The notes beneath the pieces are model-generated. The model made no database searches. It was not told where the DNA came from and saw only the letters and a program-made list of their open reading frames with translations. Positions 1 to 64,000 of a stretch of DNA of 64,000 nucleotides are shown here, one piece after another. The translations under genes and the position numbers were made by a program. How positions within the stretch are numbered: position 1 is the first letter of the stretch; every line of letters begins with the position of its first letter. Source of the stretch: Hyunsoonleella ulvae (GTDB lineage Bacteria; Bacteroidota; Bacteroidia; Flavobacteriales; Flavobacteriaceae); contig NZ_JAEPJQ010000002.1 of the NCBI RefSeq assembly GCF_016827605.1, forward strand, positions 310,001 to 374,000, in the 5' to 3' direction.

Positions 1-216
1 TATATATTGAATTGGTTTCTCAGTTTTTAACAGTTCTAGAGCTTCCAAAATTAAAGATTCGTGTTGTATTTTTTTATTTGGATGCATGGCCAAATCAATC
101 CGCTTTAATCCATAAAATTTTTCAGTAAGGAGATAAAAAAACGTATTTATTTCCTCTCTTGGATAAAACTGCCCCAAAGCTTTATGAAACGTATTTCTGA
201 TATCTTTTAATTTCAT
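1..216 (-). CDS. prmC: PrmC/HemK release factor glutamine methyltransferase, N-terminal part
   Basis: This is the first ~72 codons of a gene that runs off the left edge. PrmC methylates the Gln of the GGQ motif in peptide-chain release factors, using S-adenosylmethionine. The visible residues (start MKLKDIRNTF, then a helical segment with NTFFYLLTE and ALHP-like text) resemble the N-terminal helical substrate-binding domain of flavobacterial PrmC; the catalytic NPPY domain lies outside the window. The ATG at 214-216 overlaps the stop of the upstream acetyltransferase as ATGA, so the two are probably translationally coupled. The assignment rests only on the N-terminal domain, which is the less conserved half. 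Confidence 0.72.
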   Translation of the reverse strand, partial: MKLKDIRNTFHKALGQFYPREEINTFFYLLTEKFYGLKRIDLAMHPNKKIQHESLILEALELLKTEKPIQYI

Positions 217-704
217 AAATCCATTATCATCCATATACCACAAGAGGAATGCCCTGTATTGCCCAAGGCACTTTGTAAATGCTTAAACCCAAAGCTCTCA
301 TATAGATGTATAGCAGCTTTTAGTTGTGGCGCAGACTCCAAATAGCATTGTTTATAACCTAAATCTTGTGCTGCTTTTATACAGGTTTTAAACATCAATT
401 TACCAAAACCTTTGCCACGAACTTTAGGGGAAAAATACATTTTCTGAATCTCACAAATCGTATCTTCAAAATCCTTTAGAGGTTTGACGCCTGCCCCACC
501 TAAAATTTCTCCATTTTTTTCTACAACAAAATATACATCATCATCATTTTGATAGGATTGAAACATTTGTTTAGTTTCTGGATCTTCGTAAGCAGTACCA
601 GTGAGAGGAATATTAAACTCATAAAAACAGTTTCTAATTACTGCCTCTAATTGAGCATCATCTTGCGGCTGTATTTCTCGAATAACTATAGTATCTTTAC
701 CCAC
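213..704 (-). CDS. GNAT family N-acetyltransferase
   Basis: This is a single-domain GNAT acetyltransferase of ~163 residues that moves an acetyl group from acetyl-CoA to an unknown amine. The acetyl-CoA-binding loop is visible as VRGKGFGKLM (Q/R-x-x-G-x-G/A pattern), preceded by a strand with EIQKMYFSP and followed by LYESFGF, the usual C-terminal GNAT signature. The open frame extends to an ATG at 785, but that would overlap the start of the divergent lipoprotein gene at 758. I therefore prefer the GTG at 702-704, just before the VIREI strand that normally opens this fold. Its stop overlaps the prmC start. The substrate cannot be read from sequence. Confidence 0.8.
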   Translation of the reverse strand: MGKDTIVIREIQPQDDAQLEAVIRNCFYEFNIPLTGTAYEDPETKQMFQSYQNDDDVYFVVEKNGEILGGAGVKPLKDFEDTICEIQKMYFSPKVRGKGFGKLMFKTCIKAAQDLGYKQCYLESAPQLKAAIHLYESFGFKHLQSALGNTGHSSCGIWMIMDL

Positions 705-757
705 TTTAATCGATTCTTTTTTTAAAAGTGAAGATACAGGAATTCTTAAAATAGAAT

Positions 758-1213
758 ATGAAACGTTTTTTATTATTATTAACAATACTGTGTACTTTTT
801 TTAACTGTAAAGTAAATGAGAGACCTCTTTTTATAAATGTTGAAAACATTAAAGTAGAGGAATCCACTTCTAAGCACATTACACTATCAGCTGATGCTTT
901 ATTTATGAACCCCAATGATATTGGAGGCGAATTAAAAACCGATGAAATCAAAATATTTGTAAATAACAATGAAGTAGGTCAAGTATCCACCAAAAGTTTC
1001 AAGGTGCCTTCGAAAAAAGAATTTAGCATTCCTCTAAAGGCTACTGTTCCCATTGATAGCCTTATAAGCGGAAAAAATATAGGTGGGCTTATTGGAAGTT
1101 TATTTAGCCAAAACATAAAAGTACAGTACAAAGGAGCTATTATTTATAAAGCTTTGGGCTTCTCTTTTAATTATGATGTAGATGAAACCGAAGAAATAAA
1201 AATTAAGATATAA
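758..1213 (+). CDS. LEA14-like lipoprotein
   Basis: This is a small lipoprotein of 151 residues. The signal peptide (MKRFLLLLTILCTF) ends in a lipobox-like FFNC, putting the lipidated cysteine near residue 17. The rest is a single beta-sandwich-like domain with NPNDIGGELKTDEIKIFVN and a K-V-P-x-K-K-E-F-S-I-P-L segment, the pattern of water-stress/LEA14 domains (LEA type 2), which are found in flavobacterial envelope proteins without a defined role. It lies two bases before ribD and probably shares its transcript. The molecular role is unknown. Confidence 0.7.
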   Translation: MKRFLLLLTILCTFFNCKVNERPLFINVENIKVEESTSKHITLSADALFMNPNDIGGELKTDEIKIFVNNNEVGQVSTKSFKVPSKKEFSIPLKATVPIDSLISGKNIGGLIGSLFSQNIKVQYKGAIIYKALGFSFNYDVDETEEIKIKI

Positions 1214-1215
1214 CC

Positions 1216-2220
1216 GTGAGCGTTCATGAAACCTACATAAAACGCTGTTTACAAATTGCAAAAAACGGGTTAGGCATTACCAGACCAAACCCTATGGTAG
1301 GCTGCGTAATTGTGGTAAATAACAAAATTATAAGTGAAGGATTTACCAGTGCCTATGGAGGTAACCATGCAGAAGTAAATGCCATTAACGCCGTGCAAGA
1401 CACTTCTCTTTTAAAAAAAGCAACACTGTACGTTACTTTAGAACCCTGCTCTCATTATGGAAAAACACCACCTTGTAGCGACTTAATAATTAAACATAAA
1501 ATCCCAAATGTTGTTATTGGCTGTATTGATGATAACGAACAAGTAGCTGGGAGAGGCGTAAAAAGGCTTAAAGATGCCGGCACCAATGTTATAGTTGGTG
1601 TTTTAGAGTATGAGTGTAAGCAACTTCATAAACGTTTTTTTACTTTTCACAATAAAAAACGCCCCTACATTATACTAAAATGGGCTGAAACCCAAGATGG
1701 GTTTATTGCTCCCAAATCTAAAACAAAACAAGCTCCTGTATGGATAACAAATAAACACTCAAGACAATTGGTACACAAATGGCGTGTTGAAGAACAAGCC
1801 ATTTTGGTTGGCACAAATACGGTTTTAGAAGACAACCCTAGTTTAACCGTTAGAGATTGGACTGGTAAAAACCCTATTAGAGTTGTCATTGATAAAAACA
1901 ACAAACTACAAAAGGGTTTAGATGTTTTTAATGCAGAAGCCAACACTATAATTATTGATAAAAATACTATTGACTTTACAGTACCTATAGGTAAACAAAT
2001 CTGTACTACTCTATTTGCAAATAATATTAACTCCGTAATCATTGAGGGCGGAGCACAAACCTTACAAACCTTTATTGACGAAAACCTTTGGGATGAAGCA
2101 CGAATTTTTAAAGGCAACTCCAATTTTGGAGACGGAATTAAAGCACCAAAACTCTCTGGTAAGTTAATATCACAAAGTAAAATCCTAAACGATACCCTTA
2201 ATATCTATAGCAATGATTGA
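1216..2220 (+). CDS. ribD: Bifunctional riboflavin biosynthesis deaminase/reductase RibD
   Basis: RibD carries out two consecutive steps of riboflavin synthesis: deamination of the pyrimidinone formed from GTP by RibA, then NADPH-dependent reduction of the ribosyl side chain. The N-terminal deaminase domain (about 1-145) has the zinc ligands and catalytic residue H51-A-E53 and the PC78-S-x6-PPC87 motif. The C-terminal reductase domain has TQDGFIA and VIIEGGAQTLQ. The length of 334 residues is normal. Translation starts at a GTG two bases after the lipoprotein stop. The gene overlaps the next one by 8 bp, so 758-3436 looks like one operon. Confidence 0.95.
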   Translation: MSVHETYIKRCLQIAKNGLGITRPNPMVGCVIVVNNKIISEGFTSAYGGNHAEVNAINAVQDTSLLKKATLYVTLEPCSHYGKTPPCSDLIIKHKIPNVVIGCIDDNEQVAGRGVKRLKDAGTNVIVGVLEYECKQLHKRFFTFHNKKRPYIILKWAETQDGFIAPKSKTKQAPVWITNKHSRQLVHKWRVEEQAILVGTNTVLEDNPSLTVRDWTGKNPIRVVIDKNNKLQKGLDVFNAEANTIIIDKNTIDFTVPIGKQICTTLFANNINSVIIEGGAQTLQTFIDENLWDEARIFKGNSNFGDGIKAPKLSGKLISQSKILNDTLNIYSND

Positions 2221-2824
2221 TACCATTATATTTGATTTTGGAAATGTATTTATCAATTTAGATATTGAAAACGGATACAAACAATCACTACAGCAACTTA
2301 AAATTAATACTTTACCCCAAGACATTATTACCATTAATAATGCTTATGAAACTGGTAAGGTTTCTACTGAAACATTTGTTAGTTTTTATGCTAAAAAGTT
2401 CCCCCATTTATCCAAAAAACAATTAATCGATTTATGGAATATCATTTTAAAAGATTTCCCCAAGCAACGTTTAGATTTTTTAAAGGCTTTAAAAGCAGAA
2501 CACAAATACAATCTTATTTTATTGAGTAATACAAACGAACTACATATAAATTGGATTAAAGAACACGTAGCATTTTATGATGAATTTAAAAACTGCTTTG
2601 ACGCATTTTATTTATCCTATGAAATACATTTAAGAAAACCAAACACTGATATTTTTGAATTTGTATTGAACAATCACCAACTAAAACCAGAACAGTGTCT
2701 CTTTATCGATGATAATGCAGATAATATTTCTACCGCTAAAGTGTTGGGTATTAAAACGTGGCACATCACACCCTACAAAGAAGATGTTACGGATTTATTG
2801 TTAAAGCAAAAGCATCTTTTTTAA
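2213..2824 (+). CDS. HAD-superfamily hydrolase, YihX-like
   Basis: This is a 203-residue HAD hydrolase, probably a small-metabolite phosphatase. Motif I reads FD8FGNVF, so the nucleophile Asp8 is present. The second Asp of the usual DxD is Gly, as in the YihX (alpha-glucose-1-phosphate phosphatase) group whose motif is FDLGNV. Motif II (LLSNTNE), the motif III lysine region (LRKPNTDIF) and motif IV (LFIDDNADN) are all visible. The 8 bp overlap with ribD suggests coupling. In a riboflavin operon it might supply the phosphatase that acts between RibD and RibH, but that is inference; substrates of this family are poorly predictable. Confidence 0.85.
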   Translation: MIDTIIFDFGNVFINLDIENGYKQSLQQLKINTLPQDIITINNAYETGKVSTETFVSFYAKKFPHLSKKQLIDLWNIILKDFPKQRLDFLKALKAEHKYNLILLSNTNELHINWIKEHVAFYDEFKNCFDAFYLSYEIHLRKPNTDIFEFVLNNHQLKPEQCLFIDDNADNISTAKVLGIKTWHITPYKEDVTDLLLKQKHLF

Positions 2825-2827
2825 ATT

Positions 2828-3436
2828 TTGGAGGCTAAAGACACTTATAAAACAATTGTTTCTACTACTGATAGCATTCTTTATAAAGAAAGGAACAGTA
2901 AATTCTACGGATTGGCATTTCCTGTAAAAAATGAAGATGATATAAAACAACACTTAGAAGCTACAAAAAACCAATACCATTCTGCCAGACACTGGTGCTA
3001 TGCCTATCAAATAGGAACAGAACAAATGGTTTTTAGAGTAAATGACGATGGCGAACCCAGCAATTCTGCAGGAATGCCTATTTACGGACAGATACAATCC
3101 TTTGGAATTACTAATGTATTAATAATAGTGGTGAGATATTTTGGAGGCATAAAATTAGGCGTTGGAGGTTTGATACAGGCTTACAAAACAGCCGCGCAAT
3201 TAACTTTAGAATCTGCAGAAATCATTGAAAAGACCATAGATACCGAGTTTGTAATTACTTTTGAATACAAGGATATGAACAAAGTAATGCGAATTATTAA
3301 AGAAAGACAACTTAAAATCATTCATCAACAATTAGAACTAAGTTGTGCCATTACCATCTCTGTTAGAAAAAGCTTAGTTAAGGATATTTTTAAAATATTT
3401 AATGCCACGTATGGCGTTACTATTAAAACCCCTTAA
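2828..3436 (+). CDS. yigZ: YigZ/IMPACT family protein
   Basis: This is a two-domain protein of 202 residues. The N-terminal UPF0029/IMPACT domain carries the hallmark DDGEPSNSAGMPI and VVRYFGGIKLGVGGLIQAY segments; the C-terminal part is the small DUF1949-like ferredoxin-fold domain. The family is conserved from bacteria to man; E. coli YigZ is poorly understood and eukaryotic IMPACT modulates translational control. It starts at a TTG three bases after the HAD gene, as no suitable ATG exists upstream. Its 3' end overlaps by 4 bp the converging thioesterase gene. Confidence 0.9.
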   Translation: MEAKDTYKTIVSTTDSILYKERNSKFYGLAFPVKNEDDIKQHLEATKNQYHSARHWCYAYQIGTEQMVFRVNDDGEPSNSAGMPIYGQIQSFGITNVLIIVVRYFGGIKLGVGGLIQAYKTAAQLTLESAEIIEKTIDTEFVITFEYKDMNKVMRIIKERQLKIIHQQLELSCAITISVRKSLVKDIFKIFNATYGVTIKTP

Positions 3437-3828
3437 TCTATTAAATCCAAAATATATTTTGGAGCACGCACTGGCCTGTTAGTTTTCATATCGATAAAGA
3501 CCAATGTTGTACTTGCAGTAGTTAAAATTTCTCCAGCTTCATTTGTGATTTCGTACTCAAATTCAATCTTTGCAGTTGGCTTCTTTTTAAGTTGAGTTTT
3601 CACATTAATTAGGTCGTCGTAACCTGCTGATTTTTTATAATTTATATTAAGGGAAACTACTGGCAACATTATACCGTCTTCTTCCATTTTTTTGTATGAA
3701 ACTCCTAGTTTACGTAACCATTCAATTCTCCCCATTTCTAGGTATAACGCATAATTGCCATGATATACCACACCCATTTGGTCTGTTTCACCATACCTCA
3801 CTCTAATTTGTATTTCATCGAATTTCAT
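3433..3828 (-). CDS. YbgC-type acyl-CoA thioesterase (hotdog fold)
   Basis: This is a single hotdog-fold domain of 131 residues. The 4-hydroxybenzoyl-CoA thioesterase/YbgC signature is clear: R-Y-G-E-T-D16-Q-M-G-V-V-Y-H23-G-N-Y, where Asp16 is the catalytic acid of the family. It hydrolyses short or medium acyl-CoA esters in the cytoplasm; the exact substrate is unknown. It is divergent from dnaA, and I recall a thioesterase beside dnaA in other flavobacteria. Its stop overlaps the stop of yigZ by 4 bp. Confidence 0.9.
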   Translation of the reverse strand: MKFDEIQIRVRYGETDQMGVVYHGNYALYLEMGRIEWLRKLGVSYKKMEEDGIMLPVVSLNINYKKSAGYDDLINVKTQLKKKPTAKIEFEYEITNEAGEILTTASTTLVFIDMKTNRPVRAPKYILDLID

Positions 3829-3960
3829 GACTTTATATCAATATTTTTTTGTAGTTTCGGCTGGAGCTTAAACATGAGGAAAAAATTCTGAAAATTCAAC
3901 ACTATTTGATTTTTTTTTTTAGAATTTTGTTCACATATTTGCCATGTAACAAAAGGGGGA

Positions 3961-3985
3961 TTAAAGAAGTATTCTTCTTCTTTAA
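3961..3985 (+). promoter_or_regulatory. Inverted repeat in the dnaA leader
   Basis: A perfect 9-bp inverted repeat (TTAAAGAAG at 3961-3969, CTTCTTTAA at 3977-3985) with a 7-base loop ends 33 bases before the dnaA start codon. It could be a hairpin in the 5' leader or an operator. The 190-bp gap between the thioesterase and dnaA holds no other feature I can name, and I see no cluster of DnaA boxes in it. Confidence 0.45.
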
Positions 3986-4018
3986 AAATACTAACTAAAA
4001 CCAAAATATTTTAACTAA

Positions 4019-5446
4019 ATGAGTACAACTGCGCAATCGGTTTGGAATAACTGTCTTAGTTTTATAAAGGATAATATCCAACCGCAAGCCTACAAAACAT
4101 GGTTTGAACCCATTGTAGCAGTAAAGCTTCAAGAAAACGCTTTAAGTATTCAAGTTCCAAGTAAATTCTTTTATGAATGGCTGGAAGAACATTATGTTAA
4201 AATCTTAAAAGTAGCTCTAACAAAAGAGCTAGGGGAAACTGCCAAATTAGTCTATATCATCAAGATGGAAAATACTTATGGTAATAGGCAGCCTTTTACT
4301 GAAAAAATACCAAGTTCTAATAGAACACCAGTAAAATCACAAGAAGTAGACATTCCTCTTAATAACAAAAGTCCTGAATTAAAAAATCCATTCGTTATTC
4401 CTGGGATAAGAAATGTGAAAATTGAGTCACAATTAAATCCCAATTATAGTTTTGAGAATTTTTTAGAAGGAGATTCTAATAGGCTAGCAAGAAGTGCAGG
4501 ATTAGCTGTAGCAGCCAAACCTGGTGGTACATCTTTTAATCCATTACTTATTTTTGGTGGTGTTGGCTTGGGGAAAACACATTTAGCTCATGCTATTGGG
4601 GTTGACATTAAGGATAAATATCCAGAAAAAACTGTACTTTATATTTCTGCCGAAAAGTTTACCCAACAATATATAGATTCCGTTAAAAAGAACAATCGCA
4701 ACGATTTTATTCATTTTTACCAAATCATTGATGTATTAATTATTGATGATGTGCAGTTCCTTTCTGGAAAGTCTGGAACACAAGATGTATTCTTCCATAT
4801 TTTTAATCATTTACATCAAAATGGGAAGCAAGTCATACTTACCAGTGACAAGGCTCCTGTAGATATGCAAGATATCGAGCAACGCTTACTGTCACGCTTT
4901 AAGTGGGGACTTTCTGCTGAATTGCAGCATCCAGATTTCGAAACACGCGTATCCATTTTAAAGAACAAATTATATCGTGATGGGGTTGAAATGCCTGATG
5001 AGATTATAGATTATGTTGCAAAAAACATTAAGACTAATGTTCGTGAGCTAGAAGGTGCTATTATTTCATTAATCGCACAATCTTCTTTCAATAGAAAAGA
5101 AATTACTTTAGAACTGGCTAAACAAATAGTTGAAAAATTTGTAAAGAATACAAAACGCGAAGTGTCTATAGATTATATTCAAAAAGTTGTATCTGACTAT
5201 TTCCAAATGGATGTAGATACACTTCAGTCTAAAACCCGAAAGCGCCACATTGTACAAGCTAGACAATTAGCGATGTTCTTTGCCAAAAAAATGACCAAAG
5301 CCTCGTTAGCCAGTATTGGTTCCCAAATAGGAAAACGCGACCACGCTACGGTACTTCACGCTTGTAAAACAGTAGACAACCTATCCTCTACCGATAAGCA
5401 GTTTAGGAAATACGTAGAAGATATTGCAAAAAAACTCTCTGTTTAA
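4019..5446 (+). CDS. dnaA: Chromosomal replication initiator DnaA
   Basis: DnaA is the AAA+ ATPase that binds DnaA boxes, opens oriC and loads the helicase. All domains are present in 475 residues: N-terminal oligomerisation domain (about 1-85, VWNNCLSFIKDNIQPQAYKTW-like), variable linker, AAA+ core with Walker A GGVGLGKTH (about 180-188) and Walker B VLIIDDVQF (about 240), sensor and arginine-finger region (RLLSRFKWG), and the C-terminal DNA-binding domain with the signature KRDHATVLHA near residue 440. It is followed 11 bases later by a low-molecular-weight phosphatase gene. No replication origin is visible beside it in this window. Confidence 0.98.
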   Translation: MSTTAQSVWNNCLSFIKDNIQPQAYKTWFEPIVAVKLQENALSIQVPSKFFYEWLEEHYVKILKVALTKELGETAKLVYIIKMENTYGNRQPFTEKIPSSNRTPVKSQEVDIPLNNKSPELKNPFVIPGIRNVKIESQLNPNYSFENFLEGDSNRLARSAGLAVAAKPGGTSFNPLLIFGGVGLGKTHLAHAIGVDIKDKYPEKTVLYISAEKFTQQYIDSVKKNNRNDFIHFYQIIDVLIIDDVQFLSGKSGTQDVFFHIFNHLHQNGKQVILTSDKAPVDMQDIEQRLLSRFKWGLSAELQHPDFETRVSILKNKLYRDGVEMPDEIIDYVAKNIKTNVRELEGAIISLIAQSSFNRKEITLELAKQIVEKFVKNTKREVSIDYIQKVVSDYFQMDVDTLQSKTRKRHIVQARQLAMFFAKKMTKASLASIGSQIGKRDHATVLHACKTVDNLSSTDKQFRKYVEDIAKKLSV

Positions 5447-5457
5447 ATTTTACTAAA

Positions 5458-5916
5458 ATGACTAAAATTCTGATGGTATGCTTGGGCAATATTTGTCGCT
5501 CGCCATTAGCTGAAGGTATTTTAAAATCTAAGCTACCTGATACTGATGAATTTATCATCGATTCTGCCGGAACAGCAGCTTATCATTTAGGCAGCAAGCC
5601 AGATTTACGCTCAATCTCTATCGCTAAAAAGCACGGTATTGATATTACCCACCTAAGGGGAAGACAATTTGTGAAAAAGGATTTCGAAGATTTTGATTTG
5701 ATTTACGCAATGGACGAGTCAAATTACAATCATATTTTATCCATGGCTAAAGACGAGAATCATACATCTAAAGTAAAACTTATTCTTAACGAAATAGCAC
5801 CAAACGAAAATTTAAGTGTTCCAGATCCTTACTATGGTGGGGAACAAGGCTTTAAGAATGTATACGAAATGCTAGATAAAGCTTGTGATGTTATTGTCGC
5901 TAGATTAACAGCGTAA
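5458..5916 (+). CDS. Low-molecular-weight protein tyrosine phosphatase
   Basis: This is a cytoplasmic phosphatase of 152 residues. The P-loop near the N-terminus reads V-C8-L-G-N-I-C-R14-S, with nucleophile Cys8 and phosphate-binding Arg14, and the general acid lies in the late DPYYGG motif near residue 122. Family members remove phosphate from tyrosine (rarely arginine) on proteins such as the Wzc-type kinases of polysaccharide export. Here it follows dnaA by 11 bp and precedes an RsmI-like methyltransferase, a housekeeping context rather than a capsule locus. Confidence 0.92.
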   Translation: MTKILMVCLGNICRSPLAEGILKSKLPDTDEFIIDSAGTAAYHLGSKPDLRSISIAKKHGIDITHLRGRQFVKKDFEDFDLIYAMDESNYNHILSMAKDENHTSKVKLILNEIAPNENLSVPDPYYGGEQGFKNVYEMLDKACDVIVARLTA

Positions 5917-5938
5917 ATAACTCCTTAATAGAATTGAA

Positions 5939-6655
5939 ATGCAAACTACCAAAGGCAAATTATTTCTCATTCCTACTACATTAGGAGACACACCTCCTCT
6001 TGAGGTGCTACCCATTTCAATAAAGAAAACCATTGAGGATGTTTCTATTTTTATAGTTGAGAATGAAAAAACCGCACGTCGGTTCATCAAAAAAATTAGT
6101 CCGAAGAAATCACAGCCCTCTTTAGAAATATTTTTATTAAACAAGTTTACACAACCTATTGAGTTACCTGAGTTTTTAGAACCCTGCTTAAAAGGAAAAA
6201 ACGTTGGTCTCTTATCAGAGGCTGGTTGCCCTGGAGTAGCTGATCCTGGTGCTGATGTTGTAAAACTTGCTCATGAAAAAGATATTCAAGTTGTGCCATT
6301 GGTAGGCCCATCCTCCATTTTGTTAGCTGTTATGGGCTCTGGCTTAAACGGGCAAAGTTTTACATTTAATGGGTACCTAACAATTGATAAAAATGAACGC
6401 AAAAAGGAAATAAAATACTTAGAGCGCTTATCTTTTGATAAAAATCAATCACAAATTTTTATTGAAACACCTTATAGAAACAATAAGTTACTTGATGACA
6501 TCTGCGCAACAGTATCTGGAGACACAAATGTATGTGTTGCTTGCGATATTACACTACCCAGCGAATACATAAAAACTTTACCCGCCAAAGTTTGGAGCAA
6601 AAAAAAAGTAGACCTTCATAAAAGGCCTACTATTTTTATTATTCATAAAAGCTAA
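5939..6655 (+). CDS. RsmI-like SAM-dependent methyltransferase
   Basis: This is a 238-residue member of the tetrapyrrole-methylase fold related to RsmI (16S rRNA C1402 2'-O-methyltransferase). The diagnostic loop LLSEAGCPGVADPG and the following VPLVGPSSILLAVMGSG are conserved, as is an N-terminal LFLIPTTLGD segment. It is shorter than classic RsmI and matches the separate 'SAM-dependent methyltransferase' group that Bacteroidota carry in addition to RsmI; the substrate is therefore uncertain. It sits 22 bp after the phosphatase gene on the same strand. Confidence 0.85.
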   Translation: MQTTKGKLFLIPTTLGDTPPLEVLPISIKKTIEDVSIFIVENEKTARRFIKKISPKKSQPSLEIFLLNKFTQPIELPEFLEPCLKGKNVGLLSEAGCPGVADPGADVVKLAHEKDIQVVPLVGPSSILLAVMGSGLNGQSFTFNGYLTIDKNERKKEIKYLERLSFDKNQSQIFIETPYRNNKLLDDICATVSGDTNVCVACDITLPSEYIKTLPAKVWSKKKVDLHKRPTIFIIHKS

Positions 6656-6661
6656 ACCCAT

Positions 6662-7327
6662 CTATATGGAATTTACTTTGGCTTTTTTATTTGCTTTCAA
6701 GAAAGACGTATCGTAACCAGAGAACCTTTTCATATAATAGGCTACCGTGGTGCCATAACCATCAGCAAAATTATCTAAACCGTAACTTCTTAAATATTTT
6801 TTTACGCTTCCAGCTCCTGCAAGATGTGCTGCTGCTAAGATGCCCGATTCTGTAACCAGGATACCATTTATTCGTTTTCCAACAAAATTATTAATATCCC
6901 TTCTAAGAATCCACTTGTTTCTCTGAGCATTTGCTATAAAAGCTTTTTCTTGCAATTTAGGAGTGTTTAAAAACTTATTGATATCCCTTACTCCTATAAG
7001 CCTGAGGGTTTCCTTACCAAACTGATACTTCCCCAAGTACCCATAGGTATTAATTGTAGCGTAATTACCTCCAGATTCCTTAAAAGCTAAAGCTTCTTTA
7101 AAACCAACGAACGATTTACCAAGATATGGCGAAAACGATTCGTATCCATCATTTGACGTCTTAGCATTATCCCTAATGCTTACGTCTGGCTTAACGGTAT
7201 AATTTAACACTAAGCCTTCGGTTGAATACCTACTAAAATCTACCGCTTTACTACTTGAAAACGATATGTGTAACAGTATACATATTGTAAGTGCTATTAC
7301 TAGGTAACTTGCAATATTTTTTACCAT
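6662..7327 (-). CDS. Lysozyme-like/transglycosylase-fold secreted protein
   Basis: This is a 221-residue protein with an N-terminal membrane/signal segment (about 5-28). The central region contains A-F-K-E-S-G-G-N-Y followed by GYLGKYQFG, the arrangement in lysozyme-like lytic transglycosylases where the Glu before SGG is the catalytic acid and the G-x-x-x-Y/F-Q strand lines the sugar cleft. It probably cleaves peptidoglycan glycan strands in the periplasm. It is convergent with the RsmI-like gene, ending 7 bp from it. No LysM or other binding module is visible. Confidence 0.65.
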   Translation of the reverse strand: MVKNIASYLVIALTICILLHISFSSSKAVDFSRYSTEGLVLNYTVKPDVSIRDNAKTSNDGYESFSPYLGKSFVGFKEALAFKESGGNYATINTYGYLGKYQFGKETLRLIGVRDINKFLNTPKLQEKAFIANAQRNKWILRRDINNFVGKRINGILVTESGILAAAHLAGAGSVKKYLRSYGLDNFADGYGTTVAYYMKRFSGYDTSFLKANKKAKVNSI

Positions 7328-7438
7328 AATATTTAAATTTCTTCAGCAAAATTACTAGGTAAAACTGCTTGAAAATTTGAGCGTGCAAAATTACACTTTA
7401 TTTTAATAATATCAAAATAACTCGTTTAAGTGCAATTT

Positions 7439-8347
7439 TTAATAATGCAATAGATGAAATACAGCCCCTTTTTTATTGAATTCTAAGGTAGGAAATGGTA
7501 TTTTTATCATATTAAAAATGTTAAAAATTGACTTTAACAGCGCTGATTTCGTTCTTAGGTTTGATAAATTTACATCTAAACTCAAATAAAACTGCCTAAA
7601 TCTTGGAATAGTTGTTAACATTTGATTGTCAGCAACTCTTGTACCTGTAAGCATCCCTTCGCCTCCATAGCCTAGAGTCACATTTAACCATTTTGGAATT
7701 TTACTGCCTTTAAAAAAAGAATACAAATTAAAACTTAGCCAATACGTTTGTCCGTTATAGTCTTTTAAAACTTGTTCCGAGAAAGAATTTCCAAGTTTTT
7801 CAGGGTTTAAATCTGCATATCTTGAGGGCCTAAATCCAAATTTAACGTTAATGCGCTGTTCATTCCACAATAATTCTTGCGAAATATATAAGCCAGTTCC
7901 TAATGCATTAGCACCAACATCTCCCCAAGAAAAGCCCCATTCTTTAGAATAACCATCTAGTATTTCTACTGCTGTTAAAAACCCAAAACCTAAAGTAGCT
8001 CCATATAGTAATTGATCTTGTTTTCTAACCCCGCTCCAATTTAAAAGGTTTGCTCCCAGTTTTCCCATTTGGTAAGATGTAAACACATGACCAAATTTAT
8101 CCATCTGCAACCATTGGCTATTATCGTTTATGGTATGGAATTTAGAACGCTCAAAATCTGCATACCAGACATTATTTAACGCTACCAAAGTTATTCCGCT
8201 TAGCGTTACTTCTGATAGTACTACAGCATTTCTTCGGCTCTTATTTAAGGTGTCACTGGGTTTTAAAAATTGCTCTAAACGAGATTGGGATGTTACGGTG
8301 CTAGTGAAGCACAAAAAAAGAATAACACTACACCTATATAACCACAT
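7439..8347 (-). CDS. DUF2279 family envelope protein
   Basis: This is a 302-residue protein with a signal peptide (first ~20 residues). It has the WLQMDKFGHVFTSYQMG segment and a second part with SWGDVGANALGTG, characteristic of DUF2279 (YfiM-like) proteins of Bacteroidota, predicted to be outer-membrane or periplasmic and of unknown function. It lies 3 bp downstream of mltG on the same strand and so is likely co-transcribed with cell-wall genes. No catalytic motif can be assigned. Confidence 0.75.
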   Translation of the reverse strand: MWLYRCSVILFLCFTSTVTSQSRLEQFLKPSDTLNKSRRNAVVLSEVTLSGITLVALNNVWYADFERSKFHTINDNSQWLQMDKFGHVFTSYQMGKLGANLLNWSGVRKQDQLLYGATLGFGFLTAVEILDGYSKEWGFSWGDVGANALGTGLYISQELLWNEQRINVKFGFRPSRYADLNPEKLGNSFSEQVLKDYNGQTYWLSFNLYSFFKGSKIPKWLNVTLGYGGEGMLTGTRVADNQMLTTIPRFRQFYLSLDVNLSNLRTKSALLKSIFNIFNMIKIPFPTLEFNKKGAVFHLLHY

Positions 8348-8350
8348 GCT

Positions 8351-9394
8351 CTATTTTCTAATCCCTTTGGCGTTTAAGTATGAATGGTATGCTCTTGCAT
8401 TAGCATTATGCTGTGCTAATGTTTTAGCAAATTTATGATATCCAATTCGTTTAGGGTCTGCCGAGAAGTATAAATAGTTGTGCTTTTCGTAATTCAAAAC
8501 AGCTTCTATTGCTGATATGTTTGGCATAGCGATAAGCCCAGGTGGTAAACCTCTGTTCTTATAGGTATTATACGGCGACTTAATTTCTTTGTGCACATTT
8601 AACACACGTTTTATTATAGTGTTTTTATATTTAGGTAGCTTGTATGCAGCAAATTTTAGTGTAGGATCTGCCTGTAAGGGAATACCATTTTTCAACCTAT
8701 TAATGTAAACACCAGCTATTCGTGGTTGCTCTTTTTCTGCTTTAGACTCTTCGTAAACAATAGAAGCCAACGCAATTACTTGGTCTTGAGACAAACCAAT
8801 ATTATGTGCTTTGGCAATACGCTTATCTGTCCAAAATCGCTTGTACTCCTTTAGCATCCTATCCCTAAACGTCTCTGCAGAAGTATTCCAATACAATTCA
8901 TAACTATTGGGTAAATACATGCCTAATGCTGTTTCGCTTTTAAAACCATTGGAACTTAAAAACTCAGTATCTGTCATGGCATTGATAAGAGCCAAGCTAT
9001 CTGCCTCTATTTGCTTGGCAATTCTACCCGCCAATTTCTCTAGGGAATTTTGATTATTAAATGCTACTTTAACGGGGATGTTTCCACTCCGTATAGAATT
9101 AATAATATCATTATTATTCATGCCTTTTTTTATCGCAAACTTTCCTGATTTTATATTTGATGTATATTTTTTTTGTTCGGCTAAAACATCAAAAGAGGCT
9201 ATATCTTTTAAAAGTGGCTCTAATTGGGATCTTACTTCATCATAACTATCCGTAGATTTTATGTATATATAGGCTTCATCATTGTTAAACTTTGTATTTG
9301 GAGATAACATCGCATTGTACACATAATATGCAAAAAAGCCTGCTACTACTAAACCGATTAGTGCTATTGCCCAAAGTATTTTTTTTATATACAT
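8351..9394 (-). CDS. mltG: Endolytic murein transglycosylase MltG
   Basis: MltG is an inner-membrane enzyme that cuts nascent glycan strands and may terminate their elongation. The 347-residue protein has one N-terminal membrane helix (about 5-25) and the YceG domain with the catalytic-glutamate region ALASIVYEESKAEKEQPRIAG and the downstream LQADPTLKFA and SPYNTYKNRGLPPG motifs, all typical of the family. It starts 1 bp after the acetyltransferase gene, within the dapF-GNAT-mltG-DUF2279 run. Confidence 0.95.
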   Translation of the reverse strand: MYIKKILWAIALIGLVVAGFFAYYVYNAMLSPNTKFNNDEAYIYIKSTDSYDEVRSQLEPLLKDIASFDVLAEQKKYTSNIKSGKFAIKKGMNNNDIINSIRSGNIPVKVAFNNQNSLEKLAGRIAKQIEADSLALINAMTDTEFLSSNGFKSETALGMYLPNSYELYWNTSAETFRDRMLKEYKRFWTDKRIAKAHNIGLSQDQVIALASIVYEESKAEKEQPRIAGVYINRLKNGIPLQADPTLKFAAYKLPKYKNTIIKRVLNVHKEIKSPYNTYKNRGLPPGLIAMPNISAIEAVLNYEKHNYLYFSADPKRIGYHKFAKTLAQHNANARAYHSYLNAKGIRK

Positions 9395-9395
9395 A

Positions 9396-9920
9396 CTATG
9401 ATTTTATAAGTTGAAATAAAAATTCGTTACTGTATTGCCCTTCATTGTAATTCCAATCCTTTTTAAGCCCTATGCTTTCAAAGCCGTGATTTGTAAAAAG
9501 CTGGATACTTGCTTTGTTTTCCTCTGAAATGTTACAATATAATTGATGCAATCCTAAATGTGCAAAACTATATTTTATTAGAAGCTTTAGGGCTTCATTT
9601 CCAAAACCTTTAGCTCTATTATTTTCATCCTTTACAATAATACCTACACCAGCCCTTTTATTCTTAAAATCAAAGTCAAATAAATCAATCAATCCTAGAG
9701 CTTCTCCGTTTTTACTTTCTATAAGTAATCGCAATTGTTTTGCCTCAAAAATATCCTTGAGGGCATTTTCTAAATATTGCTTAATAACATAACGAGAAAA
9801 AGGGGTTTGTGTATTACTTAACTGCCAGGTGGTTTCGTCATTCTCTACCTCAAAAACAAAATCTAAATCCTCTGGTTCTAGAGCTCTAAGGTTAATATGT
9901 TCTCCTGTTAGGGTTTTCAT
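9396..9920 (-). CDS. GNAT family N-acetyltransferase (RimJ/RimL type)
   Basis: This 174-residue protein begins with LTGEHINLRALEPEDLDFVFE, a RimJ/RimL-type opening, and has the later RAKGFGNEALKLL acetyl-CoA loop and NHGFESIG end motif. It may acetylate a protein N-terminus, an antibiotic-like amine or a polyamine; nothing in the sequence decides. Its ATG overlaps the dapF stop codon (ATGA), indicating translational coupling with diaminopimelate epimerase. Confidence 0.88.
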   Translation of the reverse strand: MKTLTGEHINLRALEPEDLDFVFEVENDETTWQLSNTQTPFSRYVIKQYLENALKDIFEAKQLRLLIESKNGEALGLIDLFDFDFKNKRAGVGIIVKDENNRAKGFGNEALKLLIKYSFAHLGLHQLYCNISEENKASIQLFTNHGFESIGLKKDWNYNEGQYSNEFLFQLIKS

Positions 9921-10690
9921 ATGGTGCCCTCAAAAACAAATTTCGCAGGTCCAGTAAGCCACACATTGGTGTACTTACCTTCTTTAACATCAAAACTTAC
10001 TTCCAATTTTCCACCTTCAACATGTATGGAAATAACATTCTTTTCAGTCTCTCCTATATAATGCATTGCGATGGCTGTAGCTGTAGCCCCTGTACCACAT
10101 GACAAAGTTTCATCTTCCACGCCACGTTCGTAGGTTCTTAATCTAAAGGTATCATCATCCATCTGTTTTACAAAATTCACATTGGATCCTTCTTCAAAAT
10201 ACGGTGCTCCATATCTAATTTCAGAACCTTTTGCTTTAATTTCAAAAGTATCTATAGCTTCCTCAAATTGAACATGGTGTGGCGAACCCGTGTCTAAAAA
10301 AACATAACTTTCCTTTTTCTGCACAGAGGGCACGTCTTGCATTTGTAATCGTACAATACCATCCTTTATGGTGGCGTGATGTAAACCGTCAATAGCCTCA
10401 AAAACAGCACTATCGGAGATCACACCTAAATGCTTGGCAAAAGCTACTAGACATCTACCGCCGTTTCCACACATCGTACTCTCATTACCATCAGAATTAT
10501 AGTAAACCATCTTAAAATCACAAGTATCGTGATTTTCTAATAAAATTAAGCCGTCTGCACCTATGCCAAAACGTCGGTCACAAAGGTCTGCCACCAATTT
10601 GGTATTATTTTTGTCGAATGTTTGTTGACGATTATCAATCATCACAAAGTCGTTTCCTGTACCTTGATATTTGTAAAATTTCTGTTGCAT
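9917..10690 (-). CDS. dapF: Diaminopimelate epimerase
   Basis: DapF interconverts LL- and meso-diaminopimelate for lysine and peptidoglycan synthesis. The protein has YQGTGNDFVMID at its start and the two catalytic cysteines in MCGNGGRC (Cys about residue 74) and ETLSCGTGATA (about residue 200), the thiol pair of this PLP-independent racemase. I start at the ATG at 10688-10690 (MQQKF); an in-frame TTG two codons earlier is less likely. It heads the cell-wall operon running down to DUF2279. Confidence 0.96.
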   Translation of the reverse strand: MQQKFYKYQGTGNDFVMIDNRQQTFDKNNTKLVADLCDRRFGIGADGLILLENHDTCDFKMVYYNSDGNESTMCGNGGRCLVAFAKHLGVISDSAVFEAIDGLHHATIKDGIVRLQMQDVPSVQKKESYVFLDTGSPHHVQFEEAIDTFEIKAKGSEIRYGAPYFEEGSNVNFVKQMDDDTFRLRTYERGVEDETLSCGTGATATAIAMHYIGETEKNVISIHVEGGKLEVSFDVKEGKYTNVWLTGPAKFVFEGTI

Positions 10691-10751
10691 AATCAAGGCA
10701 CAAAGATATAAATATTATAGCGTTTTTCAGATTGTTAAATCGTCGTTAAAG

Positions 10752-10768
10752 TTGAATTTCAAATTCAA
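10752..10768. promoter_or_regulatory. 17-bp palindrome between dapF and degP
   Basis: A perfect palindrome (TTGAATTT, central C, AAATTCAA) lies in the divergent dapF/protease intergenic region, 48 bp before the protease start codon. The size and symmetry fit an operator for a dimeric regulator. The regulator is not identifiable. Confidence 0.4.
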
Positions 10769-10816
10769 TAAATATTTAATTTTAATCGTTCATGAATATA
10801 TCTTAAACTGAAAATT

Positions 10817-12229
10817 ATGAAGAAGATTTTAACATTAGTATTGGTTTCAGCTCTTGGTGGTATATTAACACTTGGAGGCTACAAATTATTTCTAGAAAAA
10901 GAAAAAACATTAGTAGTTAATACTACTGAGGAGCAACCCTCTTTAATCCCAACAACCTCAACTAACACCATTTATAAGCCTTATGAAACACCTGATTTCG
11001 CAAAGGCTGCTGAAAACACTGTAAATGCTGTTGTACACGTAAAAAATGTAACGTTAAGTAGAGGTAGATTGACTTTTGAAGATTTATTTTTAGGCAGAAG
11101 CCCACAACGCGCACAGTTAGGTACTGGCTCTGGTGTTATAATTACCCCTGATGGATACATTATTACAAACAACCATGTTATTGATAAATCCCAAGAACTT
11201 TCAGTAACCTTAAATAACAATAAAACTTATAAAGCCGAAATTGTAGGCACCGATCCCAAAACAGATATCGCATTGTTGAAGATTGAGGCCGAGGAGGACT
11301 TACCTGTTGTTACGTTTGGAGATTCTGATAATGCAAAAATAGGCGAATGGGTTTTGGCAGTTGGCAATCCCTTCAATTTAACTTCAACCGTAACCGCAGG
11401 AATTATTAGTGCTAAAGCAAGAGACTTATCTGGTAATGCATCACAGTCTTTTATACAAACAGATGCTGCTGTAAACCCCGGAAACTCGGGAGGTGCTCTT
11501 GTTAACACTAACGGAGAGTTAATTGGTATCAACACTGCTATTTCCTCACAAACAGGATCTTATGTAGGATACTCCTTTGCTGTACCTAGCAATATTGCAA
11601 GAAAGGTGGTAAATGATATTATGGAATACGGTAACGTACAAAACGGAATTTTAGGGGTGTTTGGAACTGCCTTAAACAGCGTAGCTGCCGAAAAAATAGA
11701 TATCGATGATACAGAAGGGTTTTATGTGGATAGTATTGAAGAAGACTCTGGTGCCGAAGCGGCTGGTATTAAAAAGGGAGACATCATTAAAAAAGTAGAT
11801 AATATCAAGATCTTGAAGTTTTCTGATCTTAAAGGCCACTTAAATACTAAAAGTCCTGACGATTATGTGGACGTTACTTATTTACGCGATGGAAATATTA
11901 AAACTGTTCCTGTAAGACTTATTAAACCTGCCCCTTCGGTTGTTTTACCTTATGTAGGCTTAATTAAAAATGCAAAACCCAAGGAATTGAAAAAGTTTAA
12001 GGCTAAAAATGGGGTTAAAATAGACCGATTAGACGGTAATGAAAGAATCATAAACTACTGGAAAAAAAATAATATTGGTAAAGGCTCTATTATTACCAAG
12101 ATTAATGGCACAGATATAAATAATGTCGATGATGTAAAAATGGTTTTAAAAAGTCAGTCTGTTAACGAACCACTAGAGTTAGAACTCATTAATTTAGACG
12201 GAGAAAAAGAGAGTCATTTTATTAGATAA
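10817..12229 (+). CDS. DegP/HtrA family periplasmic serine protease
   Basis: This is a periplasmic quality-control protease of 470 residues. It has an N-terminal signal/anchor, a trypsin-like domain with triad His in ITNNHVID (about 119), Asp in PKTDIALLKI (about 149) and Ser in NPGNSGGALV (about 224), then two PDZ domains (about 280-370 and 375-470). The first PDZ carries the usual GAEAAGIKKGDII; the second is more diverged. It is preceded by a palindrome and followed by an intrinsic terminator, so it seems to be a single-gene unit. DegP, DegS or DegQ-type roles cannot be separated by sequence alone. Confidence 0.95.
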   Translation: MKKILTLVLVSALGGILTLGGYKLFLEKEKTLVVNTTEEQPSLIPTTSTNTIYKPYETPDFAKAAENTVNAVVHVKNVTLSRGRLTFEDLFLGRSPQRAQLGTGSGVIITPDGYIITNNHVIDKSQELSVTLNNNKTYKAEIVGTDPKTDIALLKIEAEEDLPVVTFGDSDNAKIGEWVLAVGNPFNLTSTVTAGIISAKARDLSGNASQSFIQTDAAVNPGNSGGALVNTNGELIGINTAISSQTGSYVGYSFAVPSNIARKVVNDIMEYGNVQNGILGVFGTALNSVAAEKIDIDDTEGFYVDSIEEDSGAEAAGIKKGDIIKKVDNIKILKFSDLKGHLNTKSPDDYVDVTYLRDGNIKTVPVRLIKPAPSVVLPYVGLIKNAKPKELKKFKAKNGVKIDRLDGNERIINYWKKNNIGKGSIITKINGTDINNVDDVKMVLKSQSVNEPLELELINLDGEKESHFIR

Positions 12230-12249
12230 AAACAAATATATACTATGAA

Positions 12250-12281
12250 GAAACAGCATCTTTTGAAGGTGCTGTTTTTTT
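12250..12281 (+). terminator. Intrinsic terminator after the HtrA gene
   Basis: A hairpin (AAACAGCA at 12251-12258 pairing with TGCTGTTT at 12270-12277) is followed directly by a T run. It lies 20 bp after the protease stop codon. Confidence 0.85.
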
Positions 12282-12298
12282 ATACAAATGTTTTACGA

Positions 12299-12323
12299 AA
12301 ACGTTTGAAATGTGATACTTTTG
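12299..12323 (+). promoter_or_regulatory. Putative GAPDH promoter with a palindromic site
   Basis: TACTTTTG at 12316-12323 matches the Bacteroidota -7 box TAnnTTTG, 31 bp before the GAPDH start codon. The palindrome AAACGTTT at 12299-12306 sits within the spacer, where an operator would be expected. No clear -33 TTG is present at exactly N19, so the call is tentative. Confidence 0.45.
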
Positions 12324-12354
12324 CAACATTATAAACTACTAAACTATCAAAATA

Positions 12355-13803
12355 ATGTCCACAGATGCGACTTACGAAAAAGAGTTAGCGTTTCAAGCAG
12401 ATCGACGAAGAGCTACAGTTGAATTTATTAAAGTTGTTAGTGATCTCTGGTATGATGACTCTATCGAGCTAATTCTCTTTAAAAACCAGCTTATCGACAA
12501 AAATGTAAGTGAAATTTTAAACTTACATGATTATGCTGGTAAGTTTGTACAAAAACCCATTTCAATTTTTGATTCCGTTGAAGTTGCAAAAGCAATAAAA
12601 CAGCTCAATATCCCTCCTGCTAAATTGGATATTGGTAAGTTAACTTACGAATTCCACTTAGAGGAAAACAAATTTGATGATGCAATACATTTTGTAGCTA
12701 ATAAAATTAAAGATGCCGACAAAAGTAAATCCATCGAACCAAAAGATGTTGTACTTTACGGTTTTGGTCGTATTGGGCGTTTGGTAGCCAGGGAATTAAT
12801 GGCCAAGACGGGAAAAGGCAGTCAACTTCGCCTAAGAGCCATTGTTACTAGAGGTGCCATAACATCAGAAATTTTAGAAAAACGAGCTGCTTTATTAAAC
12901 AACGATTCTATTCACGGTGAGTTTTCAGGAACTGTTACAGCTGATGTAAAAAATAATGCCCTCATTGTAAATGGTACAACTGTAAAGATCATTTCATCAG
13001 ACGCTCCTGAAACAATTGATTATACCAAATACGGTATAAGTAACGCCTTAGTTATTGATAATACTGGAGCTTTCAGGGATAAAGATGCATTATCCAGACA
13101 TCTACAAGCAAAAGGGGTTAAGAAAGTCTTGCTTACTGCTCCGGGAAAGGAAATTCCCAATATCGTACATGGTGTTAATCATTTTGATTACAATCCGGAT
13201 GCTATTGATATTTTTTCCGCTGCATCTTGTACTACTAATGCCATAACACCTGTTTTAAAGGCAGTGGAAGATTCTTATGGTATAAAAAGTGGTCATTTAG
13301 AGACGATTCATGCTTATACCAACGATCAAAATTTAGTAGATAATTTTCATAAAAAATACCGTCGTGGTCGTGCTGCTGCACTAAATATGGTAATTACAGA
13401 AACTGGTGCCGGGAAAGCTGTGGCTAAAGCATTACCAAGTCTGGATGGTAAATTAACATCCAATGCGATTAGGGTTCCTGTACCAAATGGTTCGTTAGCC
13501 ATTCTAAATTTAGAACTGGATAGAAAAACATCTCTTAATGCAATTAACGCCACCATAAAAAAATATGCACTTGAGGGCGATTTGGTGGAGCAGATAAAGT
13601 ACGAGCTTAATGATGAACTCGTTTCTAGCGATATTGTTGGGTGTTCTGCACCTTCAATTTATGATAGTAAGGCAACTATTGTTCGCCCTGATGGAAAAAA
13701 TGTAATACTGTATATATGGTATGATAACGAATATGGATACAGTCATCAGGTTGTTAGACTCGCAAAATATATCTCTAAAGTAAGACGTTATACCTACTAT
13801 TAA
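12355..13803 (+). CDS. gap: Glyceraldehyde-3-phosphate dehydrogenase, long form
   Basis: This is an NAD(P)-dependent glycolytic or gluconeogenic dehydrogenase of 482 residues, about 140 more than classic GapA. The extra N-terminal part (about 1-130) is mainly helical with no recognised domain; the Rossmann motif GFGRIGRLV follows near residue 136. The catalytic cysteine lies in SAASCTTNAITP (about 291) and the partner histidine in ETIHAYTNDQN (about 318). The C-terminal ASTGAGKA-like block reads TETGAGKAVAKALPS. Long forms of this type occur in Bacteroidota beside a standard-length paralogue; which direction each serves is not visible here. Confidence 0.93.
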   Translation: MSTDATYEKELAFQADRRRATVEFIKVVSDLWYDDSIELILFKNQLIDKNVSEILNLHDYAGKFVQKPISIFDSVEVAKAIKQLNIPPAKLDIGKLTYEFHLEENKFDDAIHFVANKIKDADKSKSIEPKDVVLYGFGRIGRLVARELMAKTGKGSQLRLRAIVTRGAITSEILEKRAALLNNDSIHGEFSGTVTADVKNNALIVNGTTVKIISSDAPETIDYTKYGISNALVIDNTGAFRDKDALSRHLQAKGVKKVLLTAPGKEIPNIVHGVNHFDYNPDAIDIFSAASCTTNAITPVLKAVEDSYGIKSGHLETIHAYTNDQNLVDNFHKKYRRGRAAALNMVITETGAGKAVAKALPSLDGKLTSNAIRVPVPNGSLAILNLELDRKTSLNAINATIKKYALEGDLVEQIKYELNDELVSSDIVGCSAPSIYDSKATIVRPDGKNVILYIWYDNEYGYSHQVVRLAKYISKVRRYTYY

Positions 13804-13840
13804 AAACATCTAAGCACAAGTTTTTATCGTAAATAGCTCT

Positions 13841-13867
13841 GAATAGCTTCAAATTTTGAGGCTATTC
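13841..13867 (+). terminator. Hairpin terminator after GAPDH
   Basis: A stem of GAATAGC (13841-13847) with GCTATTC (13861-13867) and inner pairing TCAAA/TTTGA lies 38 bp after the GAPDH stop. The following T tract is weak, so efficiency is uncertain. Confidence 0.6.
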
Positions 13868-13939
13868 TGTATTTATTGATGTTTTTAAACTTTATTTTAT
13901 ATTTTCGCATTAACAGTTAACCTATTTAAACACAACCAA

Positions 13940-14560
13940 ATGAATTCCTCAAAATACCTAATCGCATTCATCTTTTTGTTTACTTTTAGAATAGCTTTCT
14001 CTCAAACCGCTCAACAACCTGAAGCATTATCACTTAATAGTGGTACCATTGATAGTCAATTTGAATTTATTTTTAGAAAATCTGGTAATTTCAAGGGCAC
14101 AAATGGTCAACCTTACGAGGCCGTAAAAACAGCATGGTTATTAACACTACGTAACCATGTAAAGGATTCTTTAAACGGAATTCGTAAAAATTTAAACGAG
14201 ACGCAAGCTGTAGTTAAAACACAAGCTAATGAGATTACACAACTAAAAAGCTCGCTTTCTAAAACGCAAGCAAACTTAGATAAGACTAACACTGAAAAAG
14301 ATAGTATGTCACTTTTTGGGATGCAAATGAGCAAGACTGGGTATAACACATTATTATGGAGTATTATTGCTGCACTATTGGCCTTACTCCTATTATTTAT
14401 ATATAAGTTTAAAAATAGTAATGCCGTAACAAGGCAAGCCAAACTTAGCTTATCTGAAATTGAGGAGGAATTTGAAGAACACAGAAAAACTGCCTTAGAA
14501 CGCGAACAAAAAGTAAGACGCCAATTACAGGACGAAATTAACAAGCAGAAAAAGGCTTAA
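13940..14560 (+). CDS. Signal-peptide, coiled-coil, single-helix membrane protein
   Basis: This 206-residue protein is of unknown function. It has a signal peptide (about 1-22, ending AFSQ), a region rich in Q, K, T and N with strong coiled-coil character (about 85-125), a transmembrane helix (about 138-156, LLWSIIAALLALLLLFIY) and a charged C-terminal coiled coil (about 165-206). This suggests an envelope scaffold with coiled coils on both sides of the membrane. It is followed by a strong bidirectional terminator. I do not recognise a named family. Confidence 0.7.
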   Translation: MNSSKYLIAFIFLFTFRIAFSQTAQQPEALSLNSGTIDSQFEFIFRKSGNFKGTNGQPYEAVKTAWLLTLRNHVKDSLNGIRKNLNETQAVVKTQANEITQLKSSLSKTQANLDKTNTEKDSMSLFGMQMSKTGYNTLLWSIIAALLALLLLFIYKFKNSNAVTRQAKLSLSEIEEEFEEHRKTALEREQKVRRQLQDEINKQKKA

Positions 14561-14582
14561 AATTCTAGAAATCATAAAATTA

Positions 14583-14619
14583 AAAAGGCGCACTAATCAA
14601 GTTGATTATTGCGCCTTTT
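14583..14619. terminator. Bidirectional terminator
   Basis: A long perfect stem (AAAAGGCGCA at 14583-14592 with TGCGCCTTTT at 14610-14619, plus inner TAATC/GATTA) is flanked by A and T runs. It lies between the convergent coiled-coil and transaldolase genes and can serve both. Confidence 0.9.
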
Positions 14620-14636
14620 ATATATTCTATAAAAAC

Positions 14637-15290
14637 TTAGTTACCTTTCTTGTAATCAGCTAAGAACTTAGCTAAACCAATATCAGTTAAAGGATGTTTC
14701 AATAACCCTTCAATAGAACTTAAAGGCCCAGTCATTACGTCCGATCCTATTTTAGCACAATCAATAACATGCATTGTATGTCGTACAGAAGCCGATAGAA
14801 TCTGGGTTTCAAAACCGTAATTATCATAAATATGACGGATTTCAGAAATTAAATTTAACCCATCTGTAGAAATATCATCCAAACGTCCTAAAAAAGGAGA
14901 CACATAAGTAGCTCCTGCTTTAGCAGCTAAAAGTGCTTGTCCAGCAGAAAACACCAATGTTACATTGGTTTTAATTCCTTTACTAGAAAAGTACTTACAT
15001 GCCTTTACACCGTCTTTAATCATTGGTAATTTAACCACAATTTGGTCGTGCAATTCAGCTAAAGCTTCTCCTTCTTTTATCATACCTTCAACATCGGTAG
15101 AAATTACCTCAGCACTTACATCGCCATCTACAATATTGCAAATATCAACGTAATGTTTCATAATATTATCATGCCCTGTAATACCCTCTTTAGCCATTAA
15201 CGAAGGGTTTGTAGTTACACCGTCTAAAATCCCCATATCTTGGGCTTCTTTTATTTGGTCTAAGTTTGCAGTGTCAATAAAAAATTTCAT
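14637..15290 (-). CDS. tal: Transaldolase / fructose-6-phosphate aldolase family protein
   Basis: This is a short-form (TalC/FSA-type) transaldolase of 217 residues in a TIM-barrel fold. The Schiff-base lysine is Lys87 in QIVVKLPM, with [13 protein letters not shown] and [29 protein letters not shown]-type blocks typical of the family. The likely role is sedoheptulose-7-phosphate/erythrose-4-phosphate exchange in the pentose phosphate pathway. Short forms can also act as fructose-6-phosphate aldolase, and sequence alone does not separate these. Confidence 0.93.
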
Positions 15291-15334
15291 TATTTCTGTT
15301 ATATAGTTTTTAATTTATATTAAGTCAATATTAT

Positions 15335-15422
15335 GGCGTTACCCACAAGGGGTCGGGCTTTCAGCAGCCGCTCCCTCCTACGTCGGGGAGCTTCAACAAA
15401 TGCTTCAATCCCTAACGCAGCG
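15335..15422. repeat. REP-like palindromic element
   Basis: This is a GC-rich island of about 85 bp in an AT-rich intergenic region. The ends are inverted (GCGTTA at 15336-15341, TAACGC at 15413-15418), there is an internal stem GCTCCC/GGGAGC (15370-15375, 15386-15391), and the core reads GGGGTCGGGCTTTC. From memory, elements with this GCGTTACC...GGTCGGGCTTTC...CCTAACGC layout are dispersed in many Flavobacteriaceae genomes, as expected for REP/BIME sequences. No transposase gene is nearby. Confidence 0.6.
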
Positions 15423-15545
15423 AATTTACAACATTAAGCGCTTTACGTAATTAACTTTAGATAAAATCTATTAACAACTTGCTAAAAGTTTTCGGGAAAG
15501 TAAACTTTATTAAAACCAGTAGAACAAAATTATTAACGCGTATTC

Positions 15546-17855
15546 TCATTTAGGTTTATGCACTATAAATTTAAAGTTATTACTCCCAATTAATCCAGTA
15601 TAGTCAACACCTTCTATAACCCCTAGAAACGTAGTATCTATATCTGAACAAAAAAATTGAATAGTAGCCTCTCCTTGACTATTAGTAATGATATCTGGTT
15701 TCCAAAACAGAGTGTTACGGTAATCTGGAAAAGGATCATTTATAGATTCTTCATCGTATGCTGGTTGATAAAACTCTCGTTTACCATAATAACCTTTTAA
15801 CATTACCAAATTGAACTTTTTTAATAAATACGCTTCTGTTAATTCTGGATACTTATATTTCTCAACTTTAGAATTCTGAAATGTGTATTGTCGTCTACTT
15901 TCATCTACCCATTTAAACCCCACATATTGCTCATAAGTTCTTCCTTCTATAGGTTTGGTATTATCTGGGTGATTTAAACCATGAGTTGGGCAGTTTAAAA
16001 TTCCTGATGAACATACGTAATCTACATTCAAATTTAATTTAGCTAAGCTATCTAGAACCCCCAGGTATTTATCTCTAAAGATTTTATTTTTTTTAGTTGA
16101 CAGTACAATTTCTTTTAGTTTATTGACTTCATCGGTTACAATAAAGGGCTCTGTAACTTTATTTGATTTTATTTCTTGAAACTTTGAAAGTGGGTAATTT
16201 ATTATTTTAGTCTTGCGATAATGATTGATGGTATCGAAAAAAGAGTCTCTAATATTAATTGCATACTTGTTTTTTTGTGACATCATTGGCTTGAGATATA
16301 AATATGCTTGTTCTGCCATTTTAAAATGATTATGATTAAGACTAAATTGCCCATAATCATTGGTACCTATAAACGTTTTACCCTTTGATGAATCAGCTGT
16401 AAAAACCATTACAAATTTCTCGCCTATCTGTTTGATAAGTTTATTGGTTTTTTCTGGTTTAAGTATTCCCGTAAGTGAGTCAGAAAGAATATAATGTAGA
16501 AACTTAGGATACCTATTTAAGTTTTCTTCATTCCATAAATAGTTTCTCCAACCTTGAGTTAACATTAATAGATTTAATGCCTCTTTTCTGTTTTTGTTCC
16601 TTTCATCAAAATAAAAAATAGGGTTATATAACTTCCCTTTTAATTGAGTAGATAAATGATAATGACTAAATATATTTTTTGAATCTTGTGAATTTTTATA
16701 TAGTCTATCGTATACACCTAACCCCAAATGGGCAATAGCTGGTAAACCATTCTCATCTGTTACCCTTATCTTCATGGTAACTTTTTCCCTAGTAGCATAT
16801 TCTTCTTTATTAAGTGTTGTACTAATATTAAGCTTTTTGTTATGATTTACATAAACTAATCGTTCTGCTAAAGGTAACAGCATATCATTGAATAATGTAA
16901 CTTCAACTATACCTTGTGGAATATCCTCTAAAGGAATATTAATAAGTAATTCTTTATTTAAAATTGCTCTAGCAATGTAATATACCATGCCTTTAGCTTG
17001 AACTCTCAAATAAATTTTTTCTTTTTTATGCCCCAAAGTTTTGGTCACTTTAAAACGCAGTTCTTCTTTGGTATTATTCAAAAGTTGTAATACAGTCCCT
17101 TTGGCAAGAATTTTTGGTAGATAATACTTTTTATTATCACTATCATTTTTAAGCTCAATATGGTAATCTTTATCAGCTTTAGGTGTTAATAAAAAACTCC
17201 CCATACCTTCATATTCGCTTTCAAATTCCAAAACACGTATATTATCTTCGTATAATGTGCCTATAACCTGAATTGGAAATCCTTGTGAATTTGTAGCCTT
17301 AAATGCAATTCTGGATTCAATATCATTAACTAAATTTCCTCCTTCAGGAAAGGTATTTAAATGAATGACACTATCTGTTATCTTTTTTTTAAATTGTAGT
17401 TTTCTTTTACTGCCAATATTTTTAAATATATATATTTCTCTTACTGCATGGAACTCTTCATTATCTTTATAATAGGATTTACTAGAGTAAGCTGTCAAAC
17501 TATACTGTCCTTCTTCTAAAGAGTCTTGTAAATAAAGATGCCCATCAACAAAACCATTTTCTATTTCATATTTTTCCTCCCATACAGAGTTACCTGTTTT
17601 ATCGTTTATAAGCTGTACAAAGAGTACATTACTACTATTAGAGGGTATATTATATTTTTCATCTAAGATATAAGCTTTAAACCAAATGTTTTCTTCAGTT
17701 TCATAAACCCCTTTGTTTGTTTGTAAGTATAAAAGATCAGCATGCCTGTTATTTGATAGTTTTTCTAATTTATCTACCAAAATATCTGACACATGAGTTT
17801 TAACTTGAGAATAAGAATAAAAAACAGAAAAACACAGAAGAAATAAATACTTCAT
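15546..17855 (-). CDS. Large secreted macroglobulin-like (MG2) protein
   Basis: This is a 769-residue secreted protein with a signal peptide (first ~16 residues). The N-terminal part contains LYLQTNKGVYETEENIWFKAYILD, the pattern of MG2/alpha-2-macroglobulin-like beta domains found in Bacteroidota proteins that also carry TonB-receptor-like pieces. Further repeats of beta-sandwich character follow (T-N-S-Q-G-F-P and D-E-N-G-L-P-A blocks), and the C-terminal half has A-x-L-L-K-K-F-N-L-V-M-L-K-G. No thioester CxEQ is seen. The role is unknown, possibly envelope protection or a receptor partner. A short lipoprotein gene lies upstream on the same strand. Confidence 0.6.
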   Translation of the reverse strand: MKYLFLLCFSVFYSYSQVKTHVSDILVDKLEKLSNNRHADLLYLQTNKGVYETEENIWFKAYILDEKYNIPSNSSNVLFVQLINDKTGNSVWEEKYEIENGFVDGHLYLQDSLEEGQYSLTAYSSKSYYKDNEEFHAVREIYIFKNIGSKRKLQFKKKITDSVIHLNTFPEGGNLVNDIESRIAFKATNSQGFPIQVIGTLYEDNIRVLEFESEYEGMGSFLLTPKADKDYHIELKNDSDNKKYYLPKILAKGTVLQLLNNTKEELRFKVTKTLGHKKEKIYLRVQAKGMVYYIARAILNKELLINIPLEDIPQGIVEVTLFNDMLLPLAERLVYVNHNKKLNISTTLNKEEYATREKVTMKIRVTDENGLPAIAHLGLGVYDRLYKNSQDSKNIFSHYHLSTQLKGKLYNPIFYFDERNKNRKEALNLLMLTQGWRNYLWNEENLNRYPKFLHYILSDSLTGILKPEKTNKLIKQIGEKFVMVFTADSSKGKTFIGTNDYGQFSLNHNHFKMAEQAYLYLKPMMSQKNKYAINIRDSFFDTINHYRKTKIINYPLSKFQEIKSNKVTEPFIVTDEVNKLKEIVLSTKKNKIFRDKYLGVLDSLAKLNLNVDYVCSSGILNCPTHGLNHPDNTKPIEGRTYEQYVGFKWVDESRRQYTFQNSKVEKYKYPELTEAYLLKKFNLVMLKGYYGKREFYQPAYDEESINDPFPDYRNTLFWKPDIITNSQGEATIQFFCSDIDTTFLGVIEGVDYTGLIGSNNFKFIVHKPK

Positions 17856-18018
17856 ACCACATCAATAGACACATTAACCTACAGACGAAAATATACTTAA
17901 CTTACAATAATAATATAAACAATTAAAGAAAATATATGGACAAATTAATCTTCTTTACAAACCAAACACTAAAAATACAGGCTTTTAGATTCTAAAATTA
18001 TACAAAAATAAGAATACA

Positions 18019-18438
18019 TCAATTAACCGTTAAAATATAACTTCTGTCTGTACTTTCCTCACAAAGGCCATCACAATCATTTAAATTATTCTCGCAATAA
18101 TTATCAGCTTGCTCAACGTCTAGTCTAATGGTAAATCGATACCTACCTCTTTCTCGAGGGATACCTTCAATAAAAACATCTCTATAATCAAAATATACAT
18201 CAATACCAGGAGGTAAATCCCCAATCACAGAAAAAAAGTAATAATAATCGTTATCTCTGGGCTCATTTTTAATTTCTGCTGTTATCAATTCAGAATAATT
18301 TTGATTAACTAAACCAACACGCAACCTATTATCAGATAAAACAGGTCTTCTATTTATAACACATTCTAAAATATCTTGACAACCTGTTATCAAAAAGAAC
18401 AGAGCGAAGACTGAGGGAAAAGTAATTTTTTTATACAT
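18019..18438 (-). CDS. Small lipoprotein with an Ig-like fold
   Basis: This 139-residue lipoprotein has a lipobox FLITGC near residue 20. The body contains G-D-L-P-P-G-I-D-V followed by I-E-G-I-P-R-E-R-G-R-Y-R-F-T-I-R-L-D-V, the signature of putative Ig (He_PIG-like) repeats. A cysteine cluster (C-x5-C-x3-C) follows near the C-terminus. Function is unknown. It stands alone between the SDR gene and the macroglobulin-like gene. Confidence 0.65.
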   Translation of the reverse strand: MYKKITFPSVFALFFLITGCQDILECVINRRPVLSDNRLRVGLVNQNYSELITAEIKNEPRDNDYYYFFSVIGDLPPGIDVYFDYRDVFIEGIPRERGRYRFTIRLDVEQADNYCENNLNDCDGLCEESTDRSYILTVN

Positions 18439-18482
18439 CTGGTTACATTTGTGCTAACAAAACACAAATAACGTACCAAATC

Positions 18483-19286
18483 TTATATTTTGTAATGATT
18501 CATTAATAACTTTTCATAAACTTTATCAGGAAGTATACGTTTTAATACAATTGAAAATTTCTGCATAAACTCCCCTACCTTGTAATGAATCTTTGGGTTT
18601 TTAGTGGTAATGATGTTATAAACAGCTTTTGCCATTAGTTCAGGATCACTTCCAGAATCTACATGGGCATCCATTAATTCTAAGGATTTTCCATAAGATG
18701 ATTTGTATGGCGAATCGTCTTTAAGAGGTGCATGATAGCGTCCTGCAGCAATATTAGTTGCAAAATCTCCTGGCGCAACATTGGTCATTTCAATATTAAA
18801 GGGTTTTAATTCCATTCTAAAAGCTTCAGTTAACAATTCTAAAGCACCTTTACTCGCACTGTAAACTCCACGATACGGTAATCCCATATACCCCGCTATA
18901 GAAGTAATATTAATTATTAAACCAGATTGTTGTTGACGCATCTGCGGCAATACAGCTTTAATCACATTAATGGGTCCAAAAAAATTAGTATCAAAATTAG
19001 CTTTGATCTCTTGCTCTGGAATTTCTTCAATAGGTCCAGTAATTCCTGCTCCAGCGTTATTAATTAAAACATCTAATCTACCTTCGGTATCTATAACCTG
19101 CTTAATAGCTATATGTATAGTAGAAACGTCTTTAACATCTAAAGTAATCAGAGGAAATTTGCTGTTCTCATAATTTTTAGGATTTCTACTTGTACCATAG
19201 ACTTTATAACCCTTTTGGTGTAAAAATTCTCCAATAGATTTTCCTATCCCTGAAGACCCTCCTGTGATTAAAACAACTTTAGACAT
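18483..19286 (-). CDS. Short-chain dehydrogenase/reductase
   Basis: This is a classical SDR of 267 residues. The cofactor motif is ITGGSSGIGKSIG at residues 6-18, the NNAGAG block follows near 77, and the active site is Tyr-x-x-x-Lys in YSASKGALELL (about 156-160) after a Ser in ITSIAG. It is an NAD(P)(H)-dependent oxidoreductase. The substrate is unknown, and the chain shows no membrane segment. Confidence 0.9.
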   Translation of the reverse strand: MSKVVLITGGSSGIGKSIGEFLHQKGYKVYGTSRNPKNYENSKFPLITLDVKDVSTIHIAIKQVIDTEGRLDVLINNAGAGITGPIEEIPEQEIKANFDTNFFGPINVIKAVLPQMRQQQSGLIINITSIAGYMGLPYRGVYSASKGALELLTEAFRMELKPFNIEMTNVAPGDFATNIAAGRYHAPLKDDSPYKSSYGKSLELMDAHVDSGSDPELMAKAVYNIITTKNPKIHYKVGEFMQKFSIVLKRILPDKVYEKLLMNHYKI

Positions 19287-19616
19287 ATTTATAAATTAAA
19301 GTGCCAAATTACAATATAGAATATGGATAAGAAAATTTTAATAAGTGGAAGCATTAATTTCTTTTTACTCTAAATCAAATTTTTTTTATCAGTAAACAAA
19401 AAATCATTTAGTCAACATTTTTAGAATTCACCATAACTTATAACATAAAACTAACCACTTTACTTAATTAGTATTATCTGAAATTTATTATGTAAAGTTG
19501 AGATTGAAGTACTAGTATCAAACTATCTAAGAAAAATTATTGCTATAAACTAATAGTTTTTAAACCTAATATGTGTTTATTATTTTATCCAAGTAGTATT
19601 ATAATTGGCTATCAAA
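19287..19616. other. Intergenic region with no recognised feature
   Basis: This is a 330-bp AT-rich stretch between the SDR gene and the transglutaminase-like gene. I see no ORF, RNA or strong hairpin in it. It marks the downstream end of the peptide locus. Confidence 0.5.
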
Positions 19617-21617
19617 TTACAACCCATAAAAAGATCTATCATTTTCATATTCTGAACATCCTACCCAAAACTGATTACCATTATCATCAAACTTAAAAAC
19701 AAATTCTTCTTTACCTTTTGAATTATTTTTTAACAAGTATAACATATTCTTAGGTATTGCATTGTACACTAAAATGGTGTCATCTGCTTTTTTTATACCT
19801 AATGAAATCCATTTTTTATCCCAATAATGTAACTCGTAGTTGTCTCCCACATCAATATGATTACCATCATTTCTGGCTTGAATTTCGAAACCAAAAATTT
19901 TCTTTGGCTTTTTAAAAGAATAGGTTATTGTTAAATGTTTTCTTTCAATAAATGATAATTGATTGTCATCAATTATATTTTTGCTATCAACAGATCCTTC
20001 TTCATTGTTTATAAGTACTTTACTCCAATCTTTTGAAATTCGTCCTTTTTCATCATCTAACAATTTAAAAGTTGCAAGACTTACCTTTCTGGCATATTTC
20101 TCTGTCTTAAACCTAAAGAACTTATACTTTTTGGGGTTGTCAAAATAAAATTTGATGCTTTGAGTAGTTTTAAATTTTGAAATAGTATCTAAGTTAATGT
20201 AATATTCGTCTGCATCAATATTTGCCCCTTGAATTATTGCTCCATTTAAATCCTCAATTCTTCTGTATTTTTGTTTTTTTGATTTAATTCTAAAAGGCGG
20301 ATATTTTCTTAATAATTTAGCTTTTCCAAGCAGAGTTTCATCATTACTAAAAAAAATAACTTTTCCATTCTTAGTAAGTTCAAAAGGGTAATTAATTGGC
20401 TTATCAGGACTTTCGACATAGGGAAAATAAATGATATTGTTACCCATGTTTTTGAAAAAGGCACTATCATTCTTTAGCTTTTCAGCTGTCGCAATCTTAA
20501 ATAAACTTTTATTATCATCGTAAATACCTAAAAAAACATTACTACTATTTTTTAGTTTTTCAATATTCCAAATAGCAGGAATAGTAACATCAAATACATC
20601 TCTGTATAAATGGGTTACTTCCAATGGAGGTTCTTGTTTTTTATGAAATTGCTGTCTATACACTTTAGGGGTACTACTAAACCTAAATGTTTTTTCTAAA
20701 TCAAAATACACAGGCCCACTATTTAAAGCTCTTTGGTTACCATTGTTTAAATAAAAAACCCAGGTATGAGCCCCACCACTTCTATTGGTATTTCCTAACT
20801 TGGTAGTGTAATCAACACCTGCAGGAATACCTAATGCCCTAAGAATATATACGATATAATTGGTTATATCAGTACAATCTGCAATCTTAATATGGTTTAT
20901 TTGAGAAAATGAATATGAATAATTATAATTAGGATGACGTTTTGATATCACTCGAAATCTATTAATATCATATATTTTGGCTACAACTTTATCTAATGAA
21001 TTTGTTTTTAACGAATCATATACCCATGAGTATTCTTCGTACAAATCTTTTCTTTTATTTGCTTCAATGGGTTCTTGTCCTACTCTATAAGGCAAGACGT
21101 AATGTAAAAACTCATTAAAGTTTTCACATAACTTTAATGGCATTTTTTTGTGGGCTGTAAAAGCCAATTCAATATTATCAATAAGATATTGCGCATTTAT
21201 AAACTTTAAATCATAACGTAAGACTGGTGCTTTATCTAATAATGGATTTGCTTTTGATATCGAGTCTAAAAGCTCCCCTAGTTTTGTGTATGTGGAGTCT
21301 TTAGGGTTTTTTTCACGCGGGTTTTCTTTTATCTGTCTTTCACGCTCTTTACCAGCCAACACAAAAGCTTCATCAAATATTTCATGCCCTTTTTTAAAAG
21401 AATGATAAGGCATATTAGCTATTAAATAGTAGGCAGACCTAAGCTTTAAACTATCTTTAGGGGCTTTGTTGTATGTATTAATAACTTTTAAGAGTTCGCT
21501 TTGATTTTCTCCAGCTAATAACAGCGCTTTTTCGACATCTTCTGGCATGTTATTTTGTCCACACGAAAAGAAAATTAAACTTAAAATAAGTACTATAATT
21601 ATCCTATTATTTATCAT
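19617..21617 (-). CDS. Transglutaminase-like lipoprotein
   Basis: This is a 666-residue lipoprotein with lipobox FFSC (about residue 19) and a helical N-terminal region. The transglutaminase/peptidase-like core shows the catalytic cysteine in I-A-D-C-T-D-I-T (about 245), the histidine in G-G-A-H-T-W-V (about 283) and an Asp in YFDLE. The C-terminal part is beta-rich with a discoidin/F5-type feel (D-N-P-K-K-Y-K-F-F-R-F and F-G-F-E-I-Q-A-R-N-D-G). It may hydrolyse or cross-link peptides at the periplasmic face. It lies 34 bp downstream of the orphan RND pump and probably shares its transcript. Confidence 0.75.
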   Translation of the reverse strand: MINNRIIIVLILSLIFFSCGQNNMPEDVEKALLLAGENQSELLKVINTYNKAPKDSLKLRSAYYLIANMPYHSFKKGHEIFDEAFVLAGKERERQIKENPREKNPKDSTYTKLGELLDSISKANPLLDKAPVLRYDLKFINAQYLIDNIELAFTAHKKMPLKLCENFNEFLHYVLPYRVGQEPIEANKRKDLYEEYSWVYDSLKTNSLDKVVAKIYDINRFRVISKRHPNYNYSYSFSQINHIKIADCTDITNYIVYILRALGIPAGVDYTTKLGNTNRSGGAHTWVFYLNNGNQRALNSGPVYFDLEKTFRFSSTPKVYRQQFHKKQEPPLEVTHLYRDVFDVTIPAIWNIEKLKNSSNVFLGIYDDNKSLFKIATAEKLKNDSAFFKNMGNNIIYFPYVESPDKPINYPFELTKNGKVIFFSNDETLLGKAKLLRKYPPFRIKSKKQKYRRIEDLNGAIIQGANIDADEYYINLDTISKFKTTQSIKFYFDNPKKYKFFRFKTEKYARKVSLATFKLLDDEKGRISKDWSKVLINNEEGSVDSKNIIDDNQLSFIERKHLTITYSFKKPKKIFGFEIQARNDGNHIDVGDNYELHYWDKKWISLGIKKADDTILVYNAIPKNMLYLLKNNSKGKEEFVFKFDDNGNQFWVGCSEYENDRSFYGL

Positions 21618-21651
21618 AATTTTACATTTGTTTTAATTGATATTTTTAGGG

Positions 21652-24600
21652 TTAACTTTCGTTTCTCCTTTTAGCGTTAGGTGTTGTTCTCAAGAATATG
21701 GGTAAATAAAAAAATATCCCCATCAAAGAAAAGATTAAACCGCCTATAGAACCCACTGCAAAAGAAAACCAAAACGCTTCATTTTGCCCATACCATACAA
21801 AGGGAATTAGACCAACAATTGTTGATACTATGGTTAAAACAACTGGAATAATTTTATAGTTAAATGCTTTAAAATAAAGTTGTGACATGTTTCTTTTCGG
21901 ATAATTGGTTTTCAAATTATTAAAATCATTAACAATGTACAATGCTGAATTAACGCTAATACCGCAAAGAAGAATAAAAGAGGCATAACCTCCTTGGTCG
22001 AAATTAAAATTGAAAATGTAAAACGTTAAAAATACACCTACAAATGATATTGGAATCATACTGATAATTGCCAATGGTTGTTTCAAAGACTCTAATAATA
22101 TACTACAGATAAAAAGAATGATAGCAACTACAATAAATAAATAGTAATATTGCTTTTTATCTTTTTTATCCCAACGGTTATATTTCTGCTGAAAAATTTT
22201 GTAACCCATAGGTAGTTTGGGTTCAAAACTCTCAATGGTATTTTCTCTCACTTTTTGCGCCAATTGCCCTGTACCTAAAAAATCATAAGCAACTGTTAAC
22301 GTGTATTGTTGATTGTTTTTTTGAATAACATTGCCTGTTTTTCTTTTTTCTATAGATGCTAACTGACTCAATTTATATTGTTTGTTTCTAATAGGGATTG
22401 GTGTATTCTTTAAATCCCAAACATTAAACTGTTGATATTTATCTGAAATTAATTTTACGTGCTGTAATTCATTATTTTGGATTACAGAAGAAAGGTTGCC
22501 ATAGTGTACTTGATTTTTCAAATACCCATAAAGTTGTTGCTGGGATACATTGGCTACTGCTAGCTTATAATCATCAAAGTCTAAGTAATATTCGTAAAGA
22601 GCTTTGTCTCTCCAGCCTCCACTTGTAATTTCTATATCTTTAACTCTGGAGCCTGAACTCTCTTCGAGTTGTGTCACAACTGCTTCGGCATAATTGTAAA
22701 GCTTATCGTAATTATAACCTTCTAAAATGATGCGATTTTGTTTATAGCCATTTCCCAATGCATTAGAAAACCCTCTACCAACACCACTTACCGTCCAGTC
22801 TAAACCACCTAAACTAATGGCCTTCGATTCCAGTAAATTTTTTAGTGTATGTGGAAACCCAGAAAACTCAAAGGCTTCCTTAAAATAAATAGAAATGTTA
22901 GAATTTCTATAACTGTAAATATTGGTTTCAAAAAGTTCTATTTCTTTAAAACGACTTAGGTACGATTCCATTTTAATAATAGCATCGTTCAATTGTTGTA
23001 TCGTACACCCCTCAGGCATAGTACCCGTAACTCGCAGAGTAGTACGCTCTGGCTCAGTATAATAAGCATTTTCAAATACATCTTCGGTAAATAAACGTAA
23101 AGAACCGCCTACAACTTTTTCTAAAGTGGGTCTAATAGAGTTAGTAAACCATTCTGAACCCATTGTTTTGTTATATAAATTGGCTAGAGTAGCTTCGCCT
23201 TCAATTTCATTTGGTAAAAACTGTATAGGTAAGCCAAATCCTAAAATAAACAATACGATAAAAAACCACTTAAACTTTGGTCTTTTCATAAAGTAAACAA
23301 TAGAGCTGTAAATATTTGTAAACCATATAATGCGCTTTTTTCGCTTTCTCGAAAAACGATTTTGCTTCTTCGGTAATTTAATTTTGTTTAAAAGTGCTGG
23401 TATATAATAGATAGATATCAGCAACGATACGCCTATGTTTATAGCAATTACAAGAGCAAAATCCAGCAAATCTACCTGCTGGTTTTCATCTAATAACAAA
23501 ATGATCAATAAAGCTCCGATAGTAGTTAGGGTGGCCGCTAAAATGGCTAAAAACACTTTTTTGTCGCCTTTATTTCTAATATGGTCTATCATTATAATAC
23601 TATTGTCTATAATAATCCCAAATGAAATGGTTATGCCTGCAAAAGAGTATAGTTGAAGCTCTACTTTGAATAGATAATAAAAAATTACCGCTATTAACAG
23701 ATTGGTAATTATACTTAAAAAGAGTATTGCTAAGTATTTAAAACTTCTATTTATAATTAAAATTAAAAGCAGTAAAATTAGAAAGGCGTACAAGGTACGC
23801 TTTTGTATTTTTTGTAGTTCTTCTACAATATATTCGGTGCTATCTTGCGTAAGTCTTATGTTATATCCAGCATCTAATTGTTTGTTTGTATTGATTATTT
23901 GCTCTCTAACCGATTTAGCTAAGTTTATAGTATTTACATCTTGCTCAGCATAAACAGTCATGTTGATAGTGTTTAAACCGTTTATTCTATAGTATCCATT
24001 AGGTTTAGCTTCTTTATAATTTACAGTAGCAATATTCTCTAAATAGACAATTCTAGTTCCTAATTTGGTAATGGGAATTTTTGCCCACTGTATTGACCCT
24101 TCAGGGCTGTAAGATAGTTTAAGGTTTATTTCATTATCCGTACTGTTTGAGTTTTTAAATACGCCCTTACCCAGTTCTTGCTCTCTTAAATGATTGTTTA
24201 TGGCGTTTTGTATATCGTTTACGGATAGGTTTAGTTGTTGTAGTTTGTCTGAATTATAAGTTATAACCCATTCAAAAGGAGATGCCCCGTACACATTTAC
24301 TTTATTAACCCCTTTTATGGTTGTTAGCTTTGGTAATATGTGCTTTTCAGCATATTTTTTTATGTAGTAAGGGCTTTCGTTGGCATGAATGCTGTAGGAC
24401 AGGATGGGGGACTTATTTTCATTGGCAGCACTTAAAGATAAGCTGGGATAGCTCACGCCTTCGGGTAATTTAGGGTAAGATTGTCTAATGAGGTTAGCTA
24501 ACTCAAATCTAACGGCATCTATATTAGTATTGTTTTTAAACTTTAAGCTAATGTTTCCTCTGCCTTTGTCAGAAGTAGAGGTAATATTTTTAACACCTTT

Positions 24601-24810
24601 AATTGTGTTAAAAACACCCTCTAGTTCAGATGTGACTTCTTGCTCAATAACTTTTGCTGAGGCATCTTGCCACCTGTAACTTACATGAATACTAGGTAAT
24701 GCTTTAGAGGGCTTTAGCTGTACGCTCAATAAAGGGATTACACTTACACCTATTATAGAAAGACAGACAAAAACAATGATTATTGAGAATGAAGAAAGTT
24801 TGAGTTTCAA
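21652..24810 (-). CDS. RND family efflux pump, orphan permease
   Basis: This is a 1052-residue inner-membrane proton-driven pump of the AcrB/HAE superfamily, with two blocks of transmembrane helices and two large periplasmic loops. Motifs include FAGITISFGIIIDNSIIMID in helices 4-5 and the second-half FILLCGISVNSALYIVNDF. There is no adjacent membrane-fusion or outer-membrane gene, unlike the second RND set at 31-37 kb. Translation begins at a TTG, since the preceding ATG is blocked by a stop codon. The cargo is unknown; the neighbouring peptide cassettes suggest a peptide. Confidence 0.88.
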   Translation of the reverse strand: MKLKLSSFSIIIVFVCLSIIGVSVIPLLSVQLKPSKALPSIHVSYRWQDASAKVIEQEVTSELEGVFNTIKGVKNITSTSDKGRGNISLKFKNNTNIDAVRFELANLIRQSYPKLPEGVSYPSLSLSAANENKSPILSYSIHANESPYYIKKYAEKHILPKLTTIKGVNKVNVYGASPFEWVITYNSDKLQQLNLSVNDIQNAINNHLREQELGKGVFKNSNSTDNEINLKLSYSPEGSIQWAKIPITKLGTRIVYLENIATVNYKEAKPNGYYRINGLNTINMTVYAEQDVNTINLAKSVREQIINTNKQLDAGYNIRLTQDSTEYIVEELQKIQKRTLYAFLILLLLILIINRSFKYLAILFLSIITNLLIAVIFYYLFKVELQLYSFAGITISFGIIIDNSIIMIDHIRNKGDKKVFLAILAATLTTIGALLIILLLDENQQVDLLDFALVIAINIGVSLLISIYYIPALLNKIKLPKKQNRFSRKRKKRIIWFTNIYSSIVYFMKRPKFKWFFIVLFILGFGLPIQFLPNEIEGEATLANLYNKTMGSEWFTNSIRPTLEKVVGGSLRLFTEDVFENAYYTEPERTTLRVTGTMPEGCTIQQLNDAIIKMESYLSRFKEIELFETNIYSYRNSNISIYFKEAFEFSGFPHTLKNLLESKAISLGGLDWTVSGVGRGFSNALGNGYKQNRIILEGYNYDKLYNYAEAVVTQLEESSGSRVKDIEITSGGWRDKALYEYYLDFDDYKLAVANVSQQQLYGYLKNQVHYGNLSSVIQNNELQHVKLISDKYQQFNVWDLKNTPIPIRNKQYKLSQLASIEKRKTGNVIQKNNQQYTLTVAYDFLGTGQLAQKVRENTIESFEPKLPMGYKIFQQKYNRWDKKDKKQYYYLFIVVAIILFICSILLESLKQPLAIISMIPISFVGVFLTFYIFNFNFDQGGYASFILLCGISVNSALYIVNDFNNLKTNYPKRNMSQLYFKAFNYKIIPVVLTIVSTIVGLIPFVWYGQNEAFWFSFAVGSIGGLIFSLMGIFFYLPIFLRTTPNAKRRNES

Positions 24811-25157
24811 TTTAAGTCATCTAATGAGTTTCTATTAAAATTATTCTTTTAAAACAAAGATAAAATTCCAGCTAAGCAAATATTTAAAATTAGTATTGTT
24901 AGAGTAATCAAAGTACTAAAAAAATAGTTATAATTAATATTTCTGTTAGTTTGATATGCTTTTACTTTTTTACCTCAATATGTAATAAAATTCAAGTTTT
25001 GATTTAGAAATTATTAAATCATTTTTTTTAATTTATGCAGATTAGATTTAGATAAATAAAATTACAAATCAATTGCTAGCTGTTATTTTATGTATTCATA
25101 AAACTTATAAATCTAAACAAAAGAAATCAACCTCCAGATTGAACACAGTTAAAATTG
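24811..25157. other. Intergenic region with a possible decayed peptide-gene end
   Basis: This is about 347 bp of AT-rich sequence. Its right edge reads, on the minus strand and starting inside the thioredoxin-like gene, a short frame ending C-V-Q-S-G-G-stop (25127-25168). That resembles the tail of a small peptide gene but lacks a start. Nothing else is recognised. Confidence 0.35.
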
Positions 25158-25742
25158 TTAAGACATTCTCAAATCAGGAGCTATCTTTTTCAAATACTTG
25201 TTTGTCCTACTATCATTCGTTCTAAGTGGAATAAAGGTCTTTTTTACCATAAGGTTTTGATCCAAAATAAAGAAAAAAGGAATCGACATCTCGTCCAATT
25301 TGAAATTACCAATTTTATTTTCTATTAAATTATAAACTTCAAATTCATGAAGTTTATTTAGTCGCTTAAAAAGATTAAGATACCTTGGATTTTGGTAGTA
25401 TGTTAATATGATAATATCATCCAATTTAAAAATTTTATTGTCAATGGCTGACTTTAAATTTTCAAATTCTTTAATAACACAAGCGTCACAATGAAGCTCA
25501 CTAAATCTCAAAATCAATTTGTTATTTATTACTAAATCCTTTATTCTTAAAGTATCTCTTTTTTCATTTACTACTAAAAAATTTTCTAAATGATAATTAT
25601 TCATCTGTTTTTGAATTTTATCATAAACTGACATTTCATCGAATGATTTAATGTTGGGTTTTTGTAAATTATATAACACAAAACACGCCGAAAATACAAA
25701 TAAGATAACACAAAATAATTTACTTTTCTTTTTTATATTCAT
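25158..25742 (-). CDS. Thioredoxin-like CxxC protein, copy 1
   Basis: This is a membrane-anchored protein of ~194 residues from the ATG at 25742, with one N-terminal hydrophobic helix and a periplasmic thioredoxin-like domain. The redox motif is H-C-D-A-C and the conserved loop M-S-I-P-F-F-F matches the cis-proline strand of thioredoxins. It is likely to oxidise, reduce or isomerise disulfides in the cysteine-rich peptide of the cassette. The gene overlaps the 3' end of the propeller gene by 23 bp. An upstream in-frame start at 25775 seems less likely because the extra residues are not hydrophobic. Paralogues lie at 28906-29532 and 37343-37948. Confidence 0.75.
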   Translation of the reverse strand: MNIKKKSKLFCVILFVFSACFVLYNLQKPNIKSFDEMSVYDKIQKQMNNYHLENFLVVNEKRDTLRIKDLVINNKLILRFSELHCDACVIKEFENLKSAIDNKIFKLDDIIILTYYQNPRYLNLFKRLNKLHEFEVYNLIENKIGNFKLDEMSIPFFFILDQNLMVKKTFIPLRTNDSRTNKYLKKIAPDLRMS

Positions 25743-26952
25743 AGACAAGAAGTATTGGATTTTGGTTGTTTTCAATGTTAGAAAGCAAATTAAATAACTT
25801 TGGTTTGTTCTTTTTTAAAGAGTTTCTTAAGTTTTCACTTTGGTTCATTTGGGTTTTTAAGTCTTTTAAAAAAAAAGGATCTACTGTTTGGATAAATCCA
25901 TTATCAATATAACCACGGGGAGCAATTTGATTACTTAAGCTTAAAAATAGCCCGTCATTAAGTTCTTTAAAAATTTCAGTTTTTTGGTTTTCTTTATCAA
26001 AAAATACTGTGTATGGTTCATTATTATAGGAAAACGAAAAGTTTAAAACTCCATTTTTCATCCTAACCCTATCTATACCAGACACATAAGACCTTTCTTT
26101 TTCTAACCTTTGGGTTTTTTCATATGAGAATTTTGATATCAAGCTTTGGGGGTATTTATTATTTTTGAAATCGATAAAATATGTTAATCTTAAAGTATCA
26201 TTTTTAATGACATATATAGAATCATTAAATTTTTCAGTAAAAAATACTTTGTCTTCAAATTTTTCCAATGATCTGAAACCTTTTTGTAATATTTTACTTC
26301 TTTCATCTGATATTTCCAGACATCTTCCCAAAGACTTCTGTTTATCATTAATTAATACCAATTTATAATTAAGATTATCCCCTGTTATTAAATTATTTGT
26401 ATATACTAAATATGTGTTGTTACCGTAATAAACCATTTCTGTGGCAAAGCAATTTAATTTAAACTCTTTAATTGGTATGCCTGATTTAATATCTAAACTA
26501 ATTATTTTATATGTTTTACTGTCTAGTAGATCGATTGTATTATTTTCGGCATTAACTACAAAATCTGTTAATAACATATATTCTAACGGCCCTTTACCAA
26601 TAGACTTATACTCCCAAACTAACTCTCCTGTTAAATTATAACAGAATAGTTGTTTCGCGTTTTTACTATCTAAAATAAAAATATAATCACCATGTTGCCT
26701 TATAACCGAAATATCTCCAATAAGACTTTGCATATCTAAGTGTATAACATTTTTTATATCAAAATAATCATAAAAGTTGCCCTTAATTATTGAGGATAAA
26801 TCAACACTTATATTTGTAATATTTGCTTCATCAGTGAAAATTTTATTATTTTTTGCAACTTTTACTGGGTTTTTAAAAAAAACTTTTGTTTGATTAGGAT
26901 TTTTACAGGAAAGACAAAGTACAATGAATATTAAGCTAAAATATTTGCTCAT
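25720..26952 (-). CDS. 6-bladed beta-propeller lipoprotein, copy 1
   Basis: This 410-residue lipoprotein has lipobox L-S-C near residue 16. The blades have the NHL/6-bladed signature, with the shared block S-I-G-K-G-P-L-E-Y near residue 120 and repeating FILDSK/IDLLDSKTYK-type strands. Such proteins occur in Bacteroidota beside NVEALA-type peptides and are thought to bind partners at the cell surface or in the periplasm; none is characterised to my knowledge. It follows the peptide gene after a hairpin and is coupled to the thioredoxin-like gene. Confidence 0.8.
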   Translation of the reverse strand: MSKYFSLIFIVLCLSCKNPNQTKVFFKNPVKVAKNNKIFTDEANITNISVDLSSIIKGNFYDYFDIKNVIHLDMQSLIGDISVIRQHGDYIFILDSKNAKQLFCYNLTGELVWEYKSIGKGPLEYMLLTDFVVNAENNTIDLLDSKTYKIISLDIKSGIPIKEFKLNCFATEMVYYGNNTYLVYTNNLITGDNLNYKLVLINDKQKSLGRCLEISDERSKILQKGFRSLEKFEDKVFFTEKFNDSIYVIKNDTLRLTYFIDFKNNKYPQSLISKFSYEKTQRLEKERSYVSGIDRVRMKNGVLNFSFSYNNEPYTVFFDKENQKTEIFKELNDGLFLSLSNQIAPRGYIDNGFIQTVDPFFLKDLKTQMNQSENLRNSLKKNKPKLFNLLSNIENNQNPILLVYEYKKEK

Positions 26953-26974
26953 AATATATATACATGATTTATAA

Positions 26975-27004
26975 AAGTCCAGAGAATATGTTTTCTCTGG
27001 ACTT
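26975..27004 (-). terminator. Hairpin after peptide gene 1
   Basis: A 12-bp perfect stem (AAGTCCAGAGAA, 26975-26986; TTCTCTGGACTT, 26993-27004) lies between the peptide stop codon and the propeller start. It may attenuate read-through or protect the peptide mRNA. Similar hairpins follow the other two peptide genes. Confidence 0.7.
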
Positions 27005-27025
27005 AATTTATAATAAATTTAATAA

Positions 27026-27385
27026 TCAAATAACAGCACCACAGGGTAATAAATTTTGACATATAAAGCTATTTCCCACACAATAATCCTCAACTCCATC
27101 TCTTTCCTCATATTTTATAATCTTATATCTAACTCCATTCTCATCCGTATACCAAGTATGCCCAACTGCTACGAGGTATTTGCAGCTTCGTGGCATCCTT
27201 AACCCTAATTCTGCAAATGGGTCGTTAACCTCTGATGCATTTGCCACGTTTATGGAGAACAGACTTGCCAAATCTAAATCATTTATAGAACTACTTTGCT
27301 TTATCCTGATATTATAGTTAAAAAATAGAACGATCATCATTGAAATAATTCCTAACGATCTTATTAATTTTTTTTGTAGATTCAT
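27026..27385 (-). CDS. NVEALA-like secreted cysteine peptide 1
   Basis: This is a 119-residue precursor. It has a basic N-terminus and hydrophobic helix (about 10-24), then a leader extension containing INDLDLASLF and ending V-A-N-A48-50 before Ser51. The ANA triplet fits the AxA rule of type I signal peptidase but lies over 20 residues beyond the hydrophobic core, which is unusual. The predicted mature part (about 69 residues) has four cysteines, enough for two disulfides. The pattern resembles the NVEALA family of Bacteroidota (function unknown) and the other two peptides here; overall identity is low. Confidence 0.65.
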   Translation of the reverse strand: MNLQKKLIRSLGIISMMIVLFFNYNIRIKQSSSINDLDLASLFSINVANASEVNDPFAELGLRMPRSCKYLVAVGHTWYTDENGVRYKIIKYEERDGVEDYCVGNSFICQNLLPCGAVI

Positions 27386-27436
27386 TTTGATATTTGTTTT
27401 AAATCCTAAAATTTAGGATTGGTTATTATTTTTTTT

Positions 27437-27463
27437 AAAAGCCTTAGGAGGTAAGCTGCTTTT
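27437..27463 (-). promoter_or_regulatory. Conserved inverted repeat upstream of peptide 1
   Basis: AAAAGC (27437-27442) and GCTTTT (27458-27463) are separated by exactly 15 bp, 52 bp before the peptide start. The same layout, with T/A in place of C/G at the inner position, precedes peptides 2 and 3. This could be an RNA hairpin or an operator. Confidence 0.55.
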
Positions 27464-27560
27464 AAGAACAAAACAATAATATAGAAACTCTAAATTATTA
27501 TATTAAATATTTAAATTTAACCTCCAGTTGTCATAGATTTATACCATAAGCTAAATATTT

Positions 27561-27682
27561 TAGTTAAACAATTTGTAATTATATTTTTTAATTTGGTGCT
27601 CAGAGGTTTTTATATTCACATTGCATAATTATCTTACAAAGTAAAACCCTTGTAGGGACAAATTCTGTCACTTTGCTATTTT
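27561..27682 (-). repeat. 120-bp direct repeat, copy A
   Basis: This matches 31293-31412 over nearly its whole length, with small differences. It contains the GACA-N5-TGTC palindrome (27657-27669), a CTCAGAGGTTTTTATA block and a GTTAAACAATTTG block. It lies after the signal peptidase gene and before peptide 1, at the position expected for a shared promoter. Confidence 0.8.
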
Positions 27683-27752
27683 GTTTATAAATTTTAACTA
27701 GGGCCTTCTCTAAATTTTTATCGACGATCAAACTAAAATAAACAGGAAGTTG

Positions 27753-28919
27753 TTAATTTATTTTTTTAAAAAAACGGCCCCAATTAAATGATCCACCATA
27801 ATTAGAAAACAAAACATAGTCCACCTTACCAATTATGTTATCTATTGGTACAAACCCCCATGCTCTGGAATCTGCACTTTTAGCTCTATTATCTCCCATT
27901 AAAAAGAAGTAATCTTTTGTAAATGTATAGTGCGTAGCTCTTTTATCGTTAATATAACATACGTCTTCAACTCTTTTAATAGTAACGCCTTCGCAACTAT
28001 TTATTGCTCGTCTATATTTAAAAAAATTAATCAAATTTAGTTCAATCGTCATGCCTTTTTTAGGCACTATAAATGCCCCCATATTGTCAATAGTCCAAGA
28101 CAACATTTTTGTTTTGTCAAAGGTTTTTGCCTTGCGCTTACTAATTGTTGTGTCTTGCACAAATTTTATTAAATCATCTTTAGTTAAGTGTCCCAATTGT
28201 TGTTCGGTCAAAAAACCTTTTACGAAGGCTCTATTATAATTTACATCTAGTTGTAAAGTATCCGTTATCTTTTTAAAATCATTTTCTTTACCTCTTACTG
28301 TAAAATTATATTCTTTTTTTACAGCATTTGGCTCTTTAAATACTTTACCATTTATAAAGACAGAAGCATTTTTTATGGTCAAAGTATCTCCTGGCAACCC
28401 CACACAACGTTTTACCAAAATAAAATCTTTTTTCCATGTAGAATTAAATACAACAATGTCTCCCTGTTGTATCTTGGACGTACCTGATAATCTCTTATAT
28501 GGCCACCAATACTCTTTTTTGCGTTTTTTTGCGCTTTCATTAAACTGGTAGGTAATATTGATTATGGGTATATCAAAAGGCGAACGTGGTAAAATTGGAC
28601 CATATTTTAATTTGTTTACTACAATTATATCATCTGGGAAAAAGGTATTTTCCATGGATGGGCTAGGGATTCTAAAAATATCAAAAACAAATAACTTTAT
28701 GCTTATGACAACAAGTAGTATAACCGAAGAAATTAAGATGCTTTTTATGACTTTATTTCCCCTTTGGCTCTTTATCTGCGAAATACGTTTTAATAAAATG
28801 AAATATAGCAACAAGATCAAACCTAGCCAAAATAACCCTATAATCATCAAGATTAAAGATACAACCAGCATTACTATAACGCTCTTCTTCATCAGGTTAG
28901 ACGGGTCATTGAGTTGCAT
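27753..28919 (-). CDS. lepB: Type I signal peptidase (S26), locus-associated
   Basis: This is an inner-membrane serine/lysine-dyad peptidase that removes signal peptides. Two or three N-terminal hydrophobic helices precede the catalytic Ser88 in RIPSPSMENTFF. The lysine lies in DFILVKRCVGLPGDTL (about residue 165), and box E reads MGDNRAKSADSRAW. At 388 residues it is shorter than the main flavobacterial LepB (~500+, from general knowledge). It overlaps the upstream thioredoxin-like gene by 14 bp, so it belongs to cassette 2. Cleavage of the peptides' ANA leaders is a natural guess. A housekeeping role cannot be excluded. Confidence 0.92.
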   Translation of the reverse strand: MQLNDPSNLMKKSVIVMLVVSLILMIIGLFWLGLILLLYFILLKRISQIKSQRGNKVIKSILISSVILLVVISIKLFVFDIFRIPSPSMENTFFPDDIIVVNKLKYGPILPRSPFDIPIINITYQFNESAKKRKKEYWWPYKRLSGTSKIQQGDIVVFNSTWKKDFILVKRCVGLPGDTLTIKNASVFINGKVFKEPNAVKKEYNFTVRGKENDFKKITDTLQLDVNYNRAFVKGFLTEQQLGHLTKDDLIKFVQDTTISKRKAKTFDKTKMLSWTIDNMGAFIVPKKGMTIELNLINFFKYRRAINSCEGVTIKRVEDVCYINDKRATHYTFTKDYFFLMGDNRAKSADSRAWGFVPIDNIIGKVDYVLFSNYGGSFNWGRFFKKIN

Positions 28920-29532
28920 TGTTGCCCAAAAAATTTTTAGAGGTATTAAGAAGGTAGTTCTCCGATAGCTTTGGTTTGTCTTTTTGAGGTATGAAAAAGT
29001 TAGTTATCAGCAAAGTTGAATCAATACAGAAATAATAAGGCATGTTGAGTTTGTCGGCAGGTATATTTAAATCCTTATCTGGTAACAAATACATTTTAAT
29101 ATTTTTTAGCCCTTTATTTTGAATATCTCTGTAAAAAACATACAGGTCTCTTTTGTTTCTATAATGTGCGATAATATATATATCATTTACGAATAACTCT
29201 TTATTCTTTAATACTGCGTTAAGTTCTGCTTTAATACAATCACTACAATTAGATTCTGAATAACGCAAAACAAGTGCGTGTTTTTTAAATATATCCTGAG
29301 CTAAAACAACATTGCCATGAATATTTATAAATTTAATGTCTTCTCGTAATTTTAAGTTTTCATTTAGATTTTCATCAATAATATTCTGTTCTAATGTAAG
29401 AAGTTCTTTTTTTATATCCTTTGATAGGATATTAATATCATTGATAGCTTTTGAATAATTATTAATCTTAGTTAACAAAAACCCATTTAAAACTAAAAGT
29501 AAGATCATTATAGTATAATTTATTTTTCTCAT
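28906..29532 (-). CDS. Thioredoxin-like CxxC protein, copy 2
   Basis: This is a 208-residue protein with an N-terminal membrane anchor (about 7-22) and a helical linker, then a thioredoxin-like domain with N-C-S-D-C near residue 99 and the strand L-N-M-P-Y-Y-F-C that matches copy 1's cis-Pro loop. A third cysteine lies in that strand, unlike the other copies. It is a likely disulfide-handling partner of peptide 2. It lies 21 bp after propeller 2 and overlaps the signal peptidase gene. Confidence 0.75.
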   Translation of the reverse strand: MRKINYTIMILLLVLNGFLLTKINNYSKAINDINILSKDIKKELLTLEQNIIDENLNENLKLREDIKFINIHGNVVLAQDIFKKHALVLRYSESNCSDCIKAELNAVLKNKELFVNDIYIIAHYRNKRDLYVFYRDIQNKGLKNIKMYLLPDKDLNIPADKLNMPYYFCIDSTLLITNFFIPQKDKPKLSENYLLNTSKNFLGNNATQ

Positions 29533-29553
29533 TCCAACTTGATTAAAAGCATC

Positions 29554-30699
29554 TTATTTTTTAAACGTATAAATAATTAACATAGGGTTATCATTACTAG
29601 ATACTTTTTCATCAATATTTTTAATATATGTTGGCAAGTCATGCCAAGGTTTTATTTCTTTTTTATAGATACTTAATTGTTCTTTGAAATATTGAGCTTC
29701 GCATATTGATAGTATTTTATTATTATCACCATCATGTGCAAAATAATTTTGAAATATAAGTTTATCTTTTGGTCCCCTGAAAGACTGGAAGATTTTAGCC
29801 TTTTTGGAAATTTTAGAATAAATAACAATCATACTTCCCCAAAAATTAAAAGTGATATAGCTGTCATTTTCTCTAAAATTTGAAATTCCAAAACCTAATT
29901 TATTCTTTGTAGCGTATTGATAAAGCCCATTAAATTCATTATCCAATTTTTCGATGAAATTTTTTGGAGTTTCATTATCTCCAAAATCTATGTAATACTT
30001 TGGTAAAAAAGTATTATTTTTATATCCATATATTATTTCTGAATAGCCCAAACTCATATTCAGGCTTTTGCTTTTTATTATATTAGGGGTGCGCCATCCA
30101 AGTGAGAAAAAAAAATGATCATACTTATCCATATTAATTTCATTTTTTTTCTCGAATGTGGATAAATTAATTTCTTGAAACAATTTACTTTTTTCTGGGT
30201 TTTTATATAATGATAAAAGCTTATTGTCTTGATACCCGATATTAAAATAATAATCGGTCATTTTCTTTTCTTCTATAAATTGACCATCAAAATTAAAAGT
30301 TATGATCTTATTTGGAGCCCTAGAATATAAAAGAAGTCGATGGTTTTCATAATCAATCGTAAAATCTTGTAAGAAACTGTATTCACCAGGTCCCTTTCCA
30401 ATATTCTGAATCTTATTTAAAAACTTTCCATTGTTGTTAAAAATATAAACACTTCTTAACCTTTTGTCTAAAATAAAAATTTTATCATCTTGAAAACTTA
30501 TTCTGTCAATGCCACTTAAAATGGACACCTCATTTGTTTCCAAAGGAACAATTGAAGATGAAGAAAAAAACTCTTCAAAATTACCTTCACCATGAGTTTC
30601 TCTCATATCCACCTCTATCCGTATAGGATTTTCTACCTCTACACTTCTACTACAGGCATTTAAAAGTAATAAGATTAAGATAAAATGTAGTTTATTCAT
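29554..30699 (-). CDS. 6-bladed beta-propeller lipoprotein, copy 2
   Basis: This 381-residue lipoprotein has lipobox N-A-C at residue 16. The diagnostic block N-I-G-K-G-P-G-E-Y near residue 102 and repeated strands such as FILDKRLRSVYIF match a 6-bladed propeller (DUF5128/NHL type). It is homologous to copies 1 and 3 by this block and by position in the cassette. It is probably periplasmic or surface-exposed; the partner is unknown. Confidence 0.8.
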   Translation of the reverse strand: MNKLHFILILLLLNACSRSVEVENPIRIEVDMRETHGEGNFEEFFSSSSIVPLETNEVSILSGIDRISFQDDKIFILDKRLRSVYIFNNNGKFLNKIQNIGKGPGEYSFLQDFTIDYENHRLLLYSRAPNKIITFNFDGQFIEEKKMTDYYFNIGYQDNKLLSLYKNPEKSKLFQEINLSTFEKKNEINMDKYDHFFFSLGWRTPNIIKSKSLNMSLGYSEIIYGYKNNTFLPKYYIDFGDNETPKNFIEKLDNEFNGLYQYATKNKLGFGISNFRENDSYITFNFWGSMIVIYSKISKKAKIFQSFRGPKDKLIFQNYFAHDGDNNKILSICEAQYFKEQLSIYKKEIKPWHDLPTYIKNIDEKVSSNDNPMLIIYTFKK

Positions 30700-30721
30700 T
30701 ATTTAAAAATTTTAAAGAAGT

Positions 30722-30766
30722 GTTTAGCCTTTGTAAATTAAGTTTATAAATACAAAGGCTTAAACT
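30722..30766 (-). terminator. Hairpin after peptide gene 2
   Basis: The stem GTTT-AGCCTTTGTA (30722-30735) with TACAAAGGC-TTAAAC (30751-30765) has only one bulged base. It occupies the gap between the peptide stop and the propeller start, like the hairpins of the other two cassettes. Confidence 0.7.
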
Positions 30767-30779
30767 AATTTATTAACTA

Positions 30780-31133
30780 TTAGGGATTAGGAGGACAAGT
30801 GCTCGAGAGCTCAATAGTTACTTTCGTTATTGGTGTACAATCTGATGTGCCTCCTGGCCAACATTCTCTGTAAGATGAATGACTATAAGTTCTTGTACAC
30901 GAATAGGCTTGTGGAGTACCAGTCTTATAATGAAATGTTTTTACTTCGATTTCAGAGGGGAAATTCGCTTTGACATATTTAATTACTCCACCTGATGATT
31001 CTGCATTAGCATTTTGAATTAAATCTAAAGAAGCTAAATTAATATCTTCTTCAGTTTGAAGAATAGAAGATACATTAAAAAAAGCAACTGCCAAAATCAT
31101 TGTGACACTTAATATTCCTATTATTTTTTTCAT
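30780..31133 (-). CDS. NVEALA-like secreted cysteine peptide 2
   Basis: This is a 117-residue precursor from the ATG at 31133; an upstream in-frame start at 31169 is rejected because AATAAA-ATGAAAAAA precedes this ATG exactly as it does in peptide 3. The hydrophobic helix spans about 4-22, followed by the extension EEDINLASLDLIQN and A42-N-A44 before Glu45. The mature part has four cysteines and a Gly/Pro-rich tail. The leader, not the mature sequence, is shared with peptides 1 and 3: an acidic-Leu-rich stretch, then ANA. The function is unknown; it could be a surface peptide, toxin or signal. Confidence 0.68.
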   Translation of the reverse strand: MKKIIGILSVTMILAVAFFNVSSILQTEEDINLASLDLIQNANAESSGGVIKYVKANFPSEIEVKTFHYKTGTPQAYSCTRTYSHSSYRECWPGGTSDCTPITKVTIELSSTCPPNP

Positions 31134-31168
31134 TTTATTAAATTTTAAAATTTGATAATTAATTTTCA

Positions 31169-31197
31169 CAAAAGTCTTTTAGGAAATACTACTTTTG
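31169..31197 (-). promoter_or_regulatory. Conserved inverted repeat upstream of peptide 2
   Basis: Perfect CAAAAGT (31169-31175) and ACTTTTG (31191-31197) arms are separated by 15 bp, ending 35 bp before the peptide start. The promoter candidate CAAAACTA (31222-31229, read TAGTTTTG on the minus strand) lies just upstream, so the repeat would fall in the transcript leader. Confidence 0.6.
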
Positions 31198-31292
31198 CTA
31201 AATATCAAAAAGTTTTTTACACAAAACTATTTAGCCCTAAAAATAAAGACTTCCTCTGGGTATTTTTTATTTATGTCATTGGCATGAATTTT

Positions 31293-31412
31293 TAGTTAAA
31301 CAATTTGTGATTATATTTTTTGACCCGATGCTCAGAGGTTTTTTATATTAAATTTCAATTATCTTACAAGTTTAACAACTTATAGGGACAAATTCTGTCA
31401 CTTTGCTATTTT
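31293..31412 (-). repeat. 120-bp direct repeat, copy B
   Basis: This partner of 27561-27682 begins right after the HTH gene stop codon and contains GACA-N5-TGTC at 31387-31399. It is a likely distal promoter or operator region for cassette 2. Its inner end (GTTAAACAATTTG) also matches the 3' end of the O-antigen ligase gene at 39817. Confidence 0.8.
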
Positions 31413-31606
31413 TTTAGAAGGTATTTATTACTTTTTCTACAGTACACTATGGTTTTACCTTCTTTTCTAAGACTTTCCAGCATTCGCTTAACTGTTCTTA
31501 CACTACAACCATAATCGTCAGCTATTTTATCTAGTGATACTAAACGTTGTTGTTTTATGAGATATAACAAATACTCTTCTTTTTCTTTTCTTTCAGAATA
31601 TGTCAT
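31406..31606 (-). CDS. Small DeoR-type HTH protein
   Basis: This is a 66-residue protein that is just one winged-helix DNA-binding domain. The recognition-helix region reads L-D-K-I-A-D-D-Y-G-C-S-V-R-T-V-K-R, the classic DeoR/HTH_11 pattern, and the wing ends in a basic tail. There is no ligand domain. It sits 12 bp after the outer-membrane channel gene and just before the 120-bp repeat, so it is a good candidate for the local regulator that binds the repeat or the GACA-N5-TGTC site. Confidence 0.75.
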   Translation of the reverse strand: MTYSERKEKEEYLLYLIKQQRLVSLDKIADDYGCSVRTVKRMLESLRKEGKTIVYCRKSNKYLLKK

Positions 31607-31618
31607 AGCTATTTGGTA

Positions 31619-33133
31619 TTAATCTTCTAATATATTATCAAAATCTTGTATTAAAGGAGTATCTTTTATAAAATTATAAAGGGTTAACTGCTGTACTTTA
31701 TAATATAGGTTCCAATAGTTTTGTAATGTTTTCACATAGTTTTCGTTAGCCTGTTGCCATGCTCTACGTGAAGTAGTAAGGTTTAAAAAATCTACATTAC
31801 CAGATAAAAATCGTTTTTCTGTAAGGCTGTAAGATTCTCGAGCTAAGTCTCTGGTACGTAAGGCATCATCTACCAACTGTTTTTGTAAATTAAAATCGAG
31901 AACATTCAAGGTCACATCTTGTTTGTAACTTTCTTCATTTTGTTGCAATTCTATATCTATTACTTCCTTATTCATTCTTGCCGTTTTAATATTGCCCTTG
32001 CGTTCTCCCCAATCTAGTATAGGCATATTAAACTGTATGGATACCATCTGTTGGTCCAGAAATCTACCATAGGCATCTACAAAGGTGTTAGCCTGCTGGT
32101 TTAACCCATAACTTGCTCTTATAGATAAATCAAAACGATTGTCTTTAATTGCTCGATCTAAATCTCTTAGCGCCTCTACTTTTTTAAGTTTTAAGTCTAA
32201 TATATCAGGGTTGTTTTGGTAAGCGAGTTCTATCGCCTTATTTAAATCTATAGTTAAATTACTTACTAACTCTGGTAATTCTGGTGTCGCATTCTTGGGT
32301 AATTGGTCTCTTAAAAACAGCTGTAAGGCAGCTTCGGCTTTTTGTAAAGCTTGTAGGTTTTGTGTTAATGCTGTATTGGCATTGTAAACGTCTAGTTCTA
32401 AATTTAAAAGGTCATCGCGCTCAATAGCAATAACCTCATAGCGTTTTTTACCAATTTCAAACAACTTTTCTACAGTAGTTTTATTCTCTTTAGCGATTGT
32501 TACTTTTTGACTTGCTAAAGCCCATTTAAAGAATAAATCAACGGATTTTATATTAATAGTTTGTAATTCTGATAGAAAATCTTGCTTGCCTTTTTGATAT
32601 TCTATAGGCGCTGTTTGCTTTTGCCATTTAAAGGTATTAAATGCCATAATGGGTTGCACTAAGCCTATTCTTACAGGGGTAGCATTGTAGGTCTCCAATT
32701 TGGTAAGACCAAAATTTTCTAATCTATTAAAACTAGAATTAATGAATAGCCGAGTACCAGTAGCTCCAATATTTTGAGATATTGAAATATTTGCAAAGGT
32801 GTTAATGGTTTGCTGCTGCCTAAAGACATCAATATTTAATTCAGAATCGTAGCGCTCAACTAAAGCACTGTTGTAAGTAAATGGTCTTGCTTCTAAATCT
32901 ACAGTTGGCAATAAGCTGGATTTAAAAGCCCTAAATTGCCAATAATTCACGCCGTATTTACGTTTGGCTTTAAATACATCTAAGGATTTTTTACTAGCAA
33001 GATTAATAACATCTTGTAGTGTTAATTCCTTTTGTGGCAGATATTCTGGTTTTTCTTGAGCAAAACCTGATAGGCTGGACAATAATAGCCAAACAATAAC
33101 GGTAGATTTTTTTATATTTAAGTATAGTTTCAT
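31619..33133 (-). CDS. TolC-family outer membrane channel protein
   Basis: This is the outer-membrane component of a tripartite exporter, 504 residues from the ATG at 33133, with a signal peptide ending near GFAQ. Two OEP repeats are typical: long coiled helices with ELTLQDVINLASKKSLDVF at the start, and the second-half RFLSGNVDFLNL motif. The start overlaps the pump stop as ATGA, so the channel is translationally coupled to the RND pump and adaptor. It carries cargo across the outer membrane. Confidence 0.92.
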   Translation of the reverse strand: MKLYLNIKKSTVIVWLLLSSLSGFAQEKPEYLPQKELTLQDVINLASKKSLDVFKAKRKYGVNYWQFRAFKSSLLPTVDLEARPFTYNSALVERYDSELNIDVFRQQQTINTFANISISQNIGATGTRLFINSSFNRLENFGLTKLETYNATPVRIGLVQPIMAFNTFKWQKQTAPIEYQKGKQDFLSELQTINIKSVDLFFKWALASQKVTIAKENKTTVEKLFEIGKKRYEVIAIERDDLLNLELDVYNANTALTQNLQALQKAEAALQLFLRDQLPKNATPELPELVSNLTIDLNKAIELAYQNNPDILDLKLKKVEALRDLDRAIKDNRFDLSIRASYGLNQQANTFVDAYGRFLDQQMVSIQFNMPILDWGERKGNIKTARMNKEVIDIELQQNEESYKQDVTLNVLDFNLQKQLVDDALRTRDLARESYSLTEKRFLSGNVDFLNLTTSRRAWQQANENYVKTLQNYWNLYYKVQQLTLYNFIKDTPLIQDFDNILED

Positions 33134-36100
33134 TTTTTTCTGGTAAAATGATAATAGCATAACGGTATAAAGTACAAGCTTACTACGGTACCCAACAGCA
33201 TACCACCAATTAAGGCTACAGCGAGAGGTGCTTGTAATTCTGCACCCAAACCTCCTGTTAACAACAGTGGGACTAATGCTAAAATTGTGGTTAAACTCGT
33301 CATTAATATGGGTTTTAAACGCCTTTGTCCTGCTACTAAAAGTGCTTTAAGTAGCGGGTGTCCTTGGCGTTGTAATTGAATAATGGTATCAATCTTCAAA
33401 ATAGAATCGTTAATAATAATACCACTCATTACCACAATACCTATCATAGACATTAAATTGATACTCATACCAAACAATTTTAAAAACAAGAAGGCTCCTG
33501 CCAAATCTATAGGTACTTCTAACAGAATAATCAATGGCAATACAAATGATTCAAATTGAGAAGCCAAAATAAAGTATAATAGCAGTAAAGATATCAGTAG
33601 TACAACTTTTAACTCGTCCATAAGTTGCAGATTAGAGAAAAAACTACCCGAAAAACTAGTCTCGTAGTTTGTGTTTTTGTTTACTATTTTTTTTACGTTA
33701 TCAATAGTGTTTTCAATCTCATTATCCTTTACATTAAATTCTACTGGATAATATTCGCCCACAACGCCGCCAGAAATACGTTTTAAATCTTGGGCTTTAG
33801 ACACTTTCACAAAGTCCTTAATTTGGAAAAGCGTACTGTCTCTGGATGCTACCATAGTCTCACTTAAAATGGCTTCAAGATACTTTGTTTTACCTCCTAA
33901 AATTATAGGCATAACCTGTTGATTGTCTGCTATTGTTAAAACTTCATGCGCATTAAAAGCACTTTTTAGAGTATTGAACAACGTGTTACTGTTAATATTA
34001 TAAGTAATTAGCTTTTCTTGATCAGCAACAAGTGTCATGTACTCCTGCCATGCAATAGGTTTTAGTGCTATGTTTTCAGTACTTTTATTTAATTGATGCC
34101 AAATAGTTTTAAGTTGATGGTTTTGGGCACTTCCTAAATTTTCAATATGACGTAATCTGGCTACTAAAGGTGCTTCTTTACTTGAAAAAATTAGACTAAA
34201 AATGTTATCTACGTTACTATAATTGTAAACAGCGTTAGGAAACTTTTGTATTAAAGTCTTATTTAAATTTGATTTAATAGTATTAATATCTATTTCTGTC
34301 TCTGCATTCAAATAAATAGTGGTTTCTGAAGTTTTAGCATCAGCATTTTTATCCAGTATAAATTGCTGTGTGCCAACAAGAGCTGTTTGGTTTACTAATT
34401 GGGGTTTTATGGGCTGTAATAGTTCTAATGAACGTCTCTTGTTTTCTTCAACATTAATTTGTTCATTCCAATCAATTTGAAGTAGTGTTTCGGTAGTTGA
34501 TATTACTGGCATTTGCTTTTTAGGTAATAGGCTAAACAAGCTTATTGAAAGGGCTAAAAATAAAAAGCTGATACCCCAAGACAGTTTTTGTCTGCGCATG
34601 ATAAAACGGAATCCTTTTTCGTAGAACGCTTCATAATTAAAACGATTTACCTTCTCTAAAAAACGTGTAACCCTACTAGAGCGTTTTCTTTCTTTTAAAT
34701 GAAACAAACGATATAATGTAGGCAGTAAGGTGACTGATACTAAAAGCGATATAAATAAGCCTATACTTACCGCCATGGCTTGGTCGTAAAATAACGAACC
34801 GCTAATACCACTTAAAAACACCAATGGAATAAATACGGCACAAGTGGTAAGGGCAGAGCTTAATAAAGGTTTAATAACCTCGTTGGTACCCATAACGCAG
34901 GCTTTAGACAGTTGATGACCTCTGGTCCTAAATTGCTCTATATTGTCTATGACAATAATAGAGTTGTCTATCATTAAACCTATCCCTAAAACCAAACCCG
35001 ATAAGGAAATGATATTTATAGATATGTTTAAAAGATGGAAAAATAACAGTGAAACTAGTATTGAAGCGGGTATGGTAATACCAATTAGTAAGGGGGATTT
35101 TACATTTTTTAGAAACAAGAACATGACAGCAAAAGCTAATAGCATACCCCATAATAAACTTTGAAATAAATTGTTGATGGCGTAATCGAGTAACTTAGTT
35201 TGGTCTCGAGTAATTGAAAAATTAATTTGCGGATAATCTTTTTTAAAGGCATCTATTAATTTGCTAAGAGATGCTTTTAAGTCATTCATTTTAGCATCAC
35301 TTTGTTTAATGATGGCCATTGTTACCGCTTCATCGCCTTCCGATAATACTAAACCTGTCCTGTTTTGTGGATGTTCAATTATCTCTGCCAATTCCTTAAG
35401 TTGAAACACACGATTGCCCTTGTTTATGTAAATAGATTCAATGTCTTTAATATCGGTAAGTGAGGTTCCTAATCGTATGTCATATTGATACTGATTGTCT
35501 TTTATTAAGAGGCTTCCTATATCGAGATCGTTCTTTTCTATAACAGATTCTATGTCGGATAACCTAATACCTAAAGCATTCAATTTATCTTGATCTGGAA
35601 TAATTAAAATTTCAGAAGCTACCAGTCCGTTGATATCTACCATAGCTACTTCTTCCACCTGCTCAATACGCCTTTTAATTACTTGGTTTACAAAACGATT
35701 AAAGTCTACAAACTCTTGGGATACAGGAAATAGAGGATTCCCTGTTTTACTTGTTTTTTGGGGAGCTTTAATGGTCATGCTCAGGTAAAATACTGGGATA
35801 TCAGTAGCACTAGCTTTAATAACTTTAGGGCGATCTACAGTTTTGGGTAAGCTATTTGCCAAGCGGTCTATTTTCTCGTTAACCTCTATAAACGCATAAT
35901 CTATATTACTGCCATGAGTGAAACTTAATCGTACAACTCCAGATTCATTACTGGCTTCACTTTTAATATCCTTTAGGTGACTTACTTGCATTAATCTGGA
36001 GCGCATTGGTTTAACAATTGCATCTTCCATTTGTCTAGCCGACATGTTATCTGCTTGTACCTGAACTGTGACTTCTGGGATATCTATATCTGGCATTAAG

Positions 36101-36198
36101 GACACAGGAATAAAATTCAAGGCATAGGCTCCTAAAATAAGCACACCTAGAGTCGTCATTAAAACAGCTATAGGTTTATGTGTTAAAAATTTTACCAT
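33130..36198 (-). CDS. RND family efflux/export pump
   Basis: This is a 1022-residue AcrB-like inner-membrane pump driven by the proton gradient. The first half has the MPDIDIPEVTVQVQ motif and the loop containing GLVLGIGLMIDNSIIVIDNI in the TM4 region, and the second half the equivalent MIGIVVMSGIIINDSILKID. It is complete with adaptor (36215-37315) and channel (31619-33133) in one operon, 16 bp from the adaptor. The cargo is probably the peptides encoded either side, which is inference; drug-type efflux is also possible. Confidence 0.92.
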   Translation of the reverse strand: MVKFLTHKPIAVLMTTLGVLILGAYALNFIPVSLMPDIDIPEVTVQVQADNMSARQMEDAIVKPMRSRLMQVSHLKDIKSEASNESGVVRLSFTHGSNIDYAFIEVNEKIDRLANSLPKTVDRPKVIKASATDIPVFYLSMTIKAPQKTSKTGNPLFPVSQEFVDFNRFVNQVIKRRIEQVEEVAMVDINGLVASEILIIPDQDKLNALGIRLSDIESVIEKNDLDIGSLLIKDNQYQYDIRLGTSLTDIKDIESIYINKGNRVFQLKELAEIIEHPQNRTGLVLSEGDEAVTMAIIKQSDAKMNDLKASLSKLIDAFKKDYPQINFSITRDQTKLLDYAINNLFQSLLWGMLLAFAVMFLFLKNVKSPLLIGITIPASILVSLLFFHLLNISINIISLSGLVLGIGLMIDNSIIVIDNIEQFRTRGHQLSKACVMGTNEVIKPLLSSALTTCAVFIPLVFLSGISGSLFYDQAMAVSIGLFISLLVSVTLLPTLYRLFHLKERKRSSRVTRFLEKVNRFNYEAFYEKGFRFIMRRQKLSWGISFLFLALSISLFSLLPKKQMPVISTTETLLQIDWNEQINVEENKRRSLELLQPIKPQLVNQTALVGTQQFILDKNADAKTSETTIYLNAETEIDINTIKSNLNKTLIQKFPNAVYNYSNVDNIFSLIFSSKEAPLVARLRHIENLGSAQNHQLKTIWHQLNKSTENIALKPIAWQEYMTLVADQEKLITYNINSNTLFNTLKSAFNAHEVLTIADNQQVMPIILGGKTKYLEAILSETMVASRDSTLFQIKDFVKVSKAQDLKRISGGVVGEYYPVEFNVKDNEIENTIDNVKKIVNKNTNYETSFSGSFFSNLQLMDELKVVLLISLLLLYFILASQFESFVLPLIILLEVPIDLAGAFLFLKLFGMSINLMSMIGIVVMSGIIINDSILKIDTIIQLQRQGHPLLKALLVAGQRRLKPILMTSLTTILALVPLLLTGGLGAELQAPLAVALIGGMLLGTVVSLYFIPLCYYHFTRKK

Positions 36199-36214
36199 AA
36201 TTTATAGATAAAAG

Positions 36215-37315
36215 CTAGTCAATATCTTTTACGGTAACCCCGCTATCGTGGGCTAAGTTCAAATTATTAGATACAATAATGGTGTCTCCAACTTTTAAGC
36301 TGGCACTACTTTTATCGGGGTGTGGTATTACGGCATATTGTTTACTATTTTCATAAGTGGTTTGTACGTAGGTCCAAAAGGCTTTGCCTTGTTGCACTTT
36401 AAACAATACTTCATGATTATCTCTTAGAACTACAGCTGCTTTTGGTACAACAAATTGGTCCGTAACATCTTTTTGAATAAAAACTTTTACATTCATACCT
36501 TCTAATAAGCTACCATCATTCTTTACGTTGGCTTTTATTAGAATGGTACCATCCTTTTCTACCTGAGGATTAATAGTTGTAATTTTTCCATTATAAGAGG
36601 TATTGGTTGCAGAGGGCTGAACAGTAATGGTTTGGTTTACTTTAATATCTTTTAACTCTGATTCTATAACACGAAATTCTACTTCAAAAACAGCATCATT
36701 AATTAGCGTTAAAAATGGTGTGCCAGTATTAACTTGTTCATATAATTTGGTGTTGATGTTCGCAATTTTACCACTAAATGGGGCAATCAGTGTGGTGGAC
36801 TTTAAATCGAATTGCGCGGTTTCTAGTTGATGTTTACTGTTTTTATAACCAGATTTTATTGCCATTTTATCATACTCTTCTTGAGGTATGGCGTTGGAGT
36901 CATCTGGATCAAAACCTCGGCGAATTTGTAAATCCTTAAAATCTAAAGCGGCTTGCTTAATGTCTAATTGCGCTTTATTAACTTTTTGTTTAAATGTAGT
37001 ATTGTTTAAACGCGCTAGAATTTGTCCTTTCGTTACATTGTCTCCGTTTTTAACGTAAAGATGTTGCAATGCTTCGCTTACCTTAAATCGTAATTCACTT
37101 TTCTCTAAAGCTACAAGCCTACCATTGCTAACTAGTTCTTTTTTAAAAACACCTTGGTTCAGCAACATGATATTTACATCGTTTTTGTCTGGGAGGTAAC
37201 TTTTTTTATTTAGATTCTCGTTTGGTTTTTCTTTTGTGTCGTTACAGTTTAACAAAAAACTGAAACAAACGATCAAAAGAAATTTTTTTGAAAGATTTTT
37301 GTTCGCTCCACTCAT
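36215..37315 (-). CDS. RND efflux adaptor (membrane fusion) lipoprotein
   Basis: This is a periplasmic adaptor of 366 residues linking the pump to the channel. It has a lipobox L-N-C near residue 24, a barrel-sandwich hybrid flanking a short alpha hairpin (V-K-N-G-D-N-V-T-K-G-Q-I-L-A-R and L-I-A-P-F-S-G-K-I-A-N), and a beta barrel near residues 200-290. It lies 27 bp after the copy-3 thioredoxin-like gene, so peptide cassette 3 and the exporter form one transcript. Confidence 0.92.
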   Translation of the reverse strand: MSGANKNLSKKFLLIVCFSFLLNCNDTKEKPNENLNKKSYLPDKNDVNIMLLNQGVFKKELVSNGRLVALEKSELRFKVSEALQHLYVKNGDNVTKGQILARLNNTTFKQKVNKAQLDIKQAALDFKDLQIRRGFDPDDSNAIPQEEYDKMAIKSGYKNSKHQLETAQFDLKSTTLIAPFSGKIANINTKLYEQVNTGTPFLTLINDAVFEVEFRVIESELKDIKVNQTITVQPSATNTSYNGKITTINPQVEKDGTILIKANVKNDGSLLEGMNVKVFIQKDVTDQFVVPKAAVVLRDNHEVLFKVQQGKAFWTYVQTTYENSKQYAVIPHPDKSSASLKVGDTIIVSNNLNLAHDSGVTVKDID

Positions 37316-37342
37316 AATATTAGATTAAGGCATATAATTCTT

Positions 37343-37948
37343 CTAGTATAATTCACTTATTTTTGTAAAATATCTATCCTCTAAAATTGAAGATGATTTT
37401 ATTGGAAAAAACACATTTGAAACTTCTAAATTCTTGTTTACTACAAAATAATATGGGTATTGCACTTCATCCATTTTATTAAAAAAAGAGAGTTCAATAT
37501 CAGTTAGTGCATAGATTTCAGCACCTATATTCCTATCTGTTTGCATTAGCTTTAATTCTCTTAAGCTGAAGCCTTTTGAAATAATTACATACTTAAATTT
37601 TGGATGCGTTTTTAAATAGGTTTCAACCTTATTAACAGCGTCATTTATACAAGAATTACATTGGTTTGAACTTATATATAGCACAAGTTTCGATTCTGGA
37701 AACACCTTAGAGAAATATTCTAAGTTGCCTTTAATATTTTTAAGCTTGTTGTCTTTAGGTATTGTAACATGCCCCGAATAATGAGAATGCAGTAACACTC
37801 GCGATCTTAATTCCTCAATTTTGGCAACATCATGTTTTACTGATTCTTGTTTCTTGTTTTTAATGATGAAAAAAAATGTTAACCCTAAAATAACTGAAGT
37901 TAAAAATAATCCAAAACAAGCTAAATATTTTTTCTGTTTCTTTATCAA
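37343..37948 (-). CDS. Thioredoxin-like CxxC protein, copy 3
   Basis: This 201-residue protein has an N-terminal anchor helix (about 8-28) and a thioredoxin-like domain with Q-C-N-S-C near residue 99 and the loop V-Q-Y-P-Y-Y-F-V. It begins at a TTG whose bases overlap the propeller stop codon (TTGA), a tight coupling. Disulfide exchange on peptide 3 (six cysteines) is the natural inference. Confidence 0.75.
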   Translation of the reverse strand: MIKKQKKYLACFGLFLTSVILGLTFFFIIKNKKQESVKHDVAKIEELRSRVLLHSHYSGHVTIPKDNKLKNIKGNLEYFSKVFPESKLVLYISSNQCNSCINDAVNKVETYLKTHPKFKYVIISKGFSLRELKLMQTDRNIGAEIYALTDIELSFFNKMDEVQYPYYFVVNKNLEVSNVFFPIKSSSILEDRYFTKISELY

Positions 37949-39216
37949 AAGTCTTTTAGTTTATATGTTACTATTACTGGGTTATCGGTTTGTTTAATTT
38001 TTTCAATAATTTCCCAATATTTTGGTTTGAGACCATTTTTAATTCCCCCATCCTCTACGGCTTGTTTATGATAAAATAATTCTATGGCCTCTATTTTCCC
38101 AATAAATGAATTGTTTTCTCCAACCCCAATAGGCCTTCTGTATAACATCATCAACTGATTATCATTTACCCATTTGAGATTGTTTCCGTATAGCATGTTT
38201 TTTGATTCTGTATTAAAAAACATATTTGAAACCCCTTTTTCTGAATAAAAAGTAAAAAAGCTACAATTATCAGTTATTATAAAGTCTCCAGAGAAATTTA
38301 GATGTTTATTCTTAAGTTCTATAAATTCTTTAGTACTAATTTGTTTTTTCCATACCTTGTCAGGAAAGCCGTTTTTTTCAAATTCAAACTTTATAAACGG
38401 AATTAAATTATTTTTCTCTATTTTCCAGATTCCGTTCGAAAAAGGTTGATGATAATAAATAAAATCATTAAACTTACGAAGCGGTCTAGTTGTTGCATAA
38501 ACAAATGAATTCTCAGGTGTTTTAAAAGCTAAACCTAAAGGAATAGAATTAGTATCTGCTATTATTAGTCTGTAAGAGGCAATTAATGGAATACTTTTAT
38601 TTTTTTGAACTATAGAAGCTCCAAAAACCAAAGAATTGTTTCCGTACTCATGTTCAGAAACCATGTAGTAAAACGGTTTTGAATCTATGAACTTACCAGT
38701 ATAGTCATACCTTAATACTTTTCTTGATTTAGAATCTAAAATTGAAATAATTTTTTTTTCCCTATTAATGGCTACATCTCTCATTCTAAGTAATTCCTGG
38801 GGACCTTTTCCTATTGTTCCAATTGAATTTAAAAACTTACCATTTTTACCAAATCGTAGTAATTTATTATTATTCTTATCATGAATAAAATAACAATTTG
38901 AATCATATATTATGTTGTCTATCTTTCCTATAAGACTCTCTGAAGTAGTTTCTAGGGGAATTAATTCAATATCATACAATACATCATTCAAATCCATTTT
39001 AGAACTAAATATATCAGAGGGAATTATAACCTTTTCAGCACCAGCTGTATTCTCATCAAATAGTATAATATCTTCACTTTTGATTTCTATTTTTTTTTTG
39101 TTTCCACTTGCATCAATACTTGTTAATGAAACATTATTTTTAGATTCATTTTCACAATTAAAGAATAAAGCAAAAACAAAAAATGAAAGTTTAATTAAGT
39201 ATGTTTTATTGTTCAT
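37945..39216 (-). CDS. 6-bladed beta-propeller lipoprotein, copy 3
   Basis: This is a 423-residue lipoprotein with lipobox F-F-N-C near residue 20 and the shared block T-I-G-K-G-P-Q-E-L near residue 135. Several blades of alternating V-I/L-D-S-K strands follow. It is the longest of the three, with an extra N-terminal stretch of about 40 residues before the first blade. It overlaps the thioredoxin-like start and follows the peptide gene after a hairpin. Confidence 0.8.
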   Translation of the reverse strand: MNNKTYLIKLSFFVFALFFNCENESKNNVSLTSIDASGNKKKIEIKSEDIILFDENTAGAEKVIIPSDIFSSKMDLNDVLYDIELIPLETTSESLIGKIDNIIYDSNCYFIHDKNNNKLLRFGKNGKFLNSIGTIGKGPQELLRMRDVAINREKKIISILDSKSRKVLRYDYTGKFIDSKPFYYMVSEHEYGNNSLVFGASIVQKNKSIPLIASYRLIIADTNSIPLGLAFKTPENSFVYATTRPLRKFNDFIYYHQPFSNGIWKIEKNNLIPFIKFEFEKNGFPDKVWKKQISTKEFIELKNKHLNFSGDFIITDNCSFFTFYSEKGVSNMFFNTESKNMLYGNNLKWVNDNQLMMLYRRPIGVGENNSFIGKIEAIELFYHKQAVEDGGIKNGLKPKYWEIIEKIKQTDNPVIVTYKLKDF

Positions 39217-39231
39217 ATATATTTTAATTAA

Positions 39232-39269
39232 AACTAGAATACCCCTATAATTATAGAGGCATTCCAGTT
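39232..39269 (-). terminator. Hairpin after peptide gene 3
   Basis: This is an interrupted stem: AACTAGAAT/ATTCCAGTT outer and CCCTATAA/TTATAGAGG inner arms. It sits in the same position (between the peptide stop and the propeller start) as the hairpins of cassettes 1 and 2. Confidence 0.65.
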
Positions 39270-39276
39270 AGTTATT

Positions 39277-39660
39277 TTAGCACTCGGCAGGTTCTGCCTC
39301 ACAATATAAAGGCCCTGCAGTTTCAGCATCTTCGCAAATAGTTCCCCATACTGTATATGTTTCATATTCAAGATGGCCATAAACATCATATTCATTATTG
39401 TAGACCCTCGTTGGAGGTTGGCTATAGTCAATGCATTCATTTGCATATGGCACAGCTTCCTCTCCATAAGGAGGATAATAATCATCACACAAATAGTCTG
39501 GCACGTACCAAGGACATCCTTCTGCATTAGCAGATTGCATCGCTATAGCATCTGTTAAATTAAACTCCGCAGACGTATTGCTATCCAGTACGCTAGTGTT
39601 TAAAAACATAGCTAGAACAAATACAGATACTATTCCTACTAATTTTAATGTTTTTTTCAT
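39277..39660 (-). CDS. NVEALA-like secreted cysteine peptide 3
   Basis: This is a 127-residue precursor from the ATG at 39660 (an earlier in-frame start at 39693 is disfavoured by the conserved AATAAA-ATG context). The leader has a hydrophobic helix (about 5-22), then A-E-F-N-L-T-D-A-I-A-M-Q-S and A44-N-A46 before Glu47. The mature part is rich in Tyr, Pro, Glu and Asp with six cysteines (C49, C-D-D, C-I-D, C-E-D, C-E-A and the C-terminal Cys). It differs completely from the other two mature parts. The function is unknown. Confidence 0.68.
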   Translation of the reverse strand: MKKTLKLVGIVSVFVLAMFLNTSVLDSNTSAEFNLTDAIAMQSANAEGCPWYVPDYLCDDYYPPYGEEAVPYANECIDYSQPPTRVYNNEYDVYGHLEYETYTVWGTICEDAETAGPLYCEAEPAEC

Positions 39661-39694
39661 TTTATTGAATTTTAAATTTATACTTGTTATCATT

Positions 39695-39719
39695 AAAGTC
39701 TAAAAAGGCATACTACTTT
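39695..39719 (-). promoter_or_regulatory. Conserved inverted repeat upstream of peptide 3
   Basis: AAAGT (39695-39699) and ACTTT (39715-39719) are separated by 15 bp, 35 bp before the peptide start. The layout is the same as in cassettes 1 and 2. Confidence 0.5.
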
Positions 39720-39816
39720 TGGAATATGTAACAGACCAATCTATTAGGCTGTTAAAATCTTTTTAAAGACTCCTTTTTTATTAAGAAATACTTTATTATA
39801 TCATTAGCATTTGGTT

Positions 39817-41727
39817 TTAGTTAAACAATTTGTATTCTGTGATTATATCTTTCATTTCCTGTTGAATTTCCTTTACAGCTGTAGAAGGCACTTTTATTTC
39901 TTTTTCCAAAATAGTGTTTGCCATAGCTAATGCGTTTTCTTTTTGTCCGCTTTCATCATATAATTTGGCCAATAAATACAGCGGGTAAAACCTCGAGGGT
40001 ATCATACTAGCAGCATGTTTATAATTAGCTTCTGCTTTATTATATAGTTCTACGTTTTTATAAGCATCACCCAAAGCTGTTTCTGTAATGGTGGTATTTA
40101 AATGTTTTTTTGCATGTTCTAAAATTTTAATTGCTTTTTTATTTTGTTTATACATAGATAGTGCTTTACCATAGTTCATTAAAAACTCGCCGTTTCTCTT
40201 TAATTCGGGATAAGCAATTTCATATTCTTTTATAGCACTTTCGTAATCACCATATTGATAACTGTTTAAAGCCAACTCCCAATTTTTAAAGCTAGTATTT
40301 AATCTCTTTATGTATATGAGGCTTGACGCAGAAATAATCAAAACAACAACTATAGCTATAGATTTAAAAATAATATTGAATGGGAGTTCTAATTTAAAAT
40401 TTTCAAAAAACACTTTAGTGTTTTGATCTAAATTAGCCATAGCTGCCAATAAAACTATCACGATAAGCTTAACAGGCAAAATTTCCGTGGGATATGAAAA
40501 GAAAGCAAATACAGCAATCGACAATAATGCGATTTTTATGATAATAATTAGATAAATATTTTCCTTTGAAATAGACAGTTTAAAGATGACATAAAAAACA
40601 GCTATTAACATTAAAAAACCAATAATACCATTTTCAACTACAAATTGTATCATTTCATTAAATGCATAATACGTATTATCTGCCACCAAAGCTTCTTGAG
40701 TTTCTCCATTCACTGCAAAATAATTGGCTTGATAATTCATATAGTGTGCCTTGAAACGGTCAAAACCAACACCAAAAAAAGGATTATCGCCTATGATTTT
40801 TGTAGAAACTTTCCAAATAAATAAACGTCCGTCTGAAGATCCTTTTTTGAAATGGTAAACGCCTAATAAGCTCACTAAAGCAATTAATACAATACCAATA
40901 ACTAATACCAGTCTTTTTAGTTTAGATAAGTGATTGAAGATTTTTTTTAGGATTTTATAACGAAACTCCAGTAATAAACTACTACTTACAATAACTGCCA
41001 ACCATGATGCTCTAGATTGTGTTGCGGGAATAACAAGAATAATACTTATCACACCGATTAAAGGAATATATTGCACAGTATATTTAATGAAAGTATTAAT
41101 ATGTGCAACACTTTTATTCTTTAGATCAAGTTGTAAATTATTAATCACTTTTTCTCTAAAAAGATACATACCTAAAGCTATTGGAAAAACAGAAACAAGA
41201 AAACCTGCGTATGGACCGGGATTAAAAAAGCTCCCAGTTAATTTGAACCCAGAATGGTTTGATGGATAATAATCCAATAATTGAAGATTACCATAAATAG
41301 CTTGAATAATACCTGAAATTATAATCGCTAAAAGCACTCCATAAAACAGCTTAACACTTTGAGTTCTGAAAATCACATACAAAAAAATAAGTCCCAATAA
41401 CTCTATAAAACGAATAGAGAAACTATAGTGCGATTGTAATAAATATCTGTTACAGGTTATATAAATAATTAAGATTGCTAAACTAATATCTAAATTAGAT
41501 AAGTATAACTTCTTTACTTTAGGTTTGTAGATACATAAAACCGAAAGTCCAAATAAAACAATACAAGAATATATAAAAACAATAAACTTACTGGTAATTG
41601 TTGATTGTGGGTAGCTTGTTAAGTTTATTTGAGGAATAAAAACTAGTATAGCTATAATACAAAGTGAGATAAAAAACTTTTTTGTCTCAAAAAAAAGTAA
41701 ATTTGATACAGTTTTATCTCCAAACAT
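39817..41727 (-). CDS. O-antigen ligase-like polytopic protein with C-terminal TPR repeats
   Basis: This is a 636-residue protein with about ten to twelve transmembrane helices. The Wzy/WaaL-type features visible are F-F-N-P-G-P-Y-A-G-F, the R-A-S-W-L-A loop and G-R-L-F-I-W-K-V-S-T-K-I-I-G-D-N-P-F-F-G-V-G. The C-terminal ~180 residues are TPR-like helices ending with E-I-Q-Q-E-M-K-D-I. Family members join O-antigen or other glycans to lipid A, or sugars to protein (PglL/TfpO type). Beside the secreted peptides it may attach a glycan, which is inference. Its 3' end resembles part of the intergenic repeats. Confidence 0.78.
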   Translation of the reverse strand: MFGDKTVSNLLFFETKKFFISLCIIAILVFIPQINLTSYPQSTITSKFIVFIYSCIVLFGLSVLCIYKPKVKKLYLSNLDISLAILIIYITCNRYLLQSHYSFSIRFIELLGLIFLYVIFRTQSVKLFYGVLLAIIISGIIQAIYGNLQLLDYYPSNHSGFKLTGSFFNPGPYAGFLVSVFPIALGMYLFREKVINNLQLDLKNKSVAHINTFIKYTVQYIPLIGVISIILVIPATQSRASWLAVIVSSSLLLEFRYKILKKIFNHLSKLKRLVLVIGIVLIALVSLLGVYHFKKGSSDGRLFIWKVSTKIIGDNPFFGVGFDRFKAHYMNYQANYFAVNGETQEALVADNTYYAFNEMIQFVVENGIIGFLMLIAVFYVIFKLSISKENIYLIIIIKIALLSIAVFAFFSYPTEILPVKLIVIVLLAAMANLDQNTKVFFENFKLELPFNIIFKSIAIVVVLIISASSLIYIKRLNTSFKNWELALNSYQYGDYESAIKEYEIAYPELKRNGEFLMNYGKALSMYKQNKKAIKILEHAKKHLNTTITETALGDAYKNVELYNKAEANYKHAASMIPSRFYPLYLLAKLYDESGQKENALAMANTILEKEIKVPSTAVKEIQQEMKDIITEYKLFN

Positions 41728-41969
41728 TAAAGTTTTTTTTATAAAATATTTTCTTAAAGCTGAGAGATGCCTTTTGTAAAAAAGACTTTAGCTAAAAAAA
41801 AAGATTTTACATACAAAAAGTATCCTGTGCTATCCTGTTTTTAATTAAAATTTATAATACCCTTATAAATCAGAAAAAATAGTCACAGAAACATAGAAAT
41901 TTGTTAAGAGGGCTTATTTAATATTTGAAAATAAATATTTTAATCTATGTGAGTTTAGAGCACAAAAAA

Positions 41970-42066
41970 AGGCAAGCTACCTACATCACACCGCTACAAC
42001 CGTATACCTTTGCTGCGTTCCCGCCCTGGAGGATTCTACAGGAGCTGGTTGTGTAGGACTTGCCGG
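41970..42066 (-). ncRNA. ffs: Signal recognition particle RNA (small bacterial 4.5S type)
   Basis: This is the small SRP RNA that binds Ffh and guides membrane proteins. The minus strand reads from GGCAAGTCC to the complementary GGCTTGCC-like end, and the tip carries CCAGGGCGGGAACGCAGC, the Ffh-binding stem with asymmetric loop and tetraloop. The length is about 95 nt. A run of U follows the last stem and should terminate transcription. Confidence 0.92.
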
Positions 42067-42069
42067 CTG

Positions 42070-42099
42070 CAAAGATACAATCTTTTAAAATTTTCACAA
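42070..42099 (-). promoter_or_regulatory. Bacteroidota-type promoter of the SRP RNA
   Basis: On the minus strand TTG (42097-42099), a 19-base spacer, then TATCTTTG (42070-42077) match the consensus TTG-N19-TAnnTTTG. Transcription would start about 6 bp downstream, at the first base of the RNA. Confidence 0.85.
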
Positions 42100-42154
42100 T
42101 GATTTTTTAAACCGATTTTAAATAAATATATTCGACACAAAATAAGGTTTATCC

Positions 42155-43189
42155 ATGAAAATGCTTAAAGTATTCACTATAATAACGTTACTGATTTTAC
42201 AAGTGTCTTGTAACTCTAAATCTGATAAAGAAAAAAACGATTTTGAGATAAAAACTAATGCAAAAAAAGGTAATATTTCAATAGATAACACTTTAGAATT
42301 ATCATTGAACAATAAAAAAAAGCATACTATAGATTCCGTTGTCTACAAATTAGATGGAAAAACAGTTACTGAAAACCTCAACTTAAAAGATCATAAATTA
42401 GGTAAATATCCTATTGAAGCCATAGTGTTTTTTAATGATGATGAGCAACAGACGGTGTCATCATCAGTTACTATTCTTAATAATGAGTCTCCAAAAATTT
42501 ACAAATTCAAGATTCTAAATGAATACCCCCATGATATCACTTCTTACACCCAAGGCTTGGAGTTTCATGATGGGAAATTGTATGAAAGCACAGGACAATA
42601 CAAAGAATCTAAATTACGTCAAGTAGATTACACTACAGGTAAAGTGATAAAAAATATAAACTTAGCTAATGAGTACTTTGGAGAGGGTTTAACTGTGATG
42701 CATGATAAAATATATCAGTTAACGTGGAAAAAAGGAATTGGTTTTGTTTACGATGTAAATACATTTGAGAAAACAGGAAGCTTTAAATATGGACAAAGTA
42801 AAGAGGGCTGGGGATTAACACATAACGAGACACATATTTACAAAAGTGACGGAAGTGAAGCTATATGGTTACTAGATCCGAAAACCCTTATAGAACAAGA
42901 AAAAATTCAAGTGTATACTAACAAAGGGAAAATTACTGACATTAATGAGATGGAATGGATTAATGGTAAAATTTATGCGAATCGTTACCAAAGAAATGGC
43001 GTAGCAATAATTAACCCTATAAATGGTGCAGTTGAGGGTGTCATTGATTTTACACCTTTGAAAAATATGGTAACTCAACACGAAAAACTAGACGTATTAA
43101 ACGGTATTGCATACAACCCAGAAACTAAAACTATTTTTGTTACTGGAAAGCGTTGGGATAAGTTATTTGAAATTGAAATTATAAAGTAA
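42155..43189 (+). CDS. Glutaminyl-peptide cyclotransferase lipoprotein
   Basis: This is a 344-residue lipoprotein with lipobox V-S-C19. After an N-terminal Ig-like stretch (about 30-115) comes the five-bladed propeller domain of plant/bacterial type glutaminyl cyclases, with the diagnostic H-D-I-T-S-Y-T-Q-G-L-E-F-H, L-Y-E-S-T-G and N-E-M-E-W-I-N-G blocks. It converts N-terminal Gln (Glu slowly) of secreted proteins to pyroglutamate in the periplasm or at the surface. It stands alone, with cydAB downstream. Confidence 0.92.
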   Translation: MKMLKVFTIITLLILQVSCNSKSDKEKNDFEIKTNAKKGNISIDNTLELSLNNKKKHTIDSVVYKLDGKTVTENLNLKDHKLGKYPIEAIVFFNDDEQQTVSSSVTILNNESPKIYKFKILNEYPHDITSYTQGLEFHDGKLYESTGQYKESKLRQVDYTTGKVIKNINLANEYFGEGLTVMHDKIYQLTWKKGIGFVYDVNTFEKTGSFKYGQSKEGWGLTHNETHIYKSDGSEAIWLLDPKTLIEQEKIQVYTNKGKITDINEMEWINGKIYANRYQRNGVAIINPINGAVEGVIDFTPLKNMVTQHEKLDVLNGIAYNPETKTIFVTGKRWDKLFEIEIIK

Positions 43190-43240
43190 AATTTTAACTA
43201 AAAATACACTCATTTTTATCCTGTTTTCAATAAAAGATTA

Positions 43241-43280
43241 AAGCTTTAAAACGTATCTTTGTGGTACTATTTTAAAGCTT
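43241..43280 (+). promoter_or_regulatory. cydA promoter with a flanking inverted repeat
   Basis: AAGCTTTAAAA (43241-43251) and TTTTAAAGCTT (43270-43280) form a perfect 11-bp inverted repeat around TATCTTTG (43254-43261), which matches the -7 box TAnnTTTG. It is a plausible operator for a redox regulator, or a leader hairpin. Confidence 0.5.
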
Positions 43281-43287
43281 GTTTTTT

Positions 43288-44592
43288 ATGGACAATCTTG
43301 ATGCCGCTAGACTTCAAATGGCATTTACTTTAATGTTTCACATTGTATTTGCATGTATAGGCATGGTAATGCCCTTTTTTATGATAATTGCGCATAGAAA
43401 ATGGCTAAAAACTAGAGACCCTATTTATTTAAAATTAACAAAATCGTGGCAAAAAGGTGTCGCGATTTTTTTTGTTACAGGAGCAGTTTCGGGAACCGCC
43501 CTGTCTTTCGAATTAGGGTTGCTTTGGCCTGAGTTTATGAAACATGCTGGCCCCATAATTGGCATGCCCTTTTCCTTAGAAGGTGCAGCTTTTTTTGTAG
43601 AAGCCATAGCACTTGGTTTTTATCTGTATGGTTGGGATAAAATTTCAGAAAAATTCCATTGGTTTACTGGTATTATTGTAGGTATATCTGGTGTTGCTTC
43701 TGGTATTCTTGTAGTTTCTGCGAACGGCTGGATGAATGCACCGTCTGGTTTTGATTTCGTTGATGGGAAATTTCTAAATATAGATCCAATACAAGCCCTA
43801 TTAAATCCTGCTTGGTTTACACAGGCTTTACATATGACACTTGCAGCCTTTACCGCTACAGGATTTGCGGTTGCTGGTGTGCATGCGTTTCAAATTTTAA
43901 AAAGCAGACAGGTTGAACTCCACAAGAGAGCGTTTAAAATAGCGATTACTTTTGCAGCCATAGCCGCTATTTTACAACCAATAAGTGGGGACCTTTCTGC
44001 TAAAGATATTGCCAAACGACAACCTGTAAAGCTAGCTGCAATGGAAGCACATTACGATACTACAAAAGGGGCACCACTCTACATTGGTGGTATTGTTGAT
44101 GATGAAAAACAAAACGTATCTTATAAAATTGAAGTTCCCAAAGCGTTATCCTTTTTAGCTTTTGGAGATTTTGATGCTGAAGTAAAGGGGTTAAATGATT
44201 TTCCTGAGAATGTGCGTCCCAATGTCCCAATTGTGCATTACGCTTTTCAAATCATGGTAGGTATTGGCACATTATTAATGGCAGTAGGAATTCTATTTTT
44301 TATTAGTTTGAAACGTAAATCTTGGTGGCAGAACAACAAATTTTGGCTATTATTTATTGTTTTAGCTCCTATGGGATTTATAGCATTAGAAGCAGGTTGG
44401 GTAGTAACTGAGGTTGGTAGGCAACCTTGGATTATTCATAATATCATGAGAACAAAAGATGCGGTTACCCCTATGCCAGGAATGGTATTTAGTTTTTACA
44501 TGTATGTTATACTCTACAGCATTTTGGCAATAGCTGTAACTTGGTTAATGGCAAGACAAATTAAATCTTTAAACAACACAAAAGTAGCGTAA
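43288..44592 (+). CDS. cydA: Cytochrome bd oxidase subunit I
   Basis: This is the haem-bearing subunit of the quinol oxidase that reduces O2 at low oxygen, about 434 residues from the ATG at 43288 (an upstream TTG is less likely). Polytopic helices carry H18, a haem b595-type ligand, in LMFHIVFACIGM, the later HMTLAAFTATGF histidine, and the GRQPWIIHNIMRT motif. The Q-loop is short, as in Bacteroidota. It is followed one base later by cydB. Confidence 0.95.
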   Translation: MDNLDAARLQMAFTLMFHIVFACIGMVMPFFMIIAHRKWLKTRDPIYLKLTKSWQKGVAIFFVTGAVSGTALSFELGLLWPEFMKHAGPIIGMPFSLEGAAFFVEAIALGFYLYGWDKISEKFHWFTGIIVGISGVASGILVVSANGWMNAPSGFDFVDGKFLNIDPIQALLNPAWFTQALHMTLAAFTATGFAVAGVHAFQILKSRQVELHKRAFKIAITFAAIAAILQPISGDLSAKDIAKRQPVKLAAMEAHYDTTKGAPLYIGGIVDDEKQNVSYKIEVPKALSFLAFGDFDAEVKGLNDFPENVRPNVPIVHYAFQIMVGIGTLLMAVGILFFISLKRKSWWQNNKFWLLFIVLAPMGFIALEAGWVVTEVGRQPWIIHNIMRTKDAVTPMPGMVFSFYMYVILYSILAIAVTWLMARQIKSLNNTKVA

Positions 44593-44593
44593 C

Positions 44594-45613
44594 ATGATAT
44601 ATGTAGTTTTATCATTTTTAATGGTGTCTTTATTGCTTTATGTGTTGCTCGCTGGTGCAGACTTTGGTGCGGGTATTATTGAGCTATTTTCATCGAAACA
44701 AAATCGATCAGACACTAAAAAGAAAGTATACCGCGTTATAGGCCCCGTTTGGGAAGCAAACCATATATGGATTATCATTATTGTAGTAATCCTTTGGGTA
44801 GGATTTCCAGATTTTTATCATGTTATAACGGTGTATCTGCATATTCCATTAACATTAGTGCTCCTGGGAATTACATTAAGAGGGGTGTCCTTTGTTTTTA
44901 GACATTATGATGCTTTTAAGGATAAATCTCAAATTTTATACGATTGGATGTTTAGGCTCTCCAGTTTAATTACTCCAATATTTTTAGGAATGACATTTGG
45001 TAGCATGATTTCTGGTAAAATCCTATTACATCCTGAAAGTACCGATTCGTTTTATACAACTTTTATAACGCCATGGTTAAATGTATTTTCGCTTCTTGTT
45101 GGGTTGTTTTTCGCTGCATTATGTACATTTTTGGCGTCGGTACTTTTAATTGGCGAATCTGACAAAAACGAACGTAAACGCTATGTTCTAAAAGCAAGGA
45201 TCGCCAATATAATCGTAATTCTTATAGGATTTTTGGTTCTATGCTTTGGATTCTTTAATGATATAAAGTTTATTACCAACTTTATTAAAAACCCTTATGC
45301 TATTGGCCTAGTAGGGCTATCCGCTTTGCTTATCTTTCCATTAACCTACAGTATAAAAAAAGCAACTAGAATTAAAAGTAGGTTTCTTGTAGGAATACAG
45401 GTAGTGCTAATCTTATTAGCTGCAATAGTTGCCCATTACCCAAACTTATTAATTGCATCTGATGGCACCGTAAATCTTATAGAAACAGCATCAACACCTA
45501 AAGTTATTCAAGTTTTAGGCATTTCTTTAATTATTGGAGGTGCCATAATACTTCCAGGGTTATTTCATCTTATGAAATCTTTTAAAATGATTAAAATATT
45601 GGAGAAGTCGTAA
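44594..45613 (+). CDS. cydB: Cytochrome bd oxidase subunit II
   Basis: This 339-residue partner of CydA has eight to nine helices. The N-terminal A-G-A-D-F-G-A-G-I-I-E motif and PVWEANHIWII loop are family hallmarks. It carries no haem but stabilises subunit I. The gene begins one base after cydA and converges on the DUF5777 gene with 11 bp between stops. Confidence 0.95.
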   Translation: MIYVVLSFLMVSLLLYVLLAGADFGAGIIELFSSKQNRSDTKKKVYRVIGPVWEANHIWIIIIVVILWVGFPDFYHVITVYLHIPLTLVLLGITLRGVSFVFRHYDAFKDKSQILYDWMFRLSSLITPIFLGMTFGSMISGKILLHPESTDSFYTTFITPWLNVFSLLVGLFFAALCTFLASVLLIGESDKNERKRYVLKARIANIIVILIGFLVLCFGFFNDIKFITNFIKNPYAIGLVGLSALLIFPLTYSIKKATRIKSRFLVGIQVVLILLAAIVAHYPNLLIASDGTVNLIETASTPKVIQVLGISLIIGGAIILPGLFHLMKSFKMIKILEKS

Positions 45614-45624
45614 GCAACTGGATA

Positions 45625-46521
45625 TCAACGTTTCAATCTATTTTTAAAGTGAATCGTATACGTGAAATTAAATCCGAAATTTAAATTAGGGTTTTTAAAA
45701 TTGAAGTTATTTCTGGTTTGTGTAATATAAGCATCGTCTACCATACTTACGGCATTAGTAAGCATAAACTGTAACATCACATCACTAAGTTCCCAATTAA
45801 CGCCTAATGAGAATGGTCCATAAGTATCAAAAGATGTAATAGGGTTTGCTACATAATAATATTCTGAAACTAAAGAAATATGACCTCCTAACTTATATCT
45901 CCCACCAAAGCCAATTGCGAAATGATTTTGCGGATCTGCTTCATTAAAAACTATACCTCTATGTATAAATGTTGGAGATATTTGCAGAGAAAAATCTGGA
46001 GTTATCTTTTTAGCTATTAGCGCTTGGGATGTAAATGAAAGTCTTTTAGATGTCTTGTTTCCAGGACTCGAGTACGGTAATATTTCACTAAACTGGCTTA
46101 CGCTTTGTAATAAAGATATTGTAATTGGCGATCCTTGACCTGCCGTACCTTGTCTTACTAGTTTGTACTTTAAAAAACCATCAAACCGTTCATCAAAAGT
46201 ACTACCTCCTATTCCTAATAAAAGCCTGTCAGAAACTCCATATTCTAATGCAAATCTGGTATTTATACGATCCACAAAAAAGCTTTGAGAACGCTCTTCT
46301 GGTGTATTCCAAAACCTATTGGATATAAAAACATCTAGGGTTCCATTTTTTCGTGTTTGTACAGATTGCCCATAAGTAATCCTAGAAAATTTAAATGTAG
46401 CTTCAGTAAATCTTAAGGTATCTTTATGCTCTTTGTCTAAAATATCAAGTAAATCCTGACCGCTAACAAACGTTACAGCAAACATAAAGCCTGTAAAACA
46501 CAGTATTTTTTTAATTCTCAT
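45625..46521 (-). CDS. DUF5777 family beta-barrel protein, copy 1
   Basis: This is an outer-membrane-like protein of about 298 residues from the ATG at 46521 (signal peptide cut near FVSGQ). Strands alternate in the barrel pattern, with S-Q-A-L-I-A-K-K-I-T-P-D-F-S-L and A-I-G-F-G-G-R-Y-K-L matched by the paralogue at 49086. The DUF5777 family has no known function; neighbours are YceI and OB-fold proteins. The start overlaps the YceI stop by 11 bp. Confidence 0.75.
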   Translation of the reverse strand: MRIKKILCFTGFMFAVTFVSGQDLLDILDKEHKDTLRFTEATFKFSRITYGQSVQTRKNGTLDVFISNRFWNTPEERSQSFFVDRINTRFALEYGVSDRLLLGIGGSTFDERFDGFLKYKLVRQGTAGQGSPITISLLQSVSQFSEILPYSSPGNKTSKRLSFTSQALIAKKITPDFSLQISPTFIHRGIVFNEADPQNHFAIGFGGRYKLGGHISLVSEYYYVANPITSFDTYGPFSLGVNWELSDVMLQFMLTNAVSMVDDAYITQTRNNFNFKNPNLNFGFNFTYTIHFKNRLKR

Positions 46522-47053
46522 AAGCTTCATACGCAAACTTAAAATCAACATTAATTATTTTGGCGATGTTTCCTCTTAAAAGCGGAGGAATTTTTATGTT
46601 GTAATCCTCCACTACAGCTTCAAAAGCCCCATGAATTACAAACATGTTATTCTGTTTCTCTATCTTAACTTTTATCTCTAACGTCTTGGTAACCCCATGC
46701 ATTGCAAAATCACCTTTTATCATTCGTGTTTGTACACCTTCAAGATTAGGATCAAAATCAATAATCTTACCCTCAAAAGTCGCTTTTGGATAAATATCAG
46801 ATTCAATATAACTTTCATTAAAATGCTCTCGCATTAAGGCTTTTTCAAATACAAAAGCATTCATTAATATACTTACTGCAATCTTATTAGTTTGCAAATC
46901 CACTATGCTCAACACCTGATTATTTTCTGCCTTAATATTTTCAACAGGGGTATAAGAAAAGAAAGAGACATTGCCCTGCCTAGCAATGATTTTTTTAGAT
47001 GCTTTCTGTACCGTTAGAAAGGATAGGATGACGATAAGAATAAATTTATGCAT
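46511..47053 (-). CDS. YceI family periplasmic protein, copy 1
   Basis: This 180-residue lipocalin-like protein of the YceI group, whose characterised members bind polyisoprenoids, has a signal peptide (about 1-18) and the block R-E-H-F-N-E-S-Y-I-E-S-D-I-Y-P-K-A-T-F. A G-D-F-A-M-H-G-V-T-K strand follows, the region where YceI members carry their most conserved motif. A paralogue lies at 50330. It may carry a quinone or lipid for the adjoining electron-transfer proteins, which is inference. Confidence 0.85.
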   Translation of the reverse strand: MHKFILIVILSFLTVQKASKKIIARQGNVSFFSYTPVENIKAENNQVLSIVDLQTNKIAVSILMNAFVFEKALMREHFNESYIESDIYPKATFEGKIIDFDPNLEGVQTRMIKGDFAMHGVTKTLEIKVKIEKQNNMFVIHGAFEAVVEDYNIKIPPLLRGNIAKIINVDFKFAYEAYEN

Positions 47054-47056
47054 AAA

Positions 47057-47482
47057 CTATTCTGAAATTATACAATTTAAAAAAATGGCATCTTCAAGAA
47101 TACCTTTAAAAACACCTTTTAGCCTAATAGTATCGTTAGTAGTTACTTTTGCAACTTTTTCGGTTTGATTGTTTTTCATATCACAAATTACATATGCATT
47201 TTCTTTTCCATCTATGCCTAACAAAATAGTGGTTCGGTTATTTAAGTAACTTATTTTTTTCACTATGCCTTCAACTTCAATAATCTGCTCTGCTTGTAAT
47301 AGATTTTTATCTTCATTTTGAATAAAATCTATAACTGTTTGCGCATCAAATTTATGAACTGCTTCTTTTTGGGAAATATCTATTGCATCTGGTTTATCCC
47401 AAACAAAATACTTTGCTACAAAAAACACAAGTATCAATATAGCCGCAAGCAACCCTGTATTTAAAATTGATGTTCTCTTCAA
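47057..47482 (-). CDS. OB-fold (tRNA_anti-like) membrane-anchored protein, copy 1
   Basis: This 141-residue protein has one membrane helix (about 9-27) and a small OB-fold domain with I-E-V-E-G-I-V-K-K-I and T-I-R-L-K-G-V-F-K-G strands. It matches the tRNA_anti-like family; the name does not imply nucleic-acid binding. It starts at a TTG, as no in-frame ATG precedes it. A paralogue lies at 49941, again beside YceI and DUF5777. Confidence 0.72.
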   Translation of the reverse strand: MKRTSILNTGLLAAILILVFFVAKYFVWDKPDAIDISQKEAVHKFDAQTVIDFIQNEDKNLLQAEQIIEVEGIVKKISYLNNRTTILLGIDGKENAYVICDMKNNQTEKVAKVTTNDTIRLKGVFKGILEDAIFLNCIISE

Positions 47483-47524
47483 AACCTTACCTATGAAACT
47501 TAAACTTTCTTTTTACAAAGATTA

Positions 47525-47549
47525 AACCTAGGGCATTACACCCCAGGTT
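47525..47549 (-). terminator. Hairpin between OB-fold and cupredoxin genes
   Basis: The stem AACCT-A-GGG/CCC-C-AGGTT (47525-47533, 47541-47549) has a single mismatch and lies in the 97-bp gap. It is a possible attenuator within the operon; the T run is weak. Confidence 0.45.
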
Positions 47550-47579
47550 CAAAACTACTAAAAATTAAACTTCCCTTTC

Positions 47580-48758
47580 TCAATCAACTATATTAAAAGT
47601 ACCTTTCATGGATGCATGATGCTGGCATATATAAAACAATGTATCTGGAGCATTTGCTGGTACTGTAAAAGTTACTGTACCTTGGGTTGCCCCATTATTG
47701 GTTACACCGTCATTAAATCCATCTCCTGTTCCTGTAGTTTGAGCGATTTTTATAAGAAATGGGTGTCCAGGAGCATCTATTACAAACTCGTAAGTTTCTC
47801 CTCTTTTTAGTGTAATATTAGGGTTTGAAGTATTGTTTAACCCTTCTCCACTAAACAAATATGCTGTTGCCCCTTGATTGCCAACTGTATAAGTTATTGC
47901 ACTTGGAGCTTGTACCGTTGGTGCCTCATTAATATTTTGGTTCACAATTGGCCATACACCGGCTGCAGGAAAGCCTACGCCGTAGTTATCCCCTCTTTGG
48001 ATATCCTTTCCAAAATAGTACAATGGCCAGCCTTTGTAGGTAATTTGGGTTCTTCCAAAAACATTTATACTTCCAAAATCTGAATCGGATAAAACACTAG
48101 GTATGTTTGACAAGGTAGCTTCAAAAATTGGCCATACACCATTATTTGAAAAATCATCCTTCGTAAAATTATTAACTCCCTTTGTATCATTTGTAAAACT
48201 ATAAAGGGAGTTTCCTTCAGCATCAACCATATAAAAGGTTTCCTCTTCTCCTTCAGTATAATTACTAGTAAGATTGGTTTCATTTCCATCTTTATCCCTA
48301 CCTAATAATTGGGCACTTACCATCATTACCGTGTAATCTGGTTTTGCAACGTACCATACACCTCCTACACCATCTCCATTAATATTACCTGCCGAAGTAT
48401 CATTTGCATATGTGTACAAAGGCCAGCCTTTAAAGGTGGTTTGTTTACTCCCATCTGCTCTTGTAATTGTACCAAAATCTGAAGTATTTAAGCCTGTGTC
48501 CAAGGTTAATTCGGCAGCAAAATAAGCTGGCCAACTAGACTGACAACCGCCGCTACAATTGGATATAGATTTACTGTCCTTAGAAAAGAAATACAATGTA
48601 AAACCTTCGGATGTGGTTAATATATTGCCAAAAGTTGCACTATTCTTTAACTGAATAGCGTTATTCTGTACTGGGGGTATTGTAGTATCATCGTCGTTAT
48701 CGTTACTACAACTGGTTACCATTAAAAGTGTGACTAGAATTAAAAATAAATGTTTCAT
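47580..48758 (-). CDS. Lipoprotein with PF03640-type repeats and a cupredoxin tail
   Basis: This is a 392-residue lipoprotein (lipobox V-T-S-C-S). Three to four repeats of the 'secreted repeat' type (W-P-L-Y-T-Y-A-N-D and W-P-L-Y-Y-F-G-K-D blocks) are followed by a C-terminal domain of about 100 residues with G-H-P-F and Y-I-C-Q-H-H-A-S-M-K, fitting the His-Cys-His-Met ligand set of a blue copper (cupredoxin) centre. It may bind copper and take part in electron transfer with the neighbouring cytochrome. The fusion of these two domains is noteworthy. Confidence 0.78.
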   Translation of the reverse strand: MKHLFLILVTLLMVTSCSNDNDDDTTIPPVQNNAIQLKNSATFGNILTTSEGFTLYFFSKDSKSISNCSGGCQSSWPAYFAAELTLDTGLNTSDFGTITRADGSKQTTFKGWPLYTYANDTSAGNINGDGVGGVWYVAKPDYTVMMVSAQLLGRDKDGNETNLTSNYTEGEEETFYMVDAEGNSLYSFTNDTKGVNNFTKDDFSNNGVWPIFEATLSNIPSVLSDSDFGSINVFGRTQITYKGWPLYYFGKDIQRGDNYGVGFPAAGVWPIVNQNINEAPTVQAPSAITYTVGNQGATAYLFSGEGLNNTSNPNITLKRGETYEFVIDAPGHPFLIKIAQTTGTGDGFNDGVTNNGATQGTVTFTVPANAPDTLFYICQHHASMKGTFNIVD

Positions 48759-48802
48759 GATATTTGAATGTATTTAAATGATTATTTGTGATTTTTATTA
48801 AT

Positions 48803-49075
48803 TTACTTTGAGCTTTTAATACAGCTGCATTTGGGTAATATTGAATTGCCTTCTAAAATTTGATCTCCTTCTGGTGGGTACCCCAATGCCACAAGCGTAT
48901 TTAAAACTTCTGAAATTTGATGTGCCCGATTAAAGTTGAATACCACAAGGGAATCTGCTGGAAACAACCTTACGTTTTTTACATCTTTTACTTCCATAAT
49001 TTTCTTCTTAACTGGTGCTATACAATTCGAACAGAACGGATTTTGAACAATTACTCTTGCTAAACTTGTTGTCAT
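48803..49075 (-). CDS. Small HMA-like protein with CxxC
   Basis: This is a ~90-residue protein from the ATG at 49075, with the N-terminal strand T-T-S-L-A-R-V-I-V and the motif F-C-S-N-C-I-A-P-V-K-K-K-I, a heavy-metal-associated (ferredoxin-fold) signature. The C-terminus has a second pair C-S-C. It lacks a signal peptide in this form. It may move copper or another metal. It lies 10 bp from the DUF5777 stop, in the same operon as the cupredoxin lipoprotein. Confidence 0.7.
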   Translation of the reverse strand: MTTSLARVIVQNPFCSNCIAPVKKKIMEVKDVKNVRLFPADSLVVFNFNRAHQISEVLNTLVALGYPPEGDQILEGNSILPKCSCIKSSK

Positions 49076-49085
49076 AATTACCGTT

Positions 49086-49934
49086 TTAAAAGATTCTTGA
49101 AAGGTTAAATCCAAAGAAGATATTTCCATCTGTCCAATCTCCAGTGGCTTGCCCTAAGAATGTGTTTACATTCATAGGTTGCGCGTTCGTGAAATGCAAT
49201 TGGAATACATGACCTCCTGTTTCAAGATCAAACCCTATAGATAATGGATTTTTAAATGGCGAATTAGATGCTCTGTTTAGGTGTAAACCATAATCGAAAT
49301 TGATAGACCAACGTTTACTTAATTTATGTCTACCACCAAAACCTAGTGCATATTGCGTATTGGTTTGGGCATCAAAAGCCACTAAATTATCGTGAAATAG
49401 TGTAGGTATGATTTCTAACGAAAAATCCTTACTAAACTTTCTTGAAATTAATGCCTGCACTGCATAGCTTAACCTATGTTTAAATTCGAGCCCTGGTAGC
49501 TCTTCTTTATCTAATACTGTATTGATTAAAAGACTATTAAACAATACCACTGTGAAAGGCATTCCATTAGACTTTTGCCGTAGCAAACGTAATTTTAAAG
49601 AGGTTTCATAGGTTTTCTGAAATGAACTTCTAGATACGCCAATATTTATACCATCTGAGATTCCATAAATAAAGTTAAGTCGCGTTACCGCTTGATCCAA
49701 TCCAAAAAAGTCTTTAATTCCCGTTTCTATAGAACCAAACCTGTGCGATACTACAAAGTAAAGTTCCTTTTGTGATACCATTTTGGTAGATTCAAAATTT
49801 ACGATTTTTAAACCCTTAAACGCTGCGGATGCATAATTATCGTCTGTGTTTTGAGTGTCTATCTCTTCCAATAGGTCTTCTTGTGCATTTACACAAAGGG
49901 ATGCTAGACATAAGATGTATACTAGTTTTTTCAT
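49086..49934 (-). CDS. DUF5777 family beta-barrel protein, copy 2
   Basis: This 282-residue barrel protein with a signal peptide shares V-Q-A-L-I-S-R-K-F-S-K-D-F-S-L and A-L-G-F-G-G-R-H-K-L with the paralogue at 45625. It lies between the OB-fold gene (6 bp) and the HMA-like gene. The function is unknown. Confidence 0.78.
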   Translation of the reverse strand: MKKLVYILCLASLCVNAQEDLLEEIDTQNTDDNYASAAFKGLKIVNFESTKMVSQKELYFVVSHRFGSIETGIKDFFGLDQAVTRLNFIYGISDGINIGVSRSSFQKTYETSLKLRLLRQKSNGMPFTVVLFNSLLINTVLDKEELPGLEFKHRLSYAVQALISRKFSKDFSLEIIPTLFHDNLVAFDAQTNTQYALGFGGRHKLSKRWSINFDYGLHLNRASNSPFKNPLSIGFDLETGGHVFQLHFTNAQPMNVNTFLGQATGDWTDGNIFFGFNLSRIF

Positions 49935-49940
49935 TTTGGT

Positions 49941-50333
49941 TTATTGATTAGTTATTGTTGCTTGGTCTATTTTTACTACTTCTAGCAAGTCATCGTACCC
50001 AACACATCTGCCCTTTATACTTAAGGTAGCTTCAGGTTTTAAAATGCTTAAATCTGTATTTACAAAGTCGACTTGGATAACATCATTAATGACTATTGAG
50101 TTTTGTTCTATTGATGTTATTACTCCTTCTGTTTGGATGACCTTATCTATAAATTGACCTGAAACAGAATCGGTGCGCATTACATTTTTTAGGTCATTAG
50201 AACTCAAAGTATAATCGACTTCTTCTGAAGCAATATCTCTATGTTCTTTATACATGTAGTCATAAATTAAACAACCTGCTATACCAAAAATTAGTAGTGC
50301 TACTGTGATGATGTAAGTAACCTGCTTTTTCAT
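49941..50333 (-). CDS. OB-fold (tRNA_anti-like) lipid- or membrane-anchored protein, copy 2
   Basis: This 130-residue protein has an N-terminal hydrophobic segment ending I-A-G-C (lipobox-like) and an OB domain with Q-T-E-G-V-I-T-S-I and L-S-I-K-G-R-C-V-G-Y-D-D. It is paralogous to 47057-47482. The start overlaps the YceI stop as ATGA. Confidence 0.72.
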   Translation of the reverse strand: MKKQVTYIITVALLIFGIAGCLIYDYMYKEHRDIASEEVDYTLSSNDLKNVMRTDSVSGQFIDKVIQTEGVITSIEQNSIVINDVIQVDFVNTDLSILKPEATLSIKGRCVGYDDLLEVVKIDQATITNQ

Positions 50334-50899
50334 TTTTTAATCAATTTAAAATCAAGATTTACATTAACGACTTTAGCAATTTTGTTGCGTACAATTTTTG
50401 GGATCTCTATACCAAAATCAGCGGGTGTAACACTAAAAGCTCCTGTTAAGGATATAATGTCATTCACTTTTTGGATGGTCAACATCGTTTCAATCTCTTT
50501 TTGCTTTCCATGTAATTCCAAAACACCTTTTACTTTTACCTGTGCTGTTGTGCTACCAAGATTTTCTTGAGTATTAAAATCAATTAACTTTCCTCTAAAA
50601 ATGGCTTTAGGATAGGTGCCCGACTCTATGTAGTTCTCATTAAAATGTTCTTCCATCAAAGAATTTTTAAATCGAAACCCTTTTATTAAAGCCAATGCAG
50701 CAATTTCGTTAGTTGTGATATTATATATGGCGGTGGTAGATGTGTTGGTGGCTTTTACTTCTTCAAATAGTTTTTCTGAAGCTTCAAAAACTATAGTTCC
50801 GTTTTTATCTATATATTTCTCTTGTCCGTAACCTATAGCGAACATTAAAAAACATACACTACTAAGTATTAGATGGTTTATGTTTTGGTATACTATCAT
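50330..50899 (-). CDS. YceI family periplasmic protein, copy 2
   Basis: This YceI lipocalin-like protein of ~189 residues starts at the ATG at 50899; a longer frame to 50947 would overlap the cytochrome gene and is not preferred. The block E-E-H-F-N-E-N-Y-I-E-S-G-T-Y-P-K-A-I-F mirrors copy 1 at 46511. It has a signal peptide and is periplasmic. Confidence 0.85.
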   Translation of the reverse strand: MIVYQNINHLILSSVCFLMFAIGYGQEKYIDKNGTIVFEASEKLFEEVKATNTSTTAIYNITTNEIAALALIKGFRFKNSLMEEHFNENYIESGTYPKAIFRGKLIDFNTQENLGSTTAQVKVKGVLELHGKQKEIETMLTIQKVNDIISLTGAFSVTPADFGIEIPKIVRNKIAKVVNVNLDFKLIKK

Positions 50900-50916
50900 G
50901 TTATATTGTTTTGTTA

Positions 50917-51282
50917 TTAATTTTCTTCTAGTCCGTCCTCTATCCATTGTTCCACCAAATCGATAGTAGCTTGGGGTAATCTTCCCGATGGAGGCATAGC
51001 TCTGGGCTCACCTGTTTGTCTACTCATGGCTCTTAATAATTGTCCATTATTAGCTCTTGAGAATACTTGATCAAAGTTTGCTAAAGGAAAAGGTGCTCCA
51101 TTTTGAGGTGGATCTGAATGGCATCCCACACAATTGTTATTTATAATGGATTGAATTGTGTTTGTATACGTGACAGATTCTGTTGGATTTTGATCTTCAA
51201 TGAGATCGTTTTGGCTATCGTTACTACATCCAATGAGTAGTAGTAGCGATAAAGACAAAAATGAAAGACTAATTGATTTCAT
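50917..51282 (-). CDS. Mono-haem c-type cytochrome lipoprotein
   Basis: This 121-residue lipoprotein has lipobox I-G-C near residue 19. A single haem-binding C-V-G-C-H occurs near residue 55, with a distal Met in R-A-M-P-P-S-G-R-L-P. The fold is that of small cytochrome c (planctomycete/flavobacterial type) attached to the membrane. It heads the minus-strand operon that runs down to the copy-1 DUF5777 gene; an electron-carrier role is likely. Confidence 0.9.
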   Translation of the reverse strand: MKSISLSFLSLSLLLLIGCSNDSQNDLIEDQNPTESVTYTNTIQSIINNNCVGCHSDPPQNGAPFPLANFDQVFSRANNGQLLRAMSRQTGEPRAMPPSGRLPQATIDLVEQWIEDGLEEN

Positions 51283-51493
51283 AAGATTTAATTTTTAATG
51301 TTAATTTACTGTAACGCCAGTATCTGAAGGCACTACAAAGGAATCACTAAAGCCTGTGTTTTGCATTACAAACCTATGCGAGAGGGAAAAAAAAGCTTTA
51401 AAAGGGAATATTTTTAGGTAAATTATTATCTTAAATCTTGTGAAAATGAATTTTTGACTTTGAAAATTGCCAAACAGAAATTCAACATTCTAA

Positions 51494-52627
51494 ATGCTTA
51501 TATTAGCCAAAGTTTTTTGGTTGCAAATGAGAAAGGACAGACTTTATTTTCTTACATTTTTATCTATCGCAGTTGTTTACGGTATTATTGCAACTCTAGC
51601 TTTTAACTATCTGGTAAAAGAGAGTACGCTAAAACTCCTTGAAACCCATTTGGTATTTAGCAAAAAGGAAGCTAAATCGTTTTCTACACTTTTAAGCCAT
51701 CAATTATCCCAAAATATTTCTAAGGATTCCTTAACCCATAACATTCAACAAAGTTTAAATGGTACCGATTTAGATATGGGGTTTTTAAGTATCTATGATT
51801 GGTCTGGAAAAGTAGTAGCACATCCCGATATTAAAAATGTAGGTTTATTGGCAAGTCCAAATAATTCTTATGTGTCTTCTGTAAATGATGACCTTACACC
51901 AAGCGCATTTTACGATTTGTTGAGTAGTGAAAGTGATACGCTCGCTTCTGAAACCATTGAAAAACAATCTAAGGTTATTACCTTAAGCTCCATTCTAAAT
52001 TCCGATTGGATATTGGCCGCTCATGTAAGAACGGATAATATTAAAAATCAAATTCAAGATTTTAAAAGTAAATTTCTCACTGTTTTTTTAATAATGGGGC
52101 TTTTTATCGTAATTGCTGCTGTTGTAATTCTAAGAATTTTTGGAAGTTCTTATGAAAAAACACTAGAGCTTAAGAATGAGAAATTAGAAGATGAAGTTAT
52201 TAACCTCTCTAAATTAAATCGGGCGGTTGATAAATACCAACAAAAAGTAAGTGAAGAAAGCACGAATACCGAAACGGAACATAATACCTCCAAAAAAAGG
52301 CTTTTAACCTATGTTAGAAATGAGTTAGTACCAGTCCCTACTAATGATATTGCTTACATATACACCGAAAACACCATTACCTATGTGGTTTGTAATGACA
52401 CAAAGCGGTCTACTTCAAACTTAAGTTTAGATGAACTATCTACGCAATTGGACGAATTGGTTTTCTTCAGAGCTAACAGACAGTTTATTATTTCTATAGC
52501 TAGTATTGAAAAAATTGTAAAGTATGGTAACAACCAACTTAAAATTTTGGTTTCCCCAGATTCTGAGGCTAGTATTATCATCAGTAAAAACAAAGCTGCC
52601 CAATTTAAAAAATGGCTTAATATTTAA
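51494..52627 (+). CDS. LytTR-type membrane sensor-regulator
   Basis: This 377-residue protein has two membrane helices (about 16-38 and 195-215) flanking a periplasmic sensor region (about 40-190). A coiled coil follows, then a C-terminal LytTR DNA-binding domain (about 275-377) with F-F-R-A-N-R-Q-F-I-I-S and I-E-K-I-V-K. It thus lacks a receiver and signals directly. It is divergent from the cytochrome/YceI operon and so is a candidate regulator of it. The ATG at 51494 is used, and a second ATG at 51527 is possible. Confidence 0.85.
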   Translation: MLILAKVFWLQMRKDRLYFLTFLSIAVVYGIIATLAFNYLVKESTLKLLETHLVFSKKEAKSFSTLLSHQLSQNISKDSLTHNIQQSLNGTDLDMGFLSIYDWSGKVVAHPDIKNVGLLASPNNSYVSSVNDDLTPSAFYDLLSSESDTLASETIEKQSKVITLSSILNSDWILAAHVRTDNIKNQIQDFKSKFLTVFLIMGLFIVIAAVVILRIFGSSYEKTLELKNEKLEDEVINLSKLNRAVDKYQQKVSEESTNTETEHNTSKKRLLTYVRNELVPVPTNDIAYIYTENTITYVVCNDTKRSTSNLSLDELSTQLDELVFFRANRQFIISIASIEKIVKYGNNQLKILVSPDSEASIIISKNKAAQFKKWLNI

Positions 52628-52734
52628 CTTCTTTTAGTAATTCCATAAGGTTAATTCAAATATAGAATACACCATTATCGGTGTATCTAAACACTATTTG
52701 CCTATACCATCTTTTATTGCTGTAAAAACATGAT

Positions 52735-52769
52735 AAAAAAAGGGTTGCATTACAAAGCAACCCTTTTTT
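52735..52769. terminator. Bidirectional terminator
   Basis: The perfect stem GGGTTGC (52742-52748) and GCAACCC (52757-52763) is flanked by A and T runs. It separates the LytTR gene from the TonB receptor gene. Confidence 0.9.
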
Positions 52770-52790
52770 AATTTAATCCGTCTACAATTT

Positions 52791-55028
52791 TTAAAATCTT
52801 ACAGACACCTTACCTCTTAAAAAGAAAGGTACTCCTGGGGTAAAATGAATTTCCTCCACAGAATCGGCCTCATTAAACAATCTACTTTCTGTAGCAAATT
52901 GGGTTTCATTCCAATCTACATCAAAAAGGTTTTCTACTATTAAACCAAACGTCCAATTATCACAGTTGTAATTTAAATTTAAATCTGTAACAAAATAACC
53001 TTCTGCCACTATAGAGTTATCTTCATTAGCAGGACGGTCTTTGATGTAGCGGTAGCTAATACCTCCTGAAAAATTCCCTAAGTTATTAACTGTAAAGCCT
53101 CCTGCAGAAGTTAAATCTGGCGCAAGCGGAATAAAATCCTGTCCATCTGGTTCTTCTGTACTTCTGGCTACAGTGTAGTTTACATCGGTGTTAAAGTACA
53201 ACCAATCTGCTATTTGGTATCTTAAACCAAAATCTATACCGTATCGTGCTGTTTTTCCGCTAGGTTCTACAATAGCAGCATCTCCCACGTATACAAATTC
53301 TTGCTGTAAAAATAAGGACCAAAGTGCTGCGTTAATTACCAACTTATCTGTGGGTTTTATTACAGTTCCTAAATCTGTACTAAATGCTGTTGGTAATATT
53401 TGTTCCCCGCTTTGCGCAGTAACAACCCTAGAATCGTTAGAGTGATATCCCAAACCTGTTTTTAAGAAAAACTGAGTATTAGGTGCTGCCGCATAAATAA
53501 AATTTAATTTGGGACTTAGTAATGCTTTGTTTTCACTCTTGCTATCATAAAGTTCTGATAATAAATCCTCATAATCAAAAGTAAAATAATCCAAACGTAA
53601 ACCTGGGTTAATTGTCCATTTGTTTACTTTATATGTTAGGTCAGCAAAAGAAAACGCGTTTGTCTCATCTACATTACCATAAGCTAGTCTTTCCAGTAGT
53701 TCTTTTCTATTCTTGGTACGTGATAATTGGTTTTCGTTAACATCATCATATCTAAAGCCAACACCTACTCTATACTTTAGCTGCTTGTCGTGGTCGTCTA
53801 AATGCAGTGATTTTTCATATACACTTTTAGCCCCAATGATAGTACGTTCTTCAAACTGGCGAATCTGGTCTGCATTTATCGGATCATCTAAAAAGAAGGT
53901 AAAGTTTGAAAATAGTTCAAAATCATAATTAGACACATAGGCTGACGATGTTAAACTAGAATGCTCATCGAAATGCTTAATGTGATTCATCCAAATATTT
54001 GTTCTGCTGGTGTTTCCTCCTTCAGTGTCATCTATGGCTCCAAATCTACTTATCAAGCCTTGGTCTACAGCCCGCTGTGGTATCTGTCCAGAGGCATCCC
54101 ATTTACTTTGAAAATGGGAGAGCGATAGGTTAAATTCTTGATTCGCATAATTATTATAATTGTAACGGGCCATAATATTTAAGCGATTAAAATTTTGAGG
54201 AGATTCAAAAACTCCATCGGTAAGATTCATTTCACTTGCTACATAGGCATTACTATTCTCTCCATCCCAAATTTTTAACATACTTAAAGCCCTTACGGTA
54301 TTAAATTGACCTGCCTCTACAGAAATTAAGTTTTTATCAATTTTCGTTTTAGTTTTAATATCCACATAACCTGCCGTATTAAAATTACCTTTATCTGCAT
54401 AATAAGAGCCTTTGCCAAAATCTAAATTCTCGATAGTTTCTGGAATGATAAAATGCATATCTGCATATCCCTGTCCATGTGCGTGAGACACCATGTTTAC
54501 GGGCATTCCGTCTACATCTATGGCAATATCGGTACCATGATCAATATCAAAACCTCTTAAAAAGATTTGTTCTGCTTTACCACCTCCTGCATGTTGACCA
54601 ATAATTAAACCTGGAATCTTACGAAGAATTTCTTGCGATGATTTTACAGGACTTGTTTTCACATCTACATTAACAATATTACTCAATACATTTACCTTAG
54701 AAACGATTAATACTTGCTCTAAAGATGCAGAGGAAATTTCCATAATAACCTCAATTGTACTATCTAAATGGGATTCATCAATTGTAAGTTGGTAGTTCTC
54801 ATATCCTAATTGGTAAAAATAAATAACGTCTCCAACAGATATATCGTCAATTTCAAAATATCCTGATACATTTGTGTATGTATATGTTCCTGTATTCTTA
54901 TTGTAAACCCCAACACCTTGTAAGGGCTTCTCATTATCTTCTGAAATTACTGTTCCGTTAAGTTCATGGGCATTAACTACCCCTACAGTTAACATAAAGA
55001 CCAGTAATACTGTAACTTTTTTTAACAT
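52791..55028 (-). CDS. TonB-dependent receptor
   Basis: This is an outer-membrane ligand-gated channel of ~745 residues from the ATG at 55028 (a frame to 55073 adds non-signal residues). The signal peptide ends V-N-A-H. A carboxypeptidase-like domain (about 22-105) carries G-V-G-V-Y-N-K-N-T-G. The plug domain has Q-I-F-L-R-G-F-D-I-D-H-G-T and V-D-G-M-P-V-N-M-V-S-H-A-H-G-Q-G-Y-A-D, and is followed by a 22-strand barrel ending F-F-L-R-G-K-V-S-V-R-F. The His-rich plug loop suggests a metal or metallophore. It is the last gene of the left arm of the NRPS cluster. Confidence 0.92.
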   Translation of the reverse strand: MLKKVTVLLVFMLTVGVVNAHELNGTVISEDNEKPLQGVGVYNKNTGTYTYTNVSGYFEIDDISVGDVIYFYQLGYENYQLTIDESHLDSTIEVIMEISSASLEQVLIVSKVNVLSNIVNVDVKTSPVKSSQEILRKIPGLIIGQHAGGGKAEQIFLRGFDIDHGTDIAIDVDGMPVNMVSHAHGQGYADMHFIIPETIENLDFGKGSYYADKGNFNTAGYVDIKTKTKIDKNLISVEAGQFNTVRALSMLKIWDGENSNAYVASEMNLTDGVFESPQNFNRLNIMARYNYNNYANQEFNLSLSHFQSKWDASGQIPQRAVDQGLISRFGAIDDTEGGNTSRTNIWMNHIKHFDEHSSLTSSAYVSNYDFELFSNFTFFLDDPINADQIRQFEERTIIGAKSVYEKSLHLDDHDKQLKYRVGVGFRYDDVNENQLSRTKNRKELLERLAYGNVDETNAFSFADLTYKVNKWTINPGLRLDYFTFDYEDLLSELYDSKSENKALLSPKLNFIYAAAPNTQFFLKTGLGYHSNDSRVVTAQSGEQILPTAFSTDLGTVIKPTDKLVINAALWSLFLQQEFVYVGDAAIVEPSGKTARYGIDFGLRYQIADWLYFNTDVNYTVARSTEEPDGQDFIPLAPDLTSAGGFTVNNLGNFSGGISYRYIKDRPANEDNSIVAEGYFVTDLNLNYNCDNWTFGLIVENLFDVDWNETQFATESRLFNEADSVEEIHFTPGVPFFLRGKVSVRF

Positions 55029-55103
55029 AAAAATATGATTACGCACAAGAATAATGGAGTACCCAATACCCAAAGTGCAATTATTTAATTTTAATTGTTT
55101 TGT

Positions 55104-55122
55104 GTACAGTGTGTCTGTACAT
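55104..55122 (-). promoter_or_regulatory. 19-bp palindrome upstream of the TonB receptor
   Basis: TGTACAG and CTGTACA are separated by 5 bp, 76 bp before the receptor start codon. It resembles TACA-type metal-regulator operators (CopY family), which is a hint only. Confidence 0.5.
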
Positions 55123-55135
55123 TTAGTGAGAGAAG

Positions 55136-55606
55136 TTAAGATACCTGTGGCGGTTGTAGCGGACTATTTAAATATCCTAAACGTGTTTGTTTGGTAATGA
55201 AAACTATAATTTTATTTTGTTCTAGCGGTAACAAAACCAGAGGTCTTTTGTACTTTTTTTGATACTGTGTATGTTTATCTATTTTTAGTGCCAAAACAAT
55301 GGAATCTTCAGAATTCTTTTCTGTATCTATATCTTCTAATAGGTCATTGAGCAAATTAAGGAGTTGATGGCTGTGAATATCTTTTGAAGTTAGCACCTCG
55401 TGGTCTGAATGTATTTTTTCACTTCTCTTTCTATCAATGTCTGAATGCGATACTATATAATCTGGTATTTCCAACAAATGCGTAACTTCATGAAGAAACA
55501 CACCTACTTCCTTGTGCAGGGGGCCAAGCAAATAAGATGCACTTAATAGCACAACCAATACTCTCAAAATAAATGGCTTAAAGCCTTTTGATTTCTTAAT
55601 CTTCAT
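55136..55606 (-). CDS. Small membrane protein with an HEVTH motif
   Basis: This 156-residue protein has one hydrophobic segment (about 11-30) and then V-F-L-H-E-V-T-H-L-L-E, which fits the HExxH zinc-protease signature. A His-rich stretch (S-D-H-E-V and I-H-S-H-Q) follows. The chain is short for a metalloprotease, and no third ligand is obvious. It may instead be a metal-binding accessory. It overlaps the NRPS 3' end by 11 bp, so it is part of that operon. No family is recognised. Confidence 0.55.
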   Translation of the reverse strand: MKIKKSKGFKPFILRVLVVLLSASYLLGPLHKEVGVFLHEVTHLLEIPDYIVSHSDIDRKRSEKIHSDHEVLTSKDIHSHQLLNLLNDLLEDIDTEKNSEDSIVLALKIDKHTQYQKKYKRPLVLLPLEQNKIIVFITKQTRLGYLNSPLQPPQVS

Positions 55607-58600
55607 TTAATAATTCCGTGAGGGTACTTTCTATATATTTTGAATACGCATCTATGGTAGGTAGGTTGAACACCTTGTTAAGGGGTAACTCTAGCTCTAA
55701 TTCTTCATTTATGCGAGAGGTAACCCTAATCGCTGCTAAAGAATGCCCACCAAGAGCAATAAAATTATCATAAACCCCAATTTTTTCAAGTCGTAACACT
55801 TCCTTCCACACACCCTCTACCATATCTTCAATTTCGTTTCTTGGAGCTACATAAGACACCTCCATTTCTAATTGTTCAACAGTTAAACTTCTTAGCGATT
55901 TTTTATCAGTTTTTCCATTTTTTGTAAGTGGCATTTGGTCGATATTCTTAAATACTGAGGGCACCATATACGATGGAATCTTGCTCGCCAAATATTGCTT
56001 TAGTTCTTTTTGGGTTATGCTTATATTTCCTGTATAATAAGCCACAAGTTTTTCATCTTCTGTAAAATCATCAGAGTCTTCATAACCTATTTCCTTCATA
56101 ATACGCTTAACTTCTGGCTCATGAATATACTCATTTATTTCTTCTAAACTTTCATCTCTGGTTTTATGACCTAATCGTACATCCCAACTGTAAGGAAACG
56201 AGTAATTACTATATCCCAGTTCTTTTTTATGAACATAAATACCAACTTGGTTGATTAAGCAATTTGTTGATCTGCCAGTATCTGTAGGCCTAACCCATCC
56301 CACCTTCTCGTTTAAAAATTTTAACATATCCTCCAGACTAACATCTGAATACCTGTAAAAATCAATAAACTGTACTTTGTCAAAAACCTCATCAGTCTCA
56401 AACATGGAAACATCCAAGAGTTTTTTTACAGCATCCTCTTCTTGATGATAAAGCTTACGAACTTCTAAGATTGTATCATCAATTTTAGTTACATCTAAAT
56501 CTTCATCCCAAAACAATTCTTCAGTTAAGCGCGTCTCAAAAAACTGTCCTCGAGATAATCCTGTAACAATAAAAGGAATCTTGTGCTCTAGGGCAATCTT
56601 AGTACTTAAGGTATAGATGGTTTTAAAGCAACCATTGCACACATTTTTGTGCCGTTTTAAACTATCTACAAAAATGGCATTCATATATTCGGTTTCCCCA
56701 TAAATATGATCTACGCCCAATCTGTCTACTATACGATCTATATTGGCTTTTGCCTGATCTGAAATATACCCATTATCAAGCGTAAAGGCCAAAACCTTCA
56801 TACCCATATTTACCAATTGTGCTAAGATGTACGTACTATCCTTACCTCCACTTAATAATGATAAACAATCATACTTAGGATTTGTACCTTTGGTGGCTAA
56901 TAAAATTTCTTTTAATTCTTCCTCTGTTTTAAAATAACGTTGGGCTTTTTCTTTATAGCCCTTAAAAGTATTGCAAAGGTTACACACACCATGTTCATCA
57001 AAGTCTGTTTGTGGATAATTAGAGGGTAGACCACACTCTGTACAATTTACTACTTGTGCCTCTGGAATGTGATCTTTCTTATTATCGACCAATACTACGG
57101 CGCAATCATCAATACCTTCATAATTGGCTAAATTGGCCTCAATATCGGTTAGTTCAATTCTGTAACCCCTAAGTTTTATTTGCTCATCAAACCTACCTAA
57201 GTACTCGTACTCACCATTTTTATTGATTCGTGCTACATCTCCGGTATGATACATTTTCTCTCCTGCCACGAAAGGGTTATCAATAAATTTACTGTTAGAT
57301 AAATCTTCAAGTTTTAAATAGCCATTGGCAAGACTGCGACCACTTAAATATAACTTACCCATTACACCATGAGGTACTAAATTATGGCAATCATCAAGAA
57401 TGTAGGCATGCATGTTAGAAATGGGATAACCTATTGGAACAGAAACCTCATCTTCATGTCTAGTAATATCAAATTTACTTACAATACAGCCAACAGTAGC
57501 TTCAGTTGGCCCGTATTCATTATAAATTGCTATTTTATTATCGTACTTTTTTGAGATTGTACTTGCTAGGTTAACCTTAAAATCCTCGCCCCCAACTATC
57601 ATTGTATGTATAATTGAGCTAGATAGATCTCTATCTTTCAAAAATGACAAATGCGATGGCGTTAATTTAATCGTGTTTACCAGATTATCTGCCAAAACTT
57701 GTATTAAAGACATATCGGGGCCAAAAATATTTTCGGTGTAGAGCATTAATCTACCTCCACTTACAAAAGGTAATAATGTTGATGTTATTGTTAAATCAAA
57801 CCCTATAGAGGTAAATAAAGGTAGAACAGTTTTATTAGTGATACCGTAATAATCCTTGGCCCAAAAAATATAATTTGAAAGTGCTTCATGAGATATCAAA
57901 ACTCCCTTTGGGTTCCCTGTTGATCCAGATGTGTACAACACGTATGCTAAACTGGCAGAAGTCAAAACTGCTCTTAAATTTTCTTCAGATTGAATTTTAA
58001 GTGTTTCTTTAATCTCTTCCAAATCAATGTTTGCAACATCAATACCTTCCAGATGCTTTTGCAATGTACCCTCAGTTAATATTAGAGAAGCTTCAGAATT
58101 GGAAATTATAAACGCAACACGTTCTTTAGGTTGATCTGAAGCTATAGGGATAAAAGTTCCCCCTAACTTCATAATGGCCAAAACCCCCAAAATATAGTTG
58201 GTATTACGGTAATTAAGCAGCACCACCTTATCATTGGCTCTAACTCCCCGCTCAAATAAATAATGCGCTAGCTGATTTGCTTTCTTGTTTAATCCATTAA
58301 ATGTTAATGTTTCATTTTTAGATTGGACAGCTATCGCATTGGGGTATTCCTTTGCCAAGCGTTGAAAAACATCAAGAACATTATTTAAGGCATTACCTGA
58401 TATAGGTGGGCTTAAAAAGAAGTTTTGTTCTTCATCAGTACTTATAGATGCGCCTTGTATAGGTTTATTTATATCTCTTACAAAATTATCAAATAATTTT
58501 TCCACATGATTTATTGAAGATGAAGCCTTTTGCGCATCAGCTATATCATTATTATAATCTATAATAACCTTTGATGACCCTTTTTGGTTAAAGTTACATA

Positions 58601-59738
58601 CGTGAAATCGCATTTTATGCCCAGGATCAGCATGTTCAGGATGCATCCAATTTACTTCTGTTTCTAGTCCTGCAAAATCTCCAAAACTGGAATTAATATA
58701 ATTAAATATTGTGATAAAGCTTCTACTCAACTTGGCAGATGATGTGCCTGTAAGTCCATTTTTTAAGTAGTTATTAGTCTCAATTTTAACTTTTTTAAAT
58801 AAGGATAAAAAAGTATCCTCATCATCTACCTCAACTGCAAGGGGTAACATTTCTATAAATAAACCTGCCGTTTTGATAAAACTTTGCTTAATACGGTTAT
58901 GTATTGGCGCTCCTACCACTAACTTTTTTTGCCCACTTATTCTAAACATGTAAGCAAATAGTAAAGTTCCAAAAATCATAAAATTGGCTACATCATTGTT
59001 CCAAAATGAAATGTTTTGATCCTTTAATTTCTGCCTTATTGCATCTAATTCATCATTGCCTACTTCAAATTCAACCCTGTTGGAGGTTGTGCTAAGTCCT
59101 TGTAATCGCTTTTTACCGTATAAGGCTGGTGTTTCGTTAAAAGATGCTATCTTTTCTTCCCATTGTGTGGTAATCTCTACATTTTTAATCCGTTCTTCTT
59201 GTTCATATTTAACAAACTCTGAGTATGCAGGCATGGGAACCATAGGCGCACCTTTGTTCTGAAGTAATATATTATATATAGATGCTAATGCATTGAATAA
59301 GATTACAGAACTGGATGCATCTGTTATGATATGATGTATGTTGAGGTACCAAATGTAATTTTCATCTGAAGTTTTTAATAGTGCACTATAAAATAGTTGT
59401 TGTGATAGGTTAAATGGTTGGGAGCTTTTTTGTTTTAACCACACACTTAGTTCCGCACTACTTTGCCTAGAAAAATCTATCAACTCAATGCTTTTAACAT
59501 ATGGTGTTGTTCTCTGCTTGGGTTGGTTATTCTCCTCCTCTATTACAGTTCGTAAAATATCTGTAGACTCAATCAACCTATCAAAAGCTAGCTTAAAAAC
59601 ATCATGGTCAACATTACCTTTAATGTTAAAGGCATAAGGTACATTGTTAATAGGGGTATTAGGATTGAGCTTATCTACCAACCATAACGATGTTTGGCTT
59701 TTAGTAAGTGGTAATAGAGATTGGTTATTTAAATGCAT
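55596..59738 (-). CDS. NRPS C-A(PP-loop insertion)-T
   Basis: This 1380-residue nonribosomal peptide synthetase module has a condensation domain (about 10-430) with HHIITD at 135 (usual HHxxxDG, Gly replaced by Ala), then an adenylation domain with the A3 loop YTSGSTGNPKG near 602, A5 NEYGPTEA, A8 RGYRIE near 857 and A10 K in LTKNGKTDKKS near 1275. A thiolation domain carries GGHS near 1332. About 345 residues between A8 and A10 form a full PP-loop amidotransferase-like domain: a zinc-type C-T-E-C-G and C-N-L-C near 897-915, S-G-G-K-D-S-T near 962, and C-N-G-C near 1032. A4 Asp in G-F-D-L-T suggests an alpha-amino acid substrate. Confidence 0.88.
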   Translation of the reverse strand: MHLNNQSLLPLTKSQTSLWLVDKLNPNTPINNVPYAFNIKGNVDHDVFKLAFDRLIESTDILRTVIEEENNQPKQRTTPYVKSIELIDFSRQSSAELSVWLKQKSSQPFNLSQQLFYSALLKTSDENYIWYLNIHHIITDASSSVILFNALASIYNILLQNKGAPMVPMPAYSEFVKYEQEERIKNVEITTQWEEKIASFNETPALYGKKRLQGLSTTSNRVEFEVGNDELDAIRQKLKDQNISFWNNDVANFMIFGTLLFAYMFRISGQKKLVVGAPIHNRIKQSFIKTAGLFIEMLPLAVEVDDEDTFLSLFKKVKIETNNYLKNGLTGTSSAKLSRSFITIFNYINSSFGDFAGLETEVNWMHPEHADPGHKMRFHVCNFNQKGSSKVIIDYNNDIADAQKASSSINHVEKLFDNFVRDINKPIQGASISTDEEQNFFLSPPISGNALNNVLDVFQRLAKEYPNAIAVQSKNETLTFNGLNKKANQLAHYLFERGVRANDKVVLLNYRNTNYILGVLAIMKLGGTFIPIASDQPKERVAFIISNSEASLILTEGTLQKHLEGIDVANIDLEEIKETLKIQSEENLRAVLTSASLAYVLYTSGSTGNPKGVLISHEALSNYIFWAKDYYGITNKTVLPLFTSIGFDLTITSTLLPFVSGGRLMLYTENIFGPDMSLIQVLADNLVNTIKLTPSHLSFLKDRDLSSSIIHTMIVGGEDFKVNLASTISKKYDNKIAIYNEYGPTEATVGCIVSKFDITRHEDEVSVPIGYPISNMHAYILDDCHNLVPHGVMGKLYLSGRSLANGYLKLEDLSNSKFIDNPFVAGEKMYHTGDVARINKNGEYEYLGRFDEQIKLRGYRIELTDIEANLANYEGIDDCAVVLVDNKKDHIPEAQVVNCTECGLPSNYPQTDFDEHGVCNLCNTFKGYKEKAQRYFKTEEELKEILLATKGTNPKYDCLSLLSGGKDSTYILAQLVNMGMKVLAFTLDNGYISDQAKANIDRIVDRLGVDHIYGETEYMNAIFVDSLKRHKNVCNGCFKTIYTLSTKIALEHKIPFIVTGLSRGQFFETRLTEELFWDEDLDVTKIDDTILEVRKLYHQEEDAVKKLLDVSMFETDEVFDKVQFIDFYRYSDVSLEDMLKFLNEKVGWVRPTDTGRSTNCLINQVGIYVHKKELGYSNYSFPYSWDVRLGHKTRDESLEEINEYIHEPEVKRIMKEIGYEDSDDFTEDEKLVAYYTGNISITQKELKQYLASKIPSYMVPSVFKNIDQMPLTKNGKTDKKSLRSLTVEQLEMEVSYVAPRNEIEDMVEGVWKEVLRLEKIGVYDNFIALGGHSLAAIRVTSRINEELELELPLNKVFNLPTIDAYSKYIESTLTELLNED

Positions 59739-59747
59739 ACTAATACG

Positions 59748-59990
59748 TTAATTTTTTACTTTGTTGATGTAACTTACCATATGCTCTATTGTCATAAAAT
59801 TTTCAGGTGTTATATCCTCGAAAGGGACTTGCACGTTGCTCTGTCTTTCAATAAAGCGCACTAAACGCATAAGCCCTAAGGAATTAATCGTACCATCCAT
59901 TAGCAATTCATCTTTTTTATTAATTACTGCAGAAGTATCTTCTAAAATTTCAGTTTTTATGAAGTGAATGAGGCGTTCTTCCATATCCAT
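59748..59990 (-). CDS. Stand-alone acyl/peptidyl carrier protein
   Basis: This 80-residue carrier protein has its phosphopantetheine serine in G-T-I-N-S-L-G-L-M-R-L. It precedes the NRPS gene by 9 bp and probably supplies an extra carrier or accepts a substrate in trans. The true start may be the second ATG two codons in. Confidence 0.85.
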   Translation of the reverse strand: MDMEERLIHFIKTEILEDTSAVINKKDELLMDGTINSLGLMRLVRFIERQSNVQVPFEDITPENFMTIEHMVSYINKVKN

Positions 59991-60319
59991 GTTTTCTTGT
60001 GGTTTATCAAGTAAAAAACATAAGAATTGGTGTAATAGTTACTGGGGTGTAACTACTTGAAGGCAGACATATCTAACAATCAAAATTTACGTAGTGGCAA
60101 TTTTTATATTTTCAATCTTTCTCTTAAAAGTAAATATATGGTATAAAAACATACACTAAAAATACTATTTTAACATTTTGACGACTATTTAAATAAGCTT
60201 ATCGAAAAAAAACACAAACAAAGTTACTAATATTTCAATATTTACGATATTGAAATAAAAAATCGACAAAACGCATATCTCCTCCACAATGTGTTTTTTG
60301 TTAATAAAACCAACATGCT
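59991..60319. other. Divergent intergenic region of the NRPS cluster
   Basis: This 329-bp AT-rich region separates the carrier gene (minus) and the HupE-like gene (plus). It contains a 27-bp palindrome at 60231-60257 and several CAAA/TTTG tracts that may be promoter elements. I see no gene in it. Confidence 0.55.
60231..60257. promoter_or_regulatory. 27-bp palindromic operator candidate
   Basis: TATTTCAATAT (60231-60241) and ATATTGAAATA (60247-60257), an 11-bp perfect inverted repeat with a 5-base centre, lie between the two divergent halves of the cluster. It is well placed to be the shared operator, for example for a metal-responsive regulator. Confidence 0.6.
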
Positions 60320-61555
60320 ATGCACAAGTTATTTTCCCAAATTCCCATACTCTTCATTGCATTTTTTACAACTATAAATGTTTGGGCACATCATCCTGAT
60401 AATAGCCTGATGTATTTAAAAGTTTATGAAAACGCAAATATTGAAGGCAATTTCCACATTAATGTAAACGAATTAAATGATGTTTTAGGCCTTGATTTGG
60501 GTAAACGTACCTCATTAGAAAAAGTAAAGCCTTACCTCGAGACTATAAAAACATATTTATTGGAAAACACATCATTTACCCATAATGACAAAGCATATAC
60601 AATAGAGTTTACTGATGATGTAGAAATTTGGAATGTTAGTTTTGGAGACTTTGTAGTGATACATTTTTTTTTGGAAGATTCTGCAAACGTTCCTGATGAG
60701 ATTGATGTTACCTATAAAGTATTTATAGAAGAGGAACCCCATCATGTTAATTTACTAGGTATTGAATATAATTGGAAAGCTGGACTTTTTAATAATGAGG
60801 CTATAATCGCTTTAGACTTTAATAAAAGTGATTGGACAAAAACCCTCTCATTAACTGAAGGCTCTATATGGCAAGGTTTTGTAGCAATGATAAAACAAGG
60901 AATATGGCATATATGGATAGGCTTAGATCATATACTCTTTATACTAGCACTTATTTTACCTGCAGTTGTTAGACGAAAAAATGACAATGAAGTAAAGTCT
61001 GGAATATGGAACTGGCACCCTGTAGAAAAATTTAAACCAGCATTTATATACATAGTAAAAATAATCACTTTTTTTACCATTGCCCATACTATAACATTAA
61101 GTTTAGCTTCATTACAAATTATCGTTTTGCCTTCTAGATTTGTTGAGTCCATCATAGCGCTCTCGATAGGTTTGGCTGCGCTACATAATATTAAACCAAT
61201 TTTTAAAGGTAAAGATTGGATTATCGCTTTTGTTTTTGGGCTATTCCACGGTTTTGGATTTGCCAGCGTTTTAGGTGAACTTGGGTTTAATGGTGAGCAT
61301 TTAACCTTATCGCTATTAGGATTTAATATTGGTGTGGAAATAGGCCAGTTGGTTATTATTGCTGCTATTTTCCCTATACTTTATTTTATAAGAAAGCTAA
61401 AACTATACCCTAAATTATTAATCTATTTATCAGCTCTATTAATTATAATCTCCTTGTATTGGCTTGTAGAACGCGCCTTTGATATCGATTTACCTGTAGA
61501 TGATTATATTAAATGGAAATTATATGAGCTTGCTGTTTGGTTAGGTTTAAGATAA
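60320..61555 (+). CDS. HupE/UreJ-like membrane protein
   Basis: This 411-residue protein has a signal peptide (about 1-23) after which the mature end begins HHPDNS. A periplasmic domain (to about 190) is followed by a polytopic C-terminal half with W-H-I-W-I-G-L-D-H-I-L-F and F-H-G-F-G-F-A-S, both typical of HupE/UreJ_2 proteins, whose relatives handle nickel or cobalt. The two histidine motifs are likely metal sites in the membrane. The next NRPS gene starts 9 bp later, so it is co-transcribed. Confidence 0.82.
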   Translation: MHKLFSQIPILFIAFFTTINVWAHHPDNSLMYLKVYENANIEGNFHINVNELNDVLGLDLGKRTSLEKVKPYLETIKTYLLENTSFTHNDKAYTIEFTDDVEIWNVSFGDFVVIHFFLEDSANVPDEIDVTYKVFIEEEPHHVNLLGIEYNWKAGLFNNEAIIALDFNKSDWTKTLSLTEGSIWQGFVAMIKQGIWHIWIGLDHILFILALILPAVVRRKNDNEVKSGIWNWHPVEKFKPAFIYIVKIITFFTIAHTITLSLASLQIIVLPSRFVESIIALSIGLAALHNIKPIFKGKDWIIAFVFGLFHGFGFASVLGELGFNGEHLTLSLLGFNIGVEIGQLVIIAAIFPILYFIRKLKLYPKLLIYLSALLIIISLYWLVERAFDIDLPVDDYIKWKLYELAVWLGLR

Positions 61556-61564
61556 ATATGCCCT

Positions 61565-64000
61565 ATGGAAAATAAAAAAAAAGGTTCTCTTCTTCAACAA
61601 TGGAAGGATAAAACTAAATCTGGTATTTCTAAAAATAGTATTGAAAAAGCTCCGAAGGATGTTATCATTCCTTTATCCTCAGGACAAAAAAGGCTTTGGT
61701 TCCTTCAACAACTCTATCCAGAAAATCCTTTTTACAATTACTCTGAAACCTATACTTTTAAAGGAAGTTTAGATATTGAATGCTTGTCTAAAAGTTTAAA
61801 AAAGGTCTATGAAACTCATGACATATTAAGAACTATATATATTCAAAACGATAAAGCCATCATTCAAAAAGTAGATTATGAATCTACCATGGACATAAAC
61901 ATATTTGATTTCTCTGATCTTGACAAAGACAAAGCAATTAGTGCTGCAAAGATTGAACAAAAAAGAGATGCAACTATGCATTTTTCTCTCGATAAGAGCC
62001 CTTTAGTTAGAGCCACGATTATTAAGATATCAGATACCTACCATATTCTTCAAATAACCTTGCATCACATTACTACAGACAAGTGGTCTATGAAAATCTT
62101 TAGGGAAGATCTTGCTGCATACTATAAAGAGTTTATAGATGGTAAAATACCAGATGATAGGAGAACACATTTGCAGTACACCGACTATTGTTATTGGATT
62201 GAAAACCAAGAAATAGACAAAAAAGCATTAGATTATTGGAAAGAAAAATTATTAGGAGAAATTCCAGAACTTACCCTACCTTATGATTTCCAAAGACCTA
62301 ATGTCCCTTCCTACAAAGGGGCTGCCTCATTTACCCAAAACTATCCTAAAGCTCTATCAGATAAGATATTTAAAATATCCCAAACATCTAAGACGACGCC
62401 TTATAATGTCATGCTAGCGGTATATTACATTTTTCTATACAAACTTAGTGGACAAAATGATATACTCATCGGTACACCTATTACCAATAGGGATAAAAAA
62501 AGTCTAGAAAATTTAATTGGCTTTTTTAATGATACTATTGTTTTAAGAGGAAAAATAAACCCTAATCTCAGCTTTACAGAGTTCATTGGTTACATTAAAA
62601 ACAATACTCTAGAAGCATTTGAAAATAAAAGTATCGCATTTGATACTCTTGTCAAAGAAATAGGTGTAAAACGTTCTTTAGCATCAAACCCTTTTTTTCA
62701 AGTAATGTTTCTTTACCATTCAAAACCAGAAAATCCATTTTTTTCCAGAGAATTAGAATTGTCTCACACTTGGTTTGATTCTGAAGTATCTAAATTTGAA
62801 CTTACTATCTACGTGGGAGAAGAAGATGGAATTTTAAGTTCTACTTTTGAGTATGCCCACGATTTATTTGAAGAAAAAACTATAAAACGCTTTCAAGATT
62901 ATTTCAAAACACTGATTTTTAATGTAACAGAAAACCCAAATATTGTAATTAATGATTTAGACATACTAACGGTTTCGCACACACGCTTAGCATCTAAAGA
63001 AAAAAAAGATAGTAATACATCTTCCCAAAACACAGGCATACATAATATTATTGAAAATATTAGTACAAGACACCCAGATAAAATTGCCGTATCTTATAAT
63101 AACACATCACTAACATATCTAGAACTTAATAACAGAGCCAATATGCTTGCTCATAAAATTAGAAATACCATTTCTAAAAGAAAGACAGTTATTGGTTTGT
63201 GTGTTGAAAGGCACCCTGATATGATAGTTGGTATTTTGGGAATCTTAAAAGCTGGATGTTGCTATCTGCCATTAGACCCTGAATATCCTAAAGACAGAAT
63301 TAATTTTATGTTAGAGGATTCTGGAGCAGAACTCATAGTTACACAATCACAACTGGAAAATTTATTTCTCGGGAAAACATATAATAGTGTTAAAATTGAC
63401 ACAATTGAAAGTATTACTAACACCCCTCTAGAATTACCTGAAATACATCCTGATGATTTGGCGTACATAATTTACACCTCTGGAAGTACTGGTAAACCTA
63501 AAGGCGTACCTATTTCGCATAAAAACATTATAGGCTCTACTATGGGCAGACTTAAATTTTATGAGGAAACCCCTAAGGCGTTTATGCTGATGTCATCTTT
63601 CTCATTCGATAGTTCTAAAGCAGGTATTTTTTGGACGCTTTGCACGGGTGGTAACCTAATTATTACAGAAAAACGTATTGAACAGGACATAGAAAAGATT
63701 GGTAACCTAATTAACGAAAAAAAGGTTACCCACACCTTGATGCTCCCATCCCTATATAGTCTAGTTTTAGACTATATTGATATTGAAAAACTTAAAAGCC
63801 TTAATACAGTAATTGTAGCTGGGGAAGCATGCAGTACTACTATGTGTAAAATACATTTTAGTGTGCTCCCTAAAGTAAATCTTTACAATGAATATGGACC
63901 AACTGAAGCATCCGTATGGTGTATAGCCCATAAAATTTCAATAGATGATTTAAAATTAAAAAGTATACCTATTGGTAAACCCGTAGCCGATGCACAAATT
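61565..64000 (+). CDS. NRPS, second synthetase (C-A..., cut by window edge)
   Basis: This gene runs from the ATG at 61565 off the right edge, with at least 812 codons. It begins with ~45 linker residues, then a condensation domain with L-H-H-I-T-T-D-K-W-S (Gly of HHxxxDG is Lys) and an adenylation domain with I-Y-T-S-G-S-T-G-K-P-K-G, S-F-S-F-D (A4 Asp, hence an alpha-amino acid) and N-E-Y-G-P-T-E-A near the edge. It follows the HupE-like gene by 9 bp and acts with the other NRPS of the cluster. Confidence 0.92.
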   Translation, partial: MENKKKGSLLQQWKDKTKSGISKNSIEKAPKDVIIPLSSGQKRLWFLQQLYPENPFYNYSETYTFKGSLDIECLSKSLKKVYETHDILRTIYIQNDKAIIQKVDYESTMDINIFDFSDLDKDKAISAAKIEQKRDATMHFSLDKSPLVRATIIKISDTYHILQITLHHITTDKWSMKIFREDLAAYYKEFIDGKIPDDRRTHLQYTDYCYWIENQEIDKKALDYWKEKLLGEIPELTLPYDFQRPNVPSYKGAASFTQNYPKALSDKIFKISQTSKTTPYNVMLAVYYIFLYKLSGQNDILIGTPITNRDKKSLENLIGFFNDTIVLRGKINPNLSFTEFIGYIKNNTLEAFENKSIAFDTLVKEIGVKRSLASNPFFQVMFLYHSKPENPFFSRELELSHTWFDSEVSKFELTIYVGEEDGILSSTFEYAHDLFEEKTIKRFQDYFKTLIFNVTENPNIVINDLDILTVSHTRLASKEKKDSNTSSQNTGIHNIIENISTRHPDKIAVSYNNTSLTYLELNNRANMLAHKIRNTISKRKTVIGLCVERHPDMIVGILGILKAGCCYLPLDPEYPKDRINFMLEDSGAELIVTQSQLENLFLGKTYNSVKIDTIESITNTPLELPEIHPDDLAYIIYTSGSTGKPKGVPISHKNIIGSTMGRLKFYEETPKAFMLMSSFSFDSSKAGIFWTLCTGGNLIITEKRIEQDIEKIGNLINEKKVTHTLMLPSLYSLVLDYIDIEKLKSLNTVIVAGEACSTTMCKIHFSVLPKVNLYNEYGPTEASVWCIAHKISIDDLKLKSIPIGKPVADAQI

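What the first reader, a model, noticed from the sequence alone, without database searches (positions are those of the whole stretch)
55596..59738. NRPS adenylation domain interrupted by a complete PP-loop amidotransferase-like domain
Between A8 (RGYRIE) and A10 (KNGKTD) of the adenylation domain lie about 345 residues with SGGKDST, a CxxC...CxxC pair and CNGC. These match PP-loop enzymes of the sugar amidotransferase/TtuA-like type. Interrupted A domains are known with methyltransferase, reductase or oxidase insertions; I know of none described with a PP-loop ATPase. Such an enzyme could turn a bound acyl or aminoacyl group into an amide, amidine or thioamide, so an unusual peptide is possible.
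Basis: partly seen in the sequence, partly recalled or inferred. Interest (0 to 1): 0.88.

Follow-up and report, generated by a model that had tools for sequence, protein, structure and literature searches.

The report
Asparagine-modifying enzyme inside peptide synthetase
A marine bacterium's peptide-building enzyme carries, inside its asparagine-loading part, a second ATP-using domain of a kind already known from the antibiotics albicidin and cystobactamid, where it turns asparagine into a nitrile or an isomer; here it sits in an apparently undescribed gene cluster that looks like a metal-scavenging system.

Summary
The 1380-aa ORF at 55596-59738(-) is C-A-T, with 338 residues inserted in the A domain between A8 and A10. 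They carry a PP-loop (SGGKDST), CxxC...CxxC and CNGC. It is intact: the 28 of 397 family genomes that match hold it in a 1373-1426-aa frame.

The novelty claim is wrong. The architecture was characterised in 2021 as the AMDH (aminomutase/amide dehydratase) domain of CysH (cystobactamid) and proposed earlier for AlbIV (albicidin): carrier-bound Asn becomes beta-cyanoalanine or isoasparagine. The A-domain code here, DLTKIGEVGK, is the one reported for AlbIV. Amidine or thioamide is not the first guess.

New here: (1) an elongation module in a conserved Bacteroidota cluster (also on a Roseovarius plasmid) with a His-code second module, HupE/UreJ protein and, in Bacteroidota, a TonB receptor: candidate metallophore pathway. 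(2) Unlike 28 of 28 sugar-amidotransferase-like relatives, AMDH has CNGC 71 residues after the PP-loop plus a distal Cys; CNGC aligns with a CxxC of [4Fe-4S] LarE. This could explain why purified CysH is brown. (3) Congeners have the Asn module without AMDH, or a Ser module.

The parts
55596..59738 (-). NRPS1: C-A(AMDH)-T, 1380 aa
58422..59723 (-). Condensation domain (residues 6-439); the H, H and D of HHxxxD kept in 37 of 37 rows
57084..58367 (-). Adenylation domain, N-terminal core (about 458-885), code DLTKIGEVGK = Asn (9 of 9 in the first set; 31 of 37 rows in the wider set, the other 6 differ at one position each)
   Evidence: code meaning from PMC12283262
56064..57077 (-). AMDH-type PP-loop insert, residues 888-1225 (core used for searches 896-1221)
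57033..57044 (-). first CxxC (899/902), shared with sugar-amidotransferase-like proteins
56973..56984 (-). second CxxC (919/922)
56832..56852 (-). PP-loop SGGKDST (963-969)
56628..56639 (-). CNGC (1034-1037), predicted iron-sulfur ligands; CxxC starts 71 residues after the PP-loop in 36 of 36 AMDH rows; no CxxC at +55..+95 in 28 of 28 sugar-amidotransferase-like rows
56259..56261 (-). Cys1160 (STNC motif), predicted third ligand, C in 37 of 37 rows
55869..56063 (-). Adenylation C-terminal subdomain (1226-1290) with A10 Lys1276 (KNGKTD)
55632..55814 (-). Thiolation (PP-binding) domain; modified Ser present in 37 of 37 rows
59748..59990 (-). stand-alone carrier-protein-like ORF, 80 aa, directly upstream; no Pfam hit at 1e-3, assigned by place and by similarity to carrier-like ORFs of related loci
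55136..55606 (-). 156-aa protein with a hydrophobic N-terminal stretch and conserved His (H39, H43, H54, H78, H80, H112; 25-29 of 29 rows); homologues in 29 of 34 loci; no Pfam or NCBIfam match
52791..55073 (-). TonB-dependent outer-membrane receptor, 760 aa; a gene labelled as its homologue in 34 of 34 loci (BLAST label, orthology not tested)
60320..61555 (+). HupE/UreJ family membrane protein (PF13795), divergent; in 31 of 34 loci, missing only in the 3 Cyclobacteriaceae stretches
61565..64000 (+). NRPS2 first gene (968 aa, runs out of the window): C-A with His code DSALIAEVW; A domain ends after A8 and goes on in a later gene

Best explanation
The insert is an AMDH-type domain. The host A domain selects L-Asn and loads it on its own T domain. 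The inserted PP-loop domain binds ATP and adenylates the side-chain carboxamide oxygen of Asn-S-T. Loss of AMP then gives beta-cyano-L-alanine-S-T, or by rearrangement isoasparagine. The C domain joins this residue to an upstream acyl group from a separate carrier protein (in relatives probably proline-derived), and a second His-selecting module extends it. The cluster most likely makes a short His-containing metallophore. Shown here: architecture, intactness, codes, conservation, clade, gene neighbourhood. Shown elsewhere (CysH, PMC7966384): loss of 18 Da from Asn-loaded CysH, dependent on the domain. Inferred: the reaction in this protein, AMP-imidate chemistry, a [4Fe-4S] site at C1034/C1037/C1160, and the metallophore role.
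For: Asn code DLTKIGEVGK, the code reported for AlbIV, whose A domain has a 342-aa nucleotide alpha-hydrolase-like insertion thought to make cyanoalanine. AlbIV prefers Asn and its insert carries SGGKD (review). CysH: a 38-kDa inserted domain, 69% identical to that of AlbIV; Asn-CysH loses 18 Da, CysH without AMDH does not; purified CysH is dark brown. The 36 AMDH rows form one group apart from 27 sugar-amidotransferase-like rows (99/98; long branches L023 and the Streptomyces row flagged). Fold neighbours include NcsA with [4Fe-4S] (Z 13.3, rmsd 4.2, 190 aligned), nitrile synthetase ArtA (12.9, 2.9, 166) and LarE with [4Fe-4S] (12.7, 3.4, 161). The best sequence match in the PDB is [4Fe-4S] LarE 8cnz (4e-7), with CNGC aligned to its CYNC. 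Module-2 His code in 24 of 24 rows compared (22 Bacteroidota loci, the window's reference copy again, Roseovarius); DSALIAEVWK is among the His codes of PMC12283262. Receptor label in 34 of 34 loci, HupE in 31 of 34.
Against: No direct alignment with CysH or AlbIV was made (CysH could not be reached, AlbIV was not fetched), so membership rests on architecture, code, size and motifs. The closest curated family is still the sugar amidotransferase one, and 8wex of that family is the top fold match (Z 14.2, rmsd 5.6, 280 aligned). Fold models are modest (mean pLDDT 71.6 and 69.0), and MnmA, LarE, NAD, GMP and argininosuccinate synthetases score about as high as ArtA, so fold does not choose the reaction. 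The CxxC match to LarE shows two of three ligands, and HHalign with TtcA did not reach those columns. CysH and AlbIV are stand-alone A-T modules, this is C-A-T. HupE was found in 4 of 4 genomes with the synthetase and 0 of 6 with the receptor but no complete synthetase beside it, which is awkward for a simple uptake role. The window genome has no starter ligase nearby and no OCD homologue at 1e-10. TonB receptors are common in Bacteroidota (recalled).
Confidence: 0.82

Rival explanations
1. The domain acts mainly as an Asn aminomutase, so that isoasparagine is the residue incorporated.
For: CysH does both; deleting its AMDH domain abolishes isoAsn products as well as cyanoalanine products (PMC7966384).
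Against: In CysH the choice depends on the hydroxylase CysJ; a PhyH-type dioxygenase is beside the module in 3 of 34 loci only, the Cyclobacteriaceae (other hydroxylase families were not looked for). PMC7966384 knew of no albicidin with isoAsn.
Confidence: 0.2
2. It is an amidine- or thioamide-forming domain: a sugar-amidotransferase-like or LarE/TtuA-like enzyme turning the Asn amide or the peptide bond into an amidine or thioamide.
For: Nearest curated family is N-acetyl sugar amidotransferase and so is the top fold match; the CNGC and distal Cys resemble sulfur-inserting [4Fe-4S] PP-loop enzymes. A HisH glutaminase gene lies about 12 kb from the NRPS on the Roseovarius plasmid, though among polysaccharide genes.
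Against: Scores below the family cut-off (142 of 203 bits) and lies outside the group of relatives. CysH, the characterised enzyme of the same architecture, dehydrates. No ammonia- or sulfur-donor gene among the neighbours given to Pfam; many neighbours were not annotated.
Confidence: 0.1
3. The cluster product is an antibiotic or signal rather than a metallophore.
For: Known AMDH products, albicidin and cystobactamid, are topoisomerase inhibitors. HupE follows the synthetase, not the receptor. No receptor gene is listed in the Roseovarius stretch.
Against: A TonB receptor in 34 of 34 Bacteroidota loci, a His-bearing small protein in 29 of 34, and a His module.
Confidence: 0.3
4. A degraded or misassembled fusion.
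For: None found.
Against: 28 of 28 matching family genomes have a frame of the same length class; key residues of C, A, AMDH and T are kept in 37 rows, apart from single substitutions at a few motif positions.
Confidence: 0.01

Closest known systems
AMDH domain of CysH (cystobactamid, myxobacteria)
   Same: domain of about 38 kDa inserted in an Asn-activating NRPS module; acts on T-bound Asn (PMC7966384, passages read)
   Different: CysH is a stand-alone A-T module feeding an assembly line through CysB; here C-A-T elongation module in another phylum, with receptor and HupE. Sequence identity not measured.
AlbIV insert (albicidin)
   Same: same A-domain code DLTKIGEVGK, 342-aa insertion, SGGKD motif (PMC12283262 and PMC8949500, passages read)
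   Different: stand-alone module for a p-aminobenzoate antibiotic; not fetched or aligned here
N-acetyl sugar amidotransferase, WbuX family TIGR03573 (PDB 8wex)
   Same: best curated profile and top fold match (Z 14.2, rmsd 5.6, 280 aligned); N-terminal CxxC...CxxC in 27 of 28 relatives, PP-loop
   Different: 142 of 203 bits needed; 0 of 28 relatives have a CxxC at +55..+95; separate group in the tree; acts on sugars (from the family name)
[4Fe-4S] PP-loop enzymes LarE, NcsA, TtuA, TtcA
   Same: PP-loop fold; CxxC at +67 from the PP-loop in 8cnz as aligned, +75 in E. coli TtcA, +71 here
   Different: sulfur insertion into tRNA or cofactor (from entry titles); family cut-offs not met; HHalign with TtcA aligned the PP-loop stretch only
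ATP-dependent nitrile synthetases ArtA, QueC/ToyM, PesC
   Same: proposed chemistry: amide to AMP-imidate to nitrile (PMC13060819, passages read)
   Different: free-standing enzymes of other PP-loop subfamilies; sequence matches weak (ArtA E 0.99; QueC 25 bits)

Membership tests
AMDH-interrupted Asn NRPS module | insertion into the A domain of an NRPS module, C-terminal half kept | tested here: met
   A8 RGYRIE before, A10 KNGKTD after; same-genus module without the insert aligns across residues 888-1225
AMDH-interrupted Asn NRPS module | host A domain specific for Asn, code as in AlbIV | tested here: met
   DLTKIGEVGK; meaning from PMC12283262; a code, not an assay
AMDH-interrupted Asn NRPS module | domain of about 342 aa / 38 kDa with SGGKD ATP-binding motif | tested here: met
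   338 residues between junctions, SGGKDST
AMDH-interrupted Asn NRPS module | sequence homology to the CysH and AlbIV domains themselves | not tested
AMDH-interrupted Asn NRPS module | dehydration or isomerisation of T-bound Asn | not testable with these tools
   needs purified protein and intact-protein MS
AMDH-interrupted Asn NRPS module | stand-alone A-T module (seen in CysH and AlbIV; not required of the domain) | tested here: not met
   C domain with HHxxxD precedes the A domain
N-acetyl sugar amidotransferase TIGR03573 | score over the curated cut-off of 203.2 bits | tested here: not met
   137 bits whole protein, 142.5 bits insert
N-acetyl sugar amidotransferase TIGR03573 | groups with family members in a tree | tested here: not met
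   36 AMDH rows separate from the 27 relatives used (of 28), 99/98; relatives come from the class search
QueC (PF06508 / TIGR00364) | curated cut-offs | tested here: inconclusive
   Pfam 25.6 over 22 bits, partial match; NCBIfam 25.2 of 150.3
[4Fe-4S] PP-loop enzymes (LarE/NcsA/TtuA/TtcA type) | three cysteines, a CxxC after the PP-loop and a distal one, binding a cluster (recalled) | tested here: inconclusive
   both Cys of CNGC and C1160 invariant in 37 rows, CNGC aligned to the CYNC of 8cnz; cluster itself untested, third Cys not aligned

The most novel reading that the evidence does not exclude
AMDH domains are iron-sulfur PP-loop enzymes, a TtuA/LarE-like [4Fe-4S] site recruited to amide dehydration, which would explain brown CysH and its unknown mechanism. 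In Bacteroidota and roseobacters they serve a previously undescribed family of acyl-(modified Asn)-His metallophores for Ni, Co or Cu, in which close relatives swap the middle residue (modified Asn, plain Asn, Ser) by losing the inserted domain or exchanging the module.
Probability: 0.3. Interest if true: 0.72.

Novelty: new member of a known kind. Interest (0 to 1): 0.46.

Why it matters
The mechanism of the AMDH domain was left open in 2021, with a brown colour that the authors could not assign (PMC7966384). The conserved CNGC plus Cys1160 gives specific residues to mutate. The same genus holds natural Asn modules with and without the domain in the same gene neighbourhood, which is a ready-made comparison of function and of how a domain can leave an A domain without breaking it. 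The conserved cluster is a candidate source of a new nitrile- or isoAsn-containing, His-bearing chelator in marine bacteria.

Tried and rejected
Rejected: 'no such NRPS described'. Rejected: sugar amidotransferase proper (below cut-off, separate group). Rejected: frameshift or misassembly. Considered and not adopted: amidine or thioamide product.

Led nowhere: papers on A domains with 'PP-loop' (one unrelated paper) or 'N-acetyl sugar amidotransferase' with NRPS (none); the review PMC11355689 (passages read) lists methylation, oxidase and ketoreductase insertions and does not hold the word amidotransferase; no RNA-family match near the cluster in the five sources searched (gathering threshold; only small SRP RNAs); OCD homologue in own genome: none at 1e-10; HHalign of the AMDH profile against E. 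coli TtcA aligned only 30 columns round the PP-loop, not the CxxC. The full A-AMDH-A model was poor (pLDDT 69, pTM 0.46) and was not used. The sigma/terminator scan, tandem-repeat and viral-contig searches were not used. In the first comparison with sugar-amidotransferase-like proteins only 1 of 28 was caught by my motif filter; redone with all 28. In the tree 27 of 28 were used, L025 left out as short. L078 and L088 were dropped from the neighbourhood counts as copies of L005 and L006. For the module-2 code 22 of 31 NRPS2 pieces over 300 aa were used; the 9 dropped are second halves or pieces cut at the locus edge that lack the region. My filter asked for NEYGPTE, which fixes one code position (E322), but no piece over 700 aa failed it. 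In the +197 check of the distal Cys my pattern missed one of 36 rows and one row has it at +188; the column itself is C in 37 of 37 NRPS rows. The genome searches score at most 5 candidates per genome in many rows, so counts are lower bounds.

Searches behind 'apparently undescribed cluster': only (PMC open-licence papers); passages were read of PMC4771312, the other papers new in those two lists were seen as listings. Absence from print is not shown. The 2020 review of interrupted A domains that I recalled was not held. Codes were read by motif anchoring to the ten recalled GrsA positions. The identity of the CysH and AlbIV domains is from PMC7966384, not measured.
Full report
Observation. 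The ORF at 55596-59738(-) encodes 1380 aa without internal stops. Pfam finds Condensation, AMP-binding, a weak QueC match, AMP-binding_C and PP-binding in that order along the protein. NCBIfam puts the insert nearest to N-acetyl sugar amidotransferase, under the cut-off. In 37 rows of the gene (35 different sequences) the eight cysteines of this insert are invariant, as are the first six PP-loop residues, the H, H and D of HHxxxD and the T-domain Ser.

Reality and spread. One scan of named genomes gave 8 relatives in Flavobacteriaceae and Cyclobacteriaceae. Of 395 genomes drawn from the class, 25 match the insert profile at 1e-20, but only the window's own is full length in a long frame; the others match 113-178 of 326 positions in frames of 370-806 aa and look like sugar amidotransferases. 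Of 397 genomes of the family, 28 (own included) match at 1e-60, all in frames of 1373-1426 aa. Plasmid records gave 16 matches. The top three sit with NRPS-type genes: Roseovarius at 52.0% (in an annotated NRPS), Pseudohalocynthiibacter at 52.6% (no gene listed under the match, but the same neighbours) and Streptomyces at 38%. The insert is better conserved than its host domains.

What it is. The A-domain code is DLTKIGEVGK in 31 of 37 rows; the other six differ at one position each. PMC12283262 (passages read) says that this code also goes with beta-cyanoalanine, within its Asp/Asn group, and that the corresponding domain of AlbIV has a 342-residue insertion probably of the nucleotide alpha-hydrolase superfamily. 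The review PMC8949500 (passages read) adds that AlbIV prefers Asn and that its insert carries SGGKD. PMC7966384 (abstract, outline and passages read) shows for CysH that the inserted domain, named AMDH, is needed for an 18-Da loss from bound Asn and for isoAsn formation, and says that homologous domains occur in several clusters of unknown function. The finding is therefore a new member of that kind.

Mechanism. The PP-loop suggests adenylation of the amide oxygen and elimination of AMP. [quoted passage not shown] many PP-loop enzymes score alike, so this does not decide). For albicidin phosphorylation of the amide oxygen was proposed instead. A further clue is the cysteine set. Sugar-amidotransferase-like relatives share the N-terminal CxxC...CxxC (27 of 28) but none of 28 has a CxxC 55-95 residues after the PP-loop; all 36 AMDH rows have one at +71, CNGC in all but one row. 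The best PDB sequence match of the insert profile is 8cnz (E 4e-7), titled mmLarE-[4Fe-4S]; its CYNC aligns with CNGC at +67. E. coli TtcA has C122/C125 at +75 (that they are cluster ligands is recalled). HHalign did not reach those columns. A [4Fe-4S] site made of C1034, C1037 and C1160 is thus a supported guess. It would fit the dark brown colour of purified CysH, where the authors looked for CxxCxxxC and found none.

Cluster. In 34 distinct Bacteroidota loci the labelled neighbours are a TonB receptor (34), HupE/UreJ protein (31; not in the 3 Cyclobacteriaceae stretches), His-bearing small protein (29), a second NRPS (28; some stretches end before it), AMP ligase (26), carrier protein (26), acyl-CoA dehydrogenase (11) and ornithine-cyclodeaminase-like gene (10) (labels by BLAST against reference genes I chose, orthology not tested; most stretches are about 20 kb). 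The dehydrogenase of one relative (L006) matches prolyl-ACP dehydrogenase 4irn best (2.5e-112); that of another (L003) matches the PigA and RedW models best though below their cut-offs. The L006 ligase matches linear gramicidin synthase rows first (two A domains, scores summed), then 8xjz, and L-proline ligase 6o6e seventh. A proline-derived starter is likely in those relatives, but the window's own cluster has neither gene and its starter is unknown. The second module reads DSAL[IMV]AEVW in 24 of 24 rows compared, one of which is the window's reference copy; PMC12283262 names DSALIAEVWK among its His codes. The Roseovarius plasmid has the same synthetase parts in one 2682-aa NRPS with HupE, dehydrogenase, ligase and carrier, but no receptor among the 20 listed features (that gene table is incomplete). 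HupE/UreJ proteins are described as nickel transporters (PMC4771312, passages read). The sum suggests a metallophore. Against a simple uptake role for HupE, it was found in 4 of 4 genomes with the synthetase and in 0 of 6 that have the receptor without a complete synthetase in the 20 kb round it (a synthetase elsewhere in those six was not excluded).

Natural variation. In the window's genus G521 has the Asn code without the insert (1048 aa), G783 an Asn A domain without insert followed by a Ser-code module (1807 aa), and G786 and G787 a Ser-code module (1047 and 1040 aa) at the corresponding place (the Ser meaning of DVWHFSLVDK is recalled). That the genus is Hyunsoonleella is inferred from a contig of the same length in L010 and same-genus G785. 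In an A-domain tree the two insert-free Asn domains fall inside the insert-bearing rows (7-row clade, 100/99; some inner forks weak), so loss is likelier than gain.

Verdict. Observation confirmed; interpretation partly supported; novelty of architecture refuted by print. What remains of interest is the iron-sulfur prediction, the natural presence/absence pairs and the candidate metallophore cluster.

Noticed in passing
window 61565-64000 and beyond (L013:16565-19471, L014:272-1858): The second NRPS's A domain is split after A8 into two genes (968 and 528 aa) with a 263-aa methyltransferase-like ORF between them (motif read by eye; no Pfam hit at 1e-3). BLAST labels place related ORFs or fragments beside NRPS2 in L080, L083 and L099 too.
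   Followed up: partly
L119:10954-16374: Congener with an 1807-aa chimera: C, Asn-code A without AMDH and (by eye) without an evident T, then C-like, Ser-code A and T; looks like a recombination product.
   Followed up: partly
L116, L120, L121, L126, L124, L125: Stretches with the TonB receptor (49-89% identical) but no complete synthetase beside it; L124 retains a 109-aa piece matching NRPS1. Possible users of a foreign metallophore.
   Followed up: partly
L046:16062-20112: Streptomyces plasmid: AMDH domain (38%) begins a separate 726-aa gene after an annotated NRPS gene that ends in A10- and T-like sequence (by eye), beside an asnB gene, which fits Asn chemistry.
   Followed up: partly
L044, L045: The same cluster, with mostly identical protein accessions, sits on plasmids of two roseobacter genera (one typed conjugative), beside polysaccharide genes and hisH: recent horizontal transfer.
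   Followed up: no
L007-L009: Cyclobacteriaceae versions lack HupE and the second NRPS within the stretches held and have a PhyH dioxygenase, perhaps an Asn hydroxylase like CysJ.
   Followed up: no
window 41966-42072 (-): Bacteroidales small SRP RNA (RF04183, 102.8 bits).
   Followed up: no
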